A DNA stretch of 64,000 nucleotides, taken from Pararhizobium sp. IMCC21322 (GTDB lineage: Bacteria > Pseudomonadota > Alphaproteobacteria > Rhizobiales > GCA-2746425). Every line of letters starts with the position of its first letter. Position 1 is the first letter of the stretch. Made by a program: the position numbers and the translations under genes. This document shows, piece after piece, positions 1-64,000 of this stretch. Below the pieces are notes generated by a model. It ran no database searches. It worked only from the letters and a program-made list of their open reading frames with translations, and was not told where the DNA came from. The DNA is taken from NCBI RefSeq assembly GCF_030758295.1, contig NZ_CP132335.1, positions 4,192,412 to 4,256,411 on the forward strand, in the 5' to 3' direction.

Positions 1-2
1 AC

Positions 3-965
3 CGGTTACGACCATTGCAGGTTGACAGGTTCATCGTATCGCTGGAGTTATCCAAAGACCGCTGGCTGAATACGGTTTTGCGCCTTCCTGGACGCGATCT
101 GGAATGGCTGCGCACCAGCCTGTTTTACAACATCGCTTTGGCATTGATCCTGTGCGGCATTGCCATTTGGTTCCTGCGCCGTGTCACGCGGCCCATGAAA
201 GATCTGACCGTTGCGGCCGATGCGCTGGGACGCGGTGAAGATGTTCCCTTGCTGCCAGAAACCGGCCCACTGGAAATCCGCCGCGCAACATCTGCCTTCA
301 ACGCCATGCAGGATAGACTGACCCGCTTCGTCAAGGACCGCACACAGATGCTGGCGGCAATCTCCCATGATCTGCGCACGCCGATCACAAGCCTGCGGCT
401 GCGTGCTGAATTGCTGGATGATGAAACGGCCAGAGACAACATGATCCGCACCCTTGATGAAATGCAGACGATGACAGAAAGTGTGCAGGCCTTTGCTCGC
501 GACGATGCGGCCAGCGAACCCATTTCAGATGTTGATATTCTTGCGCTTCTGGAGGAATGCGCGTCAATTTTCAGAGCACAGGGCGGGCAGATTGACCTCA
601 CGGTCAATGCAGCACCAATACCGCTTTTGCGGGGCCGCCCCATGTCATTGAAGCGAGCCATCAATAACCTTTTGGAAAACGCAATTGTTTACGGCAAACG
701 CGCTGAAATCACTATCGACTGCAACCCAAAATCAATGATTGTACAGATTCGCGACTTTGGCCCGGGAATACCACAGGACCGCATGGAGGAGATGTTCAAA
801 CCCTTTGCGCGGCTGGAGAGTTCCCGTAGCCGGGAAACCGGTGGTACCGGGCTGGGCCTTTCCATAGCGCGCTCAATCATTCACGCACATGGCGGCGAAA
901 TCAGCTTGCAAAACGCCAGCGAAGGCGGTCTCATTGTCACGATTGACCTGCCATCAGCACAGTAG
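3..965 (+). CDS. sensor histidine kinase, C-terminal part (5' end outside window)
   Basis: The reading frame is open to the left edge, so the true start lies outside; a TTG at 15 is only an internal codon. Counting from that codon, a membrane segment lies at about residues 37-54, then a HAMP linker, then a HisKA box with the phospho-acceptor in AAISHDLRTP (His about 118). The HATPase domain shows the N box (NNLLENA), G1 (DFGPGIP), and G2 (GGTGLGLSIA). The C-terminal layout is that of EnvZ/OmpR-type kinases, which autophosphorylate on His and pass phosphate to a response regulator. The partner regulator is not in the window. The next gene starts 6 bp downstream on the same strand, so they may be cotranscribed. 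Ligand unknown. Confidence 0.93.
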   Translation, partial: RLRPLQVDRFIVSLELSKDRWLNTVLRLPGRDLEWLRTSLFYNIALALILCGIAIWFLRRVTRPMKDLTVAADALGRGEDVPLLPETGPLEIRRATSAFNAMQDRLTRFVKDRTQMLAAISHDLRTPITSLRLRAELLDDETARDNMIRTLDEMQTMTESVQAFARDDAASEPISDVDILALLEECASIFRAQGGQIDLTVNAAPIPLLRGRPMSLKRAINNLLENAIVYGKRAEITIDCNPKSMIVQIRDFGPGIPQDRMEEMFKPFARLESSRSRETGGTGLGLSIARSIIHAHGGEISLQNASEGGLIVTIDLPSAQ

Positions 966-971
966 AGTTTC

Positions 972-1955
972 GTGCCTGTTTCCTTAGCCACACCATTTTT
1001 GATCATTGCCCGCAACGCCCAATGGGTTCTGGTGGCCGGCCTTGTTGGTGGCATCGCGTTTCCGGCAGCTGCAGGCGTTCTGCGCCCCCATATTCCGGAA
1101 ATGGTGGCTATCATTCTGTTTGTCTCCGCACTGCGCATAGAAGTCAGCGCCTTGCATGTAAACAGACGTCAGGCGCTGGCAGATGTTGCCGTCGTCCTGA
1201 CGCTGCAGCTGATTACACCGCTGCTTGTCTTTGCAATCCTCACGGCCCTGCCCGTGCCGGAACTGTGGCGGGATATTCTGACCGTGGTTTATGCGGGCGC
1301 CTCAATTTCAGGCGCGCCAGCCTTTGCCATGCTGATGGGGCTGGATGGTGCCAGGGCCATGCGCCTTCTCATCATCGGTACGACTTTGCTGCCTTTGACC
1401 TCCTTCCCGATTTTTTCCCTGTTGCCGAATGTGGCAACGGAAACATCGCTTTGGTTGGTCTCGCTTAAATTGCTTGGCCTTATAGGGATCGCCGGCATTG
1501 CCGCCCTGCTGCTAAGACGCCCGGTCACCAAAGCGCTCGGGGAACGGGCACCACAAATTCTGAACGGCATAAACACCCTTGCACTGGCCATCTTTGTGTT
1601 GGCCCTGATGGACGCCATTCAACCGGTATTGCTCACCAATCCGCTGCGCGTCTTGTGGGTTCTTGTGATTTCCTGCATCGCCAATCTTGGTGCTCAAATT
1701 CTACACGCCACCATCATCACAATGCGGGCACGCGCCAAAGGCAGATCACCAACGGCTTCCGAGCTAACTCCTGCCGTGCCGTCGGGCAACCGCAATCTGG
1801 CGCTGTTTCTGGCAGCGCTTCCGGTTGGTGTCACGGCTCCATGGCTGCTGTTTATCGGTTGTTTTCAGGTGCCGATGTATCTCACCCCGCTTGTGATGCG
1901 GCCTCTTTTGCGATGGCTTCAGGGGAACGAGGCCAAAGCGACGCCAGAATCCTGA
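972..1955 (+). CDS. bile acid:sodium symporter-like (SBF-type) membrane transporter
   Basis: This 327-residue protein is almost entirely hydrophobic, with about nine or ten predicted membrane spans and a repeat-like organisation typical of the SBF/BASS transporter superfamily. The phrase YAGASISGAPAFAML in the middle resembles the unwound helix region of that fold. The start is a GTG 6 bp after the kinase stop. Substrate cannot be read from sequence; these carriers usually move organic anions with sodium. The last 74 bp overlap the end of the convergent gene on the other strand. The family call rests on general pattern, so other multi-span permeases remain possible. Confidence 0.6.
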   Translation: MPVSLATPFLIIARNAQWVLVAGLVGGIAFPAAAGVLRPHIPEMVAIILFVSALRIEVSALHVNRRQALADVAVVLTLQLITPLLVFAILTALPVPELWRDILTVVYAGASISGAPAFAMLMGLDGARAMRLLIIGTTLLPLTSFPIFSLLPNVATETSLWLVSLKLLGLIGIAGIAALLLRRPVTKALGERAPQILNGINTLALAIFVLALMDAIQPVLLTNPLRVLWVLVISCIANLGAQILHATIITMRARAKGRSPTASELTPAVPSGNRNLALFLAALPVGVTAPWLLFIGCFQVPMYLTPLVMRPLLRWLQGNEAKATPES

Positions 1956-2835
1956 CCACAATCAGCGTAAACACCACCCGGCCCACCAGAATGACCCAGA
2001 TATTGGCACCCAAGGCCAGCATGATGCCGGTATCCTCAATCAATCCGTGAGACAGGGACAGCCAGCACAGTGCCAGTGTCTTCGCACGCAGCGAAAAATT
2101 CTTCTCACGGGATTCGCCGATAATCAGCCCACCACCATACATCAGCCCAAGCAGAACACCGATAGTGGTTAAAGGCGCAATCTCGCGGTTAAGGCCTGAC
2201 AAGCGGATCAGTGGAATAGAGGCTCTGGTGAAGAGGTCGGTAAACCCGGTCTTCTCGCTGATATCAAGCGCAACAAACAGCACGACAATAATCACGAGAA
2301 CCACCAGCATGGTTTTTGCGGACGCGACCGCATATTGCCAATGGCTGATATCCTCACTGCCCCCGGCCGTAAACAGCGACAGATCAACCGGGCCCTGCAG
2401 AATGGACAACCAGTCACAAATCCAGAACACCATGACACCATAGACAATGGCCCCGAAAAACCGCAGCAAAACGGTTCCGATAAAGGTCACGCCGGTACGT
2501 TTGACGATGGCCTGTTCAATGGGCAGCGCGTGGGCAATCAGCATGATGGATGCCAGAATACTGAGCTGTGCCATGTTCATCTCAACACCGGCCAGCACTG
2601 GCAGAGCGCCAAAGCCTGCATAAATGCCAACCAGCAATGCACTGCCCCAGACAATACCGGTTTCGGCAGGCAGGCCCATCAGACCCATCACTGGCTCAAG
2701 TGCGGGTCCCATGGCATCAATCAATCCATAGACCTCAGCAATTCGAACCAGAATAAGCACCGGAATCATGACCTTGCAAAGATCAACAAAGGTAAGCCAG
2801 CTCTTATCAAACAGTCTTTTGAAATAATTGGACAT
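1882..2835 (-). CDS. nucleoside-recognition (Gate) domain membrane protein
   Basis: The ATG at 2835 gives a 317-residue protein; an in-frame TTG at 2856 would add seven residues. Two blocks of hydrophobic helices flank the Gate-domain style motifs (GSALLVGIYAGFGALPVLAG near the N-terminal third, MYGGGLIIGESR near the C-terminal third), as in the SpmA/YjiH group. Such proteins are membrane proteins of poorly known role, sometimes linked to nucleoside or ion movement. It is the third gene of a leftward unit after a TAXI binding protein and its TRAP permease, 27 bp behind the permease stop, so it may serve the same uptake system. The 3' end overlaps the convergent SBF-like gene by 74 bp. Confidence 0.72.
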   Translation of the reverse strand: MSNYFKRLFDKSWLTFVDLCKVMIPVLILVRIAEVYGLIDAMGPALEPVMGLMGLPAETGIVWGSALLVGIYAGFGALPVLAGVEMNMAQLSILASIMLIAHALPIEQAIVKRTGVTFIGTVLLRFFGAIVYGVMVFWICDWLSILQGPVDLSLFTAGGSEDISHWQYAVASAKTMLVVLVIIVVLFVALDISEKTGFTDLFTRASIPLIRLSGLNREIAPLTTIGVLLGLMYGGGLIIGESREKNFSLRAKTLALCWLSLSHGLIEDTGIMLALGANIWVILVGRVVFTLIVVRILASLWPRSPEAIAKEAASQAG

Positions 2836-2862
2836 AAATGCGCCTGTTGTGGACAAGTGCTT

Positions 2863-4662
2863 TTAGACGAAAAGCACAATCAGGCCCAACACTAAAGCGA
2901 CAAGACGCCACAGAAAAAAACGTGGTGCAATCGCAGCAAAGGATAGAGCCACAAGTGCCACCAAAACCTTGGCAGCCGCAAACAAAGCGATCAGCGGTTC
3001 AGACCCAAGCCCGATCAATCCCGGATTGGCAATCATGCCAAGGGGAATGAAATAAAGACCCAACCCCAGCGCCATAGCGGTTAGCGCGACTTTCAGCCAG
3101 TTCTCTTCCACCATTCCCGCAGCAATAAACACGGCACCACAGACGGGCGGCGTGATGGTTGACAGCAGAGCAAACCAGAACACAAACAAATGCGCCTGCA
3201 ATGGCTCAAGACCCAAATCGATCAAGGCAGGTCCAGCCACCGATATACAGATCACATAGGCCGCCGTTGTCGGCACCTCCATGCCGAGAATCAGACAGGC
3301 GAAAGCCGTCAGCAGCAAGGCAGGCCACAACATGCCGCCGGAGCCGGACAGGATCAGCGATGTGATTTTCACACCGAGGCCCGTCATGCCCAGAACTCCG
3401 ATAATGATGGAGGCACACAGAATAATGGATGCAATCAGAGCCACCTGACGTCCGGCATTCATGAGCACCGCTTCCACACGCGCCAATGTGCGCCGCCAAT
3501 CAAACGACAAATTGCTGTCCACCAGCAGCAAGACGGCCCCGGCGATCATCGCCAGACTGGCGGCATATTGTGGTGTCACTTTAGCGCCGAACATGCCCCA
3601 AAGCAGCACGCCAAAGGGCACCAGGAAGAACGCCGATGTAATAGCCACCTGCCGCAATGAGGGCTGGTCTTCTTTGGGCACACCGCGCAGGGGAAAGCGC
3701 AGGAAAAACATATCAATGCCCACCCAGACAGCGGCAAAATACAACAGCGCGGGTAACAGTGCCGCCAGAATGATCTGCTCGTAAGGCGTGCCGGTCAGCT
3801 CCACCATGACAAACGCCCCGGCCCCCATCAGCGGCGGCATGATCTGCCCGCCGGAAGATGCCACGGCCTCAACGGCTGCCGCCAATCGTTTGGGATAACC
3901 AAGCCGCGTCATGGCAGGCAATGTAATGGCACCCGTGGACGCCACATTGGCAGAGGCCGAACCGGAGATGGAGCCGAACAACGCAGAAGACAGAACGGAC
4001 ACTTTGGCAGCGCCGCCGCGCAACCGTCCCGCCGCAGCCGAGGCCACATTCATGAAGCCCTGCCCCGCTTCACCGGCATTCAAAATGGCCCCGAAAATCA
4101 CGAAGATCGCAACAATGCTGACCGAAACGCCCGTCAACTTGCCCCAGATCCCACCCTCGGCAATTGTCAGTGTTCCCAGAAAGCTTTGCAGCGGTATACC
4201 GGCGTAGCCAAACTCGCCGGGAATGTGCTGGCCAAACAGCCCGTAGGCCAGCGCCAGCGCGGCAACCGTCGGCAGCGGCCAACTGATGGCACGTCGTGCC
4301 ATTTCAAGCGTGACCCCCAACAGAACAACAGCCACACCCAGTTGAAAATCACCGGACAGAGTACCGTATTGGTCACCCAGCATATCCTCATTCAGCGCAA
4401 TCCAGATGCAGTCAGCCACGCCCAGCACACACAACACTGTGCCACTGATGCGCTGACGTTGCGTCTTGGCCATGAAGATAAGCACCCATGGCAATGCCAG
4501 CGCCATATGCAAGGGACGGCTGAGAAGATTGGGCACAAGTCCGGAGAAAATCAGCCAGATATGAAACCCGATGGACATGGCTCCAAGCGCGCACCAAAAG
4601 AGGCGCGCTGTCCCAGACAGCGCGCCTTCATCAGAAGCAATTGAGAGTGACTTAGTTGTCAC
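2863..4662 (-). CDS. TRAP transporter permease, fused 4TM/12TM (TAXI type)
   Basis: The 599-residue product has about 16 hydrophobic spans. The first four correspond to the small DctQ-like subunit and the rest to the large DctM-like subunit, the fused form found with TAXI-type binding proteins. Diagnostic phrases of the large subunit are visible: SALFGSISGSASANVASTG, SSGGQIMPPLMGAGAF and LGMEVPTTAAYVI. It would drive sodium-coupled uptake of an organic acid delivered by the periplasmic protein encoded 22 bp upstream. The gene sits between the binding protein and a Gate-domain protein on the same strand, indicating one operon. Substrate is not predictable from the sequence alone. Confidence 0.93.
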   Translation of the reverse strand: MTTKSLSIASDEGALSGTARLFWCALGAMSIGFHIWLIFSGLVPNLLSRPLHMALALPWVLIFMAKTQRQRISGTVLCVLGVADCIWIALNEDMLGDQYGTLSGDFQLGVAVVLLGVTLEMARRAISWPLPTVAALALAYGLFGQHIPGEFGYAGIPLQSFLGTLTIAEGGIWGKLTGVSVSIVAIFVIFGAILNAGEAGQGFMNVASAAAGRLRGGAAKVSVLSSALFGSISGSASANVASTGAITLPAMTRLGYPKRLAAAVEAVASSGGQIMPPLMGAGAFVMVELTGTPYEQIILAALLPALLYFAAVWVGIDMFFLRFPLRGVPKEDQPSLRQVAITSAFFLVPFGVLLWGMFGAKVTPQYAASLAMIAGAVLLLVDSNLSFDWRRTLARVEAVLMNAGRQVALIASIILCASIIIGVLGMTGLGVKITSLILSGSGGMLWPALLLTAFACLILGMEVPTTAAYVICISVAGPALIDLGLEPLQAHLFVFWFALLSTITPPVCGAVFIAAGMVEENWLKVALTAMALGLGLYFIPLGMIANPGLIGLGSEPLIALFAAAKVLVALVALSFAAIAPRFFLWRLVALVLGLIVLFV

Positions 4663-4684
4663 GCCTGTAAATTACCTGTGTGCG

Positions 4685-5641
4685 TTACTTCTGCGCGTCG
4701 GAAAGTGGAAAATCCATTTCCGTGTAATAGCGCAGCGCGCCGGGATGAATGGCGCTGGTGATGGTGCCCATCAAGTTTTGATCCACGCCATTCCACCAGG
4801 CAGCATCTTCACCCATTTTGGTCTTTTGGTCCCAATAGGTCTTGGTCAGTTGGTAGGCCGTATCATCATCCATATTGGTGGTGGTATAGGCCACAACCGG
4901 CAGTGATGTGGTTACGATGTCAGCCTCCTGCCCGGCATATGTGCCAGCGGGAATCACCAGCCGCGTACGTTTGGTGGCGGCAATCTGCTCATCATCCAGA
5001 GATAGAACCTTTACGCCAACACTGGCTGCAGCCTCGATGACATTTGGCGCAGGCCAGGAACCAGCCGTGACAAATCCGTCAATCTGACCGTTCTTCAGCG
5101 CCGGTACAGCATTGGACAATTCCACATCCGGCAGATTGACCTTTGTTTCCAGACCAAACAGGCCCAGATATTTCGCGCCCTCACGCGCACCGAAAGAACC
5201 CTTGCCAATCAATATGGTCTTGCCTTCCATATCGGCGAAAGAATTGATGCCCGCATCTTCGCGTACGACAAAATGCATGGTCAGCGATGGAATCGGGAAC
5301 AGCGCTCTGATCTCATCAAATTTCGGGTTGCTCTTGCCTTCAAACATGGCCTTGCCACCCTGCGCCAGACCAACAAGTGCTGGCGGCGTAGTGAACACAT
5401 AATTGCCTGGCCGGGCAGCGGCTTCCATGACGTTCTGAACCGAACCCTGGCTTTCCTCAACGGTGACAATCACATCGCCATTTGTTCCTGCCTTCATGGC
5501 CTCGGCAATCTGCACCGCCATCTGATAATAGGACGAACTGGATGATGCAGACTTGTAGGTCACACGCGTCTCTGCATGGCTTGCAAAGCCCGTTGCAGCA
5601 AGCAATCCTGATGCCAGAGCCAAGCTCTTGAAAAGTTTCAT
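4685..5641 (-). CDS. TAXI-family TRAP solute-binding protein
   Basis: The start at 5641 is supported by an upstream GGAGG and by a clear Sec signal peptide beginning MKLFKSLALASGLLAATG and ending at SHA-ET. The mature part begins with the TAXI hallmark (TYKSASSSSSYYQMAVQIAEAM) and contains FVVREDAGINSFADMEGKTI and a GSFGAREGAKYLGLFG segment, which build the two-lobed binding fold. About 318 residues, normal for the family. It captures a small ligand, often glutamate-like or a dicarboxylate, in the periplasm and passes it to the fused permease downstream. It is divergent from the ABC pair starting at 5779, leaving 137 bp for two promoters. Confidence 0.93.
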   Translation of the reverse strand: MKLFKSLALASGLLAATGFASHAETRVTYKSASSSSSYYQMAVQIAEAMKAGTNGDVIVTVEESQGSVQNVMEAAARPGNYVFTTPPALVGLAQGGKAMFEGKSNPKFDEIRALFPIPSLTMHFVVREDAGINSFADMEGKTILIGKGSFGAREGAKYLGLFGLETKVNLPDVELSNAVPALKNGQIDGFVTAGSWPAPNVIEAAASVGVKVLSLDDEQIAATKRTRLVIPAGTYAGQEADIVTTSLPVVAYTTTNMDDDTAYQLTKTYWDQKTKMGEDAAWWNGVDQNLMGTITSAIHPGALRYYTEMDFPLSDAQK

Positions 5642-5778
5642 AAAATTTCCTCCAGAAGTGTTTTGTCGGTTTGTAGTCATTGCATGCTGACAGCCTATGA
5701 CATATATCCGCGTCAAAACAAGCCTCCTCACATCCTCTCAGGCGTATTGCGCCAAGACCAAAGTCTGGGTTCAACTCC

Positions 5779-6771
5779 ATGCTCGATTCCGCACTTCCAC
5801 TCATTTCAGTCAAGAACCTTGAAAAAACCTATGATGGCGGGTTTCAAGCCTTGAAAGATGTCTCTCTGGACATCGAACAAGGGGAAATTCTGGCGCTGCT
5901 CGGCCCCAATGGCGCTGGCAAAACCACCTTGATTTCCGCCATCTGCGGCATTGTGACGCCGACCGGCGGCACAGTCACCGTCGCAGGCCACGACATCATC
6001 AAGGACTATCGCAAAACCCGCGCCATGATCGGCCTTGTGCCACAGGAACTGACCACAGATGCCTTCGAAACTGTATTTGCAACGGTCAGCTTTTCACGCG
6101 GTCTGTTCGGTAAAAAGCGCGATGATGCTTTTGTCGAAAAAACCCTGAAAAGCCTGTCGCTCTGGGACAAGAAGGACAACAAGATCATCCAATTGTCCGG
6201 CGGCATGAAACGCCGTGTGCTGATTGCCAAAGCCCTGTCTCACGAACCTGAAATTCTTTTCCTTGATGAACCAACTGCCGGGGTGGATGTGGAGTTGCGC
6301 AAAGACATGTGGCAGGTCGTGCGCGAATTGCGCGAAAGCGGCGTCACCATCATCCTCACCACCCATTATATTGAAGAAGCCGAGGAAATCGCCGACCGCG
6401 TTGGCGTTATTGCCCATGGCGAAATCATTCTGGTCGAAGACAAGGCAGAATTGATGGCAAAGCTTGGTAAGAAAATGCTGATGCTGGACCTGCATGAGCC
6501 GCTCAAAGCGCTGCCGGATGCCCTCAACCGCCACGGTCTGAAACTGGCAGAAACTGGCGAGCAAATCATCTACACCTACAACACACAGGGCGAGCGCACA
6601 GGCATAACCTCCCTGCTGCAGGACCTCTCCGATGCGGGTATCCGCTTTAAAGATCTCAACACCAAGCAAAGCTCGCTTGAGGAAATCTTTGTCACGCTGG
6701 TTCACGAGGATTCAGCGCAATCAAATTCAAAAGCCGAGACAAAGGCCAAAGACCCGGCGGAGGCCACATAA
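5779..6771 (+). CDS. ABC-2 type transporter, ATP-binding subunit
   Basis: Residues about 36-44 form Walker A (GPNGAGKTT), the signature is LSGGMKRR, Walker B is [12 protein letters not shown] and the switch His lies in TTHYIEEAE. At 330 residues it is longer than the bare ATPase domain; the extra C-terminal part resembles DrrA/NatA/CcmA-type exporters. A permease starts 3 bp after its stop, so the two form one exporter in the inner membrane. The tail after residue 310 is Lys/Glu/Ala-rich and low in complexity. Substrate unknown; drug, polysaccharide or lipid export are all known in this family. Confidence 0.94.
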
Positions 6772-6774
6772 ATC

Positions 6775-7536
6775 ATGAATCTCACTGCTGTCAGAGCCAT
6801 CTATGCATTCGAAATGAACCGCATGTGGCGCACCCTGTTTCAAAGCCTCATCTCGCCGATTTTATCGACCTCGCTCTATTTCGTGGTGTTCGGATCGGCC
6901 ATCGGCTCGCGCATTCCGGAAATTGAGGGCGTGAGCTACGGCTCCTTCATCGTGCCGGGCCTTATCATGCTGTCCCTGCTCACCCAGTCGCTGTCCAATG
7001 CCGCCTTTGGTATCTACTTCCCCAAATTCACGGGCACGATTTACGAATTGCTGTCAGCGCCCATTTCGTCGTTTGAAATTGTACTGGGTTATGTGGGAGC
7101 CGCCGCGACCAAATCGCTCATTCTCGGCGCGATTATTCTGGCAACAGCCAGCCTGTTCGTGGAACTGCAAATTGCGCACCCGTTCATCATGCTGCTGTTT
7201 CTGGTGCTGACCGCGCTGACCTTCAGCCTGCTCGGCTTTATCATTGGCATCTGGGCCGATAGTTTTGAAAAACTGCAGATCGTACCACTGCTGGTCATCA
7301 CACCCTTGGTGTTTCTGGGCGGCAGCTTCTATTCGGTCAACATGTTGCCCCCCATCTGGCAGACGGTGACGTTCTTCAACCCGGTGCTCTACCTTGTCAG
7401 CGGCTTTCGCTGGAGCTTTTATGAAGTTGCCGACGTTGATGTGACCATCAGCCTCGCTGTCATCACCCTGTTTCTGGTGAGCTGCATTTCCATCGTCTGG
7501 TGGATTTTCAAGACGGGCTATCAGGTCAAGCAATAG
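6775..7536 (+). CDS. ABC-2 type transporter, permease subunit
   Basis: This 253-residue protein has six hydrophobic spans and the ABC-2 signature region late in the sequence ([34 protein letters not shown]), split here only by wording. It is typical of the DrrB/NodJ/YadH permease group. It starts 3 bp after the ATPase stop and is followed by a strong stem-loop terminator at 7549-7579, so the operon is a simple two-gene export system. No accessory periplasmic or outer-membrane partner is nearby. Confidence 0.93.
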
Positions 7537-7548
7537 GCTGCACAAACA

Positions 7549-7579
7549 AAAATCCCGGCTCCAGAGGAACCGGGATTTT
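7549..7579. terminator. bidirectional intrinsic terminator
   Basis: A perfect 10-bp stem AAAATCCCGG / CCGGGATTTT with an 11-base loop lies between the convergent ABC permease and cbiM genes. The A-rich and T-rich flanks mean it can stop transcription in both directions. Confidence 0.9.
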
Positions 7580-7623
7580 GAATCTTGTTTCAGGCCGTTA
7601 GGCCAATCTGTTGAATCAGATCA

Positions 7624-8307
7624 TCAGGCGGCGGATGTGTGCAAACGTCCATAGAACAATGGGGTGGATGAAACCGACCGCAATGTTTTTGCGCCGTACA
7701 GAACGGCCAGATCAGCCAGCGGCTCAACCAGAACAACCAGCATGTAGGCGGCTGCGAAAGAGGCAACGGAACTCAGGCTTTCTGCGCCAAAACCCTGACC
7801 GTAAAACGCCCAGAATGCGACCCAGGCAACCACACCACCCTGATAGGCGGTTGAGAGCGTCAGTGCCTGTTTGTAGGACAGATCCACATAGGCCGTCTTT
7901 GGTGCAATGATGCGTTTTGCCAGCGCGCTGATAGCCCACAATGGCAGCAGCAGCGTTGTAACATTCATGCCGTATTGCGGCAGATCAATCGGTGCGAAGA
8001 ACACTCCCTGTGCCAGCAGGCCAAGCGCCAGACCAATGGCCGCCGCGCCGCCGCCAAACAGCAGATACAGTGTGGACCCCAGAATGAAGTGAACTTCCGA
8101 TACGCCAACCGGATAATGCGGCAATACCTGAAAGAACACGAAAACAATCATTGTGGCCGCAACACTGCGCATGGCCAGAGCGGACACGCCGCCATCATTG
8201 CGAATCGTATCCCAGGCCATTTTGCCAACCAGCGCGGCAGCACCGGCTGATGTGGCATAGCTCAGGGCAATTTTAGCGCCGTCAACGACGCCAGGTTCAA
8301 TATGCAT
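7624..8307 (-). CDS. cbiM: cobalt ECF transporter component CbiM-like
   Basis: The start at 8307 is chosen because the protein then begins MHIEPG, and CbiM proteins need the N-terminal Met-His to bind cobalt; AAGGAG lies just upstream. The 227-residue product is strongly hydrophobic with the CbiM-type core EVHFILGSTLYLLFGGGAAAIG and LPQYGMNVTTLLLPLW. It should supply cobalt for cobalamin synthesis. A cobalamin riboswitch precedes it, which strongly supports the role. The usual partners CbiN, CbiQ and CbiO are not in the window; the energising subunits would have to be encoded elsewhere. Confidence 0.85.
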   Translation of the reverse strand: MHIEPGVVDGAKIALSYATSAGAAALVGKMAWDTIRNDGGVSALAMRSVAATMIVFVFFQVLPHYPVGVSEVHFILGSTLYLLFGGGAAAIGLALGLLAQGVFFAPIDLPQYGMNVTTLLLPLWAISALAKRIIAPKTAYVDLSYKQALTLSTAYQGGVVAWVAFWAFYGQGFGAESLSSVASFAAAYMLVVLVEPLADLAVLYGAKTLRSVSSTPLFYGRLHTSAA

Positions 8308-8370
8308 TTTAGTCTCCTTTGCGCACCCGCCGTGCGCCTCGTGTGAATTGGTCTTGCGACCGGTTTGGAT

Positions 8371-8560
8371 GGCAGGTTTCCTGGCTTGTGCCTTGCGCCT
8401 CACTCACCTTCCCGGCGTTCGCCAGTGGCATATCGAGTTTGGCAGTCACATACAGTTGCGGGGGCAGCCACGGATTTAATCCCGATTTGGGTAGCTCGAA
8501 CCGTGTTCCCTTATCTCATCCCGCCCGCCTGTGGCGTTCGGGAACCATCGACCACTGTCT
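8371..8560 (-). promoter_or_regulatory. cobalamin (AdoCbl) riboswitch
   Basis: On the minus strand the order of conserved blocks is that of the B12 riboswitch: GGTTCCcgaaCGCCAC, GGGATGAgaTAAGGGAA, the B12 box region GCTGCCCCCGCAACTGT, and the closing AAGCCAGGAAACCTGCC at 8371-8387. The element ends about 64 bp before the cbiM start and should turn the gene off when cobalamin is plentiful. Confidence 0.93.
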
Positions 8561-8640
8561 TGGCGCAAGATGGTTTGTGAGTAAAGCGGGAAGGTCAGAT
8601 TGATGCCAGGGTCATCATCAGGCGTTCACGCCGGGAAATC

Positions 8641-9583
8641 ATGTCATCGGCCCGGACTGTTCCCCATGCGCTATATCTGCAATCAGTGCCCGGAAAGGCG
8701 CATAAAAATCCGACTTTGTGGTTTCAGAAGAGCCTGAAACACGCGGCCGAATTTCTGCACCTCACACAGCCCGCAATTTCAAAGACTCTTAAAGAACTTG
8801 AGGAAATTGCAGGCGTTACCCTGCTTGAACGCGGTCGCGGCGGCGTGTTGATAACTCCCGAGGGCGAGGTTTTCTTAAGGCACGCCGCCACCAGCCTCAA
8901 CGCGCTGGATCAGGCCTTGAACAGCGTATCTGCACTGCAAAAGGGGGAACAGGGTTCCCTTGCAGTCGGCGCACTACCCAGCGTTGCAGCACGGCTGATG
9001 CCATTGGCAACACAAATTTTCAAACAGGATTTCCCCCACATCACCCTTCTGCTTGAAGGGGGCCAACACAGTTTTCTGGTGGATCGTCTGCGCCGGAACG
9101 ATTGATCTGCTGATCGGTCGGCTTGGCAAGCCCGACCAGATGAAAGGCATATCCTTCACTCAGCTCTATATGGAAGATGTTGTCGTGGTCTGCTCGCCGG
9201 ATCATCCACTGACCAGGTCCAGTCGGCTCGCCGATATCTCATCCTATCAAATCATCTACCCCACACCAGAGTCAGCCATTCGCCCGCTGGTGGACCTGAT
9301 GATGATTGCCAATAATATCAATACCTTCTCCAATCGTATTGAATCAGTTTCTGCGACATTCGGACACGGCCTGACCCTGACCAGCAACGCCTTATGGATC
9401 ATCTCAAGCGGCGTAGTCGCCACAGACATCGCCAACGGAAGACTGGTCGCACTACCAATCGATATGCGCCTCACCAACGGCCCCATAGGCATCATGACCC
9501 GCGCCGAAGAGGACTTGTCACCGCTCGCCCAAGTGTCTCGCCAAGCGGCGATAAAAGCGGTTGAGGAATTGCGGTTGCGTTGA
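8641..9583 (+). pseudogene. PcaQ-like LysR regulator, frameshifted
   Basis: Two overlapping frames together make one LysR-type regulator. The first (8641-9105) carries the helix-turn-helix part SLKHAAEFLHLTQPAISKTL and the linker; the second (to 9583) carries the effector domain (GTIDLLIGRLGKPDQM through IISSGVVATDIANGRLVALP), most like PcaQ, the activator of protocatechuate genes. The break lies near 9091-9097, where LRR is followed by a stop instead of GTIDLL; one base appears missing. The first 40 or so residues also do not match the family N-terminus, which suggests a second lesion in the start region. No pca genes are nearby. A sequencing error could explain the internal break but not easily the odd N-terminus. 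Confidence 0.8.
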
Positions 9584-9700
9584 AGGATGTGTTGAATGTT
9601 CGAAGATTAGGTTGCAGCTTACATGGACGGGAGGCGGTCATTCGCTGCGGCTGTTTAGCAATTCCAAACGGTCGGGCAAGCAGACGATCAACTCCCCGTA

Positions 9701-11394
9701 TTACTCAGACAACACTGCGTTGATGAACGGCAGCATAAAACTTCTCACTGATTCATATTGGTCTGCTTGAAGTAACTGTTCCTTGGTTTCAGGGTTTACT
9801 TCACGCCCGTCCAATTTTACGCCATGCAGACTACCCGTCGCAAGAACCAGCTGGCTTCCAGATGGTCTTTCATTAAGCGCAAAATTAATCATGCGTTTCG
9901 AATTTTCTGGGTCAGGATCTTGTTGGAGCGGTGTATCAATTACGATTGGACAAAAACAAGAAGTAGAAAATTTGTCTATCGTATGCAAAATAGCATAATT
10001 GTAAGCGAGGATAAGTCGTGGCGCTTTGTTGCCCGTCTCTCGAATTGTCGGTCTGATGTTATCCCACATGTTGCTTGGAACATTATCAACACGAAGTTTT
10101 TTGCAGAACATACGAAGCTTATCAGCATAAAATTTGACGATTTTTTCTCTGTTCTCCTTTTTGTCAAACGAGCCCATTTCCTTTTTTGCAGCGGCAATTT
10201 TTTCGTTTAGCGCGCCAATATCACCGTCGATTGAGCGTTCCTCCCGCTCAAAGGTATGGTCCAGAATGCGCTCACTTTCATCGCGCAACATGTCGCCTAA
10301 CTTGATCTGTCCTCTAGTCTCCTCAAGGATTGATTGAATGCGATCTATGCTAACTTGCATTGATGGCACACTCTTTAAACGCAGAACAATTTCAGCATTC
10401 AGCTTGTCGACCTTCGCTCGCGCTTCTAGAAGTATAATGCGGCATGCGTCCGCGTCATTGTGCAAACCAAACCTGTTAGCAAAATCGTTTTCATGCACTG
10501 TGCTGCAAACTGGGCAAACGATCTCTGCATCACTTAGCTTTTTTGAGAACTTTATGTCAGCCTCTAGTTCTGACAGCACCCTAGCAGCAATTTCGACCTC
10601 TTCTCGTGAAGCTGTCCTTCGAGCCTGCAGTTGTGAAATCTCAATTCGAACCTCATCATAAGATTTCTGCAATACGTTTTGCTCTTTCAACAGAGCGTTA
10701 ATCCTGTCTCCAAAGGCTCCTACATCCAATGCGATCCCAACTCGCTTGCGCTTGTCATTAAAGCGTTGTTTAGCTTTAGACAGCGCAGTTCTTTCTTGAG
10801 CCAGTTCTCCTCTGGCTGCAGTTGCTTCATCCCTTGCGGCCTTCAACCGATAGTACTCTTTGGGACGAATTCCAGTGTGATAGCGGGCTATGTCGTTCTT
10901 GTAAGCGCTAATCATTTCAAGACCAGAGAACGAAGACCACGTGTCTACCCAACCCTTTTCTTGATCAAGGTAAAATGGAAGAAAGCAGAAAGCAGGTGGA
11001 GGAACGGCATTTCCCCCCCCTTGAGCTTCGCAGTTATCTCAAAGTCCAGTAGCTCTGCAATTTTTGGCGCTAGATCCTTAACTACTGAATTTCCGGTCCA
11101 TGTTAGTGTTCTAACCTCATCAAACAACGCAAAACGCCCTGCTTGTCGGAGCATAAAGAACGCACTACCGTCAATTTCGAACTCAAGCAGTGTTTCGACT
11201 TTTGCATTCTTCCAGGGTTCTGGCGTTCTAGACGGGTCAGCGCCCAGCGTCGCGTACAATGATTTTACGAGGCTCGACTTGCCAAAATCATTGTCGGCAA
11301 CGACCGTAGTTGTCAGGCTGCTAAAATCCTCAACTCTTGCTTTCTTTTCTTGATTTGATAGCAACCAGAGTTTTCTGAATTTCAGCCTTTTCAT
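9701..11394 (-). pseudogene. Rad50/SMC-like ABC ATPase of a defence pair, frameshifted at a G8 tract
   Basis: The gene should encode about 564 residues starting MKRLKFRKLWLLS. The head shows a P-loop variant ADNDFGKSSLVKSL near residue 34, then the frame breaks. After a one-base correction at the G8 run the protein reads NAVPPPAFCFLPFYLDQEKG and continues into a long coiled coil with a zinc-hook CPVC motif, then a second coiled coil, and ends with the Walker B block PIVIDTPLQQDPD. This is the architecture of ABC ATPases in Lamassu (LmuB) and ABC-three-component defence systems. It lies 47 bp after a DUF4297 nuclease relic in the same direction. Without the correction, translation stops at residue 149. 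The pairing supports a defence role, but the exact system class is an inference. Confidence 0.8.
11013..11020. repeat. C8/G8 homopolymer at the frameshift of the ATPase gene
   Basis: Eight consecutive C on the plus strand (G on the coding strand) sit where the ATPase frame shifts. Nine G would join the N-terminal and C-terminal frames without loss. Such a run can slip in replication, and it is also a common place for base-calling error. Confidence 0.85.
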
Positions 11395-12368
11395 GCCGCT
11401 TTGTCCTCAAGTTTCTAATAAGAGTTTTGTAATTTTCTAGCTTAGTCGATTGAATACGCTTCATATAAGATCATCGCCTCTATTCGTTCGTCCGATGCGG
11501 TCATCAACTCAGCACGAGCTTCCACCGCCACAGCGGTAAAGACGAGGCTCAGCAAGTCGTTTAAGCTCAAACCTTCAAAGTCGTTATCTTTGATAAAGCT
11601 GGAAATTCTACGCCTTATTTTTCGCACTGCTTCATTTGGGTTGAGAACTGCAACACGGTATGAGTTCCACTCGCGTCGCAAACGTATTTTTTTTGGCGCA
11701 GGTAAGTGTATATCAGCTGAAATCTCTTCCCATTTTGGACAATTCACGGTTGATGAAACGGCTTGTAGCCAGCCGTTTGCGTCAAGCCGAGTTATCCCAC
11801 GACGCGACACCACCTCATCGAAATCGCTAAGGTCCACGTTTGTCGCACGGGACTTTCTGTCACATTCATCAGAAATGGCCTTGAACACTGCTGACAACGA
11901 AAATTCAGCTTCGCCGAGATTTTCAACGACAAAAGCGTCTAACTTACCTTTTGCGTGTGCATCTGCATCATCCAGACTCAAGTCTGTTCGTGAAACCCAG
12001 AGAAGCTCGCTTTTGATCGTACTTTCGCCTGAGAATTCTTCTTCCAGCTTTTTAGTAATCTCTGCCAGTTTGCCTTCGTCACACTCAGTCAAACAGAACT
12101 TGTTCTTACTGGATGGAGCAAAGTTTGTGGGCGCATTCGACAAAAAGGTAGCCGACTCCACACTGTCACCAAATGCAACTGCATTTTCATACATCTTCCC
12201 CAAAAAAGAACGGGTATCTTTGTCTTTCTTTTTGTCGCGTTTAGTCAACGCCGCGGGTGTCCAGTTACCGCTCTTCTTTGATTTTACTTGATAAAACTGC
12301 ACGTTCTGAGGAGCACATTGATCGTCAAAAATTGCAATTGGCCTGCTGCCGGTTCCGTGGACAGGCAC

Positions 12369-13232
12369 TTAAGCTAACATTGCCACCTCCTCGAACTCAA
12401 CGGGGCTGAGATATCCGATCGTCGAATGCCTCCGTTTTGGATTGTAGAAGCGTTCGATGTAGTCGAACACATCTGCCTTGGCGTCGTCGCGCGTCCGGTA
12501 GACCTTTCGGGCCGTGCGTTCCGTTTTCAGCGAGGAGAAGAAGCTCTCCATCGCGGCGTTGTCCCAGACATTTCCTGAGCGGCTCATCGAGCATGTGATG
12601 CCATGATCGGCCATCAGCCGCTGGAACTGCTCGCTGGTATACTGACTACCCTGATCGGAGTGGTGCAACAGGCTGTCGGGCTCGCCTCTTCGCCAGATCG
12701 CCATGATCAGCGCATCGGTCACGAACTGCGCGCTCATGCTGGCACTCATCGACCATCCCACGACCCGGCGCGAGAACAGGTCGATGACGACGGCAACGTA
12801 GAGCCACCCCTGCGCAGTCCAGATGTAGGTGAAGTCGGCTACCCACTTCTGGTTTGGCGCTGGCGCATCAAAGGCCCGATCAAGGATGTTTTGCGACACC
12901 GGCGCCATCCTTTCGCCCGCATCCTTCGGCAGCCCGCGCCGACGAGGCCGGGCTCGCAGCCCGCTTTCGCGCATCAGCCGCTCAATGCGATGGAGCCCGC
13001 ATGACAGGCCTTCGGCCAGAACGTCGTGCCAGACCCGGCGTGCGCCATAGGTGCGGTCACTGCTCTTGAAGCTCCGGTCGATAACGGTGAGGAGTTCCTC
13101 GTCGCGCCGGGATCTCACGCTCGGGCTCCGGTTGAGCCAGGCGTGGAAACCCGAACGTGATACATCCACAGCGGCGCACAGCCATGCCACCGGCCAGATG
13201 CCCCGGTGCTTCGCGATGAAGGCGAACTTCAT
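12369..13232 (-). CDS. IS3-family transposase OrfB (DDE integrase domain)
   Basis: The 287-residue product shows the rve-type DDE core: first Asp in WVADFTYI, second Asp in HHSDQGSQYTS, and Glu in NAAMESFFSSLK, followed by YNPKRRHSTIGYLSP. An N-terminal HTH_21-like region (YGARRVWHDVLAEG) precedes the core. Its ATG overlaps the orfA stop in ATGA at 13229-13232, so it is made by coupling or, as is usual in IS3, as an OrfAB fusion through ribosomal frameshifting. Length is normal for the family. Confidence 0.96.
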   Translation of the reverse strand: MKFAFIAKHRGIWPVAWLCAAVDVSRSGFHAWLNRSPSVRSRRDEELLTVIDRSFKSSDRTYGARRVWHDVLAEGLSCGLHRIERLMRESGLRARPRRRGLPKDAGERMAPVSQNILDRAFDAPAPNQKWVADFTYIWTAQGWLYVAVVIDLFSRRVVGWSMSASMSAQFVTDALIMAIWRRGEPDSLLHHSDQGSQYTSEQFQRLMADHGITCSMSRSGNVWDNAAMESFFSSLKTERTARKVYRTRDDAKADVFDYIERFYNPKRRHSTIGYLSPVEFEEVAMLA

Positions 13233-13519
13233 GTCACTTCTTTCGCGAAGAAGGCCGTGGCCTTTTTTAGGATGTCACGCTCCGCCTTCAGCTTTCTCAC
13301 TTCGCGTCGAAGCCGCTCGATCTCAAGCTGCTCGGGCCTCATCTGGCAATGGCCGGGAAACGCATATTGCGGATCAGCCGAAAATTCCTTGATCCATTTG
13401 CGCAGCACATTCTCGTGCAATTCGAGATCCCGCGCCGCCTGGGCGGCCGACACACCACGTTCCCTGACAAGCCTCACCGCTTCAAGCTTGAACTCGCGAC
13501 TGAACTTTCTTCTCTGCAT
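13229..13519 (-). CDS. IS3-family transposase OrfA (DNA-binding)
   Basis: This 96-residue protein starts MQRRKFSREFKLEAVRLV and has the Tnp_1 helix-turn-helix (SAAQAARDLELHENVLRKWI) followed by a leucine-zipper-like helix (IERLRREVRKLKAERDILKK). It recognises the inverted repeats and joins OrfB to form transposase. The end reads FFAKEVT and overlaps the orfB start. Confidence 0.96.
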   Translation of the reverse strand: MQRRKFSREFKLEAVRLVRERGVSAAQAARDLELHENVLRKWIKEFSADPQYAFPGHCQMRPEQLEIERLRREVRKLKAERDILKKATAFFAKEVT

Positions 13520-13791
13520 TGGATAACTCCGATTCCATCAAAACACCTTAACTCGGTGTCCACGGAACCGGCAGCAGGCCAAATATCGTCGTGATATTCA
13601 AACACAAGCGCATAGTCGCCACCCAACTTGTGCCTTTCTAAGACGAGAACCAATCCACAAAGAGCTTGGTAGTGGTATCGACTATTTGTGTGCGCTCCAC
13701 TATCTTCGCGTTGCGGCGTGGAAGTCAGCTTTTTTTTCAGTTCAGTCAAACGCAGATCTCGCAATAAAACAACTCTGAGATGAAACCTCAC

Positions 13792-14182
13792 CTAAATTGA
13801 CTTTTCATGCAAGAGGCGCAGCTAATATCCATCGGAGACGACGTTTGCGACCAATACTTCACCGGTCATCGCGGCCTATTGTGCCAAAGCACTTGATTTT
13901 AGTGGGATGCTGTATCTGATCATCGTTGCTTCACCCTCCAAAATGTTTCGCTCTGGCGGAATGGCGGATTTGTCGAGCCGCGTTGCAGCATCCTCTTGCC
14001 CCGTCGAAGGTCGGGTTTCAGCCGAAATCACTTACCTCATTATCGCCCCCAAACCACAAGAACCTGCAATCAGGTCCTTCCAATCATTCACCTGAGCCGT
14101 AAAACTTCTCAGTTCGTGACGACCTAGCGGATAATGCAATCACAAATGCTAGCAACCGTCGCACCGTCAACATCCCCACCGC
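13792..14182. other. gene-free stretch after the defence relic
   Basis: About 390 bp hold no convincing gene. A 62-codon frame at 13907-14095 has no recognisable domain and no strong ribosome site. The segment may hold the old promoter of the DUF4297 gene and the 3' flank of the monooxygenase gene. Confidence 0.5.
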
Positions 14183-15805
14183 TCAAACACCTATAAGCGT
14201 CTCAATCATCGCGCCCGCATCTTTGGGCAGACCATCGCCGCGCCATGCGACATGCCCGTCGGGGCGGACCAGCACCAATTTCGTTTCGTAAAGCGAGGCT
14301 ATTTCCGCATCGTCCACGAATTCTGTCTTCAACGGGACGTTCCGCACCGATGCAGCCTCCACAAGGGGTGCTAGGTCCAAACCTTCTTCAAAACAAAGCA
14401 GCATAAATCCGGGTCCAAACAAATCCAGGGTCGAGCGGCCATCTGCCAGCCAGGCGTGGGGCGCGCGGTGTCCGGGTCGCGCAGTTGGCGTATAGGTCAT
14501 GACGTCAAAAGGCGGCTCTGGCGTGCCGTCTGGCACAATGATGGGTGATCCCTCATAGCGGTAGCCCAGCGGCACGCCTTCCATGTCGTATTCACGGTCA
14601 AAGTTCTCAGCGTAGATTGTATCGCCGATGGCTTGCCGGAGTGCAGCACCTGCTTCGGTGTCCTCGTCGGCACCCTCGCCTTTCGGCAATCTGCTGAACT
14701 GGTTGTAGTTGCGCGCAGCTTCATCAACGATGTTTTGGGCCACTGGCCGCCGCTCGATATCGTAGGTCTCAACCAGTTTGCTGCCGCCCCACCCCTGCAA
14801 CACGGCAGCCACTTTCCAGGCTGCATCGACCGCCTCCTGAATACCGGTGTTCATGCCAAAACCACCGGTGGGCGACATCTGGTGCACCGCATCACCGCAA
14901 AGAAGCACGCGCCCTGCCTGAAAACGCTCGGCGACAACCCGGCGACGTTCCCACGGTAGAATGGAGAAAATCTCAAACGCGAAGTCGCGCCCGACGGCGC
15001 GGCGCAAATGCTGGCCCATTTCCGCGATAGACGGGATGTGACCATTCTCCAGCCGCATCAGCGAGAACCGCCAAAGATCATCGCCGTTGATTGAAACGAT
15101 ATCGCCCCAGATACCCTGACCGTCGGTCAGCCATTGCATGACCGCTCGTCCGTTCTTGAACAAGGCATCATGATCTGTAGACCGGAAGAAGGCGTTGACG
15201 TTGAAATTCAACGACATGTCACCCTCAAGACCAATCCCCAGAAGGTCGCGGACAGTGCTGTCGGCCCCGTCACAGGCAATCATGTAATCAGCCCGAACGC
15301 TTATGGTTTTGCCATCTTTCAGGGAGCTGATCTTGGCCGTTATCCCATCATCATCCTGCTCAAAGGATTGAAGATCGTGAGAATATGAGAAAATTGCCCT
15401 GCCGAGGCTTTTTGCGTGATCGCGCAGGATGGGATCAAAGAATATCTGGGAGCAACGTTGAATGGCCTCGGGTGAATTGACGCATGTCTCGTCCTTGCGT
15501 GCCGGAAAATCATAATGGGCCATTTGATAGCCGGTGGTCGCAGTAACAAAGCGGATGGACCGTGGAAAATCCTCTGGAACCGAGCTGTCCTTGACCTTCT
15601 GCGATATGCCCCAGCGGCGGCAAAACTCGACGGTCCGGACGCCGACCTGGTTCATCTTTGGATGATTGATGGTGCCGTCGCGGCGCTCGATCACCAGACA
15701 TTCAATGCCGCGCCAGGCAAGCTCAATGGCGCAGGCGAGCCCCACCGGGCCAGCGCCGACGATCAATACCGGAACCCGAATTTCGACGTCCAAATTCTCT
15801 GCCAT
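14183..15805 (-). CDS. FAD-dependent aromatic monooxygenase (PheA/TfdB family)
   Basis: The N-terminal dinucleotide-binding motif VLIVGAGPVGLACAIELA is at residues about 13-30; the DG motif is MIACDGADSTVRDLLG; the second FAD motif is LLCGDAVHQMSPTGGFGMN. A C-terminal thioredoxin-like tail (about the last 130 residues) completes the 540-residue layout of group A flavoprotein hydroxylases such as phenol or 3-hydroxyphenyl-propionate hydroxylases. It would use NAD(P)H and oxygen to hydroxylate an aromatic or polyketide-like substrate in the cytoplasm. A MOSC protein gene lies 135 bp upstream in the same direction. The start has GGGGGAAA upstream. Substrate unknown. Confidence 0.92.
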   Translation of the reverse strand: MAENLDVEIRVPVLIVGAGPVGLACAIELAWRGIECLVIERRDGTINHPKMNQVGVRTVEFCRRWGISQKVKDSSVPEDFPRSIRFVTATTGYQMAHYDFPARKDETCVNSPEAIQRCSQIFFDPILRDHAKSLGRAIFSYSHDLQSFEQDDDGITAKISSLKDGKTISVRADYMIACDGADSTVRDLLGIGLEGDMSLNFNVNAFFRSTDHDALFKNGRAVMQWLTDGQGIWGDIVSINGDDLWRFSLMRLENGHIPSIAEMGQHLRRAVGRDFAFEIFSILPWERRRVVAERFQAGRVLLCGDAVHQMSPTGGFGMNTGIQEAVDAAWKVAAVLQGWGGSKLVETYDIERRPVAQNIVDEAARNYNQFSRLPKGEGADEDTEAGAALRQAIGDTIYAENFDREYDMEGVPLGYRYEGSPIIVPDGTPEPPFDVMTYTPTARPGHRAPHAWLADGRSTLDLFGPGFMLLCFEEGLDLAPLVEAASVRNVPLKTEFVDDAEIASLYETKLVLVRPDGHVAWRGDGLPKDAGAMIETLIGV

Positions 15806-15940
15806 ATCAATTTCCCCCTACGCTTAAATGAACCCAAATTGTTAGCCGTCCGGCAAAGCAGTATGAATCGGCTCAAATTGTGGAAGCCTTTGATGAATGC
15901 AAGGCTGATTATGTTCAGTCACCCGTTTCCGGCACCCATT

Positions 15941-16543
15941 TCAGGCACTCATATCAGGCACCCGGTAGACAAGCGGCGCATGTGGCTCTGGCGGAAGCTC
16001 AATGTCGATCGCATCACCCGGTCGCACAAGGCCGCCCTGCAGAACGATGCTCATAACCCCGGTCTTGCGCACCACCCCATTGGGCGTGACTTCCTTGCAA
16101 TGTTTCAGAAGGCCGGATTGGAAACTGTCGATTTGATGGCATGGATTACGCAGACCGGTCAGCTCGATCACAGCCTCCGATCCAAGCTTGAGACGCGTAC
16201 CCGTTGGCAGGCCGAGAAGATCAACATGCCGTGTGGCGATATTCTCACCCAGATCACCGGGACGAACAGCGTGCCCATGCTCGGAAACGGCGTCGAAAAG
16301 CTCGGTTTGAATCAAATGAACCTGCCTGAGATTAGGCTGTTCCCCAAACCGTTTGATGTGAAAAAGATGCTGATCCGTCGCACCGGCATGAGCGTCGCCT
16401 TCAACGCCGAAACCCTCGATCAGAGTAATGGCGTCTTTCGGAGATTTGCTAAAATCATGTTGGCCGCCCAACTGCACGCTAACAACATGAGGAGCATCAG
16501 AATTTTTGGCGTTGTTTGGTGTGTAGGAGCGTTTTTCCTGCAT
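15941..16543 (-). CDS. MOSC-domain sulfurase-like protein
   Basis: The 200-residue product has the MOSC core: GFGVEGDAHAG near residue 45, then RQVHLIQTELFD, PGDLGENIAT and the conserved Cys in ELTGLRNPCHQID, and later RPGDAIDI. MOSC proteins carry sulfur on that Cys and are linked to molybdenum-cofactor chemistry or to reductive detoxification of N-hydroxylated compounds. It may be cotranscribed with the monooxygenase 135 bp downstream. No other Moco gene is nearby. Confidence 0.92.
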   Translation of the reverse strand: MQEKRSYTPNNAKNSDAPHVVSVQLGGQHDFSKSPKDAITLIEGFGVEGDAHAGATDQHLFHIKRFGEQPNLRQVHLIQTELFDAVSEHGHAVRPGDLGENIATRHVDLLGLPTGTRLKLGSEAVIELTGLRNPCHQIDSFQSGLLKHCKEVTPNGVVRKTGVMSIVLQGGLVRPGDAIDIELPPEPHAPLVYRVPDMSA

Positions 16544-16683
16544 GTTTCATCTCAAATCTGAACATGCGTTGGTTGACGTTAACGCCTACGGAGCCTCTTT
16601 CGAAGCTCAATGAATTTTTAGCTGATATGGCAAAAGAGAACAAGACGAAGTGCCTGGCAATCAAGACACAAGCCCACAAAAAA

Positions 16684-16713
16684 GCCGGCGATCAGGTTAC
16701 CCCAATCGCCGGC
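16684..16713 (-). terminator. intrinsic terminator of the 5'-nucleotidase gene
   Basis: A 9-bp stem GCCGGCGAT / ATCGCCGGC with a 12-base loop is followed, on the minus strand, by a run of six T. It lies 28 bp after the stop of the nucleotidase gene. Confidence 0.88.
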
Positions 16714-16741
16714 TCAATCATTTACCTAAGCGGCAAAACCC

Positions 16742-18343
16742 TCAGTTCGTAGCAACCTGGCTGATGCGGCCATCCTTGAACGGTGCGTATGGCAGGTTTT
16801 CGACCAGATAATCGGCCAGAACCTGATCCAGGCCGGGGCCGAAATCATAGGCGTTCATGCCTTCTGTTTCGAACACCTTGTAGCCATCGCCGCCGCTGCG
16901 CATGAAGTTGTTAGACACAACACCATAGGTTTTGGCAGGGTCGATGGCGGTCCAATATCCATCTTCCATGACTTCCACAGATTTGATGCGGCCTTCATTC
17001 GGGGCAACGCTTGGGTCCCAGCTGAATTTCACACCCGATACCTGCGGGAAGCGACCTTTCACTTCTTCCACCTGGCTGACACCGTTTTCCAGCGCGGCAA
17101 TCACATCCGAGCCTTTCAGCTGAAATGTGGAAAGCGTGTTCTGGAACGGCAGCACAGTCAGCACTTCGCCCATGGTCACAGGGCCTGCATCGATGGATGA
17201 GCGCAGACCACCAGAGTTGGTAATGGCGATCTGGATGCCCTGATCGGCGACGCGGGTGAGCATGGCATCGGCCACCAGATTGCCCATTTCGCATTCTTCG
17301 ACACGGCACACGGCGCGGTCGCCCTGAATGAGGCCAGCGGATTCAGACACCACCTTGTTGCGGATTTCATCCAACGGACCAGCGAGTTCGGAAATACGCT
17401 CCTTGGTGCCGCCATCTTCAACCACTTCACCATCCATGATGATCGGCTCGCCCTTGGCGTCCGTCACAACGCCATTATCATCAAAGGTTACATCCAGCGC
17501 GCCCAGGAATTTGCCGTAAGCATAGGCCTGCACGATGGCGGTTGGTGTGCCGTCCGGTCCGTCCACCATGGTGGGATACGGGCCAGCAGCCCTGTCGGAA
17601 ATATTGGACAGGAATGTGTTGGAGTGACCGCCCACAATCACATCAATGCCGCCCACTTCGCGGGCCACTTTCTGATCCACGAAATAGCCTGAGTGAGACA
17701 GGACGATGATCTTGTTGACGCCAGCCGCTTCCATAGCCGCCACTTCGCGGGCCACAGCTTCGGATGGATCGGAGAACACAACGTTCTTGCCCGATGAGGA
17801 CAATTCGCCGGTGTCTTGCGGGGTCAGGCCGATCAGGCCGATTTTTTCGCCGCCACGCTCAATAATGGTCGATGGCATCAACTTGCCAGCCAGAGCAGGC
17901 TCGGCGGACACATTGGCATTGGACATCAGCACTGGAAAATCCACCGCATCCATGAAACCGGCCAGCACTTCCGGACCGTCATCAAATTCATGATTGCCAA
18001 CGGTCATGCCGTCATAGCCAAGCTTGTTCATCATCTCGGCGGCAACTTTGCCCTTGTAATAGGTGTAGAACAGCGAGCCCTGGAACTGATCGCCGCCATC
18101 CACCAGAATGCTGTTATTGCCCATGCCGCGGGCTTTTTCCACGCCGGTGACAAGGCGGGCATAGCCACCAAAGCATTCGCCCGCTGTGTTGTCTTCCGCG
18201 CTGCAGGGAGAATCATATTTGCTGATTGGCTCCACGCGGGAGTGGAAATCATTGGTGTGCAGCACGGTCAGCGAATAATCCGCCTGTGCTATGCCGCCAA
18301 GCGCCACAACGCTGGCGGCTGTGAGACTGAGTAGGGTTTTCAT
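16742..18343 (-). CDS. secreted bifunctional metallophosphatase/5'-nucleotidase (UshA-like)
   Basis: A Sec signal peptide (MKTLLSLTAASVVALGGIAQA) leads a 533-residue protein. The metallophosphatase half has the dimetal motifs HTNDFHSR, VDGGDQFQGS, GNHEFDDG, LSHSGY and GGHSNTF. The C-terminal 5'-nucleotidase half has NSGGLRSSIDAG for substrate binding and NNFMRSGGDGY. It would release phosphate and nucleosides from nucleotides in the periplasm. It stands alone: divergent from the TRAP genes by about 260 bp and closed by its own terminator. It shares ancestry with SoxB at 35955 but lacks the SoxB-specific wording of the metal motifs. Confidence 0.95.
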   Translation of the reverse strand: MKTLLSLTAASVVALGGIAQADYSLTVLHTNDFHSRVEPISKYDSPCSAEDNTAGECFGGYARLVTGVEKARGMGNNSILVDGGDQFQGSLFYTYYKGKVAAEMMNKLGYDGMTVGNHEFDDGPEVLAGFMDAVDFPVLMSNANVSAEPALAGKLMPSTIIERGGEKIGLIGLTPQDTGELSSSGKNVVFSDPSEAVAREVAAMEAAGVNKIIVLSHSGYFVDQKVAREVGGIDVIVGGHSNTFLSNISDRAAGPYPTMVDGPDGTPTAIVQAYAYGKFLGALDVTFDDNGVVTDAKGEPIIMDGEVVEDGGTKERISELAGPLDEIRNKVVSESAGLIQGDRAVCRVEECEMGNLVADAMLTRVADQGIQIAITNSGGLRSSIDAGPVTMGEVLTVLPFQNTLSTFQLKGSDVIAALENGVSQVEEVKGRFPQVSGVKFSWDPSVAPNEGRIKSVEVMEDGYWTAIDPAKTYGVVSNNFMRSGGDGYKVFETEGMNAYDFGPGLDQVLADYLVENLPYAPFKDGRISQVATN

Positions 18344-18603
18344 GAAAATGCTCCTTCAATTGAACTGAACGTCCATCGCGGCAAGATGTGCAGCGATCTT
18401 CATAGATGATCGACTAGGTTCGGCAGCCTTTGTGCCACAGCATCTGCAAGGCTTTATGACAAAAGCATAGTCCACAAATCCAAAGCCTGTGAAGAGACTT
18501 CTTTGGCGCTCACCAACATTCATGTGGGCGAGCGCGCAGCGGCCCTTGCGATTGACGCGCAAACAACGTCAATATGAGCCAATGCAAGCTCATGCGGGGG
18601 CAT

Positions 18604-19128
18604 ATGGCTGAGACGAAACACCCAATAAGGCGTCTGCTGGATGGCCTTTATACCGGGGCCGGAATGCTGGCTGCTATATGCCTGTTCATGATTCTGGTTA
18701 TCATCGTTGGGCAAATGGTGGCACGCTGGATGGGCACCCCCTTCCCCGGCTCGGCGGAATATGCCGGCTATTTCATGGCGGCCTCGTCGTTTCTGGCCTT
18801 TGCCTATGCGCTCAACAAGGGCGCGCATATTCGGGTCAGCCTGTTTCTCAGCGCGCTGGGGCGTTACCGCCATTGGGGCGAAGTGTGGTGCATGGCCATT
18901 GCCACTGCGGCCACCTGCTATCTGGCCTGGTACGCCATTCGCGGCGTCAGCCTGTCGATCAAATTCAACGATATCAGTCAGGGGCAGGACGCAACGCCCC
19001 TATGGATCCCGCAAAGTGTTGTCGCCTTTGGCGCCGTGCTGCTGGCAATCTGCTTCATTGATAATCTGGTCACCCTGCTGATCAGCCGCCGCGATAACAT
19101 TCGCGCCGACGCATTGGCGGGGGACTAG
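18604..19128 (+). CDS. dctQ: TRAP transporter small permease subunit (DctQ)
   Basis: The ATG at 18604 has GCGGGGG just upstream and gives a 174-residue protein with four membrane spans and the DctQ pattern FPGSAEYAGYFMAASSFLAFAYALNKGAHIRV, read here in two blocks. It pairs with the DctM subunit to form the membrane part of a TRAP uptake system. The dctM gene lies 265 bp away because a palindromic element is inserted directly at the dctQ stop codon. The stop TAG at 19126-19128 is made from the left end of that element. Confidence 0.92.
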   Translation: MAETKHPIRRLLDGLYTGAGMLAAICLFMILVIIVGQMVARWMGTPFPGSAEYAGYFMAASSFLAFAYALNKGAHIRVSLFLSALGRYRHWGEVWCMAIATAATCYLAWYAIRGVSLSIKFNDISQGQDATPLWIPQSVVAFGAVLLAICFIDNLVTLLISRRDNIRADALAGD

Positions 19129-19390
19129 AGCCCATCTTGTTTATATGGAACCATTTGATGCACCAGATCAGTTCATCCGGCAAGGCAGGCAGTGAAGCGC
19201 GATGCGGCGCATCGGGCGAACTGGCTAACGCGGCCGGTGGGCTGTTCTGGTTCACCGAAGGCCTGCTTTGCGCGCTCGCCGGACATCGTTACACCCCACT
19301 TATGGTCGTGATGACCACTGCGTGGCGCGTGCCTCGCCGGCAAACGCGCAAAGCAGGTCAAATGCTTCCATATAAACAAGAGGGGCTCTA
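19126..19390. mobile_element. MITE-like element with TA ends inserted between dctQ and dctM
   Basis: The two ends are inverted repeats of about 32 bp with two mismatches, each starting TAGAGCCC and containing CTCTTGTTTATATGGAA or its near copy. The terminal TA on both sides fits a TA target duplication, as in IS630/mariner-related miniature elements. An inner pair CTGCTTTGCGCG / CGCGCAAAGCAG forms a second hairpin. No transposase is inside. If the element is removed with one TA, dctQ ends in TAA and dctM starts 2 bp later, the compact spacing usual for these genes. Confidence 0.85.
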
Positions 19391-19393
19391 ACC

Positions 19394-20695
19394 TTGGAAT
19401 TTGCTGCCACCGGCGTTTTTCTGTTCGTTCTGTTTCTGCTTTTAGGCTCCGGCGTCTGGGTGGGGCTTGCTCTTCTGGGCGTTGCTTTTGTCGGCATGGA
19501 ACTGTTCACCACCCGCCCGGCAGGCGATGCCATGATGACCACCATCTGGTCCGCCTCCTCATCCTGGACACTGACAGCTCTGCCGATGTTCATATGGATG
19601 GGTGAAATATTGTTTCGAACGCGCCTGTCGGAAGATATGTTCAAGGGCCTGTCGCCCTGGATGGCCAAACTGCCCGGCGGTTTGCTGCACACCAATATTG
19701 TTGGCTGCACCGTCTTTGCCGCCGTCTCCGGCTCCTCTGCCGCAACCTTGACCACGGTCGGCAAAATGTCGATCCCGGAACTGCGCGCGCGCAAATACCC
19801 CGAGAAAATGATCATCGGCACATTGGCCGGGGCTGCCACATTAGGGTTGATGATCCCACCCTCTTTGACCCTCATCGTCTATGGGGTGACGATCAATGAA
19901 TCCATCACAAAACTGTTCATTGCAGGCATCATTCCGGGCCTCATTCTGGCGCTGATGTTCATGGCCTATGCCAGCCTTTATGGCGTCTTTTCCAAGGATT
20001 ATGATCCAACGCCCGAGCCGGATATGACCTTTATAGAGCGGGTCAAGAACTCACGGTTTCTGATACCGGTCATCCTGCTCATTCTGCTGGTGATCGGTTC
20101 CATGTATCTGGGCTATGCCACCGCCACCGAGGCCGCAGCCTTCGGCGTGCTTGGCTCCATGGCGCTGGCAACATTACAGGGCTCGCTCAACTGGACCAGT
20201 TTTAGCCAGAGCCTTTTGGGTGCCACCCGCACATCGGCCATGATTGCGCTTATTCTGGCAGGCGCGGCCTTCCTGTCATTGTCCATGGGCTTTACCGGCC
20301 TGCCGCGCGCGCTCGCCACCTTCATTGCATCTTTGGAGCTGTCACGCTTTGAACTGCTGATGGCGCTGCTGCTGTTCTACATTGTCATTGGCTGTTTTCT
20401 GGATGGCATTTCCAGCGTGGTGCTGACCATTGCCGTGGTGGAACCGATGATCCGTCAGGCCGGAATTGATGTCATCTGGTTCGGCATCTTCATTGTCGTG
20501 GTCGTGGAAATGGCGCAGATCACCCCGCCCATCGGCTTCAATTTATTCGTGCTGCAAGGCATGACCAACCACGAGATGAACTACATAGCCAAAGCCGCCC
20601 TGCCCATGTTCGGAATTATGGTGGTGATGGTGTTCATACTGATCCTGTTTCCCGACATTGCCACATGGCTGCCGGAAAACATGCGTCAGCGTTAG
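19394..20695 (+). CDS. dctM: TRAP transporter large permease subunit (DctM)
   Basis: A TTG start gives a 433-residue protein with about 12 spans. DctM signatures are clear: CTVFAAVSGSSAATLTTVGK, LAGAATLGLMIPPSLTLIVYG split over the fifth span, and QITPPIGFNLFVLQG near the end. It catalyses sodium-driven import with DctQ and a periplasmic DctP protein. The nearest DctP gene (24069-25052) is 3.4 kb away on the other strand and could supply the binding protein. The TTG start and the inserted element upstream may lower its expression relative to dctQ. Confidence 0.94.
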   Translation: MEFAATGVFLFVLFLLLGSGVWVGLALLGVAFVGMELFTTRPAGDAMMTTIWSASSSWTLTALPMFIWMGEILFRTRLSEDMFKGLSPWMAKLPGGLLHTNIVGCTVFAAVSGSSAATLTTVGKMSIPELRARKYPEKMIIGTLAGAATLGLMIPPSLTLIVYGVTINESITKLFIAGIIPGLILALMFMAYASLYGVFSKDYDPTPEPDMTFIERVKNSRFLIPVILLILLVIGSMYLGYATATEAAAFGVLGSMALATLQGSLNWTSFSQSLLGATRTSAMIALILAGAAFLSLSMGFTGLPRALATFIASLELSRFELLMALLLFYIVIGCFLDGISSVVLTIAVVEPMIRQAGIDVIWFGIFIVVVVEMAQITPPIGFNLFVLQGMTNHEMNYIAKAALPMFGIMVVMVFILILFPDIATWLPENMRQR

Positions 20696-20704
20696 CAAGT
20701 CACC

Positions 20705-21019
20705 TCAGGCGGGGCGTGATTTCGCCCCGTCCGAAAACAGGCTCTTGCCGTTCTGTTCAATAATCTGGCGGCCCTTTTGCAGGGTAAACTTCACTGCATC
20801 ATCTTCACTGTTGAATGTATCGGCCCGCACAAAGGGACGCTCTAGCGTTTCGCCGTCAATCTCTTTGGTAATGGTGCCGGCAACCCGCCATGTGCCACCT
20901 GAACTTTGCGGAGATGGAATAATCAGGCAATCCTCAAACGGTTCGGCCTCGTGCTTGCTGCCGCCACCGGACCCGCCGCCATCGCCGCCGCCAAACAATT
21001 TCTTCAAAAATCCTGCCAT
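20705..21019 (-). CDS. HlyU-family protein
   Basis: The 104-residue protein begins MAGFLKKLFGGGDGGG, a Gly/Ser-rich leader common in this family, followed by the compact HlyU domain (YxxCLIIPSPQSSGGTWRVAGTITKE-like, then RADTFNSEDDAV and KGRQIIEQNG). Founding members influence haemolysin expression in Vibrio; in alphaproteobacteria the role is unknown. It is convergent with dctM, 9 bp apart, and divergent from the sulfotransferase-like gene. Confidence 0.88.
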   Translation of the reverse strand: MAGFLKKLFGGGDGGGSGGGSKHEAEPFEDCLIIPSPQSSGGTWRVAGTITKEIDGETLERPFVRADTFNSEDDAVKFTLQKGRQIIEQNGKSLFSDGAKSRPA

Positions 21020-21115
21020 GCCCGTTTCATCCCTTATCTGCTTAAGTTCAATCAGCGCTTTTCAATCGCCATTGCCATGATAGAAAGGCATATCAAACCG
21101 CTTGTGAATCCTACT

Positions 21116-21847
21116 ATGCCAGAAAAACATATTATTGCCATGTGGTCCGGCCCGCGCAATCTGTCAACGGCCATGATGCGAAGCTTTGAAAATCGCCCCG
21201 ACACAATCGTCTGGGACGAGCCATTCTATGCCGCCTATCTGCAAGACACCAATCTGCCCCACCCCATGGCAACCGATATCATTGCCCATGGTGACCCGGA
21301 TTGGCGCTCCGTCGTGGAAGCGTGCCGCCAGCCAGCGCCAAAGGCGGAGATATTCTACCAAAAGCAGATGACGCACCACATGCTGCCAGCCTATGACCGC
21401 ACATGGATTGCCGGTCTGTCCAATGCATTCCTCATTCGTGATCCGGCCCGTGTGGTTGCCAGCTACGGCCAGAAACACGACGCTGTTTCGCTGGCCGATA
21501 TCGGCTTTACAGAACAGGCCGCCCTGTTCGACCTGATCTGTGATCTGACCGGTAAAGCCCCACCGGTCATCGACGCCACTGACATACGCAACAACCCGGA
21601 GGCTGCGCTCAAAGCGCTTTGCCCGGCGCTTGGCATTCAATTCTCAGCGCAGATGTTATCCTGGCCCACTGGGCAACGCAGAAGTGACGGTGTCTGGGCA
21701 GCGCATTGGTATGACAGTGTGGTCAAATCCACCGGCTTTGCCCCGCCTGACCGGACGCAGCCAAATGTGCCGGACCAGCACAAAAGCATTGTCGAGGAAG
21801 CAATGCCGATTTACGAACATATGAAGCAGCATGCGCTGTCGTTCTGA
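21116..21847 (+). CDS. sulfotransferase-like protein
   Basis: The start MPEKHIIAMWSGPRNLSTAMM at 21116 places the PAPS-type phosphosulfate-binding loop (SGPRNLSTAM) at the N-terminus, as in P-loop sulfotransferase relatives. A 3'-phosphate motif-like IRDPARVVASYGQKH lies in the middle. It is 243 residues long. An ATG at 21077 would add 13 residues. The family often sits near acetyltransferases, and here a GNAT relic follows 16 bp downstream. Acceptor unknown. Confidence 0.82.
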   Translation: MPEKHIIAMWSGPRNLSTAMMRSFENRPDTIVWDEPFYAAYLQDTNLPHPMATDIIAHGDPDWRSVVEACRQPAPKAEIFYQKQMTHHMLPAYDRTWIAGLSNAFLIRDPARVVASYGQKHDAVSLADIGFTEQAALFDLICDLTGKAPPVIDATDIRNNPEAALKALCPALGIQFSAQMLSWPTGQRRSDGVWAAHWYDSVVKSTGFAPPDRTQPNVPDQHKSIVEEAMPIYEHMKQHALSF

Positions 21848-21863
21848 TTGCAGGACTGTCTGA

Positions 21864-22365
21864 ATGAGCATGACCATCCGCCCGACCATTCTGGCCGACA
21901 AAGAGGCCATTGAACCCATTCTCGAAGCGACTTACAGCACATTACTGCAAGGCTTCTATGATGCCGACATTCTCACGCGCGCCGTGCCCATGATGTCGAG
22001 GGCGCAACCAGCGCTCCTCACCAGCGGCACCTATTACGCCCGCAACCATTGACGACCAAATCGTCGCCTGTGGCGGCTGGACCCTTGCGGTTCCGGGCAG
22101 CACGAAAGTGCAGGATGCCAACATTGCTCATATCCGCCATGTTGCAACCCACCCGGATCATGTGAGAAAGGGATTGGCCAAAGCCATTATGGCCCACTGC
22201 TTTGAAGAAGCGCGGGCAATCGGCGTGACCCAATTCAGCTGTTTCTCCAGCCTTGCCGCCGTCACCTTTTACGAAAGTGTGGGTTTTATCGCTGGCGAAC
22301 AGCAGACCGTTTCCTTTGCGCCCGACCTGCCATTTCCAATGATCGTCATGACGCTGGAATTCTGA
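21864..22365 (+). pseudogene. GNAT acetyltransferase, one-base frameshift
   Basis: The first frame (MSMTIRPTILADKEAIEPIL) covers the start of a GNAT fold and stops at 22052. The rest is in another frame and contains the acetyl-CoA loop HPDHVRKGLAKAIM and CFSSLAAVTFYESVGF. An extra C in the GCCCGC around 22040 explains the shift: without it the protein reads TYYAATIDDQIVACGG. Either a decayed gene or a base error. Confidence 0.82.
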
Positions 22366-22372
22366 TAGCGGC

Positions 22373-23299
22373 TTACCGGTTGGCCAGATGATGTGAGATC
22401 ATCAAATCCAGATGCGCACCACCGCCATTTTTGAACAGGGTGATATCCGCATCGGAAACGCGCCCCTCAGCACCGGCTACAAGCGCATATAAATCCGCCA
22501 GCACATCCTCGCGCTGAATAATGCCGCTTTGCAGTGGGATTTTATATTCGCCAATGTGATCCAGCGTCGTGTCAAAGCTGTCAGCAAACAAACGCGCTCG
22601 TGTCAGTGCCACATCATCCGCCTCGCGCATGGCAGGCGCAAAGGCTCCCACAAGGTCCAGATGCGTTCCTTCTGACAGCAAAGCCCCTTTGATAATGGGC
22701 TCTTCGCTCATCGTCGCGCTGCAGATAATATCCGCTTCGGGAAGAGCCGCGTCCAGATCGGAAACGGATTCCACGGCGATACCAGTCCGGCTTTGCAACT
22801 CTGTTGCAAGCGTTGTGGCCCGCTGTATTGTTCGGTTCCAGATCAGCACTTTTTCCAGCGCAGGTCGCGCCGCTAAATGCGCTTCAATCAACGGCCCTGC
22901 CATATTGCCAGCGCCCACCATGAGCAGGGTTTTGGAGTTCTCACGTGACAGCAATGTGCTACCAAGCGCGCTGTCAGCGGCAGTTTTCAGGCGTGTCTCT
23001 GCCGGGCCATCAATCAGCCCAATAGGTGCGCCGGTTGCCTCATCAAACATGATAACTTGTCCCTGCACCGATGGCAGAGCCGAGCTTTGCGACGGATTAT
23101 CGGGGTAGATTGTAACCGCTTTGGTACAGGCTCCCAGCCCCTCAATCCACGCAGAACGCACCAGATATTTCCGGCCGGCCTGTTCCAGAAGCGTATCATC
23201 CACCAGCGCTTTTGGCAGTGTATGGCCATGACGCAATGCAGCGATCAATGATGGCCAGTCGATGGAAGCTTCCAGCATATCTGCGGTGAGGATTTGCAT
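22373..23299 (-). CDS. ornithine cyclodeaminase/mu-crystallin family protein
   Basis: The 308-residue protein has the family start MQILTADMLEASIDW, the substrate region TRLKTAADSALGSTLLSREN and a Rossmann motif LLMVGAGNMAGPLIEAHL followed by IWNRT. Members include ornithine cyclodeaminase, alanine dehydrogenase and ketimine or imino-acid reductases. Given a nearby Asp/Glu racemase homologue and a DctP protein, an amino-acid or imino-acid catabolic role is plausible but not shown. Confidence 0.9.
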   Translation of the reverse strand: MQILTADMLEASIDWPSLIAALRHGHTLPKALVDDTLLEQAGRKYLVRSAWIEGLGACTKAVTIYPDNPSQSSALPSVQGQVIMFDEATGAPIGLIDGPAETRLKTAADSALGSTLLSRENSKTLLMVGAGNMAGPLIEAHLAARPALEKVLIWNRTIQRATTLATELQSRTGIAVESVSDLDAALPEADIICSATMSEEPIIKGALLSEGTHLDLVGAFAPAMREADDVALTRARLFADSFDTTLDHIGEYKIPLQSGIIQREDVLADLYALVAGAEGRVSDADITLFKNGGGAHLDLMISHHLANR

Positions 23300-23343
23300 G
23301 AATGGGTCCGAGATTCTTAGGTGTTGAATTCAGTGTGGTATCA

Positions 23344-23485
23344 TGGATTCTCGGAACAAGTCCGAGAATGACGGGGATAGAATGTCGCGCATAGTCTCTC
23401 CCCCTAGAATTTTCCAAACACCATCGTGTTCATGCGCTGCATCAAGGCCCCTCGGCGTCATTCTCGGACTTGTTCCGAGAATCCA
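23344..23485. repeat. inverted pair of 30-bp palindromic repeats
   Basis: Two perfect inverted copies (23344-23373 and 23456-23485) of a 30-bp unit containing ATTCTCGGAACAAGTCCGAG lie 82 bp apart. Each unit is itself a near palindrome (ATTCTCGGA / TCCGAGAAT). Such units are frequent dispersed repeats in alphaproteobacteria. The right copy forms the last codons of the neighbouring flavin-fold gene. Confidence 0.9.
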
Positions 23486-24011
23486 CCAGCACCAACCCCA
23501 GATCTTCAGCATTCAAAACAAAAGCCTTGCCGAAACCACCATTGAGATAGGCATTTTCCACGGCGAACCGGAACAGAAAAAAATCTCCGAAATCGATATA
23601 AAGCGCCGCTTTGGGATGCTGTTTCAGATATTGCGCCCGTGTCTGCGCATGATCCTCGGACGCCTTGTCCAATCGTGTGGCTTTCGCCTGCAAGGTGATG
23701 CGTGGATGCGCAAGCGGATCGCCCTTGCCCGGCTCGCCCACCAGCACAGAACAGGATGCATTCTCGATCAACGCTTTTGTGTGATAGGCCAGCGTCGACA
23801 TCAGCGAAATTGGCCGACCATCAACATCCAGAGCAAACGCAATGCGACTGGCCAAAGGGCAACCGGTACCCGGCTCCAGCGTTGCCAGCGCAGCAAAGCT
23901 GGCCTCGGCCAACAAACGCCTGCCCAGTGCGCGCGCCTCATCATCAGTTTCCCGGATAGGGCTTTTTGGCTCAGCCATTATCATGCTCAAATTTGTCGGG
24001 TCCACATCCAA
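23442..24011 (-). CDS. pyridoxamine 5'-phosphate oxidase-like (HugZ-type) protein
   Basis: The protein shows the split-barrel flavin or heme-binding fold: FAALATLEPGTGCPLASRIAF, then SCSVLVGEPGKGDPLAHPRITL, and FFLFRFAVENAYLNGGFGKAF. This matches the HugZ/heme-utilisation branch of the PNPOx superfamily. The last residues (LVDSRNKSENDAEGP) are encoded by a dispersed palindromic repeat, so the natural C-terminus may have been replaced. The start is uncertain: GTG/ATG choices at 24011, 23984 or 23978. Confidence 0.85.
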   Translation of the reverse strand: MDVDPTNLSMIMAEPKSPIRETDDEARALGRRLLAEASFAALATLEPGTGCPLASRIAFALDVDGRPISLMSTLAYHTKALIENASCSVLVGEPGKGDPLAHPRITLQAKATRLDKASEDHAQTRAQYLKQHPKAALYIDFGDFFLFRFAVENAYLNGGFGKAFVLNAEDLGLVLVDSRNKSENDAEGP

Positions 24012-24068
24012 TTAGAAAAGTGAGCCCCCGGCGTGGCCGGGAGCCCTCAGCACAATCAGCCTGTGCAG

Positions 24069-25052
24069 CTACATGGCTTTGTAAGCGTCGACGGCGGCTT
24101 TACCGGCATCACCCGCTGAATCCAGCCATTCTTGGGTCATGGTTTCACCAAAACCCAGCAATTCCGCCTTCAGTGCGTCACCAGGTGCGGCAACTTCCAT
24201 GCCGTTTTCAGCCAGACCATCCAGATAGAACTGCGTAAGTTCTTTGGCTTTTGCCAGACCAGCGGCTTCTGCTTGGGCACCGCACTCGGTAACAGCAGCC
24301 TTATTGGCATCGCTCAAAGCATCCCATGCATCCTTGTTAACGAACACAGTATTGCGTGGAAGCCAGGCCTGCACATCGTAAAAATGGGTAAGTTGCTCCC
24401 AGACCTTTCGGTCATAGCCGGTGGAACCTGAGGAAACGAACGCTTCGGCCACGCCCGTTGCCAGAGCTTGTGACAGTTCCGCCGCTTCAATCTGGACTGG
24501 CACCATGCCCGCAAGCTCAGCAATCCGGGCTGTCGCGGCATTGTAAGCGCGGAATTTGACGCCTTCCAGATCACTGACTGCAGTCACTTCCTTTTTGGCG
24601 TAAAGGCCCTGAGGTGGCCATGGCACAGCATAAACATATTCAAGGTTCTGCTTTGCAAGCGCTTCTTTTACAGCGCCGGAAGCTGCTTTCCAAAGTGCAA
24701 CGGAATCGTCAAAAGACGTTGCCAGAAACGGAATGGAATCAACGCCAAACAGCGGGTCCTCATTGGCATGAGCCGACAGCAGCCGCTCGCCTATCGGAGC
24801 CTGCCCGGTCTGTACTGCACGTTTGATTTCACCGCCCTTATAGAGCGAGCCACCAGGATGGGTGACAATCTCAAGATCTCCACCTGTCGCTTCGGTTACA
24901 CAAGCAGCAAATACTGCGCCATTTTCCGAGTGATAATTGGATGCGGCATAGGCCATCGGCATATCCCACTTCTCAGCATAGGCCCCAGCTGTGGAGGCAC
25001 CGACAAGCGCGATTGCAGCCGCGCTGAGGGTTAAAGTTGTTTTCAAGCTCAT
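24069..25052 (-). CDS. dctP: TRAP transporter periplasmic binding protein (DctP family)
   Basis: The start at 25052 has AGGGGAC upstream and opens a signal peptide MSLKTTLTLSAAAIALVGAS. The mature protein contains the DctP-type arginine-containing motif LEGVKFRAYNAATARIAEL and LATGVAEAFVSSGSTGYDRK, used to bind a carboxylate ligand. It likely feeds the DctQ-DctM pair at 18604-20695. It is divergent from an Asp/Glu racemase homologue with 265 bp between starts. Confidence 0.92.
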   Translation of the reverse strand: MSLKTTLTLSAAAIALVGASTAGAYAEKWDMPMAYAASNYHSENGAVFAACVTEATGGDLEIVTHPGGSLYKGGEIKRAVQTGQAPIGERLLSAHANEDPLFGVDSIPFLATSFDDSVALWKAASGAVKEALAKQNLEYVYAVPWPPQGLYAKKEVTAVSDLEGVKFRAYNAATARIAELAGMVPVQIEAAELSQALATGVAEAFVSSGSTGYDRKVWEQLTHFYDVQAWLPRNTVFVNKDAWDALSDANKAAVTECGAQAEAAGLAKAKELTQFYLDGLAENGMEVAAPGDALKAELLGFGETMTQEWLDSAGDAGKAAVDAYKAM

Positions 25053-25317
25053 AGCTTTTGTCCCCTGTTTTGATTCATGATTCCCGAATAGACATTCAGG
25101 CAATCGACGAAGAGATCGACCAGTGTCGGCACGCCCGACAAGCAATCTGAGGCGATGCGACCAGTTTTTGCGCTGGCTGTCAATCCGACATTGGGCGTGC
25201 TCGGAGGCACCACTTTATTGCTCCCTCGCAATCGGCTTGCATCAATCATCTAACATCGCATCCTGCGTCATTTCATGTCAGACTGATGATCAATCTCAGC
25301 CGTTTGGGTATGTAAGC

Positions 25318-26037
25318 ATGACACAGAACACGGGGGCACAAATTGGCCTGCTTATGCTGGAAAGTCGCTTCCCCCGGTTCAAGGGAGATATCGGCCACCC
25401 GGACACGTTCGATCCGCCCGCTTTGGTGGCAACCATTCGCAATGCAACACCCAGGCGCGTGGTTGAGGATCAGGCTACTGGTCTGGTCCAGAACTTTGCC
25501 AATGCCGCAATCAAACTGGAACAGGCCGGTGCAAGCCTCATTACAACCAGCTGCGGTTTTCTTGTGCTCCACCAGAAAACACTGGAAGCCGCCGTCACCG
25601 TGCCACTTGTCAGTTCCGCGCTGCTGGCCGTTCCCATTGCCGCTGAGCAACTCCGTCCAAATGGTTTGCGACCGGCCATTTTGACAATTTCGTCTGAAAA
25701 CCTGACCGACGCACATCTGCAGGCGGCTGGTTGTCCATTGGAAACGCCCATTGGAGCCCCGGATCCGAAGGGGCATTTCTGCACGCGAATTCTGGGCAAT
25801 CATGAAACCATGGATAAAGACATCGCCAGACAGGAAGTCATCACCGCCGCGACACATCTCATGAACAGGCACACAGGCATCGGCGCGTTGGTGCTGGAAT
25901 GCACCAATATGCCGCCTTATGCGGCAGATCTGGCACGGCTGCTCAAAATACCCATCCTGTCCCTATCCGGCCTGTTACCGCTCTGCCAGACCGGGTTGAG
26001 CTTCGAAGCCGCAACGCGCAAAGCGCTGGCGATGTAA
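25318..26037 (+). CDS. aspartate/glutamate racemase superfamily protein
   Basis: With the ATG at 25318 the product is 239 residues. Two catalytic-type cysteines lie in LITTSCGFLV and LVLECTNMPPY, about 115 residues apart, as in the two-base racemase/maleate-isomerase fold. The family includes hydantoin racemases and uncharacterised members. Neighbouring TRAP binding protein and ornithine cyclodeaminase homologue suggest use of an unusual amino acid; this is inference. Confidence 0.85.
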   Translation: MTQNTGAQIGLLMLESRFPRFKGDIGHPDTFDPPALVATIRNATPRRVVEDQATGLVQNFANAAIKLEQAGASLITTSCGFLVLHQKTLEAAVTVPLVSSALLAVPIAAEQLRPNGLRPAILTISSENLTDAHLQAAGCPLETPIGAPDPKGHFCTRILGNHETMDKDIARQEVITAATHLMNRHTGIGALVLECTNMPPYAADLARLLKIPILSLSGLLPLCQTGLSFEAATRKALAM

Positions 26038-26050
26038 CAACCGACATGTT

Positions 26051-26070
26051 ATATTCATAAAAACATATAT
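26051..26070 (+). promoter_or_regulatory. candidate SoxR operator, site 1
   Basis: ATATTCATAAAAACATATAT fits ATATTC-N8-GAATAT with two mismatches in the right half. It ends 14 bp before the metallo-hydrolase start, which is a repressor-like position. The same dyad recurs at three sox promoters. Confidence 0.5.
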
Positions 26071-26084
26071 GTTGGGAGTATTTC

Positions 26085-27005
26085 ATGACCTTGGATCGCC
26101 GCAAATTTCTCGCCGGAGCCAGCCTGATGGGTGCAGCCGCCACATTGGGTCTTAACCGCCCGGCCTTTGCCGCCAGCGAAAAAATGTTGGGCAATGGCAA
26201 AATTACCATTCTCAGCGATGGCCATATGAGCTTCCCAACCGACTTCATGTATCCCGACGTGGCCGATGACGCCATGAACGCGCTTCTGACCGATCACAAT
26301 TTGCCCACAGACCGGCTGGAACCGCCCTGCAATCTAACGCTCTATCAAACCGGTGACCGCACCATCTTGTTCGATGTCGGCGGCGGCAGTCAGTTTCTGC
26401 CGACCACCGGCCAATTGCCGGATGCTCTGGATGCCATTGGCCTCAGTCCTGAAGACATAACAGATGTCATTTTCACCCATGCCCACCCTGATCATCTTTG
26501 GGGATTGCTGGATGATTTTGACGATCTGCTTTTCCCGGAGGCCAACTACTACATATCGGAGCCGGAATGGGCTTTCTGGACTGATCCGGAAACTGTCAAT
26601 AATGTGCGCGAGGACCAGCAGGGATTGGCCGTCGGCTCCAAGCGCCGTTTGGAAATCTTGTCGGATCAAATCACTCTGTTCAAGCCGGAAAGCGAGATGC
26701 TCAGTGGCATTTACGCACACGACACATCCGGTCATACACCCGGCCATTGCTCTTTCGAAATCCGGAACGGATCAGACCAATTACTGGTGCTGGGCGATGC
26801 GCTGGCCCATCCATTCATTTCCTTTGAGCACCCCGAATGGCCGTTCGGACAGGATATCAGCACTGAGCGCAGCATCATTACAAGAAAGCGCCTGCTGGAT
26901 TTCCTGGCGACACGGCAAATGGAATTGATCGGTTACCACTTGCCCCACCCGGGCTTTGGTCGGGCAGAGCGGCACGACTCTGCCTATCGTTTCGTGGCGA
27001 CATGA
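26085..27005 (+). CDS. Tat-exported metallo-beta-lactamase-fold hydrolase (SoxG/SoxH-like)
   Basis: MTLDRRKFLAGASLMG is a twin-arginine signal. The zinc motifs are FTHAHPDHLWGL, HTPGHCSFEI, GDALAHPF and YHLPHPG. The 306-residue length is near that of the SoxG/SoxH hydrolases that end some Paracoccus-type sox clusters. It lies directly upstream of a SoxT gene and has a dyad like those at sox promoters just before its start. A role in periplasmic sulfur or thiol-ester hydrolysis is plausible; the substrate is not known. Confidence 0.85.
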   Translation: MTLDRRKFLAGASLMGAAATLGLNRPAFAASEKMLGNGKITILSDGHMSFPTDFMYPDVADDAMNALLTDHNLPTDRLEPPCNLTLYQTGDRTILFDVGGGSQFLPTTGQLPDALDAIGLSPEDITDVIFTHAHPDHLWGLLDDFDDLLFPEANYYISEPEWAFWTDPETVNNVREDQQGLAVGSKRRLEILSDQITLFKPESEMLSGIYAHDTSGHTPGHCSFEIRNGSDQLLVLGDALAHPFISFEHPEWPFGQDISTERSIITRKRLLDFLATRQMELIGYHLPHPGFGRAERHDSAYRFVAT

Positions 27006-27146
27006 GGCTTTAACCCTGCATAATTGCGCTGCTTGCCTCTCTGGCAGTCAAATATTTCCTTTTAAGCGACCCTTTCGCAAACCATTGCCTCTGCCAAACC
27101 AATCGCAGGGTGTACCACACTGCCCTGTTTGGATTTGGGGCCTTGT

Positions 27147-28250
27147 ATGTTCGACCTTTTGGAAAATTTGCGTGAAACCTATGAGACGGCAACACTGGTG
27201 GTGTTTGCCGCTTTTGGGCTTGGCATTCTGTTTGGTATCATTGCGGAAATCAGCAAATACTGCATGCGTGCGGCAGTTGCTGAATGGGCAACACCATCAC
27301 AAGACAATAAGCCAGCCAGATATAGCACAGGCTTGATCGGATTTGCCGTTCTCGCGGCGCTCATCGGCACACAGGCCATGCATTACACCGGCCTTATCGA
27401 CTTGTCGCAAAGCATTTACTGGTCTGTCCCCATCCGCCCATTGTCCCTCATCGTTGGCGGCCTGCTGTTCGGCATTGGCATGGTGCTCACAGGTGGCTGT
27501 GTCAGCCGCCTTCTGGTACTGGCAGCTTCTGGAAATGCCCGCGCTGTCGTGACGCTTCTGGTTACCGGCATTGCGGCCTACGCAACCTTGCGCGGCATTT
27601 TGGCTTTGCCAAGAATTGAACTGGAAAACCTCATCGCAAGTGAGGTCACTCCATCTGCCCTGTTTGCAGATAATGAAAGCCTCATCACTGTATTTTTCGG
27701 CCTCGTAATGGCGCTGGCAATTGGTGTCATTCTCAGCACCAGAGGGCGCGGCTTTGGACGCGCAGCGCTGCCAGGCATTGCCATTGGTCTGCTGGTGGTT
27801 CTGGGATGGTTCATTACAGGTGTTGTGGGGCTGGACGATTTTGAACCGACCCAACTGACATCACTCAGCTTTGTCGCGCCAATTGCGGAAAGCGTGCAAT
27901 ATCTGATGATCTTCACCGGCGACACAATACGCTTTTCAATTGCATTGGTTGGTGGCGTTTTGGTAGGTGCTTTTGTCAGCGCGGCCATATCCGGCCGCTT
28001 CCGCTTTCAGGGCTTTGTCAATGAGCGCTCCGTGTTGCGCTACCTCAGCGGTGCGGTGCTGATGGGTTTCGGCGGAGTGACTGCGCTGGGCTGCACAGTT
28101 GGCCAAGGCGTAACAGGCCTTTCAACCGTCGCACCATCATCGCTGATTTCACTTGCTGCCATTCTGGTGGGAAGCTTTGCCACGATGAAACTGCAGGCTT
28201 CGCGCCGCCCGCAGGGCGACGCGCTTTCAAAGCTTATTCCGGCGGAGTAG
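27147..28250 (+). CDS. soxT: YeeE/YedE-family sulfur compound transporter (SoxT1)
   Basis: The protein has about ten spans and two copies of the family motif: LLFGIGMVLTGGCVSRLL near the middle of the first half and LMGFGGVTALGCTVGQGVTG near the end, with the conserved Cys residues that relay thiosulfate in TsuA-type channels. The ATG at 27147 is preferred over a TTG at 27129. It is convergent with soxF and follows the metallo-hydrolase by 141 bp. A second paralogue lies at 29882-30970. Confidence 0.9.
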   Translation: MFDLLENLRETYETATLVVFAAFGLGILFGIIAEISKYCMRAAVAEWATPSQDNKPARYSTGLIGFAVLAALIGTQAMHYTGLIDLSQSIYWSVPIRPLSLIVGGLLFGIGMVLTGGCVSRLLVLAASGNARAVVTLLVTGIAAYATLRGILALPRIELENLIASEVTPSALFADNESLITVFFGLVMALAIGVILSTRGRGFGRAALPGIAIGLLVVLGWFITGVVGLDDFEPTQLTSLSFVAPIAESVQYLMIFTGDTIRFSIALVGGVLVGAFVSAAISGRFRFQGFVNERSVLRYLSGAVLMGFGGVTALGCTVGQGVTGLSTVAPSSLISLAAILVGSFATMKLQASRRPQGDALSKLIPAE

Positions 28251-28266
28251 CTTTAGACTTCAGGAC

Positions 28267-29544
28267 CTATCCGAACAAATCATCGGTCATCGCTTCATAC
28301 CAGCTTTCAGATTCCTCATAAGTTGTCCTGCGAAGCTCATCACTTTCACCGGTTTGTGAGATAAAGCTTTCAACACTTTCAATTGATTCAGCTCCTGCCT
28401 GATACCGCGCACCAACCTTCACGCCATCATTGGGCGCAATCAGGCTCCAGCATGTATTGGCAAAACGGGCTTCAAACATACGGCTGTCGGTAAGCTCTGC
28501 CCGAATATGATTGGCTGCCACCTTGGCCTGACTGTTGGCGGAGAAACCCGATTTCGGCATGGCAGATGCAACAGACGCATCCCCAAGAACATAAATCGCC
28601 TCATCGGCTTTCGTTTGCATCGATGCCGGCACAATCGGTGCCCAGTCACCATCCGTCACACCAGCATGCATGGCAATCGCGCCAGCCTTTTGCCCCGGAA
28701 TCACACTCATTGCATCTGCTTCAAACGTGTCAAAATCGGTCTCGACAGACATGTTCTCGGTATCAACATTTAGGATACCACCATGAATATCTGACCCAAT
28801 CCACTCCACCATCCCCGGATAGTGTTTCTCCCACCCTTCAGAAAACAGGCCCTGCTTTGAAAACTTCTCTTTGGGATCCAGTACAATGATTTTTGCAGTC
28901 GGGTTTGTCTGTTTGAGAATATGGGCGATCATGGAGACGCGCTCATAAGGACCGGGAGGGCATCGATAGGGATTTGGTGGCGGCACCATGATGTAGGTTC
29001 CACCCTCAGGCAATGCCTCAACCTGCGCTTTGATGATTTGAACCTGGGTCCCCGATTTCCAGCCATGAGGCACGCGGCTTTGCGCCTCAACCGAATAACC
29101 CGGAACGCTGTCATATTTCATGTCGATACCGGGCGACAGCACCAGTCTGTCATAGCCAATACTGGCTCCGGACCCCAGCGCTACGGTTTTCGCAGCACCA
29201 TCCACCCCTACAGCCCAGTCATGCACGACATTGATGCCATGTTCGGTCACCAGCCTGTCATAGCCATGCCCGGTGGAGGCAAAATCACGAAAGCCGCCCA
29301 GATAAAGATTTGAAAAGAAGCATGTGTAATAGCGTTTGTTGGGCTCAACCAGCGTCACGTCAATCTCACCGTTTGAATCCTTGGCAATATAGCGTGCGGC
29401 CGTCGCACCACCGGCACCGCCACCAACAACCACCACTTTGGGCTTTGCTCCGAAGGCAATGTTCGGCGTGGCCAGAGTGCTCAATGACGCTGCTCCCAAA
29501 AGCGTATTAAACTTCCGCCTGGAAAGTTTTGATGAAATGGACAT
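28267..29544 (-). CDS. soxF: SoxF, flavoprotein of flavocytochrome c sulfide dehydrogenase
   Basis: The start at 29544 has GAGGAGG upstream; a Tat signal (SRRKFNTLLGAASLSTLA) exports the folded flavoprotein. The FAD motif is VVVVGGGAGGATAARYIA at about residues 36-53. Redox-active Cys candidates lie in RYYTCFFSNL and ARFANTCWSL, matching the FCSD catalytic pair. The C-terminal FCSD-flavin domain is present. It oxidises sulfide and passes electrons to the cytochrome SoxE encoded 11 bp upstream. Confidence 0.93.
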   Translation of the reverse strand: MSISSKLSRRKFNTLLGAASLSTLATPNIAFGAKPKVVVVGGGAGGATAARYIAKDSNGEIDVTLVEPNKRYYTCFFSNLYLGGFRDFASTGHGYDRLVTEHGINVVHDWAVGVDGAAKTVALGSGASIGYDRLVLSPGIDMKYDSVPGYSVEAQSRVPHGWKSGTQVQIIKAQVEALPEGGTYIMVPPPNPYRCPPGPYERVSMIAHILKQTNPTAKIIVLDPKEKFSKQGLFSEGWEKHYPGMVEWIGSDIHGGILNVDTENMSVETDFDTFEADAMSVIPGQKAGAIAMHAGVTDGDWAPIVPASMQTKADEAIYVLGDASVASAMPKSGFSANSQAKVAANHIRAELTDSRMFEARFANTCWSLIAPNDGVKVGARYQAGAESIESVESFISQTGESDELRRTTYEESESWYEAMTDDLFG

Positions 29545-29555
29545 GCGTTTCCTCC

Positions 29556-29885
29556 TCATTCAGTTGGTAAAGTCGCAAAATAAGCAGCAAGCGCCGCCAG
29601 TTGTTCCTCATCCAGGCCGCTTGCAATTGTCTGCATGGCAATATTTTCCAGGGTTTTCGATTTATAGCCCTGCATCACCGCCATGAAGGTTTCTTCCTCA
29701 AGGCCCGCAATGGATGGAATTTGCCGCCCGTCATCACTGCCAGCAATGCCAGCACTGTGGCAGGACGCACATTCCGCCGCAAGATACGCGCCATATTCCA
29801 CATCACCGGCAGAAGAAGCGTGAACAAAACCAAACAGCAACAAGCCCGAAACTGAAATGTATCGGGCCATATTCAGATATCTCAT
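29556..29885 (-). CDS. soxE: SoxE, monoheme cytochrome c subunit of sulfide dehydrogenase
   Basis: A 109-residue exported protein with signal peptide (up to SSAG) and one heme-binding CASCH at residues 39-43; distal Met candidates lie in AVMQGYK and IAMQTIASG. It is the electron-accepting partner of SoxF. Its ATG overlaps the stop of the upstream SoxT gene (ATGA at 29882-29885), showing tight coupling. Confidence 0.92.
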   Translation of the reverse strand: MRYLNMARYISVSGLLLFGFVHASSAGDVEYGAYLAAECASCHSAGIAGSDDGRQIPSIAGLEEETFMAVMQGYKSKTLENIAMQTIASGLDEEQLAALAAYFATLPTE

Positions 29886-30970
29886 TGACGGTTCCCCAAC
29901 GGCCAGACCTGTTTCAAAGGCTCAAGCGCGGAGCCATGAACCAGCGCATGCAGGCCAATCCACGCGCCCAGATACATCCCCACCAAGGCTATCGGTGCGG
30001 AATAGGCCAATGCTGACGCTGCTGAAAGGCCCTGCCCCACTGTGCAGCCCAGCGCGGTAACGCCACCAAACCCCATGAGAACACCACCCAACATTTGCCG
30101 ACGCATTTCACGGGCGTCATCGCACACTTCCCAGCGAAAATGCCGTTGGATGAGGGTAGTAATTGCAGCTCCGACAACGACACCAGCAACGGCACCGATG
30201 CCAAATTTCAAACTCGCGCCCGTCATTGTCATCACATAGATCAGAGTTTCGCCCAATGGCGCAGAAAACGTAAATGATTCAAGAGGGTAAGCTTCAAACG
30301 GATCATACGCCAATACGCCTGTGGCAAACCAGCCAAAGGCAATGGTCAGCCCCACCAGCGCAGCCGTGAAAAGCACCCTGACATTCTGCCGCAGCGCTTT
30401 GGAAGACAGACAAAACCCGGCGAGCAAGACGGCCAGAAAAATGCCAGAAATGCTGGCTGGAACGCCAATGAATTGTTCAATTGCAAATGCAAAACCGGCA
30501 TTGCTCGGGTCAACATTTCTGGCAGGCACACCAAGACCGATCCGCAGATAGGCCGCCGCGCCACCTATCGTGGCATAGGCGGTAATGCCCATCACAAGAA
30601 AAGTAACAATTGACTTCAAATCTCCGCCGCCAATGCGGGCCAGAGTTCCAAATCCACATGTCCCGACAAGTGACATGCCAAAGCCGAAAATCAGACTTCC
30701 CACAAGGGTGGCAACCAAAGTCGTCGGTGATGCAAGATAGAATGTCCGGGAAATATCAATCAGGCCACTGCCATGCAGCCCATAGGTCGCAAGTGCGCCA
30801 ATGGCAATTGCAAGGCCCCACATACGCAAGCGCAGACCGTTTCCGGCAAGCACTTTGTCTTCAATGGCCCCAAGCGTGCAAAACCGTCCCCAACGCGCCG
30901 CAAAGCCAAGGACCGCACCGCCTGCCAGCCCGCAAAGAGCTGCAGTCGTGCCCGGCGACAGCTCCTCCAT
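29882..30970 (-). CDS. soxT: YeeE/YedE-family sulfur compound transporter (SoxT2)
   Basis: A 362-residue membrane protein with the same two motifs as SoxT1: FGFGMSLVGTCGFGTLARIG and LMGFGGVTALGCTVGQGLSA. Its place between soxR and soxEF in the leftward unit suggests import of thiosulfate or another sulfur compound for the Sox system or for signalling to SoxR. A candidate SoxR operator lies 18-37 bp before its start. Confidence 0.92.
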   Translation of the reverse strand: MEELSPGTTAALCGLAGGAVLGFAARWGRFCTLGAIEDKVLAGNGLRLRMWGLAIAIGALATYGLHGSGLIDISRTFYLASPTTLVATLVGSLIFGFGMSLVGTCGFGTLARIGGGDLKSIVTFLVMGITAYATIGGAAAYLRIGLGVPARNVDPSNAGFAFAIEQFIGVPASISGIFLAVLLAGFCLSSKALRQNVRVLFTAALVGLTIAFGWFATGVLAYDPFEAYPLESFTFSAPLGETLIYVMTMTGASLKFGIGAVAGVVVGAAITTLIQRHFRWEVCDDAREMRRQMLGGVLMGFGGVTALGCTVGQGLSAASALAYSAPIALVGMYLGAWIGLHALVHGSALEPLKQVWPLGNRQ

Positions 30971-30987
30971 GCTGCAGACCTCCCGAC

Positions 30988-31007
30988 ATATTAGTTTTTT
31001 TGAATAT
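30988..31007 (-). promoter_or_regulatory. candidate SoxR operator, site 2
   Basis: ATATTA-GTTTTTTT-GAATAT matches the dyad ATATTC-N8-GAATAT with one mismatch. It lies in the 80-bp gap between soxR and the SoxT2 gene, so soxT-E-F may have their own SoxR-controlled promoter. Confidence 0.6.
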
Positions 31008-31050
31008 ATACGATATCAACCTGATTTGCAATCAGAGGGTAGGCAACTGC

Positions 31051-31422
31051 TCAGCAATTATCCTCACAGAACAGGTCATAGACCAGCCCGATCATCCGCT
31101 CCACGCGCTCATCAGCCAGCGAATAATACATCACTTTCCCCTCGCGGCGGGTTTTGACCAGACCTTCCAGCCTGAGGCGTGCAAGCTGCTGCGAAACCGC
31201 AGCTTGGCGGGCGGACAACAACTCTTCCATTTCGGTCACCGAGCATTCGCCCTCGACAAGACGACACAGGATCATCAATCGCCCTTCATGACCAAGCGCC
31301 TTGAGAAAATCGGTTGCCTCTTTGGCGCTGTCCATCATGGCATCCATGGATTTACCATCGCGCAGAACCGGCACAGCATTGGAGGATTGAGAACGGCTAT
31401 CAGTTACAGACATGTCGAGCAC
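31051..31422 (-). CDS. soxR: SoxR, ArsR-family sulfur-responsive repressor
   Basis: The 123-residue protein (GTG 31422; an ATG at 31413 is possible) has the winged helix SVTEMEELLSARQAAVSQQL followed by the beta wing REGKVMYYSL. Cys53, Cys60, Cys119 and Cys123 are present; Cys60 (in EGECSVTEM) and Cys119 (in LFCEDNC) match the thiol pair of the BigR/SqrR/SoxR group, which senses persulfide by forming a tetrasulfide bridge. It should repress the sox arms when reactive sulfur is low. It starts 5 bp after soxS. Confidence 0.94.
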   Translation of the reverse strand: MLDMSVTDSRSQSSNAVPVLRDGKSMDAMMDSAKEATDFLKALGHEGRLMILCRLVEGECSVTEMEELLSARQAAVSQQLARLRLEGLVKTRREGKVMYYSLADERVERMIGLVYDLFCEDNC

Positions 31423-31427
31423 ACCAG

Positions 31428-31907
31428 TCAGGTTTTTGTGGCGCTGCCCAACGCCAGTGGGTCCGAAGTCGGCGCCGCAGAATCAAGCGGAGGAACAGAT
31501 CCTGGGGAGGAGGCAGGTAGCTTTTTTATGAGATCAGATAACATCCACCAAAACAACTCGTCACCGGGATATCCACGAATGCGGCCCAGTTCAACACCAT
31601 CTTCAACCAGCACAAAGCTGGGCGTGAAGCGTTCAATCCGGATGCCGCGCAGATCGTCAGGCATAGGTTCGTGAATATCGACACTGCGCAACGGCGCCCG
31701 TTTGCCCTCATCTGTTTTGGGATAAATCGGACCAATTTCCGCATGCCAGCGTTCGCACCATTGGCAGGCTTTTTGCTCCATCATAATCAGCTCCGCAGCT
31801 TTCGCCGGAACAACCCAGAAACAGGTCATCAAGCCCAACGCCAGCAGCGTGTGAATGGGTTTTCCGAATCTCAACAGCAGGCCTTTCTGAAATAGTCTTT
31901 TACGCAT
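31428..31907 (-). CDS. soxS: SoxS, periplasmic thioredoxin-like protein
   Basis: An N-terminal signal anchor precedes a short thioredoxin-like domain with the CxxC site CQWC at residues 48-51. In Paracoccus SoxS reactivates SoxYZ by reducing wrongly bound thiols. The C-terminal tail is Pro/Ser-rich. It is the first gene of the leftward arm, divergent from soxV with 118 bp between. Confidence 0.9.
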   Translation of the reverse strand: MRKRLFQKGLLLRFGKPIHTLLALGLMTCFWVVPAKAAELIMMEQKACQWCERWHAEIGPIYPKTDEGKRAPLRSVDIHEPMPDDLRGIRIERFTPSFVLVEDGVELGRIRGYPGDELFWWMLSDLIKKLPASSPGSVPPLDSAAPTSDPLALGSATKT

Positions 31908-31951
31908 TTCATAACTTTATAGCAGCTTTCGCGATTGCTGAAAACAAAAAC

Positions 31952-31971
31952 AAATTGTAATATCTGAATAT
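31952..31971. promoter_or_regulatory. candidate SoxR operator, site 3 (soxS-soxV control region)
   Basis: AAATTG-TAATATCT-GAATAT fits the dyad with a perfect right half and two mismatches on the left. It lies in the divergent control region, 55 bp before the soxV start. SoxR of Pseudaminobacter is known to bind the equivalent s-v interval. Confidence 0.5.
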
Positions 31972-32025
31972 GAACTGTGCCGCACGGCGTATTTGAGACG
32001 GCTCAGACAGGGTGGAACAAGCAGC

Positions 32026-32763
32026 ATGGACCTTACTGTATCATTGAGCGGCGCACTGGCGGCCGGGCTGTTGTCCTTCGCCTCCCCGTGCGTGCTGCCA
32101 CTTGTCCCTCCCTATCTGTGTTTTCTGGCTGGCGTCAGTCTCGACGAACTGACCGATGACGAACGGCCGCCAGTGCTGATGGGCCGGGTTGTTATGGCAT
32201 CTTTGTTCTTTGTGCTGGGCTTTGCCACAGTGTTTGTTGCCCTGGGGGCAAGTGCTTCCCTGGTTGGATCTTTTGTCACCCAGCACCTGACCACACTCAG
32301 CTATGTTGCAGGTGTCATCATAATCATTCTTGGCCTGCATTTTTTAGGCGTTCTGCGCATCGGCCTGTTGTTTCGCGAAGCCCGGTTTCAAGTGCGCAAC
32401 AAGCCTATTGGCCTGCTGGGAGCCTATGTGGTCGGGCTGGCGTTCGCATTCGGCTGGACACCTTGCGTCGGCCCGGTCCTGGCCACCATATTGCTGGTTG
32501 CAAGCACAAGTGGCGATCCTTTGAATGGAGCCATCTTGCTGTTTACCTACGCCCTTGGCATTGGCATCCCGTTCATTTTGGCGGCTTTCTTCGCCGGGCC
32601 ATTCATGCGCTTTATGGGCCGCTTTCGCAGACACATGGCCATGGTTGAAAAAATCATGGGCGGCCTGCTGGTCGTGACCGGAATTCTGTTTCTGACCGGA
32701 TCCATGCAAACTCTATCCTATCTCATGCTCGAGTGGTTTCCAGCCCTCGGCCAGATCGGTTAG
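32026..32763 (+). CDS. soxV: SoxV, CcdA-type thiol electron carrier
   Basis: With the ATG at 32026 the 245-residue protein has six spans and the two CcdA cysteines in FASPCVLPLVPP and FGWTPCVGPV. It moves reducing equivalents from cytoplasmic thioredoxin across the inner membrane to SoxW and so to SoxYZ. It opens the rightward sox arm. Its stop codon lies in a 9-bp tandem repeat. Confidence 0.94.
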   Translation: MDLTVSLSGALAAGLLSFASPCVLPLVPPYLCFLAGVSLDELTDDERPPVLMGRVVMASLFFVLGFATVFVALGASASLVGSFVTQHLTTLSYVAGVIIIILGLHFLGVLRIGLLFREARFQVRNKPIGLLGAYVVGLAFAFGWTPCVGPVLATILLVASTSGDPLNGAILLFTYALGIGIPFILAAFFAGPFMRFMGRFRRHMAMVEKIMGGLLVVTGILFLTGSMQTLSYLMLEWFPALGQIG

Positions 32764-32780
32764 ATCGGTTAGATCGGTTA
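32754..32780 (+). repeat. three tandem copies of GATCGGTTA over the soxV stop
   Basis: The 9-bp unit keeps the reading frame, so soxV is followed by three in-frame stops (TAG, TAG, TAA). The tract lies 28 bp before the soxW start. Confidence 0.95.
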
Positions 32781-32808
32781 AAACTGAAATAAACCTTTGG
32801 AGGATAAG

Positions 32809-33405
32809 ATGAAATCTCTGTTTGCAATTCTAACGGTTGCTTTTCTGGGTCTTGGCACCCCTGCCCTTGGCGCTCAGATCGGCGATGATGGGCTTCACAA
32901 ACAACCATGGTTCAGCACGACATTCCGGGATATTGCCGAAGATATTGAAACGGCAGAGGCCGAAGGAAAGCGGCTGGCGATGATCTTCGAGCAGCGCGGC
33001 TGCATCTATTGCGAACGCCTTCATGAAACCGTGTTGTCAGACCCCGAGGTCGCCGCCTACATTCAGGAGCATTTTATTGTCGTCCAGTACAACATGTTCG
33101 GCGATGAGGAAGTCATCGATCTTGATGGCCGCGAGTTGACCGAAAAGACTGCAGCACGCGCCTGGAGCGTTGTCTTCACACCAACCATCATGTTCTTGCC
33201 AGAGACCGTGCCTGAGACCGTGCCAGAGGGCATGACAGCCGCGCAGGCCGCTGTCGCCACCATGCCCGGTGCGTTTGGTAAATGGACGTCCCTCCACATG
33301 TTCCAATGGGTTGTTGAAAAAGGTTATGAGACGGACGAGCACTTCCAGAAATACCATGCAAGAAAACTGGAAGAAGCCCGCGCCAGCGGAGCTTTGGTCG
33401 AATGA
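32809..33405 (+). CDS. soxW: SoxW, periplasmic thioredoxin
   Basis: The ATG at 32809 follows TTGGAGGATAAG. A signal peptide (to LGA) is followed by a thioredoxin fold with CIYC at residues 65-68 and the cis-Pro loop VVFTPTIMFL. It accepts electrons from SoxV. A short repeat ETVPETVPE lies after the cis-Pro loop. The 147-bp gap to soxX holds a candidate SoxR site. Confidence 0.93.
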   Translation: MKSLFAILTVAFLGLGTPALGAQIGDDGLHKQPWFSTTFRDIAEDIETAEAEGKRLAMIFEQRGCIYCERLHETVLSDPEVAAYIQEHFIVVQYNMFGDEEVIDLDGRELTEKTAARAWSVVFTPTIMFLPETVPETVPEGMTAAQAAVATMPGAFGKWTSLHMFQWVVEKGYETDEHFQKYHARKLEEARASGALVE

Positions 33406-33463
33406 CTGAAACGGCCAACCGCGAAAAATATGCTCCATATCTGCTGCAATGCAGCACAAGAAC

Positions 33464-33483
33464 CTATTCATAAGTTTGAATTT
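33464..33483 (+). promoter_or_regulatory. candidate SoxR operator, site 4 (soxW-soxX gap)
   Basis: CTATTC-ATAAGTTT-GAATTT has the exact ATTC-N8-GAAT core. It is 69 bp before the soxX start. The w-x interval is a known SoxR-bound region in Pseudaminobacter. Confidence 0.6.
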
Positions 33484-33552
33484 GTGATTGCCTTTTGCAG
33501 GTGGTTATTGCATCCTCACGGCAGCAGTTAAGGCTGCTTAGGGGAGAAAATT

Positions 33553-34065
33553 ATGAGATATGGAAAACTGCGCGCAGGTGCCACGACACTCGCTGCCGCC
33601 GGTCTGGGCGCCGGTCTGGGTGTTGCATTGTTCGGAAGTGCTATGGCCGCTGAGATAGCGCCAAAGCAGGTGGTTTACGATGAAGGCAAGGTGTCAGCAT
33701 CTCTGTCCGGCATGCCGGGTGATGTCGAGGCTGGTCGCAAAGTGATGACAACACGTGGTCAGGGCAATTGCATTGCCTGCCACGAGGTGACTGCGCTTAA
33801 TGAAGTGCCCTTTCACGGCGAAGTTGGCCCACCACTTGATGGCGCTGGCGAACGTTGGACTGAAGCGGAATTGCGCGGCATTGTCGCCAACTCCAAGATG
33901 ACCTTCGAAGGTTCAATGATGCCATCCTTCTATAAGGTCAGTGGCTATATTCGACCCGGAAACGCCTTTACGGGAAAAGCTGCGAAAACAGCGGAATTAC
34001 CACCTCTTCTGACAGCTCAGCAGATCGAAGACGTGGTGGCATATCTTCTGACACTGAAAGAATAA
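33553..34065 (+). CDS. soxX: SoxX, monoheme cytochrome c
   Basis: A signal peptide to about residue 33 (AMAA) leads a 170-residue protein with heme motif CIACH at 73-77 and a Met-ligand candidate in SMMPSFYKV. It joins SoxA to make the SoxXA enzyme, which oxidatively joins thiosulfate to the carrier Cys of SoxY. GGGGAG precedes the start. Confidence 0.95.
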   Translation: MRYGKLRAGATTLAAAGLGAGLGVALFGSAMAAEIAPKQVVYDEGKVSASLSGMPGDVEAGRKVMTTRGQGNCIACHEVTALNEVPFHGEVGPPLDGAGERWTEAELRGIVANSKMTFEGSMMPSFYKVSGYIRPGNAFTGKAAKTAELPPLLTAQQIEDVVAYLLTLKE

Positions 34066-34104
34066 TCCAGCGTCAGAATTGCCTTTAAGATAGGAGACAG
34101 ATCG

Positions 34105-34524
34105 ATGGAACTCACAAGACGCAAGGCCTTGATGCTGGGAGCCGGTGCAACCGCTCTTGCATTCATGCCGTTTACACCTGCCACAGCTGCCGTTGAAGAT
34201 GCGATAGCTGAATTTACCGGCGGCGCAGATGTAAGCGAAGGTGATATTACCCTGACAACGCCGGAAATTGCAGAGAACGGCAATACTGTGCCGATTTCAG
34301 TTGACGCGCCGGGTGCGGTGTCAATTGCCATTTTTGCCGCTGGCAACCCCAGCCCTGACGTGGTGACCTTCAATTTCGGTCCATTGGCAGCCTCGCACAG
34401 TGCGTCCACCAGAATGCGTCTGGCTGGCACACAGGATGTGATTGCGATTGCCAAGATGTCGGACGGATCATTCGTGCGTGCAGCGAACCAGGTTAAAGTA
34501 ACAATCGGCGGCTGCGGCGGTTAA
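34105..34524 (+). CDS. soxY: SoxY, covalent sulfur carrier
   Basis: A Tat-type signal (MELTRRKALMLGAGA) and the C-terminal swinging arm ending GGCGG, with the carrier Cys two residues from the end, identify SoxY (139 residues). Sulfur intermediates are attached to that Cys. It forms a heterodimer with SoxZ, encoded 17 bp downstream. Confidence 0.96.
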   Translation: MELTRRKALMLGAGATALAFMPFTPATAAVEDAIAEFTGGADVSEGDITLTTPEIAENGNTVPISVDAPGAVSIAIFAAGNPSPDVVTFNFGPLAASHSASTRMRLAGTQDVIAIAKMSDGSFVRAANQVKVTIGGCGG

Positions 34525-34541
34525 GATAAGGAGACGGGCTC

Positions 34542-34871
34542 ATGGCCAAAGGTGTAAAACCACGTGTGAAAGTTCCAAAGTCGGTATCGGCTGGCGAAAC
34601 GATCACCATCAAGACCCTGATCAGCCACAAAATGGAATCAGGCCAACGCAAAGACAAAGAAGGCAATCTCATTCCGCGTTCGATCATCAACCGTTTCACG
34701 TGTGAGTTTAACGGTGAAACAGTAATCGACGTGAATCTGGAACCTGCTATCTCGACCAATCCGTATTTTGAATTCGAAGCCAAGGTTCCCGAAGCTGGTG
34801 ATTTCAAATTCACCTGGTACGACGATGACGGCTCAGTCTACGAAGAAACAAAATCCATCGCGGTGAATTGA
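34542..34871 (+). CDS. soxZ: SoxZ, partner of the sulfur carrier
   Basis: A 109-residue immunoglobulin-like protein without a signal peptide, exported with SoxY by the Tat system. Family wording is clear: KGVKPRVKVPKSVSAGETI, KTLISHKMESGQRKD and FKFTWYDDDGSVYEE. Confidence 0.96.
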   Translation: MAKGVKPRVKVPKSVSAGETITIKTLISHKMESGQRKDKEGNLIPRSIINRFTCEFNGETVIDVNLEPAISTNPYFEFEAKVPEAGDFKFTWYDDDGSVYEETKSIAVN

Positions 34872-34902
34872 CGCGACCGACTGAATAATGGGGAGGAAAC
34901 AC

Positions 34903-35757
34903 ATGCGATCGATCTCACTGAGGATTTTGGCCTCTGTTACCGCGCTTGCGGTAATGGGAAGTCTGAGCGCAATGGCCGAGGAACTGCCGGAACTGGTCAT
35001 TAATGAAGACATTGAAATGGTGACCCGGACCAAGGCTCCGGCTCATCTGGAGAATCTCGACGAGGTTCGTTCCGGATGGACATTTCGCACGAAGGAAACC
35101 CAGGCATTCCAGATGGATGATTTCGATAATCCCGGAATGATCTTTGTCGATCAGGCTCTGGACACTTGGGAAACCGTTGACGGGGCAGCAGGCAAATCCT
35201 GTGCCTCCTGTCACGAAGGCCCTGAAAGCATGGCAGGCATGCGGGCATCCATGCCGAAGTGGAACGAAGACGCTGGCGCCGTCTGGACCATGGAAATGTA
35301 CATCAATGACTGCCGCGAAAACCGCATGCAGGCAGACGCATGGGGCTGGAAGTCGCAGCCGATGCTGAACATGAATGCACTCATTTCCCTGCAATCCCGC
35401 GGAATGCCGGTGGACGTCAAGATTGACGGCCCTGCCCAATCCACATGGGAAAAGGGCAAGGAAATGTATTACACGCGGTATGGTCAGCTGGAGCTGTCCT
35501 GCGCCAATTGTCATGAAGAGAATTATGACAATTACATTCGGGCTGATCATCTGTCCCAGGGCCAGATCAATGGCTTTCCGGTCTACCGCCTGAAGCAGGC
35601 CAATCTGATCACGTCCCATAATCGGTTCAAAGGCTGCATCCGCGACACCCGCGCAGAAACCTTCAGCGAAGGTTCTCCGGAGTTTGTTGCGCTTGAGCTT
35701 TATGTCAGCTCACGGGGCAATGGCCTGTCTGTTGAAGCACCATCTGTGCGCAACTGA
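34903..35757 (+). CDS. soxA: SoxA, diheme cytochrome c
   Basis: The ATG at 34903 has GGGGAGGAAAC upstream. After a signal peptide (to AMA) there are two heme motifs, CASCH at 100-104 and CANCH at 200-204, plus the active-site Cys245 in RFKGCIRDTR, which carries a persulfide in known SoxA. It is the diheme form. It works with SoxX to load thiosulfate on SoxYZ. A stable hairpin follows 23 bp after the stop. Confidence 0.96.
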   Translation: MRSISLRILASVTALAVMGSLSAMAEELPELVINEDIEMVTRTKAPAHLENLDEVRSGWTFRTKETQAFQMDDFDNPGMIFVDQALDTWETVDGAAGKSCASCHEGPESMAGMRASMPKWNEDAGAVWTMEMYINDCRENRMQADAWGWKSQPMLNMNALISLQSRGMPVDVKIDGPAQSTWEKGKEMYYTRYGQLELSCANCHEENYDNYIRADHLSQGQINGFPVYRLKQANLITSHNRFKGCIRDTRAETFSEGSPEFVALELYVSSRGNGLSVEAPSVRN

Positions 35758-35779
35758 TTTGATCGCCACACCATAAACC

Positions 35780-35812
35780 CTGGCCGCTTTGAACATATCC
35801 CAAAGCGGCCAG
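35780..35812 (+). other. stable hairpin between soxA and soxB
   Basis: A 12-bp stem CTGGCCGCTTTG / CAAAGCGGCCAG with a 9-base loop and no T run follows. It may protect the soxXYZA message or lower read-through into soxB. Confidence 0.8.
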
Positions 35813-35954
35813 CAGTCGGCAGCCGGCAAGCTATGGAAAACAGATCACGTTTCGTGCCGCTGTTCAGATGTGCGGCACCCCATTTACACGGTCAAACCGT
35901 GCTGAATTTTTGATCCTAAAATTTCCACCCAAGACCAATTGAGGTGACATTGTC

Positions 35955-37649
35955 ATGATTTCCCGCCGTCATTTTCTTCAGGCCGGCATGGCCGCTTCCG
36001 CACTGTTGGGTCCATCCAGCTTTGGGCAATGGTCTGCGCTGGCTGCGACGCAGGCGCTGACCCAGCAACAGCTCCTCGATTTTGACGATTTCGGCAATGT
36101 GACACTGGTCCACATTACCGATATTCACGCTCAGGCAATGCCGATCTTCTTCCGCGAGCCATCCATCAATATTGGCGTAGGCGCTGTCGAAGGCCTGCCA
36201 CCACACATTACCGGTGACGACTTTCTGAAAAGCTTTGGCATTGAGGCTGGCAGTCCGGCTGCCTATGCCCTGACATCTGTGGATTTCACCGCGCTTGCCA
36301 AAACCTATGGACGCATGGGCGGTCTTGACCGTGTTGCAACCGTGGTGAATTCGATCCGCGCTGACAGAGACGCCAACATGCTGCTGCTGGATGGCGGTGA
36401 TACCTGGCAGGGCTCATACGTCTCCAACCAGACCAATGGTCAGGATATGGTGGACATCATGAATGTCCTCAAACCTGACGCCATGACAGCCCATTGGGAA
36501 TTCACCTATGGCGAAGATCGGGTAGCGGAGATTGTTGAAAGCCTGCCCTTCCCTTTGCTCGGCTCCAACATTTTCGACAAGGAATGGGACGAACCAGCCT
36601 ATGAGCATACAAAATTCTTTGACCGTGGCGGCGTCAAAATTGCGGTCGTTGGACAGGCCTTTCCTTATTTGCCAATTGCCAATCCGGGCTGGATGTTCCC
36701 ATCGCTCTCCTTTGGCATTCGTGAAAAAGTTCTGCAGGAAAATGTCGATGCCGCACGGGCTGAAGGCGCTGAACTGGTCGTGCTGCTCTCGCATAATGGT
36801 TTTGATGTCGACCGAAAGCTGGCGGGCCGTGTGACCGGTATTGACGTTATTCTGACCGGCCACACCCATGATGCACTGCCTGAGCCAGTGCTGGTCGGTC
36901 AGACATTGCTTCTGGCCTCTGGCTCAAACGGTAAATTTGTGTCCCGACTCGATCTTGATGTGCAGGATGGAGCCGTCAAGGGATTCAAATACCGGCTCAT
37001 CCCGATTTTCTCCGATGTGCTGGAGGCCGATGAAACCATGGCTGCCAAAATCGCGGAAACGCGCGCGCCCTTCGACGGTGAATTGTCTCGAATTGTTGGC
37101 AACACCAAATCCCTGCTCTACCGACGCGGCAACTTCAACGGTACGTTTGATGACCTTATCTGTCAGGCGCTGTTGGAAGAGCGCGAAGCCGACATCGCCC
37201 TGTCACCCGGCTTCCGCTGGGGACCAAGCCTGCTGCCAGGTCAGGACATCACCATAGAAGACATCCATAATGGAACAGCCATGAGCTATCCAGCGGCCTA
37301 TCGCAGTGAAATGGATGGCAAGCTGATCAAGGATATTCTGGAGGATGTTGCAGATAATCTGTTCAACCCGGACCCTTACTACCAGCAGGGCGGCGATATG
37401 GTCCGCGTCGGTGGCATGGGCTACACCATAGATATCGACAAGCCCATTGGCAGTCGCATTTCAGACATGACAGTGCTGAAGACAGGCGAAGCTGTAGACC
37501 CGTCGCAAACATATATTGTTTCAGGTTGGGCCAGCGTCAATGAAGCGACACAAGGTCCTGCCATCTGGGATGTGGTGGAAAACTACCTTGCCCGTGAGCA
37601 GACAGTCGACATTGCAGAAAACCGTTCCGTCATCCTGCGTCGGAGCTAG
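35955..37649 (+). CDS. soxB: SoxB, sulfate thiohydrolase
   Basis: A Tat signal (MISRRHFLQAGMAASALL) leads a 564-residue dimanganese enzyme. Metal motifs are HITDIHAQAMP, LLDGGDTWQGS, the SoxB-specific HWEFTYGEDR, LLSHNGFDVD and LTGHTHDALP. It hydrolyses sulfonate from SoxY-bound intermediates to release sulfate. No soxC or soxD follows. The stop TAG coincides with the start of a dispersed repeat end. Confidence 0.96.
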   Translation: MISRRHFLQAGMAASALLGPSSFGQWSALAATQALTQQQLLDFDDFGNVTLVHITDIHAQAMPIFFREPSINIGVGAVEGLPPHITGDDFLKSFGIEAGSPAAYALTSVDFTALAKTYGRMGGLDRVATVVNSIRADRDANMLLLDGGDTWQGSYVSNQTNGQDMVDIMNVLKPDAMTAHWEFTYGEDRVAEIVESLPFPLLGSNIFDKEWDEPAYEHTKFFDRGGVKIAVVGQAFPYLPIANPGWMFPSLSFGIREKVLQENVDAARAEGAELVVLLSHNGFDVDRKLAGRVTGIDVILTGHTHDALPEPVLVGQTLLLASGSNGKFVSRLDLDVQDGAVKGFKYRLIPIFSDVLEADETMAAKIAETRAPFDGELSRIVGNTKSLLYRRGNFNGTFDDLICQALLEEREADIALSPGFRWGPSLLPGQDITIEDIHNGTAMSYPAAYRSEMDGKLIKDILEDVADNLFNPDPYYQQGGDMVRVGGMGYTIDIDKPIGSRISDMTVLKTGEAVDPSQTYIVSGWASVNEATQGPAIWDVVENYLAREQTVDIAENRSVILRRS

Positions 37650-37717
37650 GGCCTTTCTTGTTTATACGAACTCAATCGGGAGCTCAAATTGAGTCCAGAC
37701 CCTGGCGCAATCACTGT
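37647..37717. repeat. repeat end related to the 19126-19390 element, and small hairpin
   Basis: TAGGGCCTTTCTTGTTTATA at the soxB stop resembles the ends of the MITE-like element (CTTGTTTATA shared). It is followed by ACTCAAT / ATTGAGT and a CCAGACCCT segment also seen near 58785. Only one end is visible, so it is a relic or a solo end. Confidence 0.55.
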
Positions 37718-37780
37718 TTGACCTGATTGAAAAAATGCAGATAGTCGGTCTCTAAAGCTTTCATCGGAGACCAGACCTTT

Positions 37781-38389
37781 ATGGCTGACCCTGAAGTTAT
37801 TCACCTTGCGCCTGGAAAAATTGCCAACGTAGTCACCTATCTGGAGATGACAGAAAAGCCCGAATGGGCAAACACCCATATCAGTCATCCAGGCCTGAAC
37901 CTGCGACAAGACCGCGCGTTTGATCTGATCCGATATCGTGCCTTGTTCCGCGCAGTGGGAGAAGAATGGCTTTGGAGTTCCAGGCTTGCTTGTGACGATA
38001 CAAAACTCGCCAGCCACCTTCATGCTGAGAATGTTGATTTATTCGAAGTGATGTTTCAAGGCAGTGTGGCCGGAATGGTGGAGCTGTGTCGCCACAGCCC
38101 GGAAGATATTGAGGTGTCTTTCTTTGGCTTGAAGTCCGATTTTACCGGTCAGGGTCTTGGCCGCGACCTGATGCAATTGGCGCTGAACCAGGCGTGGACA
38201 GCTGAGGCGCAAAAGCTGTGGCTCCACACCTGCACTTACGATCACCCGGCAGCCTTGAAATTCTATCAAAGCTGTGGCTTCACCCCGACAGGCTTTGCTG
38301 TGGAAATCATGGACGACCCGCGTTTGCTTGGCCTCTTGCCCGAAACAGCGGGCTTGCATGTGCCATTGCTGAAACCATCTAGAGTTTAA
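37781..38389 (+). CDS. GNAT-family N-acetyltransferase
   Basis: The 202-residue protein has the GNAT core in its second half: acetyl-CoA loop LKSDFTGQGLGRDLMQLAL, then LWLHTCTYDHPAALKFYQSCGF. The first 60 residues include HISHPGLNLRQDRAFDL, typical of an uncharacterised alphaproteobacterial branch. The SDR gene starts 9 bp downstream. Substrate unknown. Confidence 0.9.
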   Translation: MADPEVIHLAPGKIANVVTYLEMTEKPEWANTHISHPGLNLRQDRAFDLIRYRALFRAVGEEWLWSSRLACDDTKLASHLHAENVDLFEVMFQGSVAGMVELCRHSPEDIEVSFFGLKSDFTGQGLGRDLMQLALNQAWTAEAQKLWLHTCTYDHPAALKFYQSCGFTPTGFAVEIMDDPRLLGLLPETAGLHVPLLKPSRV

Positions 38390-38398
38390 GGAGACGTC

Positions 38399-39085
38399 AT
38401 GAGAACAGCGCTTGTAACTGGAGGAGCGAAAGGTATTGGTGAAGCCATCGCAAAATCTTTGGCAAACGACCACGGCATGCAGCTTGTACTTTGGGGCCGC
38501 GATGAGCGCGCCCTCGTGAAAGCCTGCGATGCACACGCGGCCAATGGAACATCGGCCAGCTACGCTGTCGTCGATATGGGCGATATGGTTTCCATCCAGA
38601 CCGGGCTGGATCAGTTGGCAGCTCAGAAAATCGCTATTGATGTTCTGATCAACAATGCCGGAATTCTGACGGACGAGCCATTATTGCAAATGGCGGATAC
38701 CAACATTGTTGCCCACATTGCAATCAATGCGCTTGGTCCACTGCGACTGATCGGCGCGCTTGCTCCCGATATGGCCAAGCGTGGCTATGGCCGGATTGTG
38801 AATGTATCCTCTGGCTGGGGGTCTTTTGATGAGGGGCTGGGACCGGGTGCATACGGAATTTCAAAGGCACTTCTGAATGCAATCACCGTAAAGACCGCCG
38901 CAGAGCTTCCGGCTCATGTCGCGGTCAATGCGGCCTGCCCTGGATGGGTGCGAACGCAAATGGGCGGTGCCGGGGCAAATCGCAGCGTCGAGGAAGGCGC
39001 CGACACGCCGGTTTGGCTGGCAACCCTGGAGGAGCCGGCACCAACCGGGCAATTCTTCCGCAGCCGCAAGCCAATCAAGTGGTAA
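38399..39085 (+). CDS. short-chain dehydrogenase/reductase
   Basis: A classical SDR of 228 residues: cofactor motif TGGAKGIGEAIA at the N-terminus, NNAG in VLINNAGIL, catalytic Ser in VNVSSGWGS and the YxxxK in GAYGISKALLN, with the family phrase NAACPGWVRTQMGG. Likely NADP(H)-dependent. GGAG precedes the start. The last 11 bp overlap the convergent PqiA-like gene. Confidence 0.93.
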   Translation: MRTALVTGGAKGIGEAIAKSLANDHGMQLVLWGRDERALVKACDAHAANGTSASYAVVDMGDMVSIQTGLDQLAAQKIAIDVLINNAGILTDEPLLQMADTNIVAHIAINALGPLRLIGALAPDMAKRGYGRIVNVSSGWGSFDEGLGPGAYGISKALLNAITVKTAAELPAHVAVNAACPGWVRTQMGGAGANRSVEEGADTPVWLATLEEPAPTGQFFRSRKPIKW

Positions 39086-39554
39086 CGGGAGTGGCCGATC
39101 GTTTGATAAGCGCCGCAGATGCGGCGCTTGCAAGCACTGCATAAGCGTAAAACCAAAGCCCGAGCTGCGTGGTTGCTGTCGCAAACCCACTCGTCTTTGC
39201 AGCAAAGATAACGATGGCGACAAGCAGGACATCCATCATCGACCAGCGACCAACCATGGAAATGTGCCGGAAAGCAATGGATGCCTGTCCATTTTGCGAA
39301 TAGCGACCAATGGCTTCAAGAAACAACACAAACAGTTTTGCGACAGGGAAAATCAGAGAGAAGGCCCCCACCACAAGTGACAGGAACACGTCACCATTTT
39401 GCCAAAGTCCTGCAACGATTTGCAGAAGCGATGGTGTTTCGGTGAAAAAATAGAGCTTTTCCAGCACCAGAAGCGGCAACAGGATACCTGCTGTAAAAGA
39501 CAGCGCTCCCGACATCAGAAAAAAGGCAAGCAACCAAACAAACATCGGTTGCAA
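39075..39554 (-). CDS. PqiA-domain inner-membrane protein
   Basis: This 159-residue protein has four membrane spans and PqiA-type wording (GILLPLLVLEKLYFFTETPSLLQ, SLIFPVAKLFVL, HISMVGRWSMMDVLLVAIVIF in separate helices). It is a single PqiA unit, shorter than two-domain PqiA. Members work with MCE proteins in lipid movement across the envelope; no MCE partner is nearby. Confidence 0.85.
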   Translation of the reverse strand: MQPMFVWLLAFFLMSGALSFTAGILLPLLVLEKLYFFTETPSLLQIVAGLWQNGDVFLSLVVGAFSLIFPVAKLFVLFLEAIGRYSQNGQASIAFRHISMVGRWSMMDVLLVAIVIFAAKTSGFATATTQLGLWFYAYAVLASAASAALIKRSATPVTT

Positions 39555-39653
39555 ATGCGCCTTTACGGCGCAAGATTCAAGTGTTTTTACAGACGTCCGG
39601 CCCGCCTTCAGGAATAGCTAACCTGGCGGGTCAGAAATTCGGCGACACGATAA

Positions 39654-40064
39654 TCAGCCGTTGCGGTGCCGCTGATTGGCAATCTCGTCCATATCTTCCT
39701 GTTCAGCCCAATCGGCTTCCAGTTTGGACTTGGCCATGTCCCGCTCTGCCAGCAATTCGACCTTCTTCAGATCCTCAACCGCTTCTGAGAGGGCATCGTG
39801 AGCAACTGTGCGTTGCTTGTCGAGATCCTCAATCGAGGTGATCAGGTTTTCGCGGCGCTGGGCAGCTGCCTTGGCAAAAGTCGAGTAGGCATAATGGCCT
39901 ATATCCTCAATTCCGGTGCGCTTTTGTTCGGAAACAATTTGCGCATCCAGCTCATCTGCCATGACCTGAAAATCGGCAATCATGCTCTCAATCTGAGTCA
40001 GCTGCCGACGCTTTTCATCTACCTGAAATCGCTTTAACTTAATCAAGCTTTCCCGAGACTTCAT
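39654..40064 (-). CDS. fliJ: FliJ-like flagellar export chaperone
   Basis: A 136-residue, almost wholly helical coiled-coil protein (MKSRESLIKLKRFQVDEKRRQL; ATG at 40064) lying 31 bp after fliI in the same direction. Size, composition and place identify FliJ, which inserts in the FliI hexamer and drives export gate activity. Confidence 0.85.
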   Translation of the reverse strand: MKSRESLIKLKRFQVDEKRRQLTQIESMIADFQVMADELDAQIVSEQKRTGIEDIGHYAYSTFAKAAAQRRENLITSIEDLDKQRTVAHDALSEAVEDLKKVELLAERDMAKSKLEADWAEQEDMDEIANQRHRNG

Positions 40065-40095
40065 ACTCAATACCCCTTAAAAGTCTCACGACACA

Positions 40096-41514
40096 TTACA
40101 CGGTCGCGCTTTCTTCTGCCGTACCTGTTCCGGGTGCATCCAACTCGGCAGCACTAACCGGCGCGTGGGACAAAATCTCCCGTAGCATGGCAAAACTCTC
40201 GTCAATAGAAGTGGCATCATGCTGGCTTTGACTTAAGAATTTCTCAATTTGAGGTATAATTTTGAGTGCTTCGTCGGTTAATGCGTCACTGCCTGTCCGA
40301 TAGGCCCCCAATCGGATCAGTTCCTCCATATCACGGTAGCGTGCCATAAGACGCCGTGCCTGACCCACCAGTTCCTGATTTTCAGGGCTGAGCGCCTCTG
40401 TGAACGTCCGGGAAACCGAGGACAACACATCTATGGCCGGGAAGCGCCCACGCTCGGCAATCTCGCGGGACAGCACCACATGGCCATCCAGAATACCCCG
40501 CACCGTATCAGATACGGGTTCATTGGTATTATCGCCTTCGACAAGCACCGCGAACAGGCCAGTAATATTGCCCTGCCCCTGCTTGCCGGGGCCTGCACGT
40601 TCCAGCAGACGCGGTAACTCGCTGAAGACGCTGGGCGGATATCCTTTCGTTGTCGGAGGCTCACCGGCCGACAGGCCGATCTCTCGCTGTGCCTGGGCAA
40701 AACGCGTCAGATTATCCATCAGACACAAGACTTCACGGCCCCTTGCACTGAAATATTGTGCCAGCGCCAAGGTGGTGTGTGCTGCCTGGCGCCGCATAAG
40801 TGCAGGCGCATCAGATGTTGCAACCACCAGAACAGAGTTCTTCAGTCCTACACTGCCAAGCGTCTTCACCAGAAAATCCTGAACCTCGCGGCCACGTTCA
40901 CCAATAAGGCCAATGACCGCCACATCCGCACTGCCGTTTCTGGCCAGCATGGACATCAACATGGACTTGCCGACGCCGGAGCCAGCAAAAATCCCCATTC
41001 GTTGACCGGAACAACATGGAAGAAAAGTATTGAAAGCACGTATTCCCAAATCCAGCGGCACTTCCACGAGACTACGCTCATGCGGCGGCGGCGGCGGCTC
41101 CGAAAGGTTTTGCGCAATAGCGCCTGTCTGCAGGGGCCCCTTGCCGTCTATCGGGTTTCCCAAACCATCAACCACGCGGCCAATCCAGGCATCGCATGGA
41201 TGAAGAACCGGTTCGGGTTCCAGAAACTCCGCTACATCCCCGGGTTTAATGCCGGTCAACGGCCCATAAGCGAGGCAAATAGCAAGTCTGTCCCGGAACC
41301 CAACCACTTCGCAAATCAGGTTTGGCTGTTTCGACCTTTTCAGCGCAATCGATAGTTGCGCACCAATTGCAAGATGGCCAATGGGTCCGGACACTTCGAC
41401 AACCAAACCACGAATGGCCGAAACCCGACCATAAGCGCGGATCATTTTCAGTTTGGACGTCTGTTGAATTAACGATTTCAAGCCAGTGCAATTCCAATTT
41501 GTTGCAAATTGCAA
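40096..41514 (-). CDS. fliI: FliI flagellar export ATPase
   Basis: Walker A is GIFAGSGVGKSMLM, the catalytic Glu lies in GLIGERGREVQDF, and Walker B is EVLCLMDNLTRFAQ, with SAGEPPTTKGYPPSVF next. Together these define the FliI/YscN ATPase. The frame opens with TTG at 41514, but the true start may be further in, for example ATG at 41445 (MIRAYGRV). It powers unfolding and delivery of flagellar export substrates with FliJ. The gene is divergent from ctrA across a long control region. Confidence 0.93.
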   Translation of the reverse strand: MQFATNWNCTGLKSLIQQTSKLKMIRAYGRVSAIRGLVVEVSGPIGHLAIGAQLSIALKRSKQPNLICEVVGFRDRLAICLAYGPLTGIKPGDVAEFLEPEPVLHPCDAWIGRVVDGLGNPIDGKGPLQTGAIAQNLSEPPPPPHERSLVEVPLDLGIRAFNTFLPCCSGQRMGIFAGSGVGKSMLMSMLARNGSADVAVIGLIGERGREVQDFLVKTLGSVGLKNSVLVVATSDAPALMRRQAAHTTLALAQYFSARGREVLCLMDNLTRFAQAQREIGLSAGEPPTTKGYPPSVFSELPRLLERAGPGKQGQGNITGLFAVLVEGDNTNEPVSDTVRGILDGHVVLSREIAERGRFPAIDVLSSVSRTFTEALSPENQELVGQARRLMARYRDMEELIRLGAYRTGSDALTDEALKIIPQIEKFLSQSQHDATSIDESFAMLREILSHAPVSAAELDAPGTGTAEESATV

Positions 41515-42057
41515 GAAGACGAAATGAAAAGTACCTTAACAAACAATTTCGAAAAAACGCTGTTGGTAACGAATCATTTACGAAAAAGCTTAACAATAGG
41601 GGCAATCAAATCATTTGCCGGTGTAATTGACCAGAGCGTTTTTCACATCGACATTTTTGGCAGAAGCCCTGGGGAAATTCAGGCAAAGTGGATTCAAATG
41701 AATCTCTTAAACAGGTTTCTTAAAGTAATTTATTAATTAATTTTGTGTCAAAAAAACGTTAAAAATCAATATGGTTAGAGTTTATTTGATAAGTTTTTCG
41801 GAACGGGGTTGCGTCAGAGAATCAGATTCTGTTAACCATTGTAAATTAGGATGATGATTAACAGTCGAGCAGCGACCAGATCCAACGCAAAAGGCCATTG
41901 CCATGCGTTAACAGGTTAGATGCTGACGATGTGGAATGAGTGGAAACACTTGTTCGGGCGATACGTCCAGAAGGACTAATTGGCTTAGGACGAGAAACGA
42001 TACATTGAACGGCCAGCGGCAATAACAGCGGTTCAATGTTCCTAGAAGGGATAGACG
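41515..42057. promoter_or_regulatory. fliI-ctrA divergent control region
   Basis: About 540 bp of AT-rich DNA contain several TTAAC half sites, a double-GANTC palindrome at 41818-41830 and a TTAACCAT at 41832-41839. A 70-codon frame (41524-41736) starting MKSTLTNNFEKTLLV is possible but shows no known domain. The size and content fit a multi-promoter ctrA control region. Confidence 0.6.
41818..41839 (+). promoter_or_regulatory. GANTC palindrome joined to a CtrA box
   Basis: AGAATCAGATTCT is a perfect 13-bp palindrome holding two CcrM methylation sites (GAATC, GATTC). It is followed by G and then TTAACCAT, the alphaproteobacterial CtrA 8-mer. This suggests methylation-linked and autoregulated ctrA transcription. 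Confidence 0.7.
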
Positions 42058-42759
42058 ATGCGGGTTCTGTTAATTGAAGACGATAGCTCTACGGCGCAAA
42101 GCATCGAGTTGATGCTGAAGTCGGAAAGCTTCAATGTGTATACAACCGATCTTGGGGAAGAAGGCATCGACCTTGGGAAGCTGTATGATTACGATCTGAT
42201 CATGCTCGACCTGAACCTTCCTGACATGAGCGGCTATGAAGTGCTTCGAACACTCCGCGTCTCGAAAGTCAAAACGCCGATCCTGATCCTGTCCGGCCTT
42301 GCCGGCATTGAAGATAAGGTTCGTGGCCTCGGCTTTGGTGCTGATGATTACATGACCAAACCCTTCCACAAGGATGAATTGGTCGCACGCATCCATGCAA
42401 TTATCCGTCGGTCCAAAGGCCACGCACAATCGGTCATCACGACAGGCGAATTGAAGGTCAATCTGGACACCAAAACAGTGGAAGCTGGCGGACAGCGTGT
42501 TCACCTGACCGGCAAAGAATATCAGATGCTTGAGCTGCTTTCGCTGCGCAAGGGAACAACCCTGACCAAGGAAATGTTCCTCAATCATCTGTATGGCGGC
42601 ATGGACGAGCCAGAGCTGAAAATCATTGATGTCTTTATATGTAAGTTGCGCAAGAAACTGTCTGTAGCCACCGGCGGCGCCAACTACATCGAAACCGTTT
42701 GGGGACGTGGCTATGTGCTGCGCGAACCAGATGTTGAAGAATTGCGCGAAAGCGCCTGA
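42058..42759 (+). CDS. ctrA: CtrA, cell-cycle response regulator
   Basis: The 233-residue protein has a receiver domain ([20 protein letters not shown]; phospho-acceptor Asp51 in [15 protein letters not shown]) and an OmpR-type winged helix ([46 protein letters not shown]). These phrases are those of CtrA across alphaproteobacteria. It is phosphorylated through CckA and ChpT; chpT lies 2.2 kb away. AGAAGGGA precedes the start, and a strong terminator follows. Confidence 0.97.
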
Positions 42760-42790
42760 TCTCCAAAATTCTGACACAGTCGTCAAACCG

Positions 42791-42814
42791 AAACCCCCTT
42801 CATCGGGGGTTTTT
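42791..42814 (+). terminator. intrinsic terminator of ctrA
   Basis: Stem AAACCCCC / GGGGGTTT with a 6-base loop and a following T run, 32 bp after the ctrA stop. The A-rich left side may also serve the convergent kinase gene. Confidence 0.92.
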
Positions 42815-42874
42815 GCTTTTGTAGTCTGAAGCGGACTGATGATGTGCAGTGGGTCGAATGTCAGGCAACCAGTT

Positions 42875-44695
42875 TCAAGCGGCAACCTTGAGCCGGTAGG
42901 TTATTTGGTTGAGACAGGACCGCAAAGCACTGCGGTCGAACTTTGCAAGACAATGATCAAACCCGGCCTCCAATGCTCTGTCTTTCGATAATGACGATAC
43001 GAGTGATGACACGGCGACCAATGGAATGCCGGCCCAGTCCGGGTTTTCCTTCACCCTTTTGGCAAGCAGAAATCCGCTTTTGTCCGGCGCATCCAGATCG
43101 CAGACAATGGCGAGAAATGGCGCGTCAGCCTGTAGGCTTTCCAATGCTTCTGAAACACTCTCAACAACGGTAACATCGTATCCACCAGCTTCAATAGCAG
43201 GCGTCAGCATTGATTTGAAAAACGGGTTTTCTTCCAAAAACAGGACTTTTGTATCTGGGCCTGGAAGTGAAGCTGGTTTCTGTTGGGACGCTGCGTCAGT
43301 CAAGACAGGCGAAGGAGACGACAGCTCTGCGAACCCGTTTTTGGCCCTGTTGAGCACGATCTTTTCATCATCTCTGGTTTTTGCCAGAATCAATGATGAA
43401 ATTTGAGCCGGAGTGACAGGAATTCTGATGACGAAGACCGTACCTTCTCCCGGTACGGAATAAACCCTGATAGAGCCGCCAATTGTCTCGATGGAATTGC
43501 ACGCAACATCCAGACCGACGCCACGACCGGAGAGCCGCGTCACGGTCTCGCATGTCGACAATCCCGGTTCGAAAATCAACTGCGCGGCGTCCGCTTCATC
43601 CATGTTTGAATATTCAGCATCATTTATGAGACCCAGAGCGAGTGCCTTTTGTTTGATCTTGTTTGTATTCAGCCCCTGACCATCATCAAGCACCTCAATA
43701 ACAATATCACTGCCATGCCGAACAGCCGTAACCCCTATAGTCCCCTGTGCCGGTTTCCCCAAAGCAAGACGTGCGTCAGGCGCTTCAAGACCATGATCTG
43801 CGGAATTCCGAACCATATGTGCCAAAGGCGCTTTGATCAGATCAATGATCTGGCGGTCGACCTCAATTGCCTCGCCATCCAGAACCAGCGCGATGTCCTT
43901 GTTTAGTCTGACAGCAAGATTCTGTGTCATCGGAAGCAATTGACGCCACGCGCTGCCAATAGGTTGAACCCGTGTATCAACAACGATTTTTTGTAGATGT
44001 GATGCAATGTCAGCCAGGCGGTTGACCGCTGTTTTCAACTCGTAATCATCAGATCGACGCGCAATTTCCAACAAATGAGCACGTGTCGTAATCAGATCAG
44101 TAACGGTTGATACAAGCTGCTCCAGAGACTCAACTTTGACACGCAGCATTTGTCGCGATGCGGTTGCCTCACCTGCTTTTGAAATCGAAGAAGACGGCAG
44201 AGCCGGTTCAACTGGCACAACGACCTCTGACGCCTCGTCAAACAACCGGTCCAGATCGGACTGTGACAGGTTTCTTTGGCCCGGCGGCACCACGGAAGCA
44301 CCGGCCGAACCGGAATGCCCGCCAGCCATTTCTTCCAGTTCCGCAATAAGCAGACTGTCATCACCGGCTGGCTCGACGCCCTCGTGGACTTCGATTTGGC
44401 TCAGCAAATGCTTGATGCTTTCCAATGACTTGAAAACCAAAGTCACCCCATCAGGTGAGATGGTGGTGGCATCCAGACGGAACCGGTAAATCATCGATTC
44501 TGCAGCATGGGACAGAGCTTCCAGCCGCGGAAGATTGAGGAAGCCACACGTTCCCTTCATTGTATGAACCAGACGGAATACTGTGTGCAGCAAATCCACA
44601 TTGTCGGGATCCTGTCTGAAATTAGCCAACCCGACATCTATAAGATCGAGGCACTCATGGCTTTCCGTCAAAAAGTCTTTGAGGACTTCGTCCAT
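42875..44695 (-). CDS. CheA-like hybrid histidine kinase with C-terminal receiver
   Basis: Domains in order: Hpt with His44 in RLVHTMKGTCGFL (residues 1-110); a variable linker; a CheA dimerisation helix pair (LRVKVESLEQLVSTVTDLIT); an HATPase with N box HMVRNSADHGLE, G1 EVLDDGQGLN and G2 GRGVGLDVACNSIETIGG; then, where CheA has a CheW-like domain, only about 50 unlike residues; and a receiver domain with the acceptor in AIVCDLDAPDKSG. With 606 residues and no CheW domain, it probably does not dock to chemoreceptors. It lies between ctrA and chpT, a rhizobial arrangement, so a link to the CtrA relay is inferred. Confidence 0.9.
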   Translation of the reverse strand: MDEVLKDFLTESHECLDLIDVGLANFRQDPDNVDLLHTVFRLVHTMKGTCGFLNLPRLEALSHAAESMIYRFRLDATTISPDGVTLVFKSLESIKHLLSQIEVHEGVEPAGDDSLLIAELEEMAGGHSGSAGASVVPPGQRNLSQSDLDRLFDEASEVVVPVEPALPSSSISKAGEATASRQMLRVKVESLEQLVSTVTDLITTRAHLLEIARRSDDYELKTAVNRLADIASHLQKIVVDTRVQPIGSAWRQLLPMTQNLAVRLNKDIALVLDGEAIEVDRQIIDLIKAPLAHMVRNSADHGLEAPDARLALGKPAQGTIGVTAVRHGSDIVIEVLDDGQGLNTNKIKQKALALGLINDAEYSNMDEADAAQLIFEPGLSTCETVTRLSGRGVGLDVACNSIETIGGSIRVYSVPGEGTVFVIRIPVTPAQISSLILAKTRDDEKIVLNRAKNGFAELSSPSPVLTDAASQQKPASLPGPDTKVLFLEENPFFKSMLTPAIEAGGYDVTVVESVSEALESLQADAPFLAIVCDLDAPDKSGFLLAKRVKENPDWAGIPLVAVSSLVSSLSKDRALEAGFDHCLAKFDRSALRSCLNQITYRLKVAA

Positions 44696-44862
44696 ACCAA
44701 TTTCCCCGGCAAACGCCTTTGGAACACAGGTGTAAGTAACGACAAACTTCTTAATATCCGCTGAAATCCAACAGTAAAATCGGCAGAACTACACCGACCT
44801 GCAAAACAGAGTGCGAGGATATCAAAGTGGGAGAAGCTCAAAGTCGGACGAGTGTCCCAGCG

Positions 44863-44901
44863 AACCAGACATAGCGAATAGCCACATGCGAGTGTCTGGT
44901 T
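44863..44901. repeat. inverted repeat after chpT
   Basis: AACCAGACA / TGTCTGGTT, 9 bp each with 21 bases between. It lies 10 bp after the chpT stop and may be a weak terminator; no T run follows on the minus strand. Confidence 0.6.
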
Positions 44902-44910
44902 AAAGAAGGA

Positions 44911-45531
44911 TCAGTTGGCAACAATAGTCACTTGTTCGCCATCCAGATCAAACCGCACACGCATATCGCAGGCATCAGCCAACAGCGCTGCATAAATCGG
45001 TTGAACAGCATGCGCATCCACACCTTCCAGCGTTTCAGGCAAGGTCTCAAACCAGTCAGCATGGCCGGGAAGGCGTGCAGTCCGTCCAGCACAAACAAGT
45101 TTCAATCCCTTGTCCCCTTCGGCTGTGACGGTCATATCGCCTCCACGCGGAATGGCTGACAGACCCACCAGAATGAGATTGAGCAGAAGTTTGACTTCGT
45201 TCTTTGGTCGAATAGCCCGTGGCATTTCCCAGATCAGATTTGCTTTTTCAAACCCCATCATCAATTCCGCTTTGTCACGCGCATCATCAAGGTCAATTTC
45301 GGCACCTGCAGAACCTGCTGCGCCGAAGGCAATACGGGAAAAGGTCAGTTTGGCCGACGCCTGTGCGGCGCTTTTGCGGACCAGATCGCCGGCAATCTCA
45401 CGCATCTCAGCGTCTTTTTCCTCATCCAGGACTTCCAGGCCATTGGCTATGGCTCCCACTGAGCCAACAACGTCATGGCATACACGGCTGCAAAGCAAAG
45501 CTGCCAGATCAAGAGCTGAAAGATTGGACAT
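44911..45531 (-). CDS. chpT: ChpT, histidine phosphotransferase of the CckA-CtrA relay
   Basis: The protein begins MSNLSALDLAALLCSRVCHDVVGSVGAI with the phospho-acceptor His19 in the HDVVG box and continues NGLEVLDEEKD, as in ChpT. The C-terminal half is a degenerate ATPase-like domain with no nucleotide motifs, as expected. It carries phosphate from CckA to CtrA and CpdR. Length (206) is normal. A pair of 19-bp direct repeats lies upstream. Confidence 0.95.
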   Translation of the reverse strand: MSNLSALDLAALLCSRVCHDVVGSVGAIANGLEVLDEEKDAEMREIAGDLVRKSAAQASAKLTFSRIAFGAAGSAGAEIDLDDARDKAELMMGFEKANLIWEMPRAIRPKNEVKLLLNLILVGLSAIPRGGDMTVTAEGDKGLKLVCAGRTARLPGHADWFETLPETLEGVDAHAVQPIYAALLADACDMRVRFDLDGEQVTIVAN

Positions 45532-45621
45532 AAAGAAACCCGCTGGTTGTAAAGACTGTTCTGCGTCCTGATTCGGTACATGTCAGACACGATATTTGTA
45601 TAAGCTGCGCCGGGCGACAAT

Positions 45622-45670
45622 CCAACCCTGACAAAAACTGCCCAAGCTTGGCCAACCCTGACCAAAACTG
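45622..45670. repeat. direct repeat pair upstream of chpT
   Basis: Two copies of CCAACCCTGACAAAAACTG (45622-45640; 45652-45670 with one change) have a 30-bp period, which puts them on about the same helix face. They lie 91-139 bp before the chpT start and could be a regulator site. Confidence 0.75.
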
Positions 45671-45679
45671 TGTATCAGC

Positions 45680-46234
45680 TTATGGCACGAGTTTCTTGAT
45701 AAGAAACGGCCACTGAGCTTGGGCTTTCTCCATCAATTCAACAGGATTTTGCTGCCATGCAATCCGGTTCGCATGGCTGTGAAACAGAAGCACCCTGTCA
45801 TCCTGCAACAACCAGATTTGGGGGCGTCCCTCTGCCAGACCGCTTCTGGCAACAGCCATGGCACCATAACCGCCAAATTGCGGTTTGTAGATTTCAGGAG
45901 CATCTTCAAATGCCGCCCTGTTACCGATGTTTGAGAACCACCATAGGGCACCTGAATGGGTGAGATCGTGCTCGGGTTTGCCCAATTCAGGCTGACCGTT
46001 AACGAAATAACTCAACGGATCGACACCGCCCAGTGCCAGGCCTGTAAATTGATCTTTGACAATCGTGTCAGACAGAAATCCAGATGGCGCAAAATCACGG
46101 CTGAGGCCGGACGGCAAGGTTTCCTGAGCCATGGACACACCAATCCATGCCAGCAGAAAACAAATCTGCACCGCCATCACAATACCCAGCAGGTACCCCT
46201 TCGGAATTGTTACAAATTGCCCATACTTCATCAT
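45680..46234 (-). CDS. YHS-domain-like exported protein
   Basis: An N-terminal hydrophobic anchor (residues about 14-36) ends in SMAQE. The rest carries YHS-like features: LALGGVDPLSYFVNG, ALWWFSNIGNRAAFEDAPEIYKPQFGGYGA. Such proteins are periplasmic and may bind metal or heme. The usual Cys residues of metal-binding YHS domains are missing, so metal binding is doubtful. It stands upstream of chpT in the same direction. Confidence 0.8.
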   Translation of the reverse strand: MMKYGQFVTIPKGYLLGIVMAVQICFLLAWIGVSMAQETLPSGLSRDFAPSGFLSDTIVKDQFTGLALGGVDPLSYFVNGQPELGKPEHDLTHSGALWWFSNIGNRAAFEDAPEIYKPQFGGYGAMAVARSGLAEGRPQIWLLQDDRVLLFHSHANRIAWQQNPVELMEKAQAQWPFLIKKLVP

Positions 46235-46516
46235 GAGAAAAACCTATCGAAAGACAGATAACATCCTGTTAATGCAGGTAAACTAATAGGCGTTGAAAGA
46301 GCGACCGAAAAAGATTGGTGCAGGTCGCGAGCAGTTCTTTTGGGCAGAAACCCGTTCGCCCCATGCTTGCCACATGCACGAGATAACGTTGCGAATCAAA
46401 ACTGGGCTAACGGCACCGTTACAGTTCGAAAGTTTCGCACAGAGACTGGCTGCATTGGGCTATCGCAAGCCACCTAATGCCTTTATAAATGCATAATGAA
46501 CATCGGAGACCAATTT

Positions 46517-47161
46517 ATGAAATCGCGCTTTCACTTCCCGTCATGGCCATCGGTCCAAGTGGCTCAGGCGGCCCGAGCGGCCATAATTGCAGTCTTCATG
46601 AGCCTGTCTGTCTTTTATCTGCTGCCTCAGGCAATCGGCATTTCACCAGCGCATGCGCAAAACAACACACCCTTGTCTGAAACCTATTCATCCAACGAAA
46701 TTCTGAACGCCGGACATCAGTTCTTTGGCGATGTTTCAGGTGGTCTGGCAAGTGTTGTAGAGCGCGCATTTCAGAGCTACGGCCTGCCCAACGCCTATAT
46801 TTTGGGAGAAGAAGGCTCCGGTGCCATCATCGGTGGCCTCGTTTATGGCGAAGGTTTGATGTACACAAAAGGTGCAGGCGACCATAAGATTTTCTTCCAG
46901 GGGCCCTCAATTGGCTGGGACTTTGGCGGCAACGCTTCACGTGTGATGATGTTGGTGTATAATTTGCCCACGGTTGACCACGCCTATCAGCGCTTTGCAG
47001 GCGTCAATGGTTCGGCCTATATCGTGGGAGGTGTCGGCATGACTGTCATGGCGAACAACAACATTATCATGGTGCCGGTAAGAGCTGGCATAGGCGCACG
47101 GCTTGGCTTGAATGTCGGCTATTTGAAATTTACACCACGGGCGACATGGAATCCGTTCTAA
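46517..47161 (+). CDS. eipA: EipA-like DUF1134 envelope protein
   Basis: The ATG at 46517 has CGGAGA at a good distance and opens a signal peptide ending PAHAQ. The mature domain matches DUF1134 throughout: GGLASVVERAFQSYGLPNAY, LGEEGSGAIIGGLVYGEG, GPSIGWDFGGNASRVMMLVY, VNGSAYIVGGVG and the end LKFTPRATWNPF. EipA of Brucella is a periplasmic protein needed for envelope integrity and is CtrA-regulated there. Confidence 0.92.
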   Translation: MKSRFHFPSWPSVQVAQAARAAIIAVFMSLSVFYLLPQAIGISPAHAQNNTPLSETYSSNEILNAGHQFFGDVSGGLASVVERAFQSYGLPNAYILGEEGSGAIIGGLVYGEGLMYTKGAGDHKIFFQGPSIGWDFGGNASRVMMLVYNLPTVDHAYQRFAGVNGSAYIVGGVGMTVMANNNIIMVPVRAGIGARLGLNVGYLKFTPRATWNPF

Positions 47162-47191
47162 CAACCAAACCCGTTCGATTAGGATCACAAC

Positions 47192-48883
47192 ATGATTGAG
47201 GCAGCACTGTATTTCGCATTGGGTGCTCTCAGCGTAAGCCTGCTTCTGTTCGTTATTTTGCCGATCGTTTCCGGCCGGGCGCGGCGTTTGGCCATTCACG
47301 AACTGGAGCGTCAGGCACCTGTTTCCTTGTCTGAAATTACTGCCCAGAAAGATCAGATGCGCGCACGGTTCGCTGTCGAGTTAAACCGTCAGGAAAAGCG
47401 CGCAGACCAATTGCAGGTGGAATCCCAACAGCACCTCGTAACCGCTGAAAAATGGCGCATATTTGCCGAGCGTGTCGAACAGGAATTTGAAAAACTCAAA
47501 AATGAATATGCAGGCCTGAAAAAGAAAATCAGCACTGCGGAAGTCACCCTGGAAAAGCAGAAAGAAATCGCGAAATCTGCTCTGAAGACCATGACAGGCC
47601 AGGAAAAGAAACGGCTTTTTGAGCTTGAGGAAGAAGTTGAAGAACTCCGCTCGGAAAAGAGTGCTGCCAATGTGCGTATTGTTTCCATGCAGACGGAGCT
47701 TAACAACGCACAGTCCAGGGTCGCTGAAATGGAGCGGCATATGCCGTCTCTGGAAGAGTTGAATCTGAGAAAAGAGCTCAAGGCCCTTGCCGAAGATGTT
47801 AGTGCCTTCGTTAAAAGCACGCCTCCCCCCGCGCCAATTGCGCAACCGGCACCTGTTGTTGCCGCGAAACCTGCACCTGCCATTGTTGCCAAACCTTCAG
47901 TTGTTGAGCCCCCCCTTGCTGTGAAGCAGGCTCCCGCCGTAATCGCGGCACTTGATAAGCCAAAAGCAGATACGCCAACCCCAGTTGTTCCAACGTCAGA
48001 TGTTCCGAAGGCAGATGCGCCAAAGTCAGACAGGCTGACGCCAGATAAGCCAGCGCCAGAACCGAAGACCCCAGCAAATCAGATTGAAAAGGCCGCTGCA
48101 TCTATGGCCGTCATTCCAGCATTTCTGAAGCCAGCCGCTGAAAGGCAATACCCCAATCCAAGCCCGATCAATCACAAGCCTGAAACCGCTGCGCCAGCTT
48201 CGCAGGCCACCGACACCGCCAGTCCCAAAATCGCGACTTTTCAATTTGGTAGATCAAACGCCAAATTGACATCCGCAGAGCCACAGAAAACCAGTGCCTT
48301 CGCAGCCGATACAACACCTCCGAAACCGCAGGATACATCTGTGGAAACAGTGCCAAAAAACACTGTTGTAACCTCAGAAAAGCCCATCGAAGCGCCTGCT
48401 GTCTCAATGGCGATCAATGGCAAGGCAAGCCTCTTGAAAGAAGAGGTAACAGCAAACAGTCCGGGTATCACAGCCGCTAAAACCGGCGATCAGGAAGTCA
48501 CGAACACAGCGATTGTTTCAGGCAGGCGGCTTAAACAGGATAAGCCGTTCAAAACCAAGAAGTCCGGTTTTGCAGGTGTTATTGCAGCGGTTTCCAGGAA
48601 CAACAAAGGCGCTATGTCTTCCGGAGCCAATGGCAAGGTGAAACCTAGCCCGTTGCACTATAATGGCAAAATGAGCGGTAAGCAGATGGCAGCTAAACCT
48701 GCCACGCTGGCGAGGCCTGCCGATAGTACCGGTGCCGAAGCGATTGGAGCCAAGCCAGAAAGCGCTGCTCAAAATGTGGCCGAGGCCACACCGAAAGACA
48801 GCATCGCGGCCAAAAATCGCAAAAAGATCATGAAATTTGGAAAGAAGGTTCGCCGCATAAAAACGGCAACTGCATCTTCCTGA
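47192..48883 (+). CDS. membrane-anchored coiled-coil protein of rhizobial type
   Basis: One N-terminal span (residues 5-27) leads to PVSLSEITAQKDQMRARFAV, a start shared by a group of rhizobial proteins. A coiled coil runs from about 50 to 200 (QEKRADQLQVESQQHLVTAE, LFELEEEVEELRSEKSAANV). The rest (200-563) is Ala/Pro/Lys-rich and probably disordered, ending in a basic tail (KKIMKFGKKVRRIKTA). It starts 30 bp after eipA. Function unknown; an envelope or division-linked scaffold is a guess from neighbour and shape. Confidence 0.8.
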   Translation: MIEAALYFALGALSVSLLLFVILPIVSGRARRLAIHELERQAPVSLSEITAQKDQMRARFAVELNRQEKRADQLQVESQQHLVTAEKWRIFAERVEQEFEKLKNEYAGLKKKISTAEVTLEKQKEIAKSALKTMTGQEKKRLFELEEEVEELRSEKSAANVRIVSMQTELNNAQSRVAEMERHMPSLEELNLRKELKALAEDVSAFVKSTPPPAPIAQPAPVVAAKPAPAIVAKPSVVEPPLAVKQAPAVIAALDKPKADTPTPVVPTSDVPKADAPKSDRLTPDKPAPEPKTPANQIEKAAASMAVIPAFLKPAAERQYPNPSPINHKPETAAPASQATDTASPKIATFQFGRSNAKLTSAEPQKTSAFAADTTPPKPQDTSVETVPKNTVVTSEKPIEAPAVSMAINGKASLLKEEVTANSPGITAAKTGDQEVTNTAIVSGRRLKQDKPFKTKKSGFAGVIAAVSRNNKGAMSSGANGKVKPSPLHYNGKMSGKQMAAKPATLARPADSTGAEAIGAKPESAAQNVAEATPKDSIAAKNRKKIMKFGKKVRRIKTATASS

Positions 48884-48890
48884 GAATCAG

Positions 48891-50300
48891 GTGCTGATCG
48901 TTTCACACCGAACTCATTCCAGACGTGTCACAGCTTCACGTTTGGCGGCTCTTACAACCTCTTTTATGGCATTGGTGTTTGCGGCGGCAACAGTATCACC
49001 CGCACTAGCTGACCAAAAAACCATCGCAAACCTGCCAACACCGGTAACCGAAAACCTTTATCATCCCTATGATGAAAATCGCGCCCTGCTGGGGCAAAAG
49101 CTGTTCTTTGATCCGCTTTTATCCGGAAACCAAAATATCTCCTGTGCGACTTGCCATCATCCTGATCTTGCGAGCGGGGACGGCCTCCCCCTTGGCATTG
49201 GAGAAGGCGGTGCGGGAATCGGAAAGAACCGAACGATTGGGTCCGGCCGGGATTTGATCCGGCGGCGGGTGCCTCGAAACTCACCGGCGCTTTTCAATCT
49301 GGGCGCTCTAGAATTCTCGTCTTTGTTCCATGACGGACGTGTGGAGATCGATGAGAAAGACCCCTCCGGTTTCGACACACCAGCCGATGAGGACACGCCA
49401 ACCGGCCTGATGACCATACTGGCAGCGCAGGCGCTTTTCCCGTTGACATCTGGGATTGAAATGGCGGGTCAGGGCACTGAAAATGACATTGGCCAGGCTC
49501 TTGAGGATATTTACGGTAATCCCTGGAAGGGTGTTTGGGCCAAGGTGGAACAGCGCTTGCGCCAGAGCGAACCTTATCTGCCATTGTTTCAGGACGCTTT
49601 CCCCGAAATCCAGTCAGCCAAAGACATCACAATTGTCCATTACGCAAATGCCGTTGGCGACTTTGTCAACGCAGAGTGGCGCAGTTCCCAAAGCCCGTTC
49701 GATCGCTACATGGCGGGTGAACAGCAGGCTCTGACGGAACAGCAGAAAATCGGCCTGGACCTGTTTTACGGCAGAGCAAACTGCGCATCCTGCCACAGTG
49801 GCCCGTTTTTGACTGATCAGAAATTCCACGCCATAGCCATGCCGCAAATCGGGCCCGGCCGGGTGGCACGGCTCGAGGCTATACGCCATGATCGTGGCCG
49901 CGCCGGCGCAACCAATCTGATTGAAGACCGGTACAAGTTCCGCACTCCGAGCCTGCGCAATGTCGCCCTGACAGAGCCTTACGGCCATTCTGGCGCCTAT
50001 GCGACGCTGGAGGGCGTGGTGCGCCACCATTTGGACCCTGTCTCAAGCTTTGAGCGTTTCTCCCTGCGTTCGGTCGCGCTTCCCCAGCATCCCAGGCTTT
50101 CAAATGAAGACGGGTTCATCATGCAGGACCGACGCGAGCGCCGCCGCATCCTGGCGGCCAATGTGTTGAAACCAATATCTCTCAAGGATGAAGAGGTCGA
50201 TGCGTTGATTGCCTTTTTGCAAGCACTCACGGACACCAGTGCCACGTCCGGAAGGCTCGGCATTCCCGTTTCAGTTCCAAGCGGTCTGCCAATCGACTGA
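48891..50300 (+). CDS. diheme cytochrome c peroxidase/MauG-family protein
   Basis: A GTG start 7 bp after the previous stop gives a 469-residue exported protein (signal to ALAD). The heme motifs are CATCHH in the N-terminal third and CASCH in the C-terminal half, with LFFDPLLSGN, LFHDGRVEID and KFRTPSLRNVALTEPYGHSG, as in bacterial diheme peroxidases. It may reduce hydrogen peroxide with electrons from cytochrome c, or modify a protein as MauG does; neighbours do not settle this. Confidence 0.93.
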   Translation: MLIVSHRTHSRRVTASRLAALTTSFMALVFAAATVSPALADQKTIANLPTPVTENLYHPYDENRALLGQKLFFDPLLSGNQNISCATCHHPDLASGDGLPLGIGEGGAGIGKNRTIGSGRDLIRRRVPRNSPALFNLGALEFSSLFHDGRVEIDEKDPSGFDTPADEDTPTGLMTILAAQALFPLTSGIEMAGQGTENDIGQALEDIYGNPWKGVWAKVEQRLRQSEPYLPLFQDAFPEIQSAKDITIVHYANAVGDFVNAEWRSSQSPFDRYMAGEQQALTEQQKIGLDLFYGRANCASCHSGPFLTDQKFHAIAMPQIGPGRVARLEAIRHDRGRAGATNLIEDRYKFRTPSLRNVALTEPYGHSGAYATLEGVVRHHLDPVSSFERFSLRSVALPQHPRLSNEDGFIMQDRRERRRILAANVLKPISLKDEEVDALIAFLQALTDTSATSGRLGIPVSVPSGLPID

Positions 50301-50387
50301 ACAACAATCCCGCTCAACAGGCGATCAGCATTTTCACCCTAAACTGCAGCACGAAACTGCAACCCGGAACTGCAGCATGTAACAGCA

Positions 50388-50418
50388 GATTGTCCGGACC
50401 TGTCGTGCCCGGACAATC
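50388..50418. terminator. stem-loop between convergent genes
   Basis: GATTGTCCGG / CCGGACAATC, 10-bp stem with an 11-base loop, between the peroxidase and EF-hand genes. No long T run on either side, so a terminator role is likely but not certain. Confidence 0.65.
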
Positions 50419-50463
50419 CTGTATGTTTGGGAGCGAGCACATGCGAGGGATCGCATGAGAATA

Positions 50464-50940
50464 CTAGCTCGCTTGTGTCTCGCTCAAAGTTTCGAGCAAT
50501 TCGTCGATCAGGCTGGATTCAGTGTCATCTGTATCCTCAACTGCGGAAAGCAGTTCGCTAAGCGGATCGGACCCTTCAATACCACCAGGCGGTGGTGGAG
50601 GCGGCCCCTTTCCAGATTGCTCCTGAATACCCAGCAACGCCATAAATGACTCTGGAGAAAACTGTCCTCCAGGCGGCCCGGATTTCTCCCGGTCCGCTGC
50701 TGTCAATTCACCATCGCCATCCGCATCCAACAGGGAAAATAATTCCTCTGGATCGCCAGAATCGGCAGAACTTGCCGTCCCTGCCGCGCGTTCAGCTTGG
50801 CTTACCTTGAACTCTTCAAATGAGATGCCACCGCTTTTATCTGTGTCGGTTGCCTCAAACTTGGCATCCATCCGTTCCTTCATTTCGGCACGCATGGCCG
50901 AAAAATCAAAGCCGGATGAAGATGCACCACCAATCATCAC
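50464..50940 (-). CDS. EF-hand protein with Pro-rich linker
   Basis: The 158-residue acidic protein has two calcium loops, DTDKSGGISFEEF (about 37-49) and DADGDGELTAAD (about 71-82), then GPPPPPPGG and an acidic tail. No signal peptide is visible. AAGGAGAAT precedes the start. It may be a calcium buffer or sensor; partner unknown. Confidence 0.85.
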   Translation of the reverse strand: MMIGGASSSGFDFSAMRAEMKERMDAKFEATDTDKSGGISFEEFKVSQAERAAGTASSADSGDPEELFSLLDADGDGELTAADREKSGPPGGQFSPESFMALLGIQEQSGKGPPPPPPGGIEGSDPLSELLSAVEDTDDTESSLIDELLETLSETQAS

Positions 50941-51050
50941 AATGATTCTCCTTTCAAAAAGAGTTTCAGATGATCAGGACTTCACGAGCGAAGCCCGTAA
51001 AGTAAACTGCAAAGAATATGCCAGTTTTAGAACACGTTCAGAAAAAGGTT

Positions 51051-51440
51051 TTATGGAGCGCCCCGGCGCATTTCATAACGCTCAACGACAGATCCGTCGG
51101 CCCGGTTTATTACCAGAACGGTGTAACTTTCCGGGCCATTTTCAAAGCTTGCGACCAATTGGCCACGGGACAGGCTGACATCAATCAGAACACCAAGATC
51201 AGATGGTAAGGACAGCGTCGCCGCAATTTCAGGCAAAACCATATTATTCGTGGCCGCCGCGGCATCATCGCTTTCGCTTGTCTGCGTGATGCGGTAGTAC
51301 AACGCTCCAAACACCGCGATAAAGCCGAGCACCATGATGAGACTGGAGCCCATCAGCAATCGCCTCAGCTTTATCCGCACCCGCTCAACAGCCGGGTCGA
51401 GCGGTTTTTCTTCGTCATCAAGAGGGTCGATCTGAGCCAT
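51051..51440 (-). CDS. small bitopic membrane protein (DUF6476-like)
   Basis: The start at 51440 gives 129 residues: an acidic cytoplasmic N-terminus (MAQIDPLDDEEKPLDPAVER), one span (LLMGSSLIMVLGFIAVFGAL) and a periplasmic domain. It sits head to head with the pseudouridine synthase gene, and the two ATG codons share two bases in CCATGG. The same pair is frequent in alphaproteobacteria. Function unknown. Confidence 0.85.
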   Translation of the reverse strand: MAQIDPLDDEEKPLDPAVERVRIKLRRLLMGSSLIMVLGFIAVFGALYYRITQTSESDDAAAATNNMVLPEIAATLSLPSDLGVLIDVSLSRGQLVASFENGPESYTVLVINRADGSVVERYEMRRGAP

Positions 51441-52467
51441 GGCTGAAAATGTGTCCAATGCGCCGGCAGAGCGGCTTGAGTTTATAGTTGACGCGGTTGA
51501 AACCGGGCAAAGGCTGGATGCAATCATTGCTGCGAAAGCGGGACGTCTGTCCCGCAGCCGCTTCAAGACGCTTATCAAGCAAGGCTGCGTGCGCGTGAGC
51601 GGGGAAGTGGTAGACGCGCCGAATGCCCGTGTCAACGCGGGCGATGTATTGTCCGTGGACATGCCGGAAGCGGAAGATCCGGAACCGAAGGGAGAAGACA
51701 TTCCCCTGACCATTCTGTTTGAAGATGAACATCTGGTTGTCATTGATAAACCTGCCGGTCTGGTCGTACATCCAGGCCCCGGAAACTGGACCGGAACTCT
51801 TGTCAACGCGCTCATTCATCATTGCGGGGACAGCCTGTCCGGCATTGGTGGCGTACGCAGACCGGGCATTGTTCACCGCCTCGACAAAGACACAAGCGGG
51901 GTTATGGTTGTTGCCAAAACAGATGATGCCCATCTGGGCCTGACGCAGCAATTTGCCGATCATGGCCGGACAAACAATCTTGAGCGTGCCTATCAGGCCT
52001 TGGTCTGGGGCGCATTGGAGCCGGCCAAGGGCACAATTAACGCGCCAATTGCCCGCTCGGACAACAACCGTTTGAAAATGGGTGTGGTGAAACGCCGGGA
52101 TGAAGACGACGAACGCGGCAAGGACGCCATCACTCACTTTAAGGTTCTGAAACGCTATTTTACAAAAGAAGGCGCACCAACAGCGTGCCTGGTAGAGTGC
52201 CGACTTGAAACCGGACGAACACACCAGATCAGGGTTCACATGTCTCACGCAGGTCACCCTTTGGTGGGCGATGATGTCTATGGATCAGGCTTCAAAACCA
52301 AATCGACTATTCTGGGAGATCAAGCAGAAAAGACGGTCAACAAGTTCCGCAGGCAGGCGCTTTTTGCCGCCATGTTACAGTTTGAGCACCCGATAAATGG
52401 TGAAATCATGCGCTTTGAAGCCGATATTCCAAAAGATATGGCAGCGCTGATCAACGCATTTACCTAA
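51439..52467 (+). CDS. rluD: RluA/RluD-family 23S rRNA pseudouridine synthase
   Basis: An N-terminal S4 domain (RLDAIIAAKAGRLSRSRFKTLI) precedes the synthase domain with the catalytic Asp in GIVHRLDKDTSGVMVVAKTD. Later motifs RAYQALVWG and CRLETGRTHQIRVHMSH are also present. RluD-type enzymes modify helix 69 of 23S rRNA. The 342-residue length is normal. rpoH follows 179 bp downstream. Confidence 0.93.
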   Translation: MAENVSNAPAERLEFIVDAVETGQRLDAIIAAKAGRLSRSRFKTLIKQGCVRVSGEVVDAPNARVNAGDVLSVDMPEAEDPEPKGEDIPLTILFEDEHLVVIDKPAGLVVHPGPGNWTGTLVNALIHHCGDSLSGIGGVRRPGIVHRLDKDTSGVMVVAKTDDAHLGLTQQFADHGRTNNLERAYQALVWGALEPAKGTINAPIARSDNNRLKMGVVKRRDEDDERGKDAITHFKVLKRYFTKEGAPTACLVECRLETGRTHQIRVHMSHAGHPLVGDDVYGSGFKTKSTILGDQAEKTVNKFRRQALFAAMLQFEHPINGEIMRFEADIPKDMAALINAFT

Positions 52468-52646
52468 TATTTACAGTGGCTTAACAGAAAAAAATTACTT
52501 TATCGTAATATACCGATGACTCATCTATCATCTGCCACAATTGAACCTATATAGTGATGTGGGAGCGTTGCGCCGAGGGTTGGTCCCCAGGGCAGCGCTA
52601 AAAGTCTTGCCGCGAGTCGGAAGACATTTAAACAAGGGGGTGCTTT

Positions 52647-53573
52647 ATGGCCCGAGCTGTTGTTGCGACCGGAAATGTTCCATCTGTTCCGTCATCGGAA
52701 GGTGGATTATCAAGATATCTGGCAGATATTCGCAAATATCCGATGCTGGAACCCAATCAGGAATACATGCTGGCCAAACGCTTTTTGGAGCACGAGGATC
52801 GTGGTGCTGCTGAAGAATTGGTTACAAGCCATTTGCGCCTCGTCGCAAAAATCGCCATGGGATATCGTGGCTATGGCCTGCCCATCGGCGAAGTCATCTC
52901 GGAAGGCAATGTCGGCCTTATGCAAGCGGTCAAGAAGTTTGACCCGGAACGCGGCTTCCGGCTTGCAACCTATGCAATGTGGTGGATCAAGGCATCGATC
53001 CAGGAATACGTCCTGCGCTCATGGTCCCTTGTCAAGATGGGTACCACCGCGAACCAAAAGCGCCTGTTCTTTAACCTGCGCAAGATGAAGAGCCAGATTC
53101 AGGCATTGGAAGATGGTGATCTCAACCATGAGCAGGTCGAGAAAATCGCCACCAAGCTCGGCGTTTCGGTTGAGGAAGTCCATTCCATGAATCGTCGTCT
53201 TTCCGGCGATGCGTCCTTGAATTCGCCTTTGAAGGCGGATGATGGAACCGGCGAATGGCAGGATTGGCTGGTTGATGAAAGCGAAAGTCAGGAATCCATT
53301 GTTGCCAATCAACAAGAGCTGGATCAGCGCCGTATCATGCTGAAATCTGCTATGGAAACCCTGAATGAACGCGAGCAGCGCATTTTCCAGGCACGTCGCC
53401 TTTCGGAAGATCCAATCACGCTGGAAGATTTGTCGGGAGAATTCGGCGTCAGCCGGGAACGTGTCCGGCAGATCGAAGTTCGAGCGTTCGAAAAGGTGCA
53501 AAAATCCATGCAGACAGCTGCGTTGGAAGCTGCACGTGGACGTACCGCTCAGTTGGAAGCCCATACAAGCTAA
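52647..53573 (+). CDS. rpoH: RpoH, heat-shock sigma factor (sigma-32)
   Basis: The 308-residue protein has region 2 (SHLRLVAKIAMGYRGYGLPI, RLATYAMWWIKASIQEYVLR), the RpoH box NQKRLFFNLRKMK, and region 4 helix-turn-helix LEDLSGEFGVSRERVRQIEV. AAGGGGG lies before the ATG. The 179-bp upstream gap is AT-rich at its left part and may hold more than one promoter, but no box could be fixed with confidence. Confidence 0.97.
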   Translation: MARAVVATGNVPSVPSSEGGLSRYLADIRKYPMLEPNQEYMLAKRFLEHEDRGAAEELVTSHLRLVAKIAMGYRGYGLPIGEVISEGNVGLMQAVKKFDPERGFRLATYAMWWIKASIQEYVLRSWSLVKMGTTANQKRLFFNLRKMKSQIQALEDGDLNHEQVEKIATKLGVSVEEVHSMNRRLSGDASLNSPLKADDGTGEWQDWLVDESESQESIVANQQELDQRRIMLKSAMETLNEREQRIFQARRLSEDPITLEDLSGEFGVSRERVRQIEVRAFEKVQKSMQTAALEAARGRTAQLEAHTS

Positions 53574-53601
53574 AACATAGACTAGCTGGATCATAAAATT
53601 G

Positions 53602-53656
53602 CGCGTTTGCCGCTCACGGTTTTGAAAAGAGCCGAATTGACGTCAGGCAAACGCGC
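53602..53656. repeat. long-loop inverted repeat after rpoH
   Basis: GCGCGTTTGCC / GGCAAACGCGC, 11 bp each with 33 bases between, lies 28 bp after rpoH and 24 bp before the end of the convergent hydrolase relic. It may end transcription or be a palindromic repeat. Confidence 0.75.
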
Positions 53657-53680
53657 AGACTGCAACCAGTTGCCCGTTCT

Positions 53681-54425
53681 TCACTTCAATGCGAAGTGAA
53701 AAACAAGCCAAACGCGAAGCACATTGTAAAGACGCTTATCCGCTGTCCCCAGTGGAAAGTGATCCAGCCCGGACAGCAGAACCAAATCCTTTGGCAGATT
53801 TGCGTGCTGAAAGACTTCCAGCGTGGAGTCCGTTGGTGTCACAGCATCAGTCGCTGCATGCATCAACAGCAATGGTCGGGGTGCAAGTTTGCCAACAAAG
53901 TTGATCGGCATGAAACTGCAGATGCTCTCTGCTGTATCGACAGGAAACTCCATGATGGCATCATCAGGAAGTTGATCGCGCATGTGCGTCGGGATCGGTA
54001 CAATATCAAACCGTTGAACCTTCATGGACTCGCCGGTTTTCGCCTTGTGCTCACGCCCACGCTTCAACATGTCCTCATACTTCTCCCAGGCGCCCTCTCC
54101 CGCATGCTGCAGCTTTGACTTTTCCAGGCCCTTGCCCCAGCCAGTCAATCGCATTGCCCAGATCATTGACCTGATTCATGCAGATAACCCGGCCACGCTC
54201 ACCACCACTCTCTCCGCAGCCGCGGCTGTCGAAACGAATAGCGATATAGCCCCAATCACATAGGATTGGACAAACCGTTGCCATTGATCCGTCGATTTTC
54301 GAGCCGCCAAAGCCATGACTCGCGATGACAAGTGGACGCTTTTCACCAGGTTTCAAATCGTCAGGCTGGTGCATGACACCGACGATATCGACCTCATCCG
54401 ACTTGAACGAAATATTGGTTTCCAT
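53681..54425 (-). pseudogene. alpha/beta hydrolase with internal deletion
   Basis: The N-terminal frame (METNISFKSDEVDIVGVMHQ, IASHGFGGSKIDGS, FDSRGCGESGGERG, NQVNDLGNAIDWL) and the C-terminal frame (KGLEKSKLQHAGEGAWEKYE, PRPLLLMHAATDAVTP, LSGLDHFPLG) belong to one dienelactone-hydrolase-like protein. The junction near 54131-54148 joins AIDWL to GWGKGLEK, so the nucleophile elbow (GxSxG) and flanking residues, roughly 50, are gone and the frame is shifted. The acid and His regions remain. The gene cannot make an active enzyme. Confidence 0.85.
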
Positions 54426-54605
54426 CAACGAAACCCTCCCAGGAAAGACGACCAATGCGCTAGGATCACGCACTCAATTTCCCGAAATTTAGTCCGCTGG
54501 TCTGCGAAGGTTCAATATCGTTCCGAGGGAGCGTCATAACAATGAGTTATGTATAGTGGTGTGAATTTGGGGCTGGCCCCAATAGGTCCCTAAGAAATAT
54601 TCGTT

Positions 54606-55445
54606 TTAAATATGAGCCGGTTCCAGCCAGAAGCCATCGCCCCTCGGCACAACATACCCAACGCCAGGATGGGCCAAATGCATACCGGCTATTCGAAGCC
54701 GCTCCTTGCTTGCCCGTTCAAACATGGCAATCCGGGTCGCTGCGGCTGTCTGCGAGTCAACATCAAAGGCAATACACGCCTTTGGTTGCGGCATCTGGAA
54801 GGCCTGAACGTGCACAATATCGCCCCATATCAACAACCCGTTCTCAACATCGCCGATCTGGAAGCCACTATGGCCGGGCGTGTGGCCCGGAAGCGGCACG
54901 GAATTCACGCCGGAAACGACTTCAGTCTCCCCGATAAAAGTGGAAGTACGGTCTTGGTATGCATTCAGGACAGCACCAGCCAGATCGAAAAAAACTTTAA
55001 AGTCTTCCGGAGTTTTCTCACGGTTTTCCGCGTTGAGCCAGAATTCCCGATCAGTGTCATGGATTTTAAGCTCAGCGTTTGTAAACACAGCTTCCCCCTC
55101 GTCAATGAGGCCGCCAATATGGTCTGGATGCAAATGGGTACACAGCACCATATCAATATCGTGCGGCGCGATGCCCGCCAGTTTCATGCCGTCGAGCAAT
55201 TGTCCGGTGCCCGGAATGGCGGCTTTCCCACCTGAATCAATCAGGATCGTCTTATCGCCGTCTTGATAAATATAGGCGTTCAGGCTACCAGACACGGGCC
55301 CTTCCGTTAGACCGATATTGGCAAGACATTTCGTGACTTCCGCATCGGATATGCCGGAAAACATTTCAGGGCCAAGCAGCAACTCGCCATCGTAAATTGA
55401 TGTGATTGTGCCATTTCCGGCAGCAAATTTCTTAATACTCGGCAT
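54606..55445 (-). CDS. MBL-fold metallo-hydrolase, cytoplasmic
   Basis: The ATG at 55445 gives 279 residues without a signal peptide. Zinc motifs: CTHLHPDHIGGL, PLPGHTPGHSGF, IWGDIVHVQ and MHLAHPG. It is a distant relative of the Tat-exported hydrolase at 26085. The family includes N-acyl homoserine lactonases and many uncharacterised hydrolases. Confidence 0.88.
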   Translation of the reverse strand: MPSIKKFAAGNGTITSIYDGELLLGPEMFSGISDAEVTKCLANIGLTEGPVSGSLNAYIYQDGDKTILIDSGGKAAIPGTGQLLDGMKLAGIAPHDIDMVLCTHLHPDHIGGLIDEGEAVFTNAELKIHDTDREFWLNAENREKTPEDFKVFFDLAGAVLNAYQDRTSTFIGETEVVSGVNSVPLPGHTPGHSGFQIGDVENGLLIWGDIVHVQAFQMPQPKACIAFDVDSQTAAATRIAMFERASKERLRIAGMHLAHPGVGYVVPRGDGFWLEPAHI

Positions 55446-55535
55446 GATGTCCTCGCGAATTGAAATGGTGTCGCTAAAGGACTTCAAACAACAAACATTT
55501 GTCAAGTTGACGCAAACAAAATTCAGGATTTCAAT

Positions 55536-56162
55536 GTGCCTAAGCTGACACTCTTTGATCTGGACGGCACCCTTGTGGACAGTGAAATACTGTCGAACCA
55601 GGTGCTTGTGGATGTTCTGGCGGAACAGGGCATGAATTTTTCACTGGATGAGGCCGTCAAGCGGTTTCGTGGTGGTAAAATGGCTGAGAGCCTTGCCGAT
55701 GTTGAAACCCATTTCGACCGCAAGCTGCCGGATGATTTTGTCCTCCATTTACGGCAAAGAACAGCTCAGGCATTCGAAGAAAAGCTGCAGCCCATCGATG
55801 GTGCTTTGGACTTGGTTAGTTCCATCAATTCGCAAATCTGCATCGCCTCTAACGGTCCGCCGGAAAAAATCAGATTAAGCCTGACCATAACCGGCCTCCT
55901 GCCCTTTTTCGGTGACCGTCTGTTCAGCGCCTATGAGATTCAGGCCTGGAAACCCGATCCGGAATTATTTCTGAGTGCAGCCAGAAAGCTTGGCTTTGCG
56001 GCCTCTGACTGCGCCGTTGTTGAAGATAGCCTGCCTGGCATTCATGGCGGACTGGCAGCCGGAATGAAAGTCTTTGCTTACTTCCCCGACACAATACCAA
56101 CATCTTTGCCGGATGACGTGTTGGTGGTCAGACACCTATCAGAGTTGAAAGCGCATCTGTAA
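55536..56162 (+). CDS. HAD-superfamily phosphatase (beta-phosphoglucomutase/GPH-like)
   Basis: A GTG start gives 208 residues. HAD motif I is LFDLDGTLVDSE, motif II CIASNGPPEKI, motif III with K in AWKPDPELF, and motif IV VVEDSLPGIHGGLAAGM. The helical cap lies between I and II. It removes phosphate from a small metabolite; the exact one is not clear. Confidence 0.92.
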   Translation: MPKLTLFDLDGTLVDSEILSNQVLVDVLAEQGMNFSLDEAVKRFRGGKMAESLADVETHFDRKLPDDFVLHLRQRTAQAFEEKLQPIDGALDLVSSINSQICIASNGPPEKIRLSLTITGLLPFFGDRLFSAYEIQAWKPDPELFLSAARKLGFAASDCAVVEDSLPGIHGGLAAGMKVFAYFPDTIPTSLPDDVLVVRHLSELKAHL

Positions 56163-56260
56163 GCTGTCAACAGCAAGGCAAAACTTACACCGGCGGGCTC
56201 CACAGCCCTTGATGTTGTCAATTCTGGCGCTACATTTTTGGCAACACAAAGGAGAACTAA

Positions 56261-57034
56261 ATGAAACAATCACGTCGTGAATTTCTGTCAACTTCGGCAA
56301 TAATTGTCGCGGGCATTACCCTGCTGCCATACGCAGCCAACGCCGCTGGCCATGCCAGCGACATGTTTACAACTGGCGCAGGAGACATCAAAGTCCATCC
56401 TGTCAGTCACGCCTCCTTTGTCATGGAAACACCCATTGGCACGATCTATGTTGATCCCGTCGGCGAAGCATCTGCCTATGCCGGTTTCCCGGCAGCCGAT
56501 CTGGTGCTCGTGACCCATGAACATGGTGATCACTTCAATCTGGAAACACTGGCGGCAGTCACTGGCGAGAACACACAGATCATCACCAATCCGGCCGTCT
56601 ATGGCAAACTTGCAGATGATCTGAAAGCCAAGGCATTCCAGATCGCCAATGGTGAATCCACCACATATGAAAGCCTGAGCATTGACGCCATTCCGGCTTA
56701 TAACACCACGGAAGAACGTTTGAATTTCCATCCCAAAGGCCGCGACAATGGCTATGTACTGGGATTTGATGGCTTCCGCGTTTACATTTCCGGCGACACG
56801 GAAGACATTCCTGAAATGCGCGCCTTGGAAAACATTGACCTGGCCTTTGTCTGTATGAACCTGCCATTCACAATGGATGTGGCTGCAGCCGCTTCAGCAG
56901 TTGCTGAGTTCAAGCCGAAATATGTCTATCCCTACCACTATCGTGGTCGTGACAATGGCACGCAGGACCCGGCAGAGTTTGCCACACTTGTGGGTGAAGC
57001 CGCCGAAGTCAGAATGGGCGGCTGGTACGGCTGA
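56261..57034 (+). CDS. Tat-exported MBL-fold hydrolase (UlaG-like)
   Basis: A twin-arginine signal (MKQSRREFLSTSAIIVAGIT) precedes a Lactamase_B_2 domain: VTHEHGDHFNLETL, YISGDTEDIPEM and YPYHYRGRDNG. The 257 residues include IYVDPVGEASAY, in place of the usual DP motif that helps bind substrate. GGAGAA precedes the start. Role unknown. Confidence 0.88.
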   Translation: MKQSRREFLSTSAIIVAGITLLPYAANAAGHASDMFTTGAGDIKVHPVSHASFVMETPIGTIYVDPVGEASAYAGFPAADLVLVTHEHGDHFNLETLAAVTGENTQIITNPAVYGKLADDLKAKAFQIANGESTTYESLSIDAIPAYNTTEERLNFHPKGRDNGYVLGFDGFRVYISGDTEDIPEMRALENIDLAFVCMNLPFTMDVAAAASAVAEFKPKYVYPYHYRGRDNGTQDPAEFATLVGEAAEVRMGGWYG

Positions 57035-57268
57035 CATTGACAGCAAGACCGAGGAGACGGGTTATCACCCGCTTCTTTTGGAACGACACATTGGTTGACA
57101 AATAACGCGACCAACAGTAGTGAGCGGCAAGGGAAAAGGTCCCTGCCGCTCGCTGGCTCTGCCACGGTGAAACCTTTGAAACTCTCCCATCTCCCGATTT
57201 CAGTTTGCGGAGCAATGGCAATGCGAGCACCCTGCAAGACCGCATCCAAACGCTGAAAGAGGTTTGCG

Positions 57269-57580
57269 ATGAATGGGTTAAATACACGCCCCCCGCTGGA
57301 CGAGTTGAAAGCACAGGCAAAACGTCTGCGCACAACTCTGCAAGCGCAGGGAACAATAATCAGCCACAGCAAAGCGCTGGAACTTCTGTCTCATCAACAT
57401 GGCTACAAAGACTGGAACACCATGCATGCAGCTATTGGTAACCAGCCACCGCCAGACCGATTAAACCTTGGAGACAGGGTGCACGGTCATTACCTTGGCC
57501 AACCCTTCAAAGGGGAAGTTCTGGGTGTACAGACAGGTGCAACACCGGAGCGTCTACGGGTTACATTTCTGTTTGATTAA
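57269..57580 (+). CDS. glyoxalase-superfamily small protein (Glyoxalase_8-like)
   Basis: The 103-residue protein starts MNGLNTRPPLDELKAQAKRL and has SHSKALELLSHQHGYKDWNT, a phrase of the Glyoxalase_8 group, then a beta-rich end. GAGGTTTGCG precedes the start. No catalytic role is shown for this group. The 234 bp before it hold no other gene. Confidence 0.8.
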   Translation: MNGLNTRPPLDELKAQAKRLRTTLQAQGTIISHSKALELLSHQHGYKDWNTMHAAIGNQPPPDRLNLGDRVHGHYLGQPFKGEVLGVQTGATPERLRVTFLFD

Positions 57581-57829
57581 CCGGTGGATGTTGTAAAATT
57601 TGACAGTTTCTCGGCCTTCCGGAAACGTGTCAGTTGCACCATTGGTCGATCAGGTGCGACAGCTGAAACAACCTCGGACGGTTGTCCTCAGCTAAGCCTG
57701 TGGACTTGACCAGACGGCAACAATTTGTCGGGCGCGCCACATCAGGCGGGCCCGATTTACTGTCAGCTTGAATTCCGCGCCTGCAAGCCACACATTGGTC
57801 CAACACAGGTAACAACAGGACACAGTGCC

Positions 57830-58375
57830 ATGCTGCTCGACACACCCATTTGCGATTTTGGCTGGAAAGCGCCCGACTTTGAACTGTCAGATTCAGATGG
57901 CGTCAGCCACTCGCTGAACAAATCCATGGGCGAAAACGGGCTCTTGATCACCTTCATCTGCAACCACTGCCCTTATGTTCATGCTGTCATAGAACGGCTT
58001 GTGGCCGATGCAAAAACCCTGCAGCAAGAGGGCATCGGTGTGCTGGCCATCATGTCGAACGACTACCGCAATGTGCCTGCCGACAGCCCTGCTCAAATGA
58101 AACTGTTTGCCAGACAACACGGATTCACGTTCCCCTATCTGGTTGATGAAAATCAGAGCGTCGGGCGTACTTATGGGGCAGTCTGCACGCCCGATTTCTT
58201 TGGGTTCAACAACAAGGCAGAATTGCAATATCGAGGTCGCCTTGACGATGCGGGCATGAAAGACGCTGCAAATCGAACTCCTGAATTGCTGAATGCCATG
58301 CGCCAGATTGCCAAAACGGGTAACGGCCCCCGGCAACAGACCGCTTCCATGGGGTGTTCCATCAAATGGCGCTAG
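57830..58375 (+). CDS. thioredoxin-fold peroxiredoxin-like protein
   Basis: With ATG at 57830 the 181-residue protein has an AhpC/TSA-like fold: KAPDFELSDSDGVSHSLN, FICNHCPYVHAVIERL with a CxxC-like pair (CNHC), GIGVLAIMSNDYRNVPADSP and CTPDFFGF. It belongs to a group common in marine bacteria and is likely a thiol-dependent redox protein in the cytoplasm. Confidence 0.88.
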   Translation: MLLDTPICDFGWKAPDFELSDSDGVSHSLNKSMGENGLLITFICNHCPYVHAVIERLVADAKTLQQEGIGVLAIMSNDYRNVPADSPAQMKLFARQHGFTFPYLVDENQSVGRTYGAVCTPDFFGFNNKAELQYRGRLDDAGMKDAANRTPELLNAMRQIAKTGNGPRQQTASMGCSIKWR

Positions 58376-58430
58376 CAGCACCGAAGCCAGAACTATGGTA
58401 GAAATCCGGTAAACCATTGGAGGGAACACC

Positions 58431-58757
58431 ATGGCTATTGAGGCATGGACGGGCGTTGTCGGGGCGCTCGTGGGCGGTTTGGCTGCCATTTCAGGTACAT
58501 GGCTCACACACATCCTGCAAAGCCGCAAACAATCGCGCATCGATCTGGCCAGAAAAAAACTTTTGACAACCACATTGAAGGGAGCCGAAGGCGCAGGCTG
58601 GATGAGCATTCAAACCCTTGCACAGATTGTTGGCGCTAATCTGGATGTTACCAGGGCGCTTTTGATCGAGATTGAAGCGCGTGGCTCGATGAAGACCAAC
58701 AAGGAGATGTGGTCTCTCCTCTCCCGCAATCCCTTGCCCAGATCGTCCGAAGATTAG
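58431..58757 (+). CDS. small membrane-anchored protein, unknown
   Basis: The 108-residue protein has one N-terminal hydrophobic segment with Gly spacing (VVGALVGGLAAISGTWLTHI), then a basic helix and a short DNA-binding-like helix pair (IQTLAQIVGANLDVTRALLI). TTGGAGGGAAC before the ATG is a strong ribosome site. No family recognised. Its stop lies in a palindrome. Confidence 0.7.
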   Translation: MAIEAWTGVVGALVGGLAAISGTWLTHILQSRKQSRIDLARKKLLTTTLKGAEGAGWMSIQTLAQIVGANLDVTRALLIEIEARGSMKTNKEMWSLLSRNPLPRSSED

Positions 58758-58794
58758 GGTCTGAACTCACTCTTCCGATTGGCCCAGACCCTAA
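58754..58794. repeat. palindrome with TA ends between convergent genes
   Basis: TTAGGGTCTG / CAGACCCTAA, 10-bp stem with a 21-base loop, covers the stop of the small membrane protein and lies 7 bp before the end of the ThiY-like gene. CCAGACCCT also occurs after soxB (near 37709-37717). Likely a terminator, possibly of repeat origin. Confidence 0.7.
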
Positions 58795-58801
58795 GCCGGA
58801 C

Positions 58802-59734
58802 TCAGTTCAAAGGTCTTGCGATACGCGCCATATCAGGCACTTCATCAATCAGGCCGCGTTCCTTCATGAACGCAGCAAAACGCTTGTAGCGCGCTGCATC
58901 AAAGGCGAACGGACGTTTGGCGAACCTTGGAATCGTGTCAAACCATGCACGACGGTTCAACTCATCGTTCAAATCAGGATGCGCTTTGACAAACAACTCC
59001 AAAGCTTCCTCGGGGTGGTTTGTCAGATAGATTGTGGCTGTTTCAACAGCGCTCAGAAATTTGGCAAAACGCGCATCATCTGTCTTGTCCATATGGGCAA
59101 TCAGGATCAACTCATCATACACAGGAACACCATGTTCTTCCGGGTAAAACGCCCGTCCGGGGCGCTCAACAATATCCATCTGGTTAAGCTCAAAATTGCG
59201 GAAGGCACCAATTACTGCATCAACATTGCCAGTGATCAGTGAAGGCGAAAGTGAGAAATTGACGTTCACCAGCTCCACATCATCAAGACTGAGACCTACA
59301 CCCTGCAGCATGGCACCCAGCAGAGCATCTTCAAAGCCACCAACTGAAAACCCGACCTTCTTTCCCTTCAGATCCGCGATGGACTGAATGGGGCTGTCTT
59401 CCAGAACCACCAGGGAATTAAGCGGTGTTTCCACAAGCGTTCCAATCCAGGCAACCGGGAGGCCTTCCTTGATCTGAAGATGCAGGCTTGGCTGATAGGA
59501 AATTGCAATATCACCCTGGCCGGCTGCCACAAGCCGTGGTGGCGCAGATGGATCGGCAGGGGCAATCAGTTCGACCTCCAGGCCTGCTTGCTCAAACAGG
59601 CCCAGTTCCTGCGCCACAATAAGCGGTGCATGATCGGGATTGACAAACCAGTCCAGCAAAACGGTCAGTTTTTCCTGAGCATGAGCCCCCGACAAACTGG
59701 AAATTAGAAAGAGAACACTGAAGAAGTAACGCAT
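58802..59734 (-). CDS. thiY: ThiY-like ABC substrate-binding protein
   Basis: The start at 59734 opens a signal peptide (MRYFFSVLFLISSLSGAHAQ). The NMT1/ThiY domain shows LTVLLDWFVNPDHAPLIVAQ, GQGDIAISYQPSLHLQ and ADLKGKKVGFSVGGFEDALL. With the TPP riboswitch upstream, the ligand is probably a thiamine pyrimidine precursor such as N-formyl-aminopyrimidine. It is 14 bp behind the permease gene. Confidence 0.9.
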   Translation of the reverse strand: MRYFFSVLFLISSLSGAHAQEKLTVLLDWFVNPDHAPLIVAQELGLFEQAGLEVELIAPADPSAPPRLVAAGQGDIAISYQPSLHLQIKEGLPVAWIGTLVETPLNSLVVLEDSPIQSIADLKGKKVGFSVGGFEDALLGAMLQGVGLSLDDVELVNVNFSLSPSLITGNVDAVIGAFRNFELNQMDIVERPGRAFYPEEHGVPVYDELILIAHMDKTDDARFAKFLSAVETATIYLTNHPEEALELFVKAHPDLNDELNRRAWFDTIPRFAKRPFAFDAARYKRFAAFMKERGLIDEVPDMARIARPLN

Positions 59735-59748
59735 GTAAGAAATCCTGT

Positions 59749-60558
59749 TTATGTGGCGTTGATTGATTGTGGCTGGTGTTCCGGCATCCAGAACACCAGT
59801 CGGCGCGTCAGTCGGTCGGTCCCGAAGCGCAACAGCACCACGAACACCGCTAGAATAAAAAGTGAAGCGAACATCAAATCTGTCTGCATTCGGCCATTGG
59901 CATGCAGCATTACAAAGCCAAGCCCGGCAGAAGACCCGACCCATTCCCCCACGACGGCGCCAATGGGCGCAAGGCTGGCACCAACCCGCAGTCCCGATGA
60001 CAAGGACGGCAATGCGGATGGCAAACGTAGGTGGAGCAGACTTTGCAAAGGGCTGGCCCCGGCAATACGCCCCAGATCCAGCAAATCCGGGTCTGTGCGC
60101 CGCAAACCATCAAAAAAGGCCGATGTGATGGGAAAATAGATAATCAGCGTCGCCATGATAACCTTCGACGCAAGCCCGAAACCGAACCAAAGCACCAGCA
60201 GCGGTGCAATGGCAAAGACCGGCAGGGCCTGTGTCGCCAGAACCACCGGAAACACCATCCGCTCTGCCGATGGTGACATCGCCATGAAAAGCCCTGTCGC
60301 AACGCCCAGCACGAGGCCCAGCAACAAGCCAAGCAGAATTTCGCTTGCGGTGATGGCCGCATGACCCAACAGATAGGAAAAATTATTGGCCAGGCTGGCA
60401 GCGACCCGAAAGGGTCCCGGCAGCATAAAGGGTGGCAGATCAAATAGAACGACAACCGCCTGCCAGACAGCAATCAGCAAGGCGCAAACAACCAATGCGC
60501 GCAAAAGCACGCCAGTAATTCGTCTGTGTGTTGTGGTCGTGTTCACGCTGTGTGTCAC
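59749..60558 (-). CDS. thiX: ThiX-like ABC permease
   Basis: The 269-residue BPD_transp_1 protein has about six spans and the EAA loop region RTDPDLLDLGRIAGASPLQSL, followed by LRLPSALPSLSSGLRVG. It is the first gene after the TPP riboswitch. The ATPase ThiZ is not found next to it, so it must be encoded elsewhere. Confidence 0.9.
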   Translation of the reverse strand: MTHSVNTTTTHRRITGVLLRALVVCALLIAVWQAVVVLFDLPPFMLPGPFRVAASLANNFSYLLGHAAITASEILLGLLLGLVLGVATGLFMAMSPSAERMVFPVVLATQALPVFAIAPLLVLWFGFGLASKVIMATLIIYFPITSAFFDGLRRTDPDLLDLGRIAGASPLQSLLHLRLPSALPSLSSGLRVGASLAPIGAVVGEWVGSSAGLGFVMLHANGRMQTDLMFASLFILAVFVVLLRFGTDRLTRRLVFWMPEHQPQSINAT

Positions 60559-60624
60559 GCGAGTGGAGCCCTCAAAAACAGAGGACCATGCGGAAAGGTA
60601 CGCAAACGGAGAATACAGGTCTTC

Positions 60625-60742
60625 GTCCCTTCGCCGGCATGATCCGGATCAGGTTCAAAGGGTCCGGAAACGCGCGGTCCAAATCCGATATCGGATCATG
60701 AACCTGCTTCCATCTCAGCCCCGTTAACGCCGGGACACCCCT
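60625..60742 (-). promoter_or_regulatory. TPP riboswitch (THI element)
   Basis: On the minus strand the element reads AGGGGTGTCCCGG, then GGGGCTGAGATGGA, and later CCCTTTGAACCTGATCCGG and CATGCCGGCGAAGGGAC, the fixed order of the TPP aptamer. It ends 67 bp before the thiX-like start and should lower transporter expression when thiamine pyrophosphate is abundant. Confidence 0.95.
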
Positions 60743-60791
60743 CGAAACAACTTTAGCTTAGTCAGATTTTCTTTGCGCTTCAAGCGCCAGA

Positions 60792-62447
60792 TCAGTTTCC
60801 TCGGCTCCAGGCTTCCAAAGCCTGTGCAAACACGACTTCACCTTCGCGCCCTTTTTCAAGTGTGACGATAGCGCGCTTGTCGTTTTTGTAACGAACTGGC
60901 AAATCAAACCAACTGCCTTCACGGAGCAGCTTCAGATTATTCACCTCATTCTCAGGTGTCGCGGAAAGCGCCAGCCAGAACAGCGTGTCAGAGACTTTGA
61001 CGCCAGCCGATGCCAGCAATTCGCCTTGTGCTTCCTCACTGCCTTTCAGCAGCAATGCAGGAATATCTTCAATTCCACCGCCCACAAATCGCGGCGGCGC
61101 CTGATAGGATATTTCTACCAGGTGACTGGCGGAGGCAAGGGAATCATCTTCATTTTTGCGAATAATGATATCGAAGAACAAGCGGCGCTGGGGGATTTCC
61201 ACCCGCCCAATAATGATTGGAGATCCATTGTCGTCTCCAAGGCTCCAGGATGTGCCACCGGCAACAGCTCTTGAATCCTCGGCTGTAGCACCTTCTTCGT
61301 ACAAAATGGCACGTTGCGGCAACACGCCTTCGCCGACGGCGGATCCATCATCACCCTGTTCGACGTCAGGGTTCATTTGTCCTGAATCATCGATGATGCG
61401 ACCATCATTTTTCGAAGACTCAGCATCTTCGTTGGCGTTGATCCGCCTTGGGCCATCGCCAGCAGCAGCGCCTTCGCCGATAGCAGGTTGCAATGGACTG
61501 ACATCGCTCGATCCATAATCAAGCCAGTTTTCAAAGGTTGTCATCACCTTTTCCTGGTTCTGGAATGCCCACCAGCCGCCGCCACCAAGTGCAACGAGAA
61601 TCAGAAGTATGAGAATCCAGGGCCAGATGCGGCGTCTTGGACGTTCGCCGGGATAAGGCTGACGATCATCATAATATGTATCGGAGTTACCCCTGCCGCC
61701 ACCGCGTCCTCCGCGTTGGTCACGCTCAGCGCGCGGGTCAGGTCGATCAGATACTAATTCGGGCTCATCATAATAGTCATCCTGCTCGTCAGCTGCATCA
61801 TCCATATACGGATCATCCAGCGCCGGCGCGTCGTAGTAGTCTTCCCGACCACGACGTCGCGACAATCCTTCGCGTTTGTTGCGCGGCGCTGCAGGTTCCG
61901 GATCAGGCGCCCGTGAACGCACAGGCTCGCGCTGGGTTGGTGCAGCTCTCAGCGGCGGTTCGTCAAGACTGGGTTCGTTCAGGGAACGGGCTGATGCAAC
62001 GGCAGCATCAAACGCCGCCACAGATGGTTCTTCCCTCTCAGCAGGTTCGGGCCTGCGCGGCTGGGGTTGTGGCGGGACGGGCGCCGGAGCAGCCTCGGGC
62101 GGCGCAGTTCTGCGCATATCTTCAGCTTCGTCCTGAACCTGACGGGAGGAACGTTGTGCCCTGAACTGGGCTTCCTCTTCTTCCAGTTGCGCAAGGCGCG
62201 CAGCATTTTCGCGCTCGGAATCGGTTATGATCTTGCCAGACACATAATCTTCCTCGACAGAGCGAATACTGTCTTCCAGCTCCAGCCTTTGCCGCGAAAC
62301 CTCTGAAGGCGGCAATGGTGGGTTCATGGCATCAAGCTGTCTGCTGATTGCAGTGCGTGCGCGGTCATAAACGGACCGTCGCGCCTGTCCCGTTGCCACA
62401 GGAAGAGCCTCGATTGTTTTTCTCAAAACCTTATAGAAATCAGCCAT
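60792..62447 (-). CDS. large single-span membrane protein, Pro/Arg/Asp-rich
   Basis: The 551-residue protein starts MADFYKVLRKTIEALPVATG, with a helical segment RRSVYDRARTAISRQLDAMN. A disordered region of about 200 residues follows (PAPVPPQPQPRRPEPAEREE, several YYD motifs), then one span (IWPWILILLILVALGGGGWW), and a C-terminal periplasmic-type domain. The same kind of protein sits beside purA in other rhizobia. Function unknown; no enzyme motif was seen. Confidence 0.8.
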   Translation of the reverse strand: MADFYKVLRKTIEALPVATGQARRSVYDRARTAISRQLDAMNPPLPPSEVSRQRLELEDSIRSVEEDYVSGKIITDSERENAARLAQLEEEEAQFRAQRSSRQVQDEAEDMRRTAPPEAAPAPVPPQPQPRRPEPAEREEPSVAAFDAAVASARSLNEPSLDEPPLRAAPTQREPVRSRAPDPEPAAPRNKREGLSRRRGREDYYDAPALDDPYMDDAADEQDDYYDEPELVSDRPDPRAERDQRGGRGGGRGNSDTYYDDRQPYPGERPRRRIWPWILILLILVALGGGGWWAFQNQEKVMTTFENWLDYGSSDVSPLQPAIGEGAAAGDGPRRINANEDAESSKNDGRIIDDSGQMNPDVEQGDDGSAVGEGVLPQRAILYEEGATAEDSRAVAGGTSWSLGDDNGSPIIIGRVEIPQRRLFFDIIIRKNEDDSLASASHLVEISYQAPPRFVGGGIEDIPALLLKGSEEAQGELLASAGVKVSDTLFWLALSATPENEVNNLKLLREGSWFDLPVRYKNDKRAIVTLEKGREGEVVFAQALEAWSRGN

Positions 62448-62536
62448 ACGCTTACACTTTATCCATTAGTCTTCAGCCGATGCTTGGGCTGCCCGCCCCG
62501 GGTTTCCGATCGGGTGATCAAAACCCTAACATAACC

Positions 62537-63826
62537 TTAATCATGAAACGGATCATGCACAAGAATTGTGTGATCCCGTTCTGGGCTGGTTGATAACATG
62601 GCAACCGGCGCGCCGATTAATTCTTCGATCCGGCGCACATATTTTATTGCCTGTGCAGGCAGTTCAGCCCAGCTTGTTGCACCGGCAGTGGTGGCATTCC
62701 ACCCTTCAAAACTTTCATAAATCGGCTCAACGCGACGCTGCCCGCCTTGTGAGGCAGGAAGATGATCGATCAATTCGCCATCAAGCCTGTAGCCGGTACA
62801 GATCTTGATTTCCTCAAGCCCGTCCAGAACATCAAGTTTGGTCAATGCAATGCCTGTCATCCCGTTGGTGCGAACGGTTTGGCGTACCAGCACCGCGTCA
62901 AACCAGCCACAGCGCCGTTTACGACCTGTAACGGTGCCCCATTCATTGCCGTGCTCACCCAGATACTCGCCGGTATCATTCAGCTGTTCCGTCGGAAAAG
63001 GCCCCTCACCAACCCGCGTCGTGTAGGCCTTGGTAATACCCAGAACGTAGCCGATCGCGCCAGGCCCAAGGCCAGACCCTGTGGCTGCTTGTCCCGCTGT
63101 CGTGTTGGAGGATGTGACGAACGGATACGTTCCGTGGTCGATGTCCAGCAACGCGCCCTGCGCGCCCTCAAACAGGATGCGCTTTCCGGCCCTGCGCTCG
63201 TCGTCGAGCAATTTCCACACAGTATCCATGTAAGGCAGAACTTCATCCGCGACCGATTCTAACTCGTCAAACAGGCTTTGTGGATCAATCTCGTCATAGC
63301 CAAGTCCGCGCCGAAGCGGATTATGATGGCTCAACAGACGGTCAATCTTGTCGGGCAATGTTTTCAGATTGGCCAGATCCATCACCCGGATTGCGCGCCG
63401 CCCAACCTTGTCTTCATATGCAGGCCCGATGCCGCGCTTGGTTGTACCTATTTTGGTACCGGTGTTTGAATTCTCGCGCACCGCATCCAGCTCGCGGTGC
63501 AAGGACAGGATCAGCGTTGCATTATCAGCAATACGCAAAACGCTGCGATCAATGATGATATCCTGCGCGCGCAGCCGTGCGATTTCTGCAACCAGCGCAT
63601 GCGGGTCAATGACGACGCCATTGCCAATGACCGATAGCTTGCCGCGCACCAGACCTGATGGCAGCAGGCTCAGCTTGTAGCTGACCCCATCAATGACCAA
63701 TGTATGTCCGGCGTTGTGCCCTCCCTGAAACCGAACCACGATATCCGCGCGTTCGGACAACCAGTCCACAATCTTACCCTTGCCTTCGTCGCCCCATTGC
63801 GAGCCGACGACAACCACATTGGCCAT
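62537..63826 (-). CDS. purA: adenylosuccinate synthetase
   Basis: The 429-residue enzyme has the GTP loop [20 protein letters not shown], the IMP site phrase [49 protein letters not shown] read in parts, and the KLDVLDGL motif. It makes adenylosuccinate from IMP and aspartate in purine synthesis. Length is normal. Confidence 0.98.
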
Positions 63827-64000
63827 GTTGAAAGCCTCATATTAAAAAATTGAAATTCCCGGACTTTGCATCCAGCGCCCATGCGCATACGCAATTCCGA
63901 GCGCCTTGGCAAATCTGCAGGCAAGGAAAGTCCCGGTTTTAAACAAATTCATCCAAATTTTTCACAGCTTCCCTAAGGTTGGTTCATTCAGAGCGCTCAA
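63827..64000. other. upstream region of purA to window edge
   Basis: No gene can be supported in these 174 bp. The purA promoter probably lies here; no box was assigned. Confidence 0.5.

Follow-up and report, generated by a model that had tools for sequence, protein, structure and literature searches.

Lamassu systems made up of two genes are classed as type I and three-gene sets such as DdmABC as type II, according to PMC12409362. PMC10586767 states that all Lamassu components, as well as the enzymatic activity of the effector, were essential wherever tested, and that LmuC is absent from some systems. PMC12409362 adds, citing preprints, that LmuA, once activated, is freed and assembles into a tetramer, which in turn activates the Cap4 domain. 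In working relatives, as drawn from the literature, the SMC-like LmuB would detect DNA that is foreign or aberrant and set LmuA free, the Cap4 domain of which would then cut DNA. The same review (PMC12409362) reports a study of 16 V. cholerae ddmABC mutants that kept full protection against phage VIB04, several of which carried severely truncated proteins arising through nonsense mutation, frameshift or interruption; the author of the review urges caution.

The locus described here lies in a window of 64,000 nucleotides from Pararhizobium sp. IMCC21322, the window being the whole stretch of DNA that was analysed. The locus is very probably the decayed remnant of a type I Lamassu anti-phage or anti-plasmid system with a Cap4-type nuclease effector, in which lmuA has been cut by an insertion sequence (IS) and the frame of lmuB looks broken, and from its sequence we infer that it is probably inactive. 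lmuA ends at 11442 and lmuB starts at 11394, a gap of only 47 bp, and the third (middle) component, LmuC, is absent between them. This arrangement, a pair of neighbouring genes not separated by a middle component, makes the locus a Lamassu of type I, and its effector is of the Cap4 kind. The first-pass annotation had paired the nuclease with a Rad50-like ATPase, as in Lamassu-Cap4 and ABC-three-component systems; the partner is LmuB and the system is Lamassu, but the locus has two genes and not three components.

The N-terminal piece of lmuA (13585..13791, minus strand, 69 residues) ends at the conserved aspartate of FEYHDD, and the C-terminal piece (11442..12338, minus strand, 298 residues) starts before the QxK motif (QVK). 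The two pieces were searched separately, rather than as a rejoined protein, against the Cap4_nuclease and LmuA profiles. The N-terminal piece matched positions 1–40 of PF14130 (E = 1.1e-7) and the C-terminal piece (11445–12338) positions 43–200 (E = 4.2e-20); each piece alone exceeded the curated cut-off of 26.2 bits, the two scores being 73.2 and 32.7. The PADLOC LmuA model PDLC00238 gave the same picture, with positions 4–56 matched by the N-terminal piece (E = 4.8e-13) and positions 57–363 by the C-terminal piece (E = 2.7e-50). The pieces therefore fall on consecutive positions of both profiles, far beyond chance, and the Cap4/DUF4297 (LmuA) family membership on which the earlier description depended was found even with the pieces searched apart. 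They also matched the two parts of a single Shimia marina protein, with 58% identity for the N-terminal and 39% for the C-terminal piece. A search of the PDB by sequence with the C-terminal piece returned nothing meaningful, the best match being an unrelated protein at E = 0.24.

In a seven-row alignment E29, G32, Q42, E65 and D69 of the N-terminal piece were invariant, D69 being its last residue, as were Q17 and K19 (QxK) of the C-terminal piece. The corresponding Shimia marina columns D60, Q77 and K79 were at least 90% conserved in a 38-row alignment consisting of 36 relatives and the two window pieces. By this conservation, the IS break follows immediately on the conserved aspartate and precedes QxK. 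In the predicted structure of Shimia marina LmuA (mean pLDDT 91.5), D60 lies just before the strand 61–64 and QxK at the end of the strand 73–79. The aspartate and the QxK residues, which we take from knowledge of the family to be catalytic, lie within a single protein in intact relatives; in the window the acidic residue and QxK are 1,243 bp of IS apart and lie in different pieces.

The intervening element is an IS3-family insertion sequence of 1,243 bp (12339..13581, minus strand) in the same orientation as lmuA. It ends in TG...CA, and its terminal inverted repeats of 25 bp (12339..12363, plus strand, and 13557..13581, minus strand) are perfect over 25 of 25 bases and flanked by a target-site duplication AAT, with a left copy at 12336..12338 and a right copy at 13582..13584. 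OrfA (13229..13519, minus strand; HTH_Tnp_1, E = 2.7e-18) and OrfB (12369..13232, minus strand), which carries a DDE integrase core (rve, E = 2e-31; NF033516 IS3 transposase, E = 1.4e-107), together with the TG...CA inverted repeats and the short target duplication, place it in the IS3 family; RNA folding at the OrfA/OrfB junction was unremarkable (z = -0.59). The ends were fixed independently by a relative on an Ancylobacter pratisalsi plasmid, annotated as an IS3 family transposase, which aligns in full from base 1 to base 1243 and differs in sequence (79.5% identity). Another on a Methylovirgula plasmid, with the same annotation, aligns end to end (1–1243) at 74.9% identity. The coordinates originally given for the element thus proved correct to the base, and its ends, the duplication and the profile matches bear out the proposal that it splits a Cap4-type nuclease between the DD pair and QxK. 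The prediction that its removal would rejoin a single frame also held, since the short flanks, when joined by script with the IS removed, gave one open frame across the empty site. The IS insertion is not a sequencing error.

The partner gene lmuB, encoding an SMC/Rad50-like ATPase, is present in two parts. The 5' part (11013..11394, minus strand) matched positions 1–128 of the LmuB model PDLC00249 (E = 1.1e-47) and contains a Walker-A-like stretch, VVADNDFGKSS; the 3' part (9701..11012, minus strand) matched positions 126–562 of the same model in another frame (E = 1.2e-158) and contains a zinc-hook-like CPVC and VIDTPLQQ. A Pfam scan of both parts gave no ATPase match above the cut-off, and a sequence search of the PDB with the 3' part found Lamassu LmuB (9ux7) at E = 0.0023 only; what identifies the gene as lmuB is its match to the LmuB models, together with the Walker-A-like stretch and the hook-like CPVC. 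LmuB is not a single open reading frame in the assembly, the two frames meeting at a C8 run (G8 in the gene) at 11013..11020. In the assembly, lmuB is therefore also broken in appearance, a point on which the first-pass annotation was silent, so that the predicted loss of function does not depend on the IS only. Given that all components and effector activity are described as essential (PMC10586767) and that LmuA is activated as a tetramer (PMC12409362), either lesion alone should inactivate the locus. The protected ddmABC mutants in the latter source are a reason not to take every broken Lamassu for inactive.

The IS3-family element landed directly after the lmuA aspartate, leaving neither piece with both halves of the active site, and lmuB has, in the assembly, separately lost its single reading frame at the homopolymer run. 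Both losses may have been tolerated or even favoured, as an abortive-infection nuclease is presumably costly when unneeded.

Homopolymers are a classic place for sequencing errors, and the coincidence of the lmuB break with the C8 run leaves doubt over whether the frame break is such an error. In that event only lmuA would be truly broken and LmuB would still be made, alone. The strong matches of both lmuB parts, neither of which contains an internal stop, are compatible with an error of sequencing or assembly; the genome, on the other hand, is a single contig given as 100% complete, and there is evidence for decay nearby. Outside the defence unit, a PcaQ-like lysR (8725..9583, plus strand) was recognised as a pseudogene by comparison with a congener (G002). 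Its 5' end is missing beside a rearrangement relative to G002 and its frame changes near 9093, while the intact relative in a congener matches at 88% over the C-terminal part. Among 33 ORFs of G002 that were mapped to the window, lysR alone changes frame; this control was confined to ORFs no shorter than 200 residues that mapped with an identity of 78% or higher, antisense shadows among them, with worse-mapping or unmapped ORFs dropped and uncounted, and the G002 stretches that were compared face only part of the window. As lysR is both frame-broken and truncated and the other compared genes are clean, decay in this stretch is real. An error in lmuB is in our view a minority possibility.

The sequence composition and surroundings of the two genes suggest that the locus was horizontally gained. 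The lmuA C-terminal piece was found in one of 61 genomes, the window's own, and was absent from 60 relatives, four of the same genus; lmuA and lmuB together have a G+C content of 45% against 53% for the window; and at the site, between lysR and a MOSC-like gene, the congener has different content, namely two ABC-transporter-like ORFs (named by reading). The standing of the window as a defence island was judged from reading its ORFs, the PADLOC scan covering the lmuA and lmuB pieces. Elsewhere in the window, a dispersed repeat of ∼266 bp (19126–19391) is present in a dozen or more copies in each of two congeners (G001 and G003), is apparently inserted relative to G002, and could be a MITE- or REP-like element. 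Repeats of ∼31 bp, at ∼23344–23377 and 23456–23489, occur in both orientations and in many copies in congeners.

To place the locus among its relatives, family searches were made in two sets of genomes. Of 385 genomes, two had LmuA, including the window's own, and of 398, six had LmuB, the window's own again among them. The six other genomes from both searches carry whole, adjacent lmuA–lmuB pairs in the same order (6/6), PADLOC confirming LmuA in all six; the pieces of lmuA are thus represented by one uninterrupted gene beside lmuB and not by separate genes, as the split-gene proposal had anticipated. A search of wider genome contigs with the C-terminal piece of LmuA confirmed no relative. 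A scan of named genomes with an LmuB profile confirmed 140 relatives, the nearest being from Shimia marina (50%), Halocynthiibacter namhaensis (48%) and Sphingorhabdus (44%). In plasmid and phage collections only distant LmuB was found, in 31 and 12 records respectively, all below 60% identity, and no plasmid matched the Shimia marina pair at the DNA level. On the Novosphingobium plasmid NZ_CP117882.1 (626251–627060), residues 135–404 of the LmuB query matched at 40% identity in a region with no annotated gene, at two places in the record; this is possibly another broken lmuB.

The best 80 of the 140 confirmed loci, all found through one LmuB motif, were then surveyed. An lmuA-like frame lay directly upstream of lmuB in 76 of the 80, and both genes were whole in 70, L086 (in which lmuA model positions 3–44 are in a separate frame) having been subtracted from a script count of 71. 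Nine loci looked broken (L057, L086, L087, L102, L104, L108, L116, L120 and L131), a count that may include errors of draft assemblies and MAGs and may under-sample lmuB breaks because the loci were found via one LmuB motif; L075, cut only by a contig start, was not included. A transposase lay beside the break in three of the nine: an IS3 type in L131 (E = 5.9e-30), an IS66 type in L108 (E = 1.1e-135) and, weakly, an IS21 type in L057 (E = 7.8e-4), the L131 and L057 matches being to partial proteins and below the curated cut-off. The contig start of L120, which we take to resemble an IS end, was left out of this count. The contigs of L057, L108 and L131 begin within the transposase region and thus show one side of the insertion; both sides of an insertion were seen in none of the 80 loci, unlike in the window. 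These proportions refer to Lamassu only and come from profiles trained on members of the same locus set, in which L026 and L095 are one contig and L111 and L115 have an identical LmuB tail. In L026 a DrmC/DpdK-like gene (4224–5540; best E = 4.3e-10) follows an intact lmuA–lmuB pair.

The genome yielded two full-length copies of the IS, without a single difference over their 1,243 bp, which indicates recent transposition. In the region L028:4763-6886 (genome 4700762–4702885), the second copy abuts a beheaded PD-Lambda-4_A gene, of which only profile positions 154–443 of 1283 are found in the genome (156–443 in a second scan, E = 1.3e-158); it has no matching target duplication (CTT/AAC), and the PD-Lambda-4_A fragment is followed by an IS5-type transposase. 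Both full-length copies found therefore touch defence systems, which are unrelated to one another (Lamassu and PD-Lambda-4), and in up to three other lineages transposase sequence adjoins a broken lmuA or lmuB. These are the grounds for supposing that Lamassu is lost repeatedly and under selection, with insertion sequences as a main agent, a supposition we regard as improbable. That both copies sit at defence genes is striking, yet the sample is no larger than two, and dispensable islands are in any case where transposases accumulate.

The C8 run might also be taken for a phase-variation or slippage site, at which expression of LmuB would be turned on or off, or slippage in the transcript would give a low level of the protein. 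The longest homopolymer runs in the window are three of eight bases each, at 11013, 11687 and 13730, and all are within lmuA or lmuB. When the codons of the two genes were shuffled, a G/C run of at least eight appeared in just 18 of 2000 shuffles and three or more runs of eight, of any base, in 33 of 2000. The relatives speak otherwise, as the 222,937 bp of lmuA and lmuB frames from the 80 loci contain no G/C run of eight or more, the 33 runs of that length being all A/T. Furthermore, with lmuA cut by the IS, a switched lmuB would have no nuclease to control, and no report of a frameshift at a homopolymer in Lamassu was found in the open PMC literature. Phase variation or slippage at this site is thus very improbable.

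At the downstream end of the IS, a GTG immediately after the OrfB stop shares the frame of the C-terminal lmuA piece (TAAGTG, 12366..12371, minus strand) and is a possible re-initiation site, in frame with a reading frame of 308 codons containing that piece. Translation from this GTG could give a C-terminal fragment that lacks the active site's first half. It may be imagined that transcription from the IS, which shares the orientation of lmuA, and this junction drive expression of a truncated LmuA with a new function, either regulatory or as a decoy for LmuB. Against this, the assembly does not have lmuB in a single frame; the junction, being internal to the IS, would arise wherever the element lands in a suitable frame; and no conservation was found, the C-terminal piece being confined, among 61 genomes, to the window's own. 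Such an arrangement is less probable still than phase variation and carries very little weight.

The suggestion that the two pieces of lmuA are separate, unrelated genes and that no gene was split is refuted by their consecutive positions in one family's profiles, by their identities to two parts of one Shimia marina protein and by the frame that runs unbroken through the empty site, and is practically discarded.

A decayed type I Lamassu is then the preferred reading, and the locus appears ordinary in kind, being the remains of a known defence system and not something new. A Lamassu broken by an IS has quite possibly been published already, and the link of one IS with two damaged defence loci is mildly interesting. 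The locus offers a clean and recent example, judged by the identical IS copies and the intact target duplication, of a bacterium losing an abortive-infection nuclease that its relatives have. The survey, although small, adds a proportion, with 9 of 80 Lamassu loci looking broken and three showing a transposase at the break (one by a weak match). The locus also carries a warning, since Lamassu genes may be reported from profile matches alone even where both genes are incomplete in the assembly.

DdmABC of Vibrio cholerae, a type II Lamassu, likewise combines a Cap4 nuclease with an SMC-like protein in its published description (PMC12409362), and differs in the middle gene that the window locus does not have. 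When the model of Shimia marina LmuA was searched with Foldseek, the first match was a Hachiman protein (8zue, E = 6.3e-6), which counts against the LmuA reading, and the second, in its favour, the Salmonella enterica LmuA nuclease tetramer (9hr5, E = 5.2e-4), at ∼12% identity and matched by the relative's model, not by the broken window protein. Cap4 chains came next, the best being CBASS Cap4 (6vm6, E = 0.048) with the others weaker. This is a weak fold match in which the nuclease domain shares a Pfam name; CBASS Cap4 differs in the SAVED/CARF receptor domain named in its record and is not known to have an LmuB partner. With type I Lamassu the window locus shares the LmuA Cap4 domain, an SMC-like LmuB with a CPxC hook and the position of lmuA directly before lmuB, and it is set apart by the broken appearance of both genes, lmuA through the IS3 element and lmuB through the frame break.
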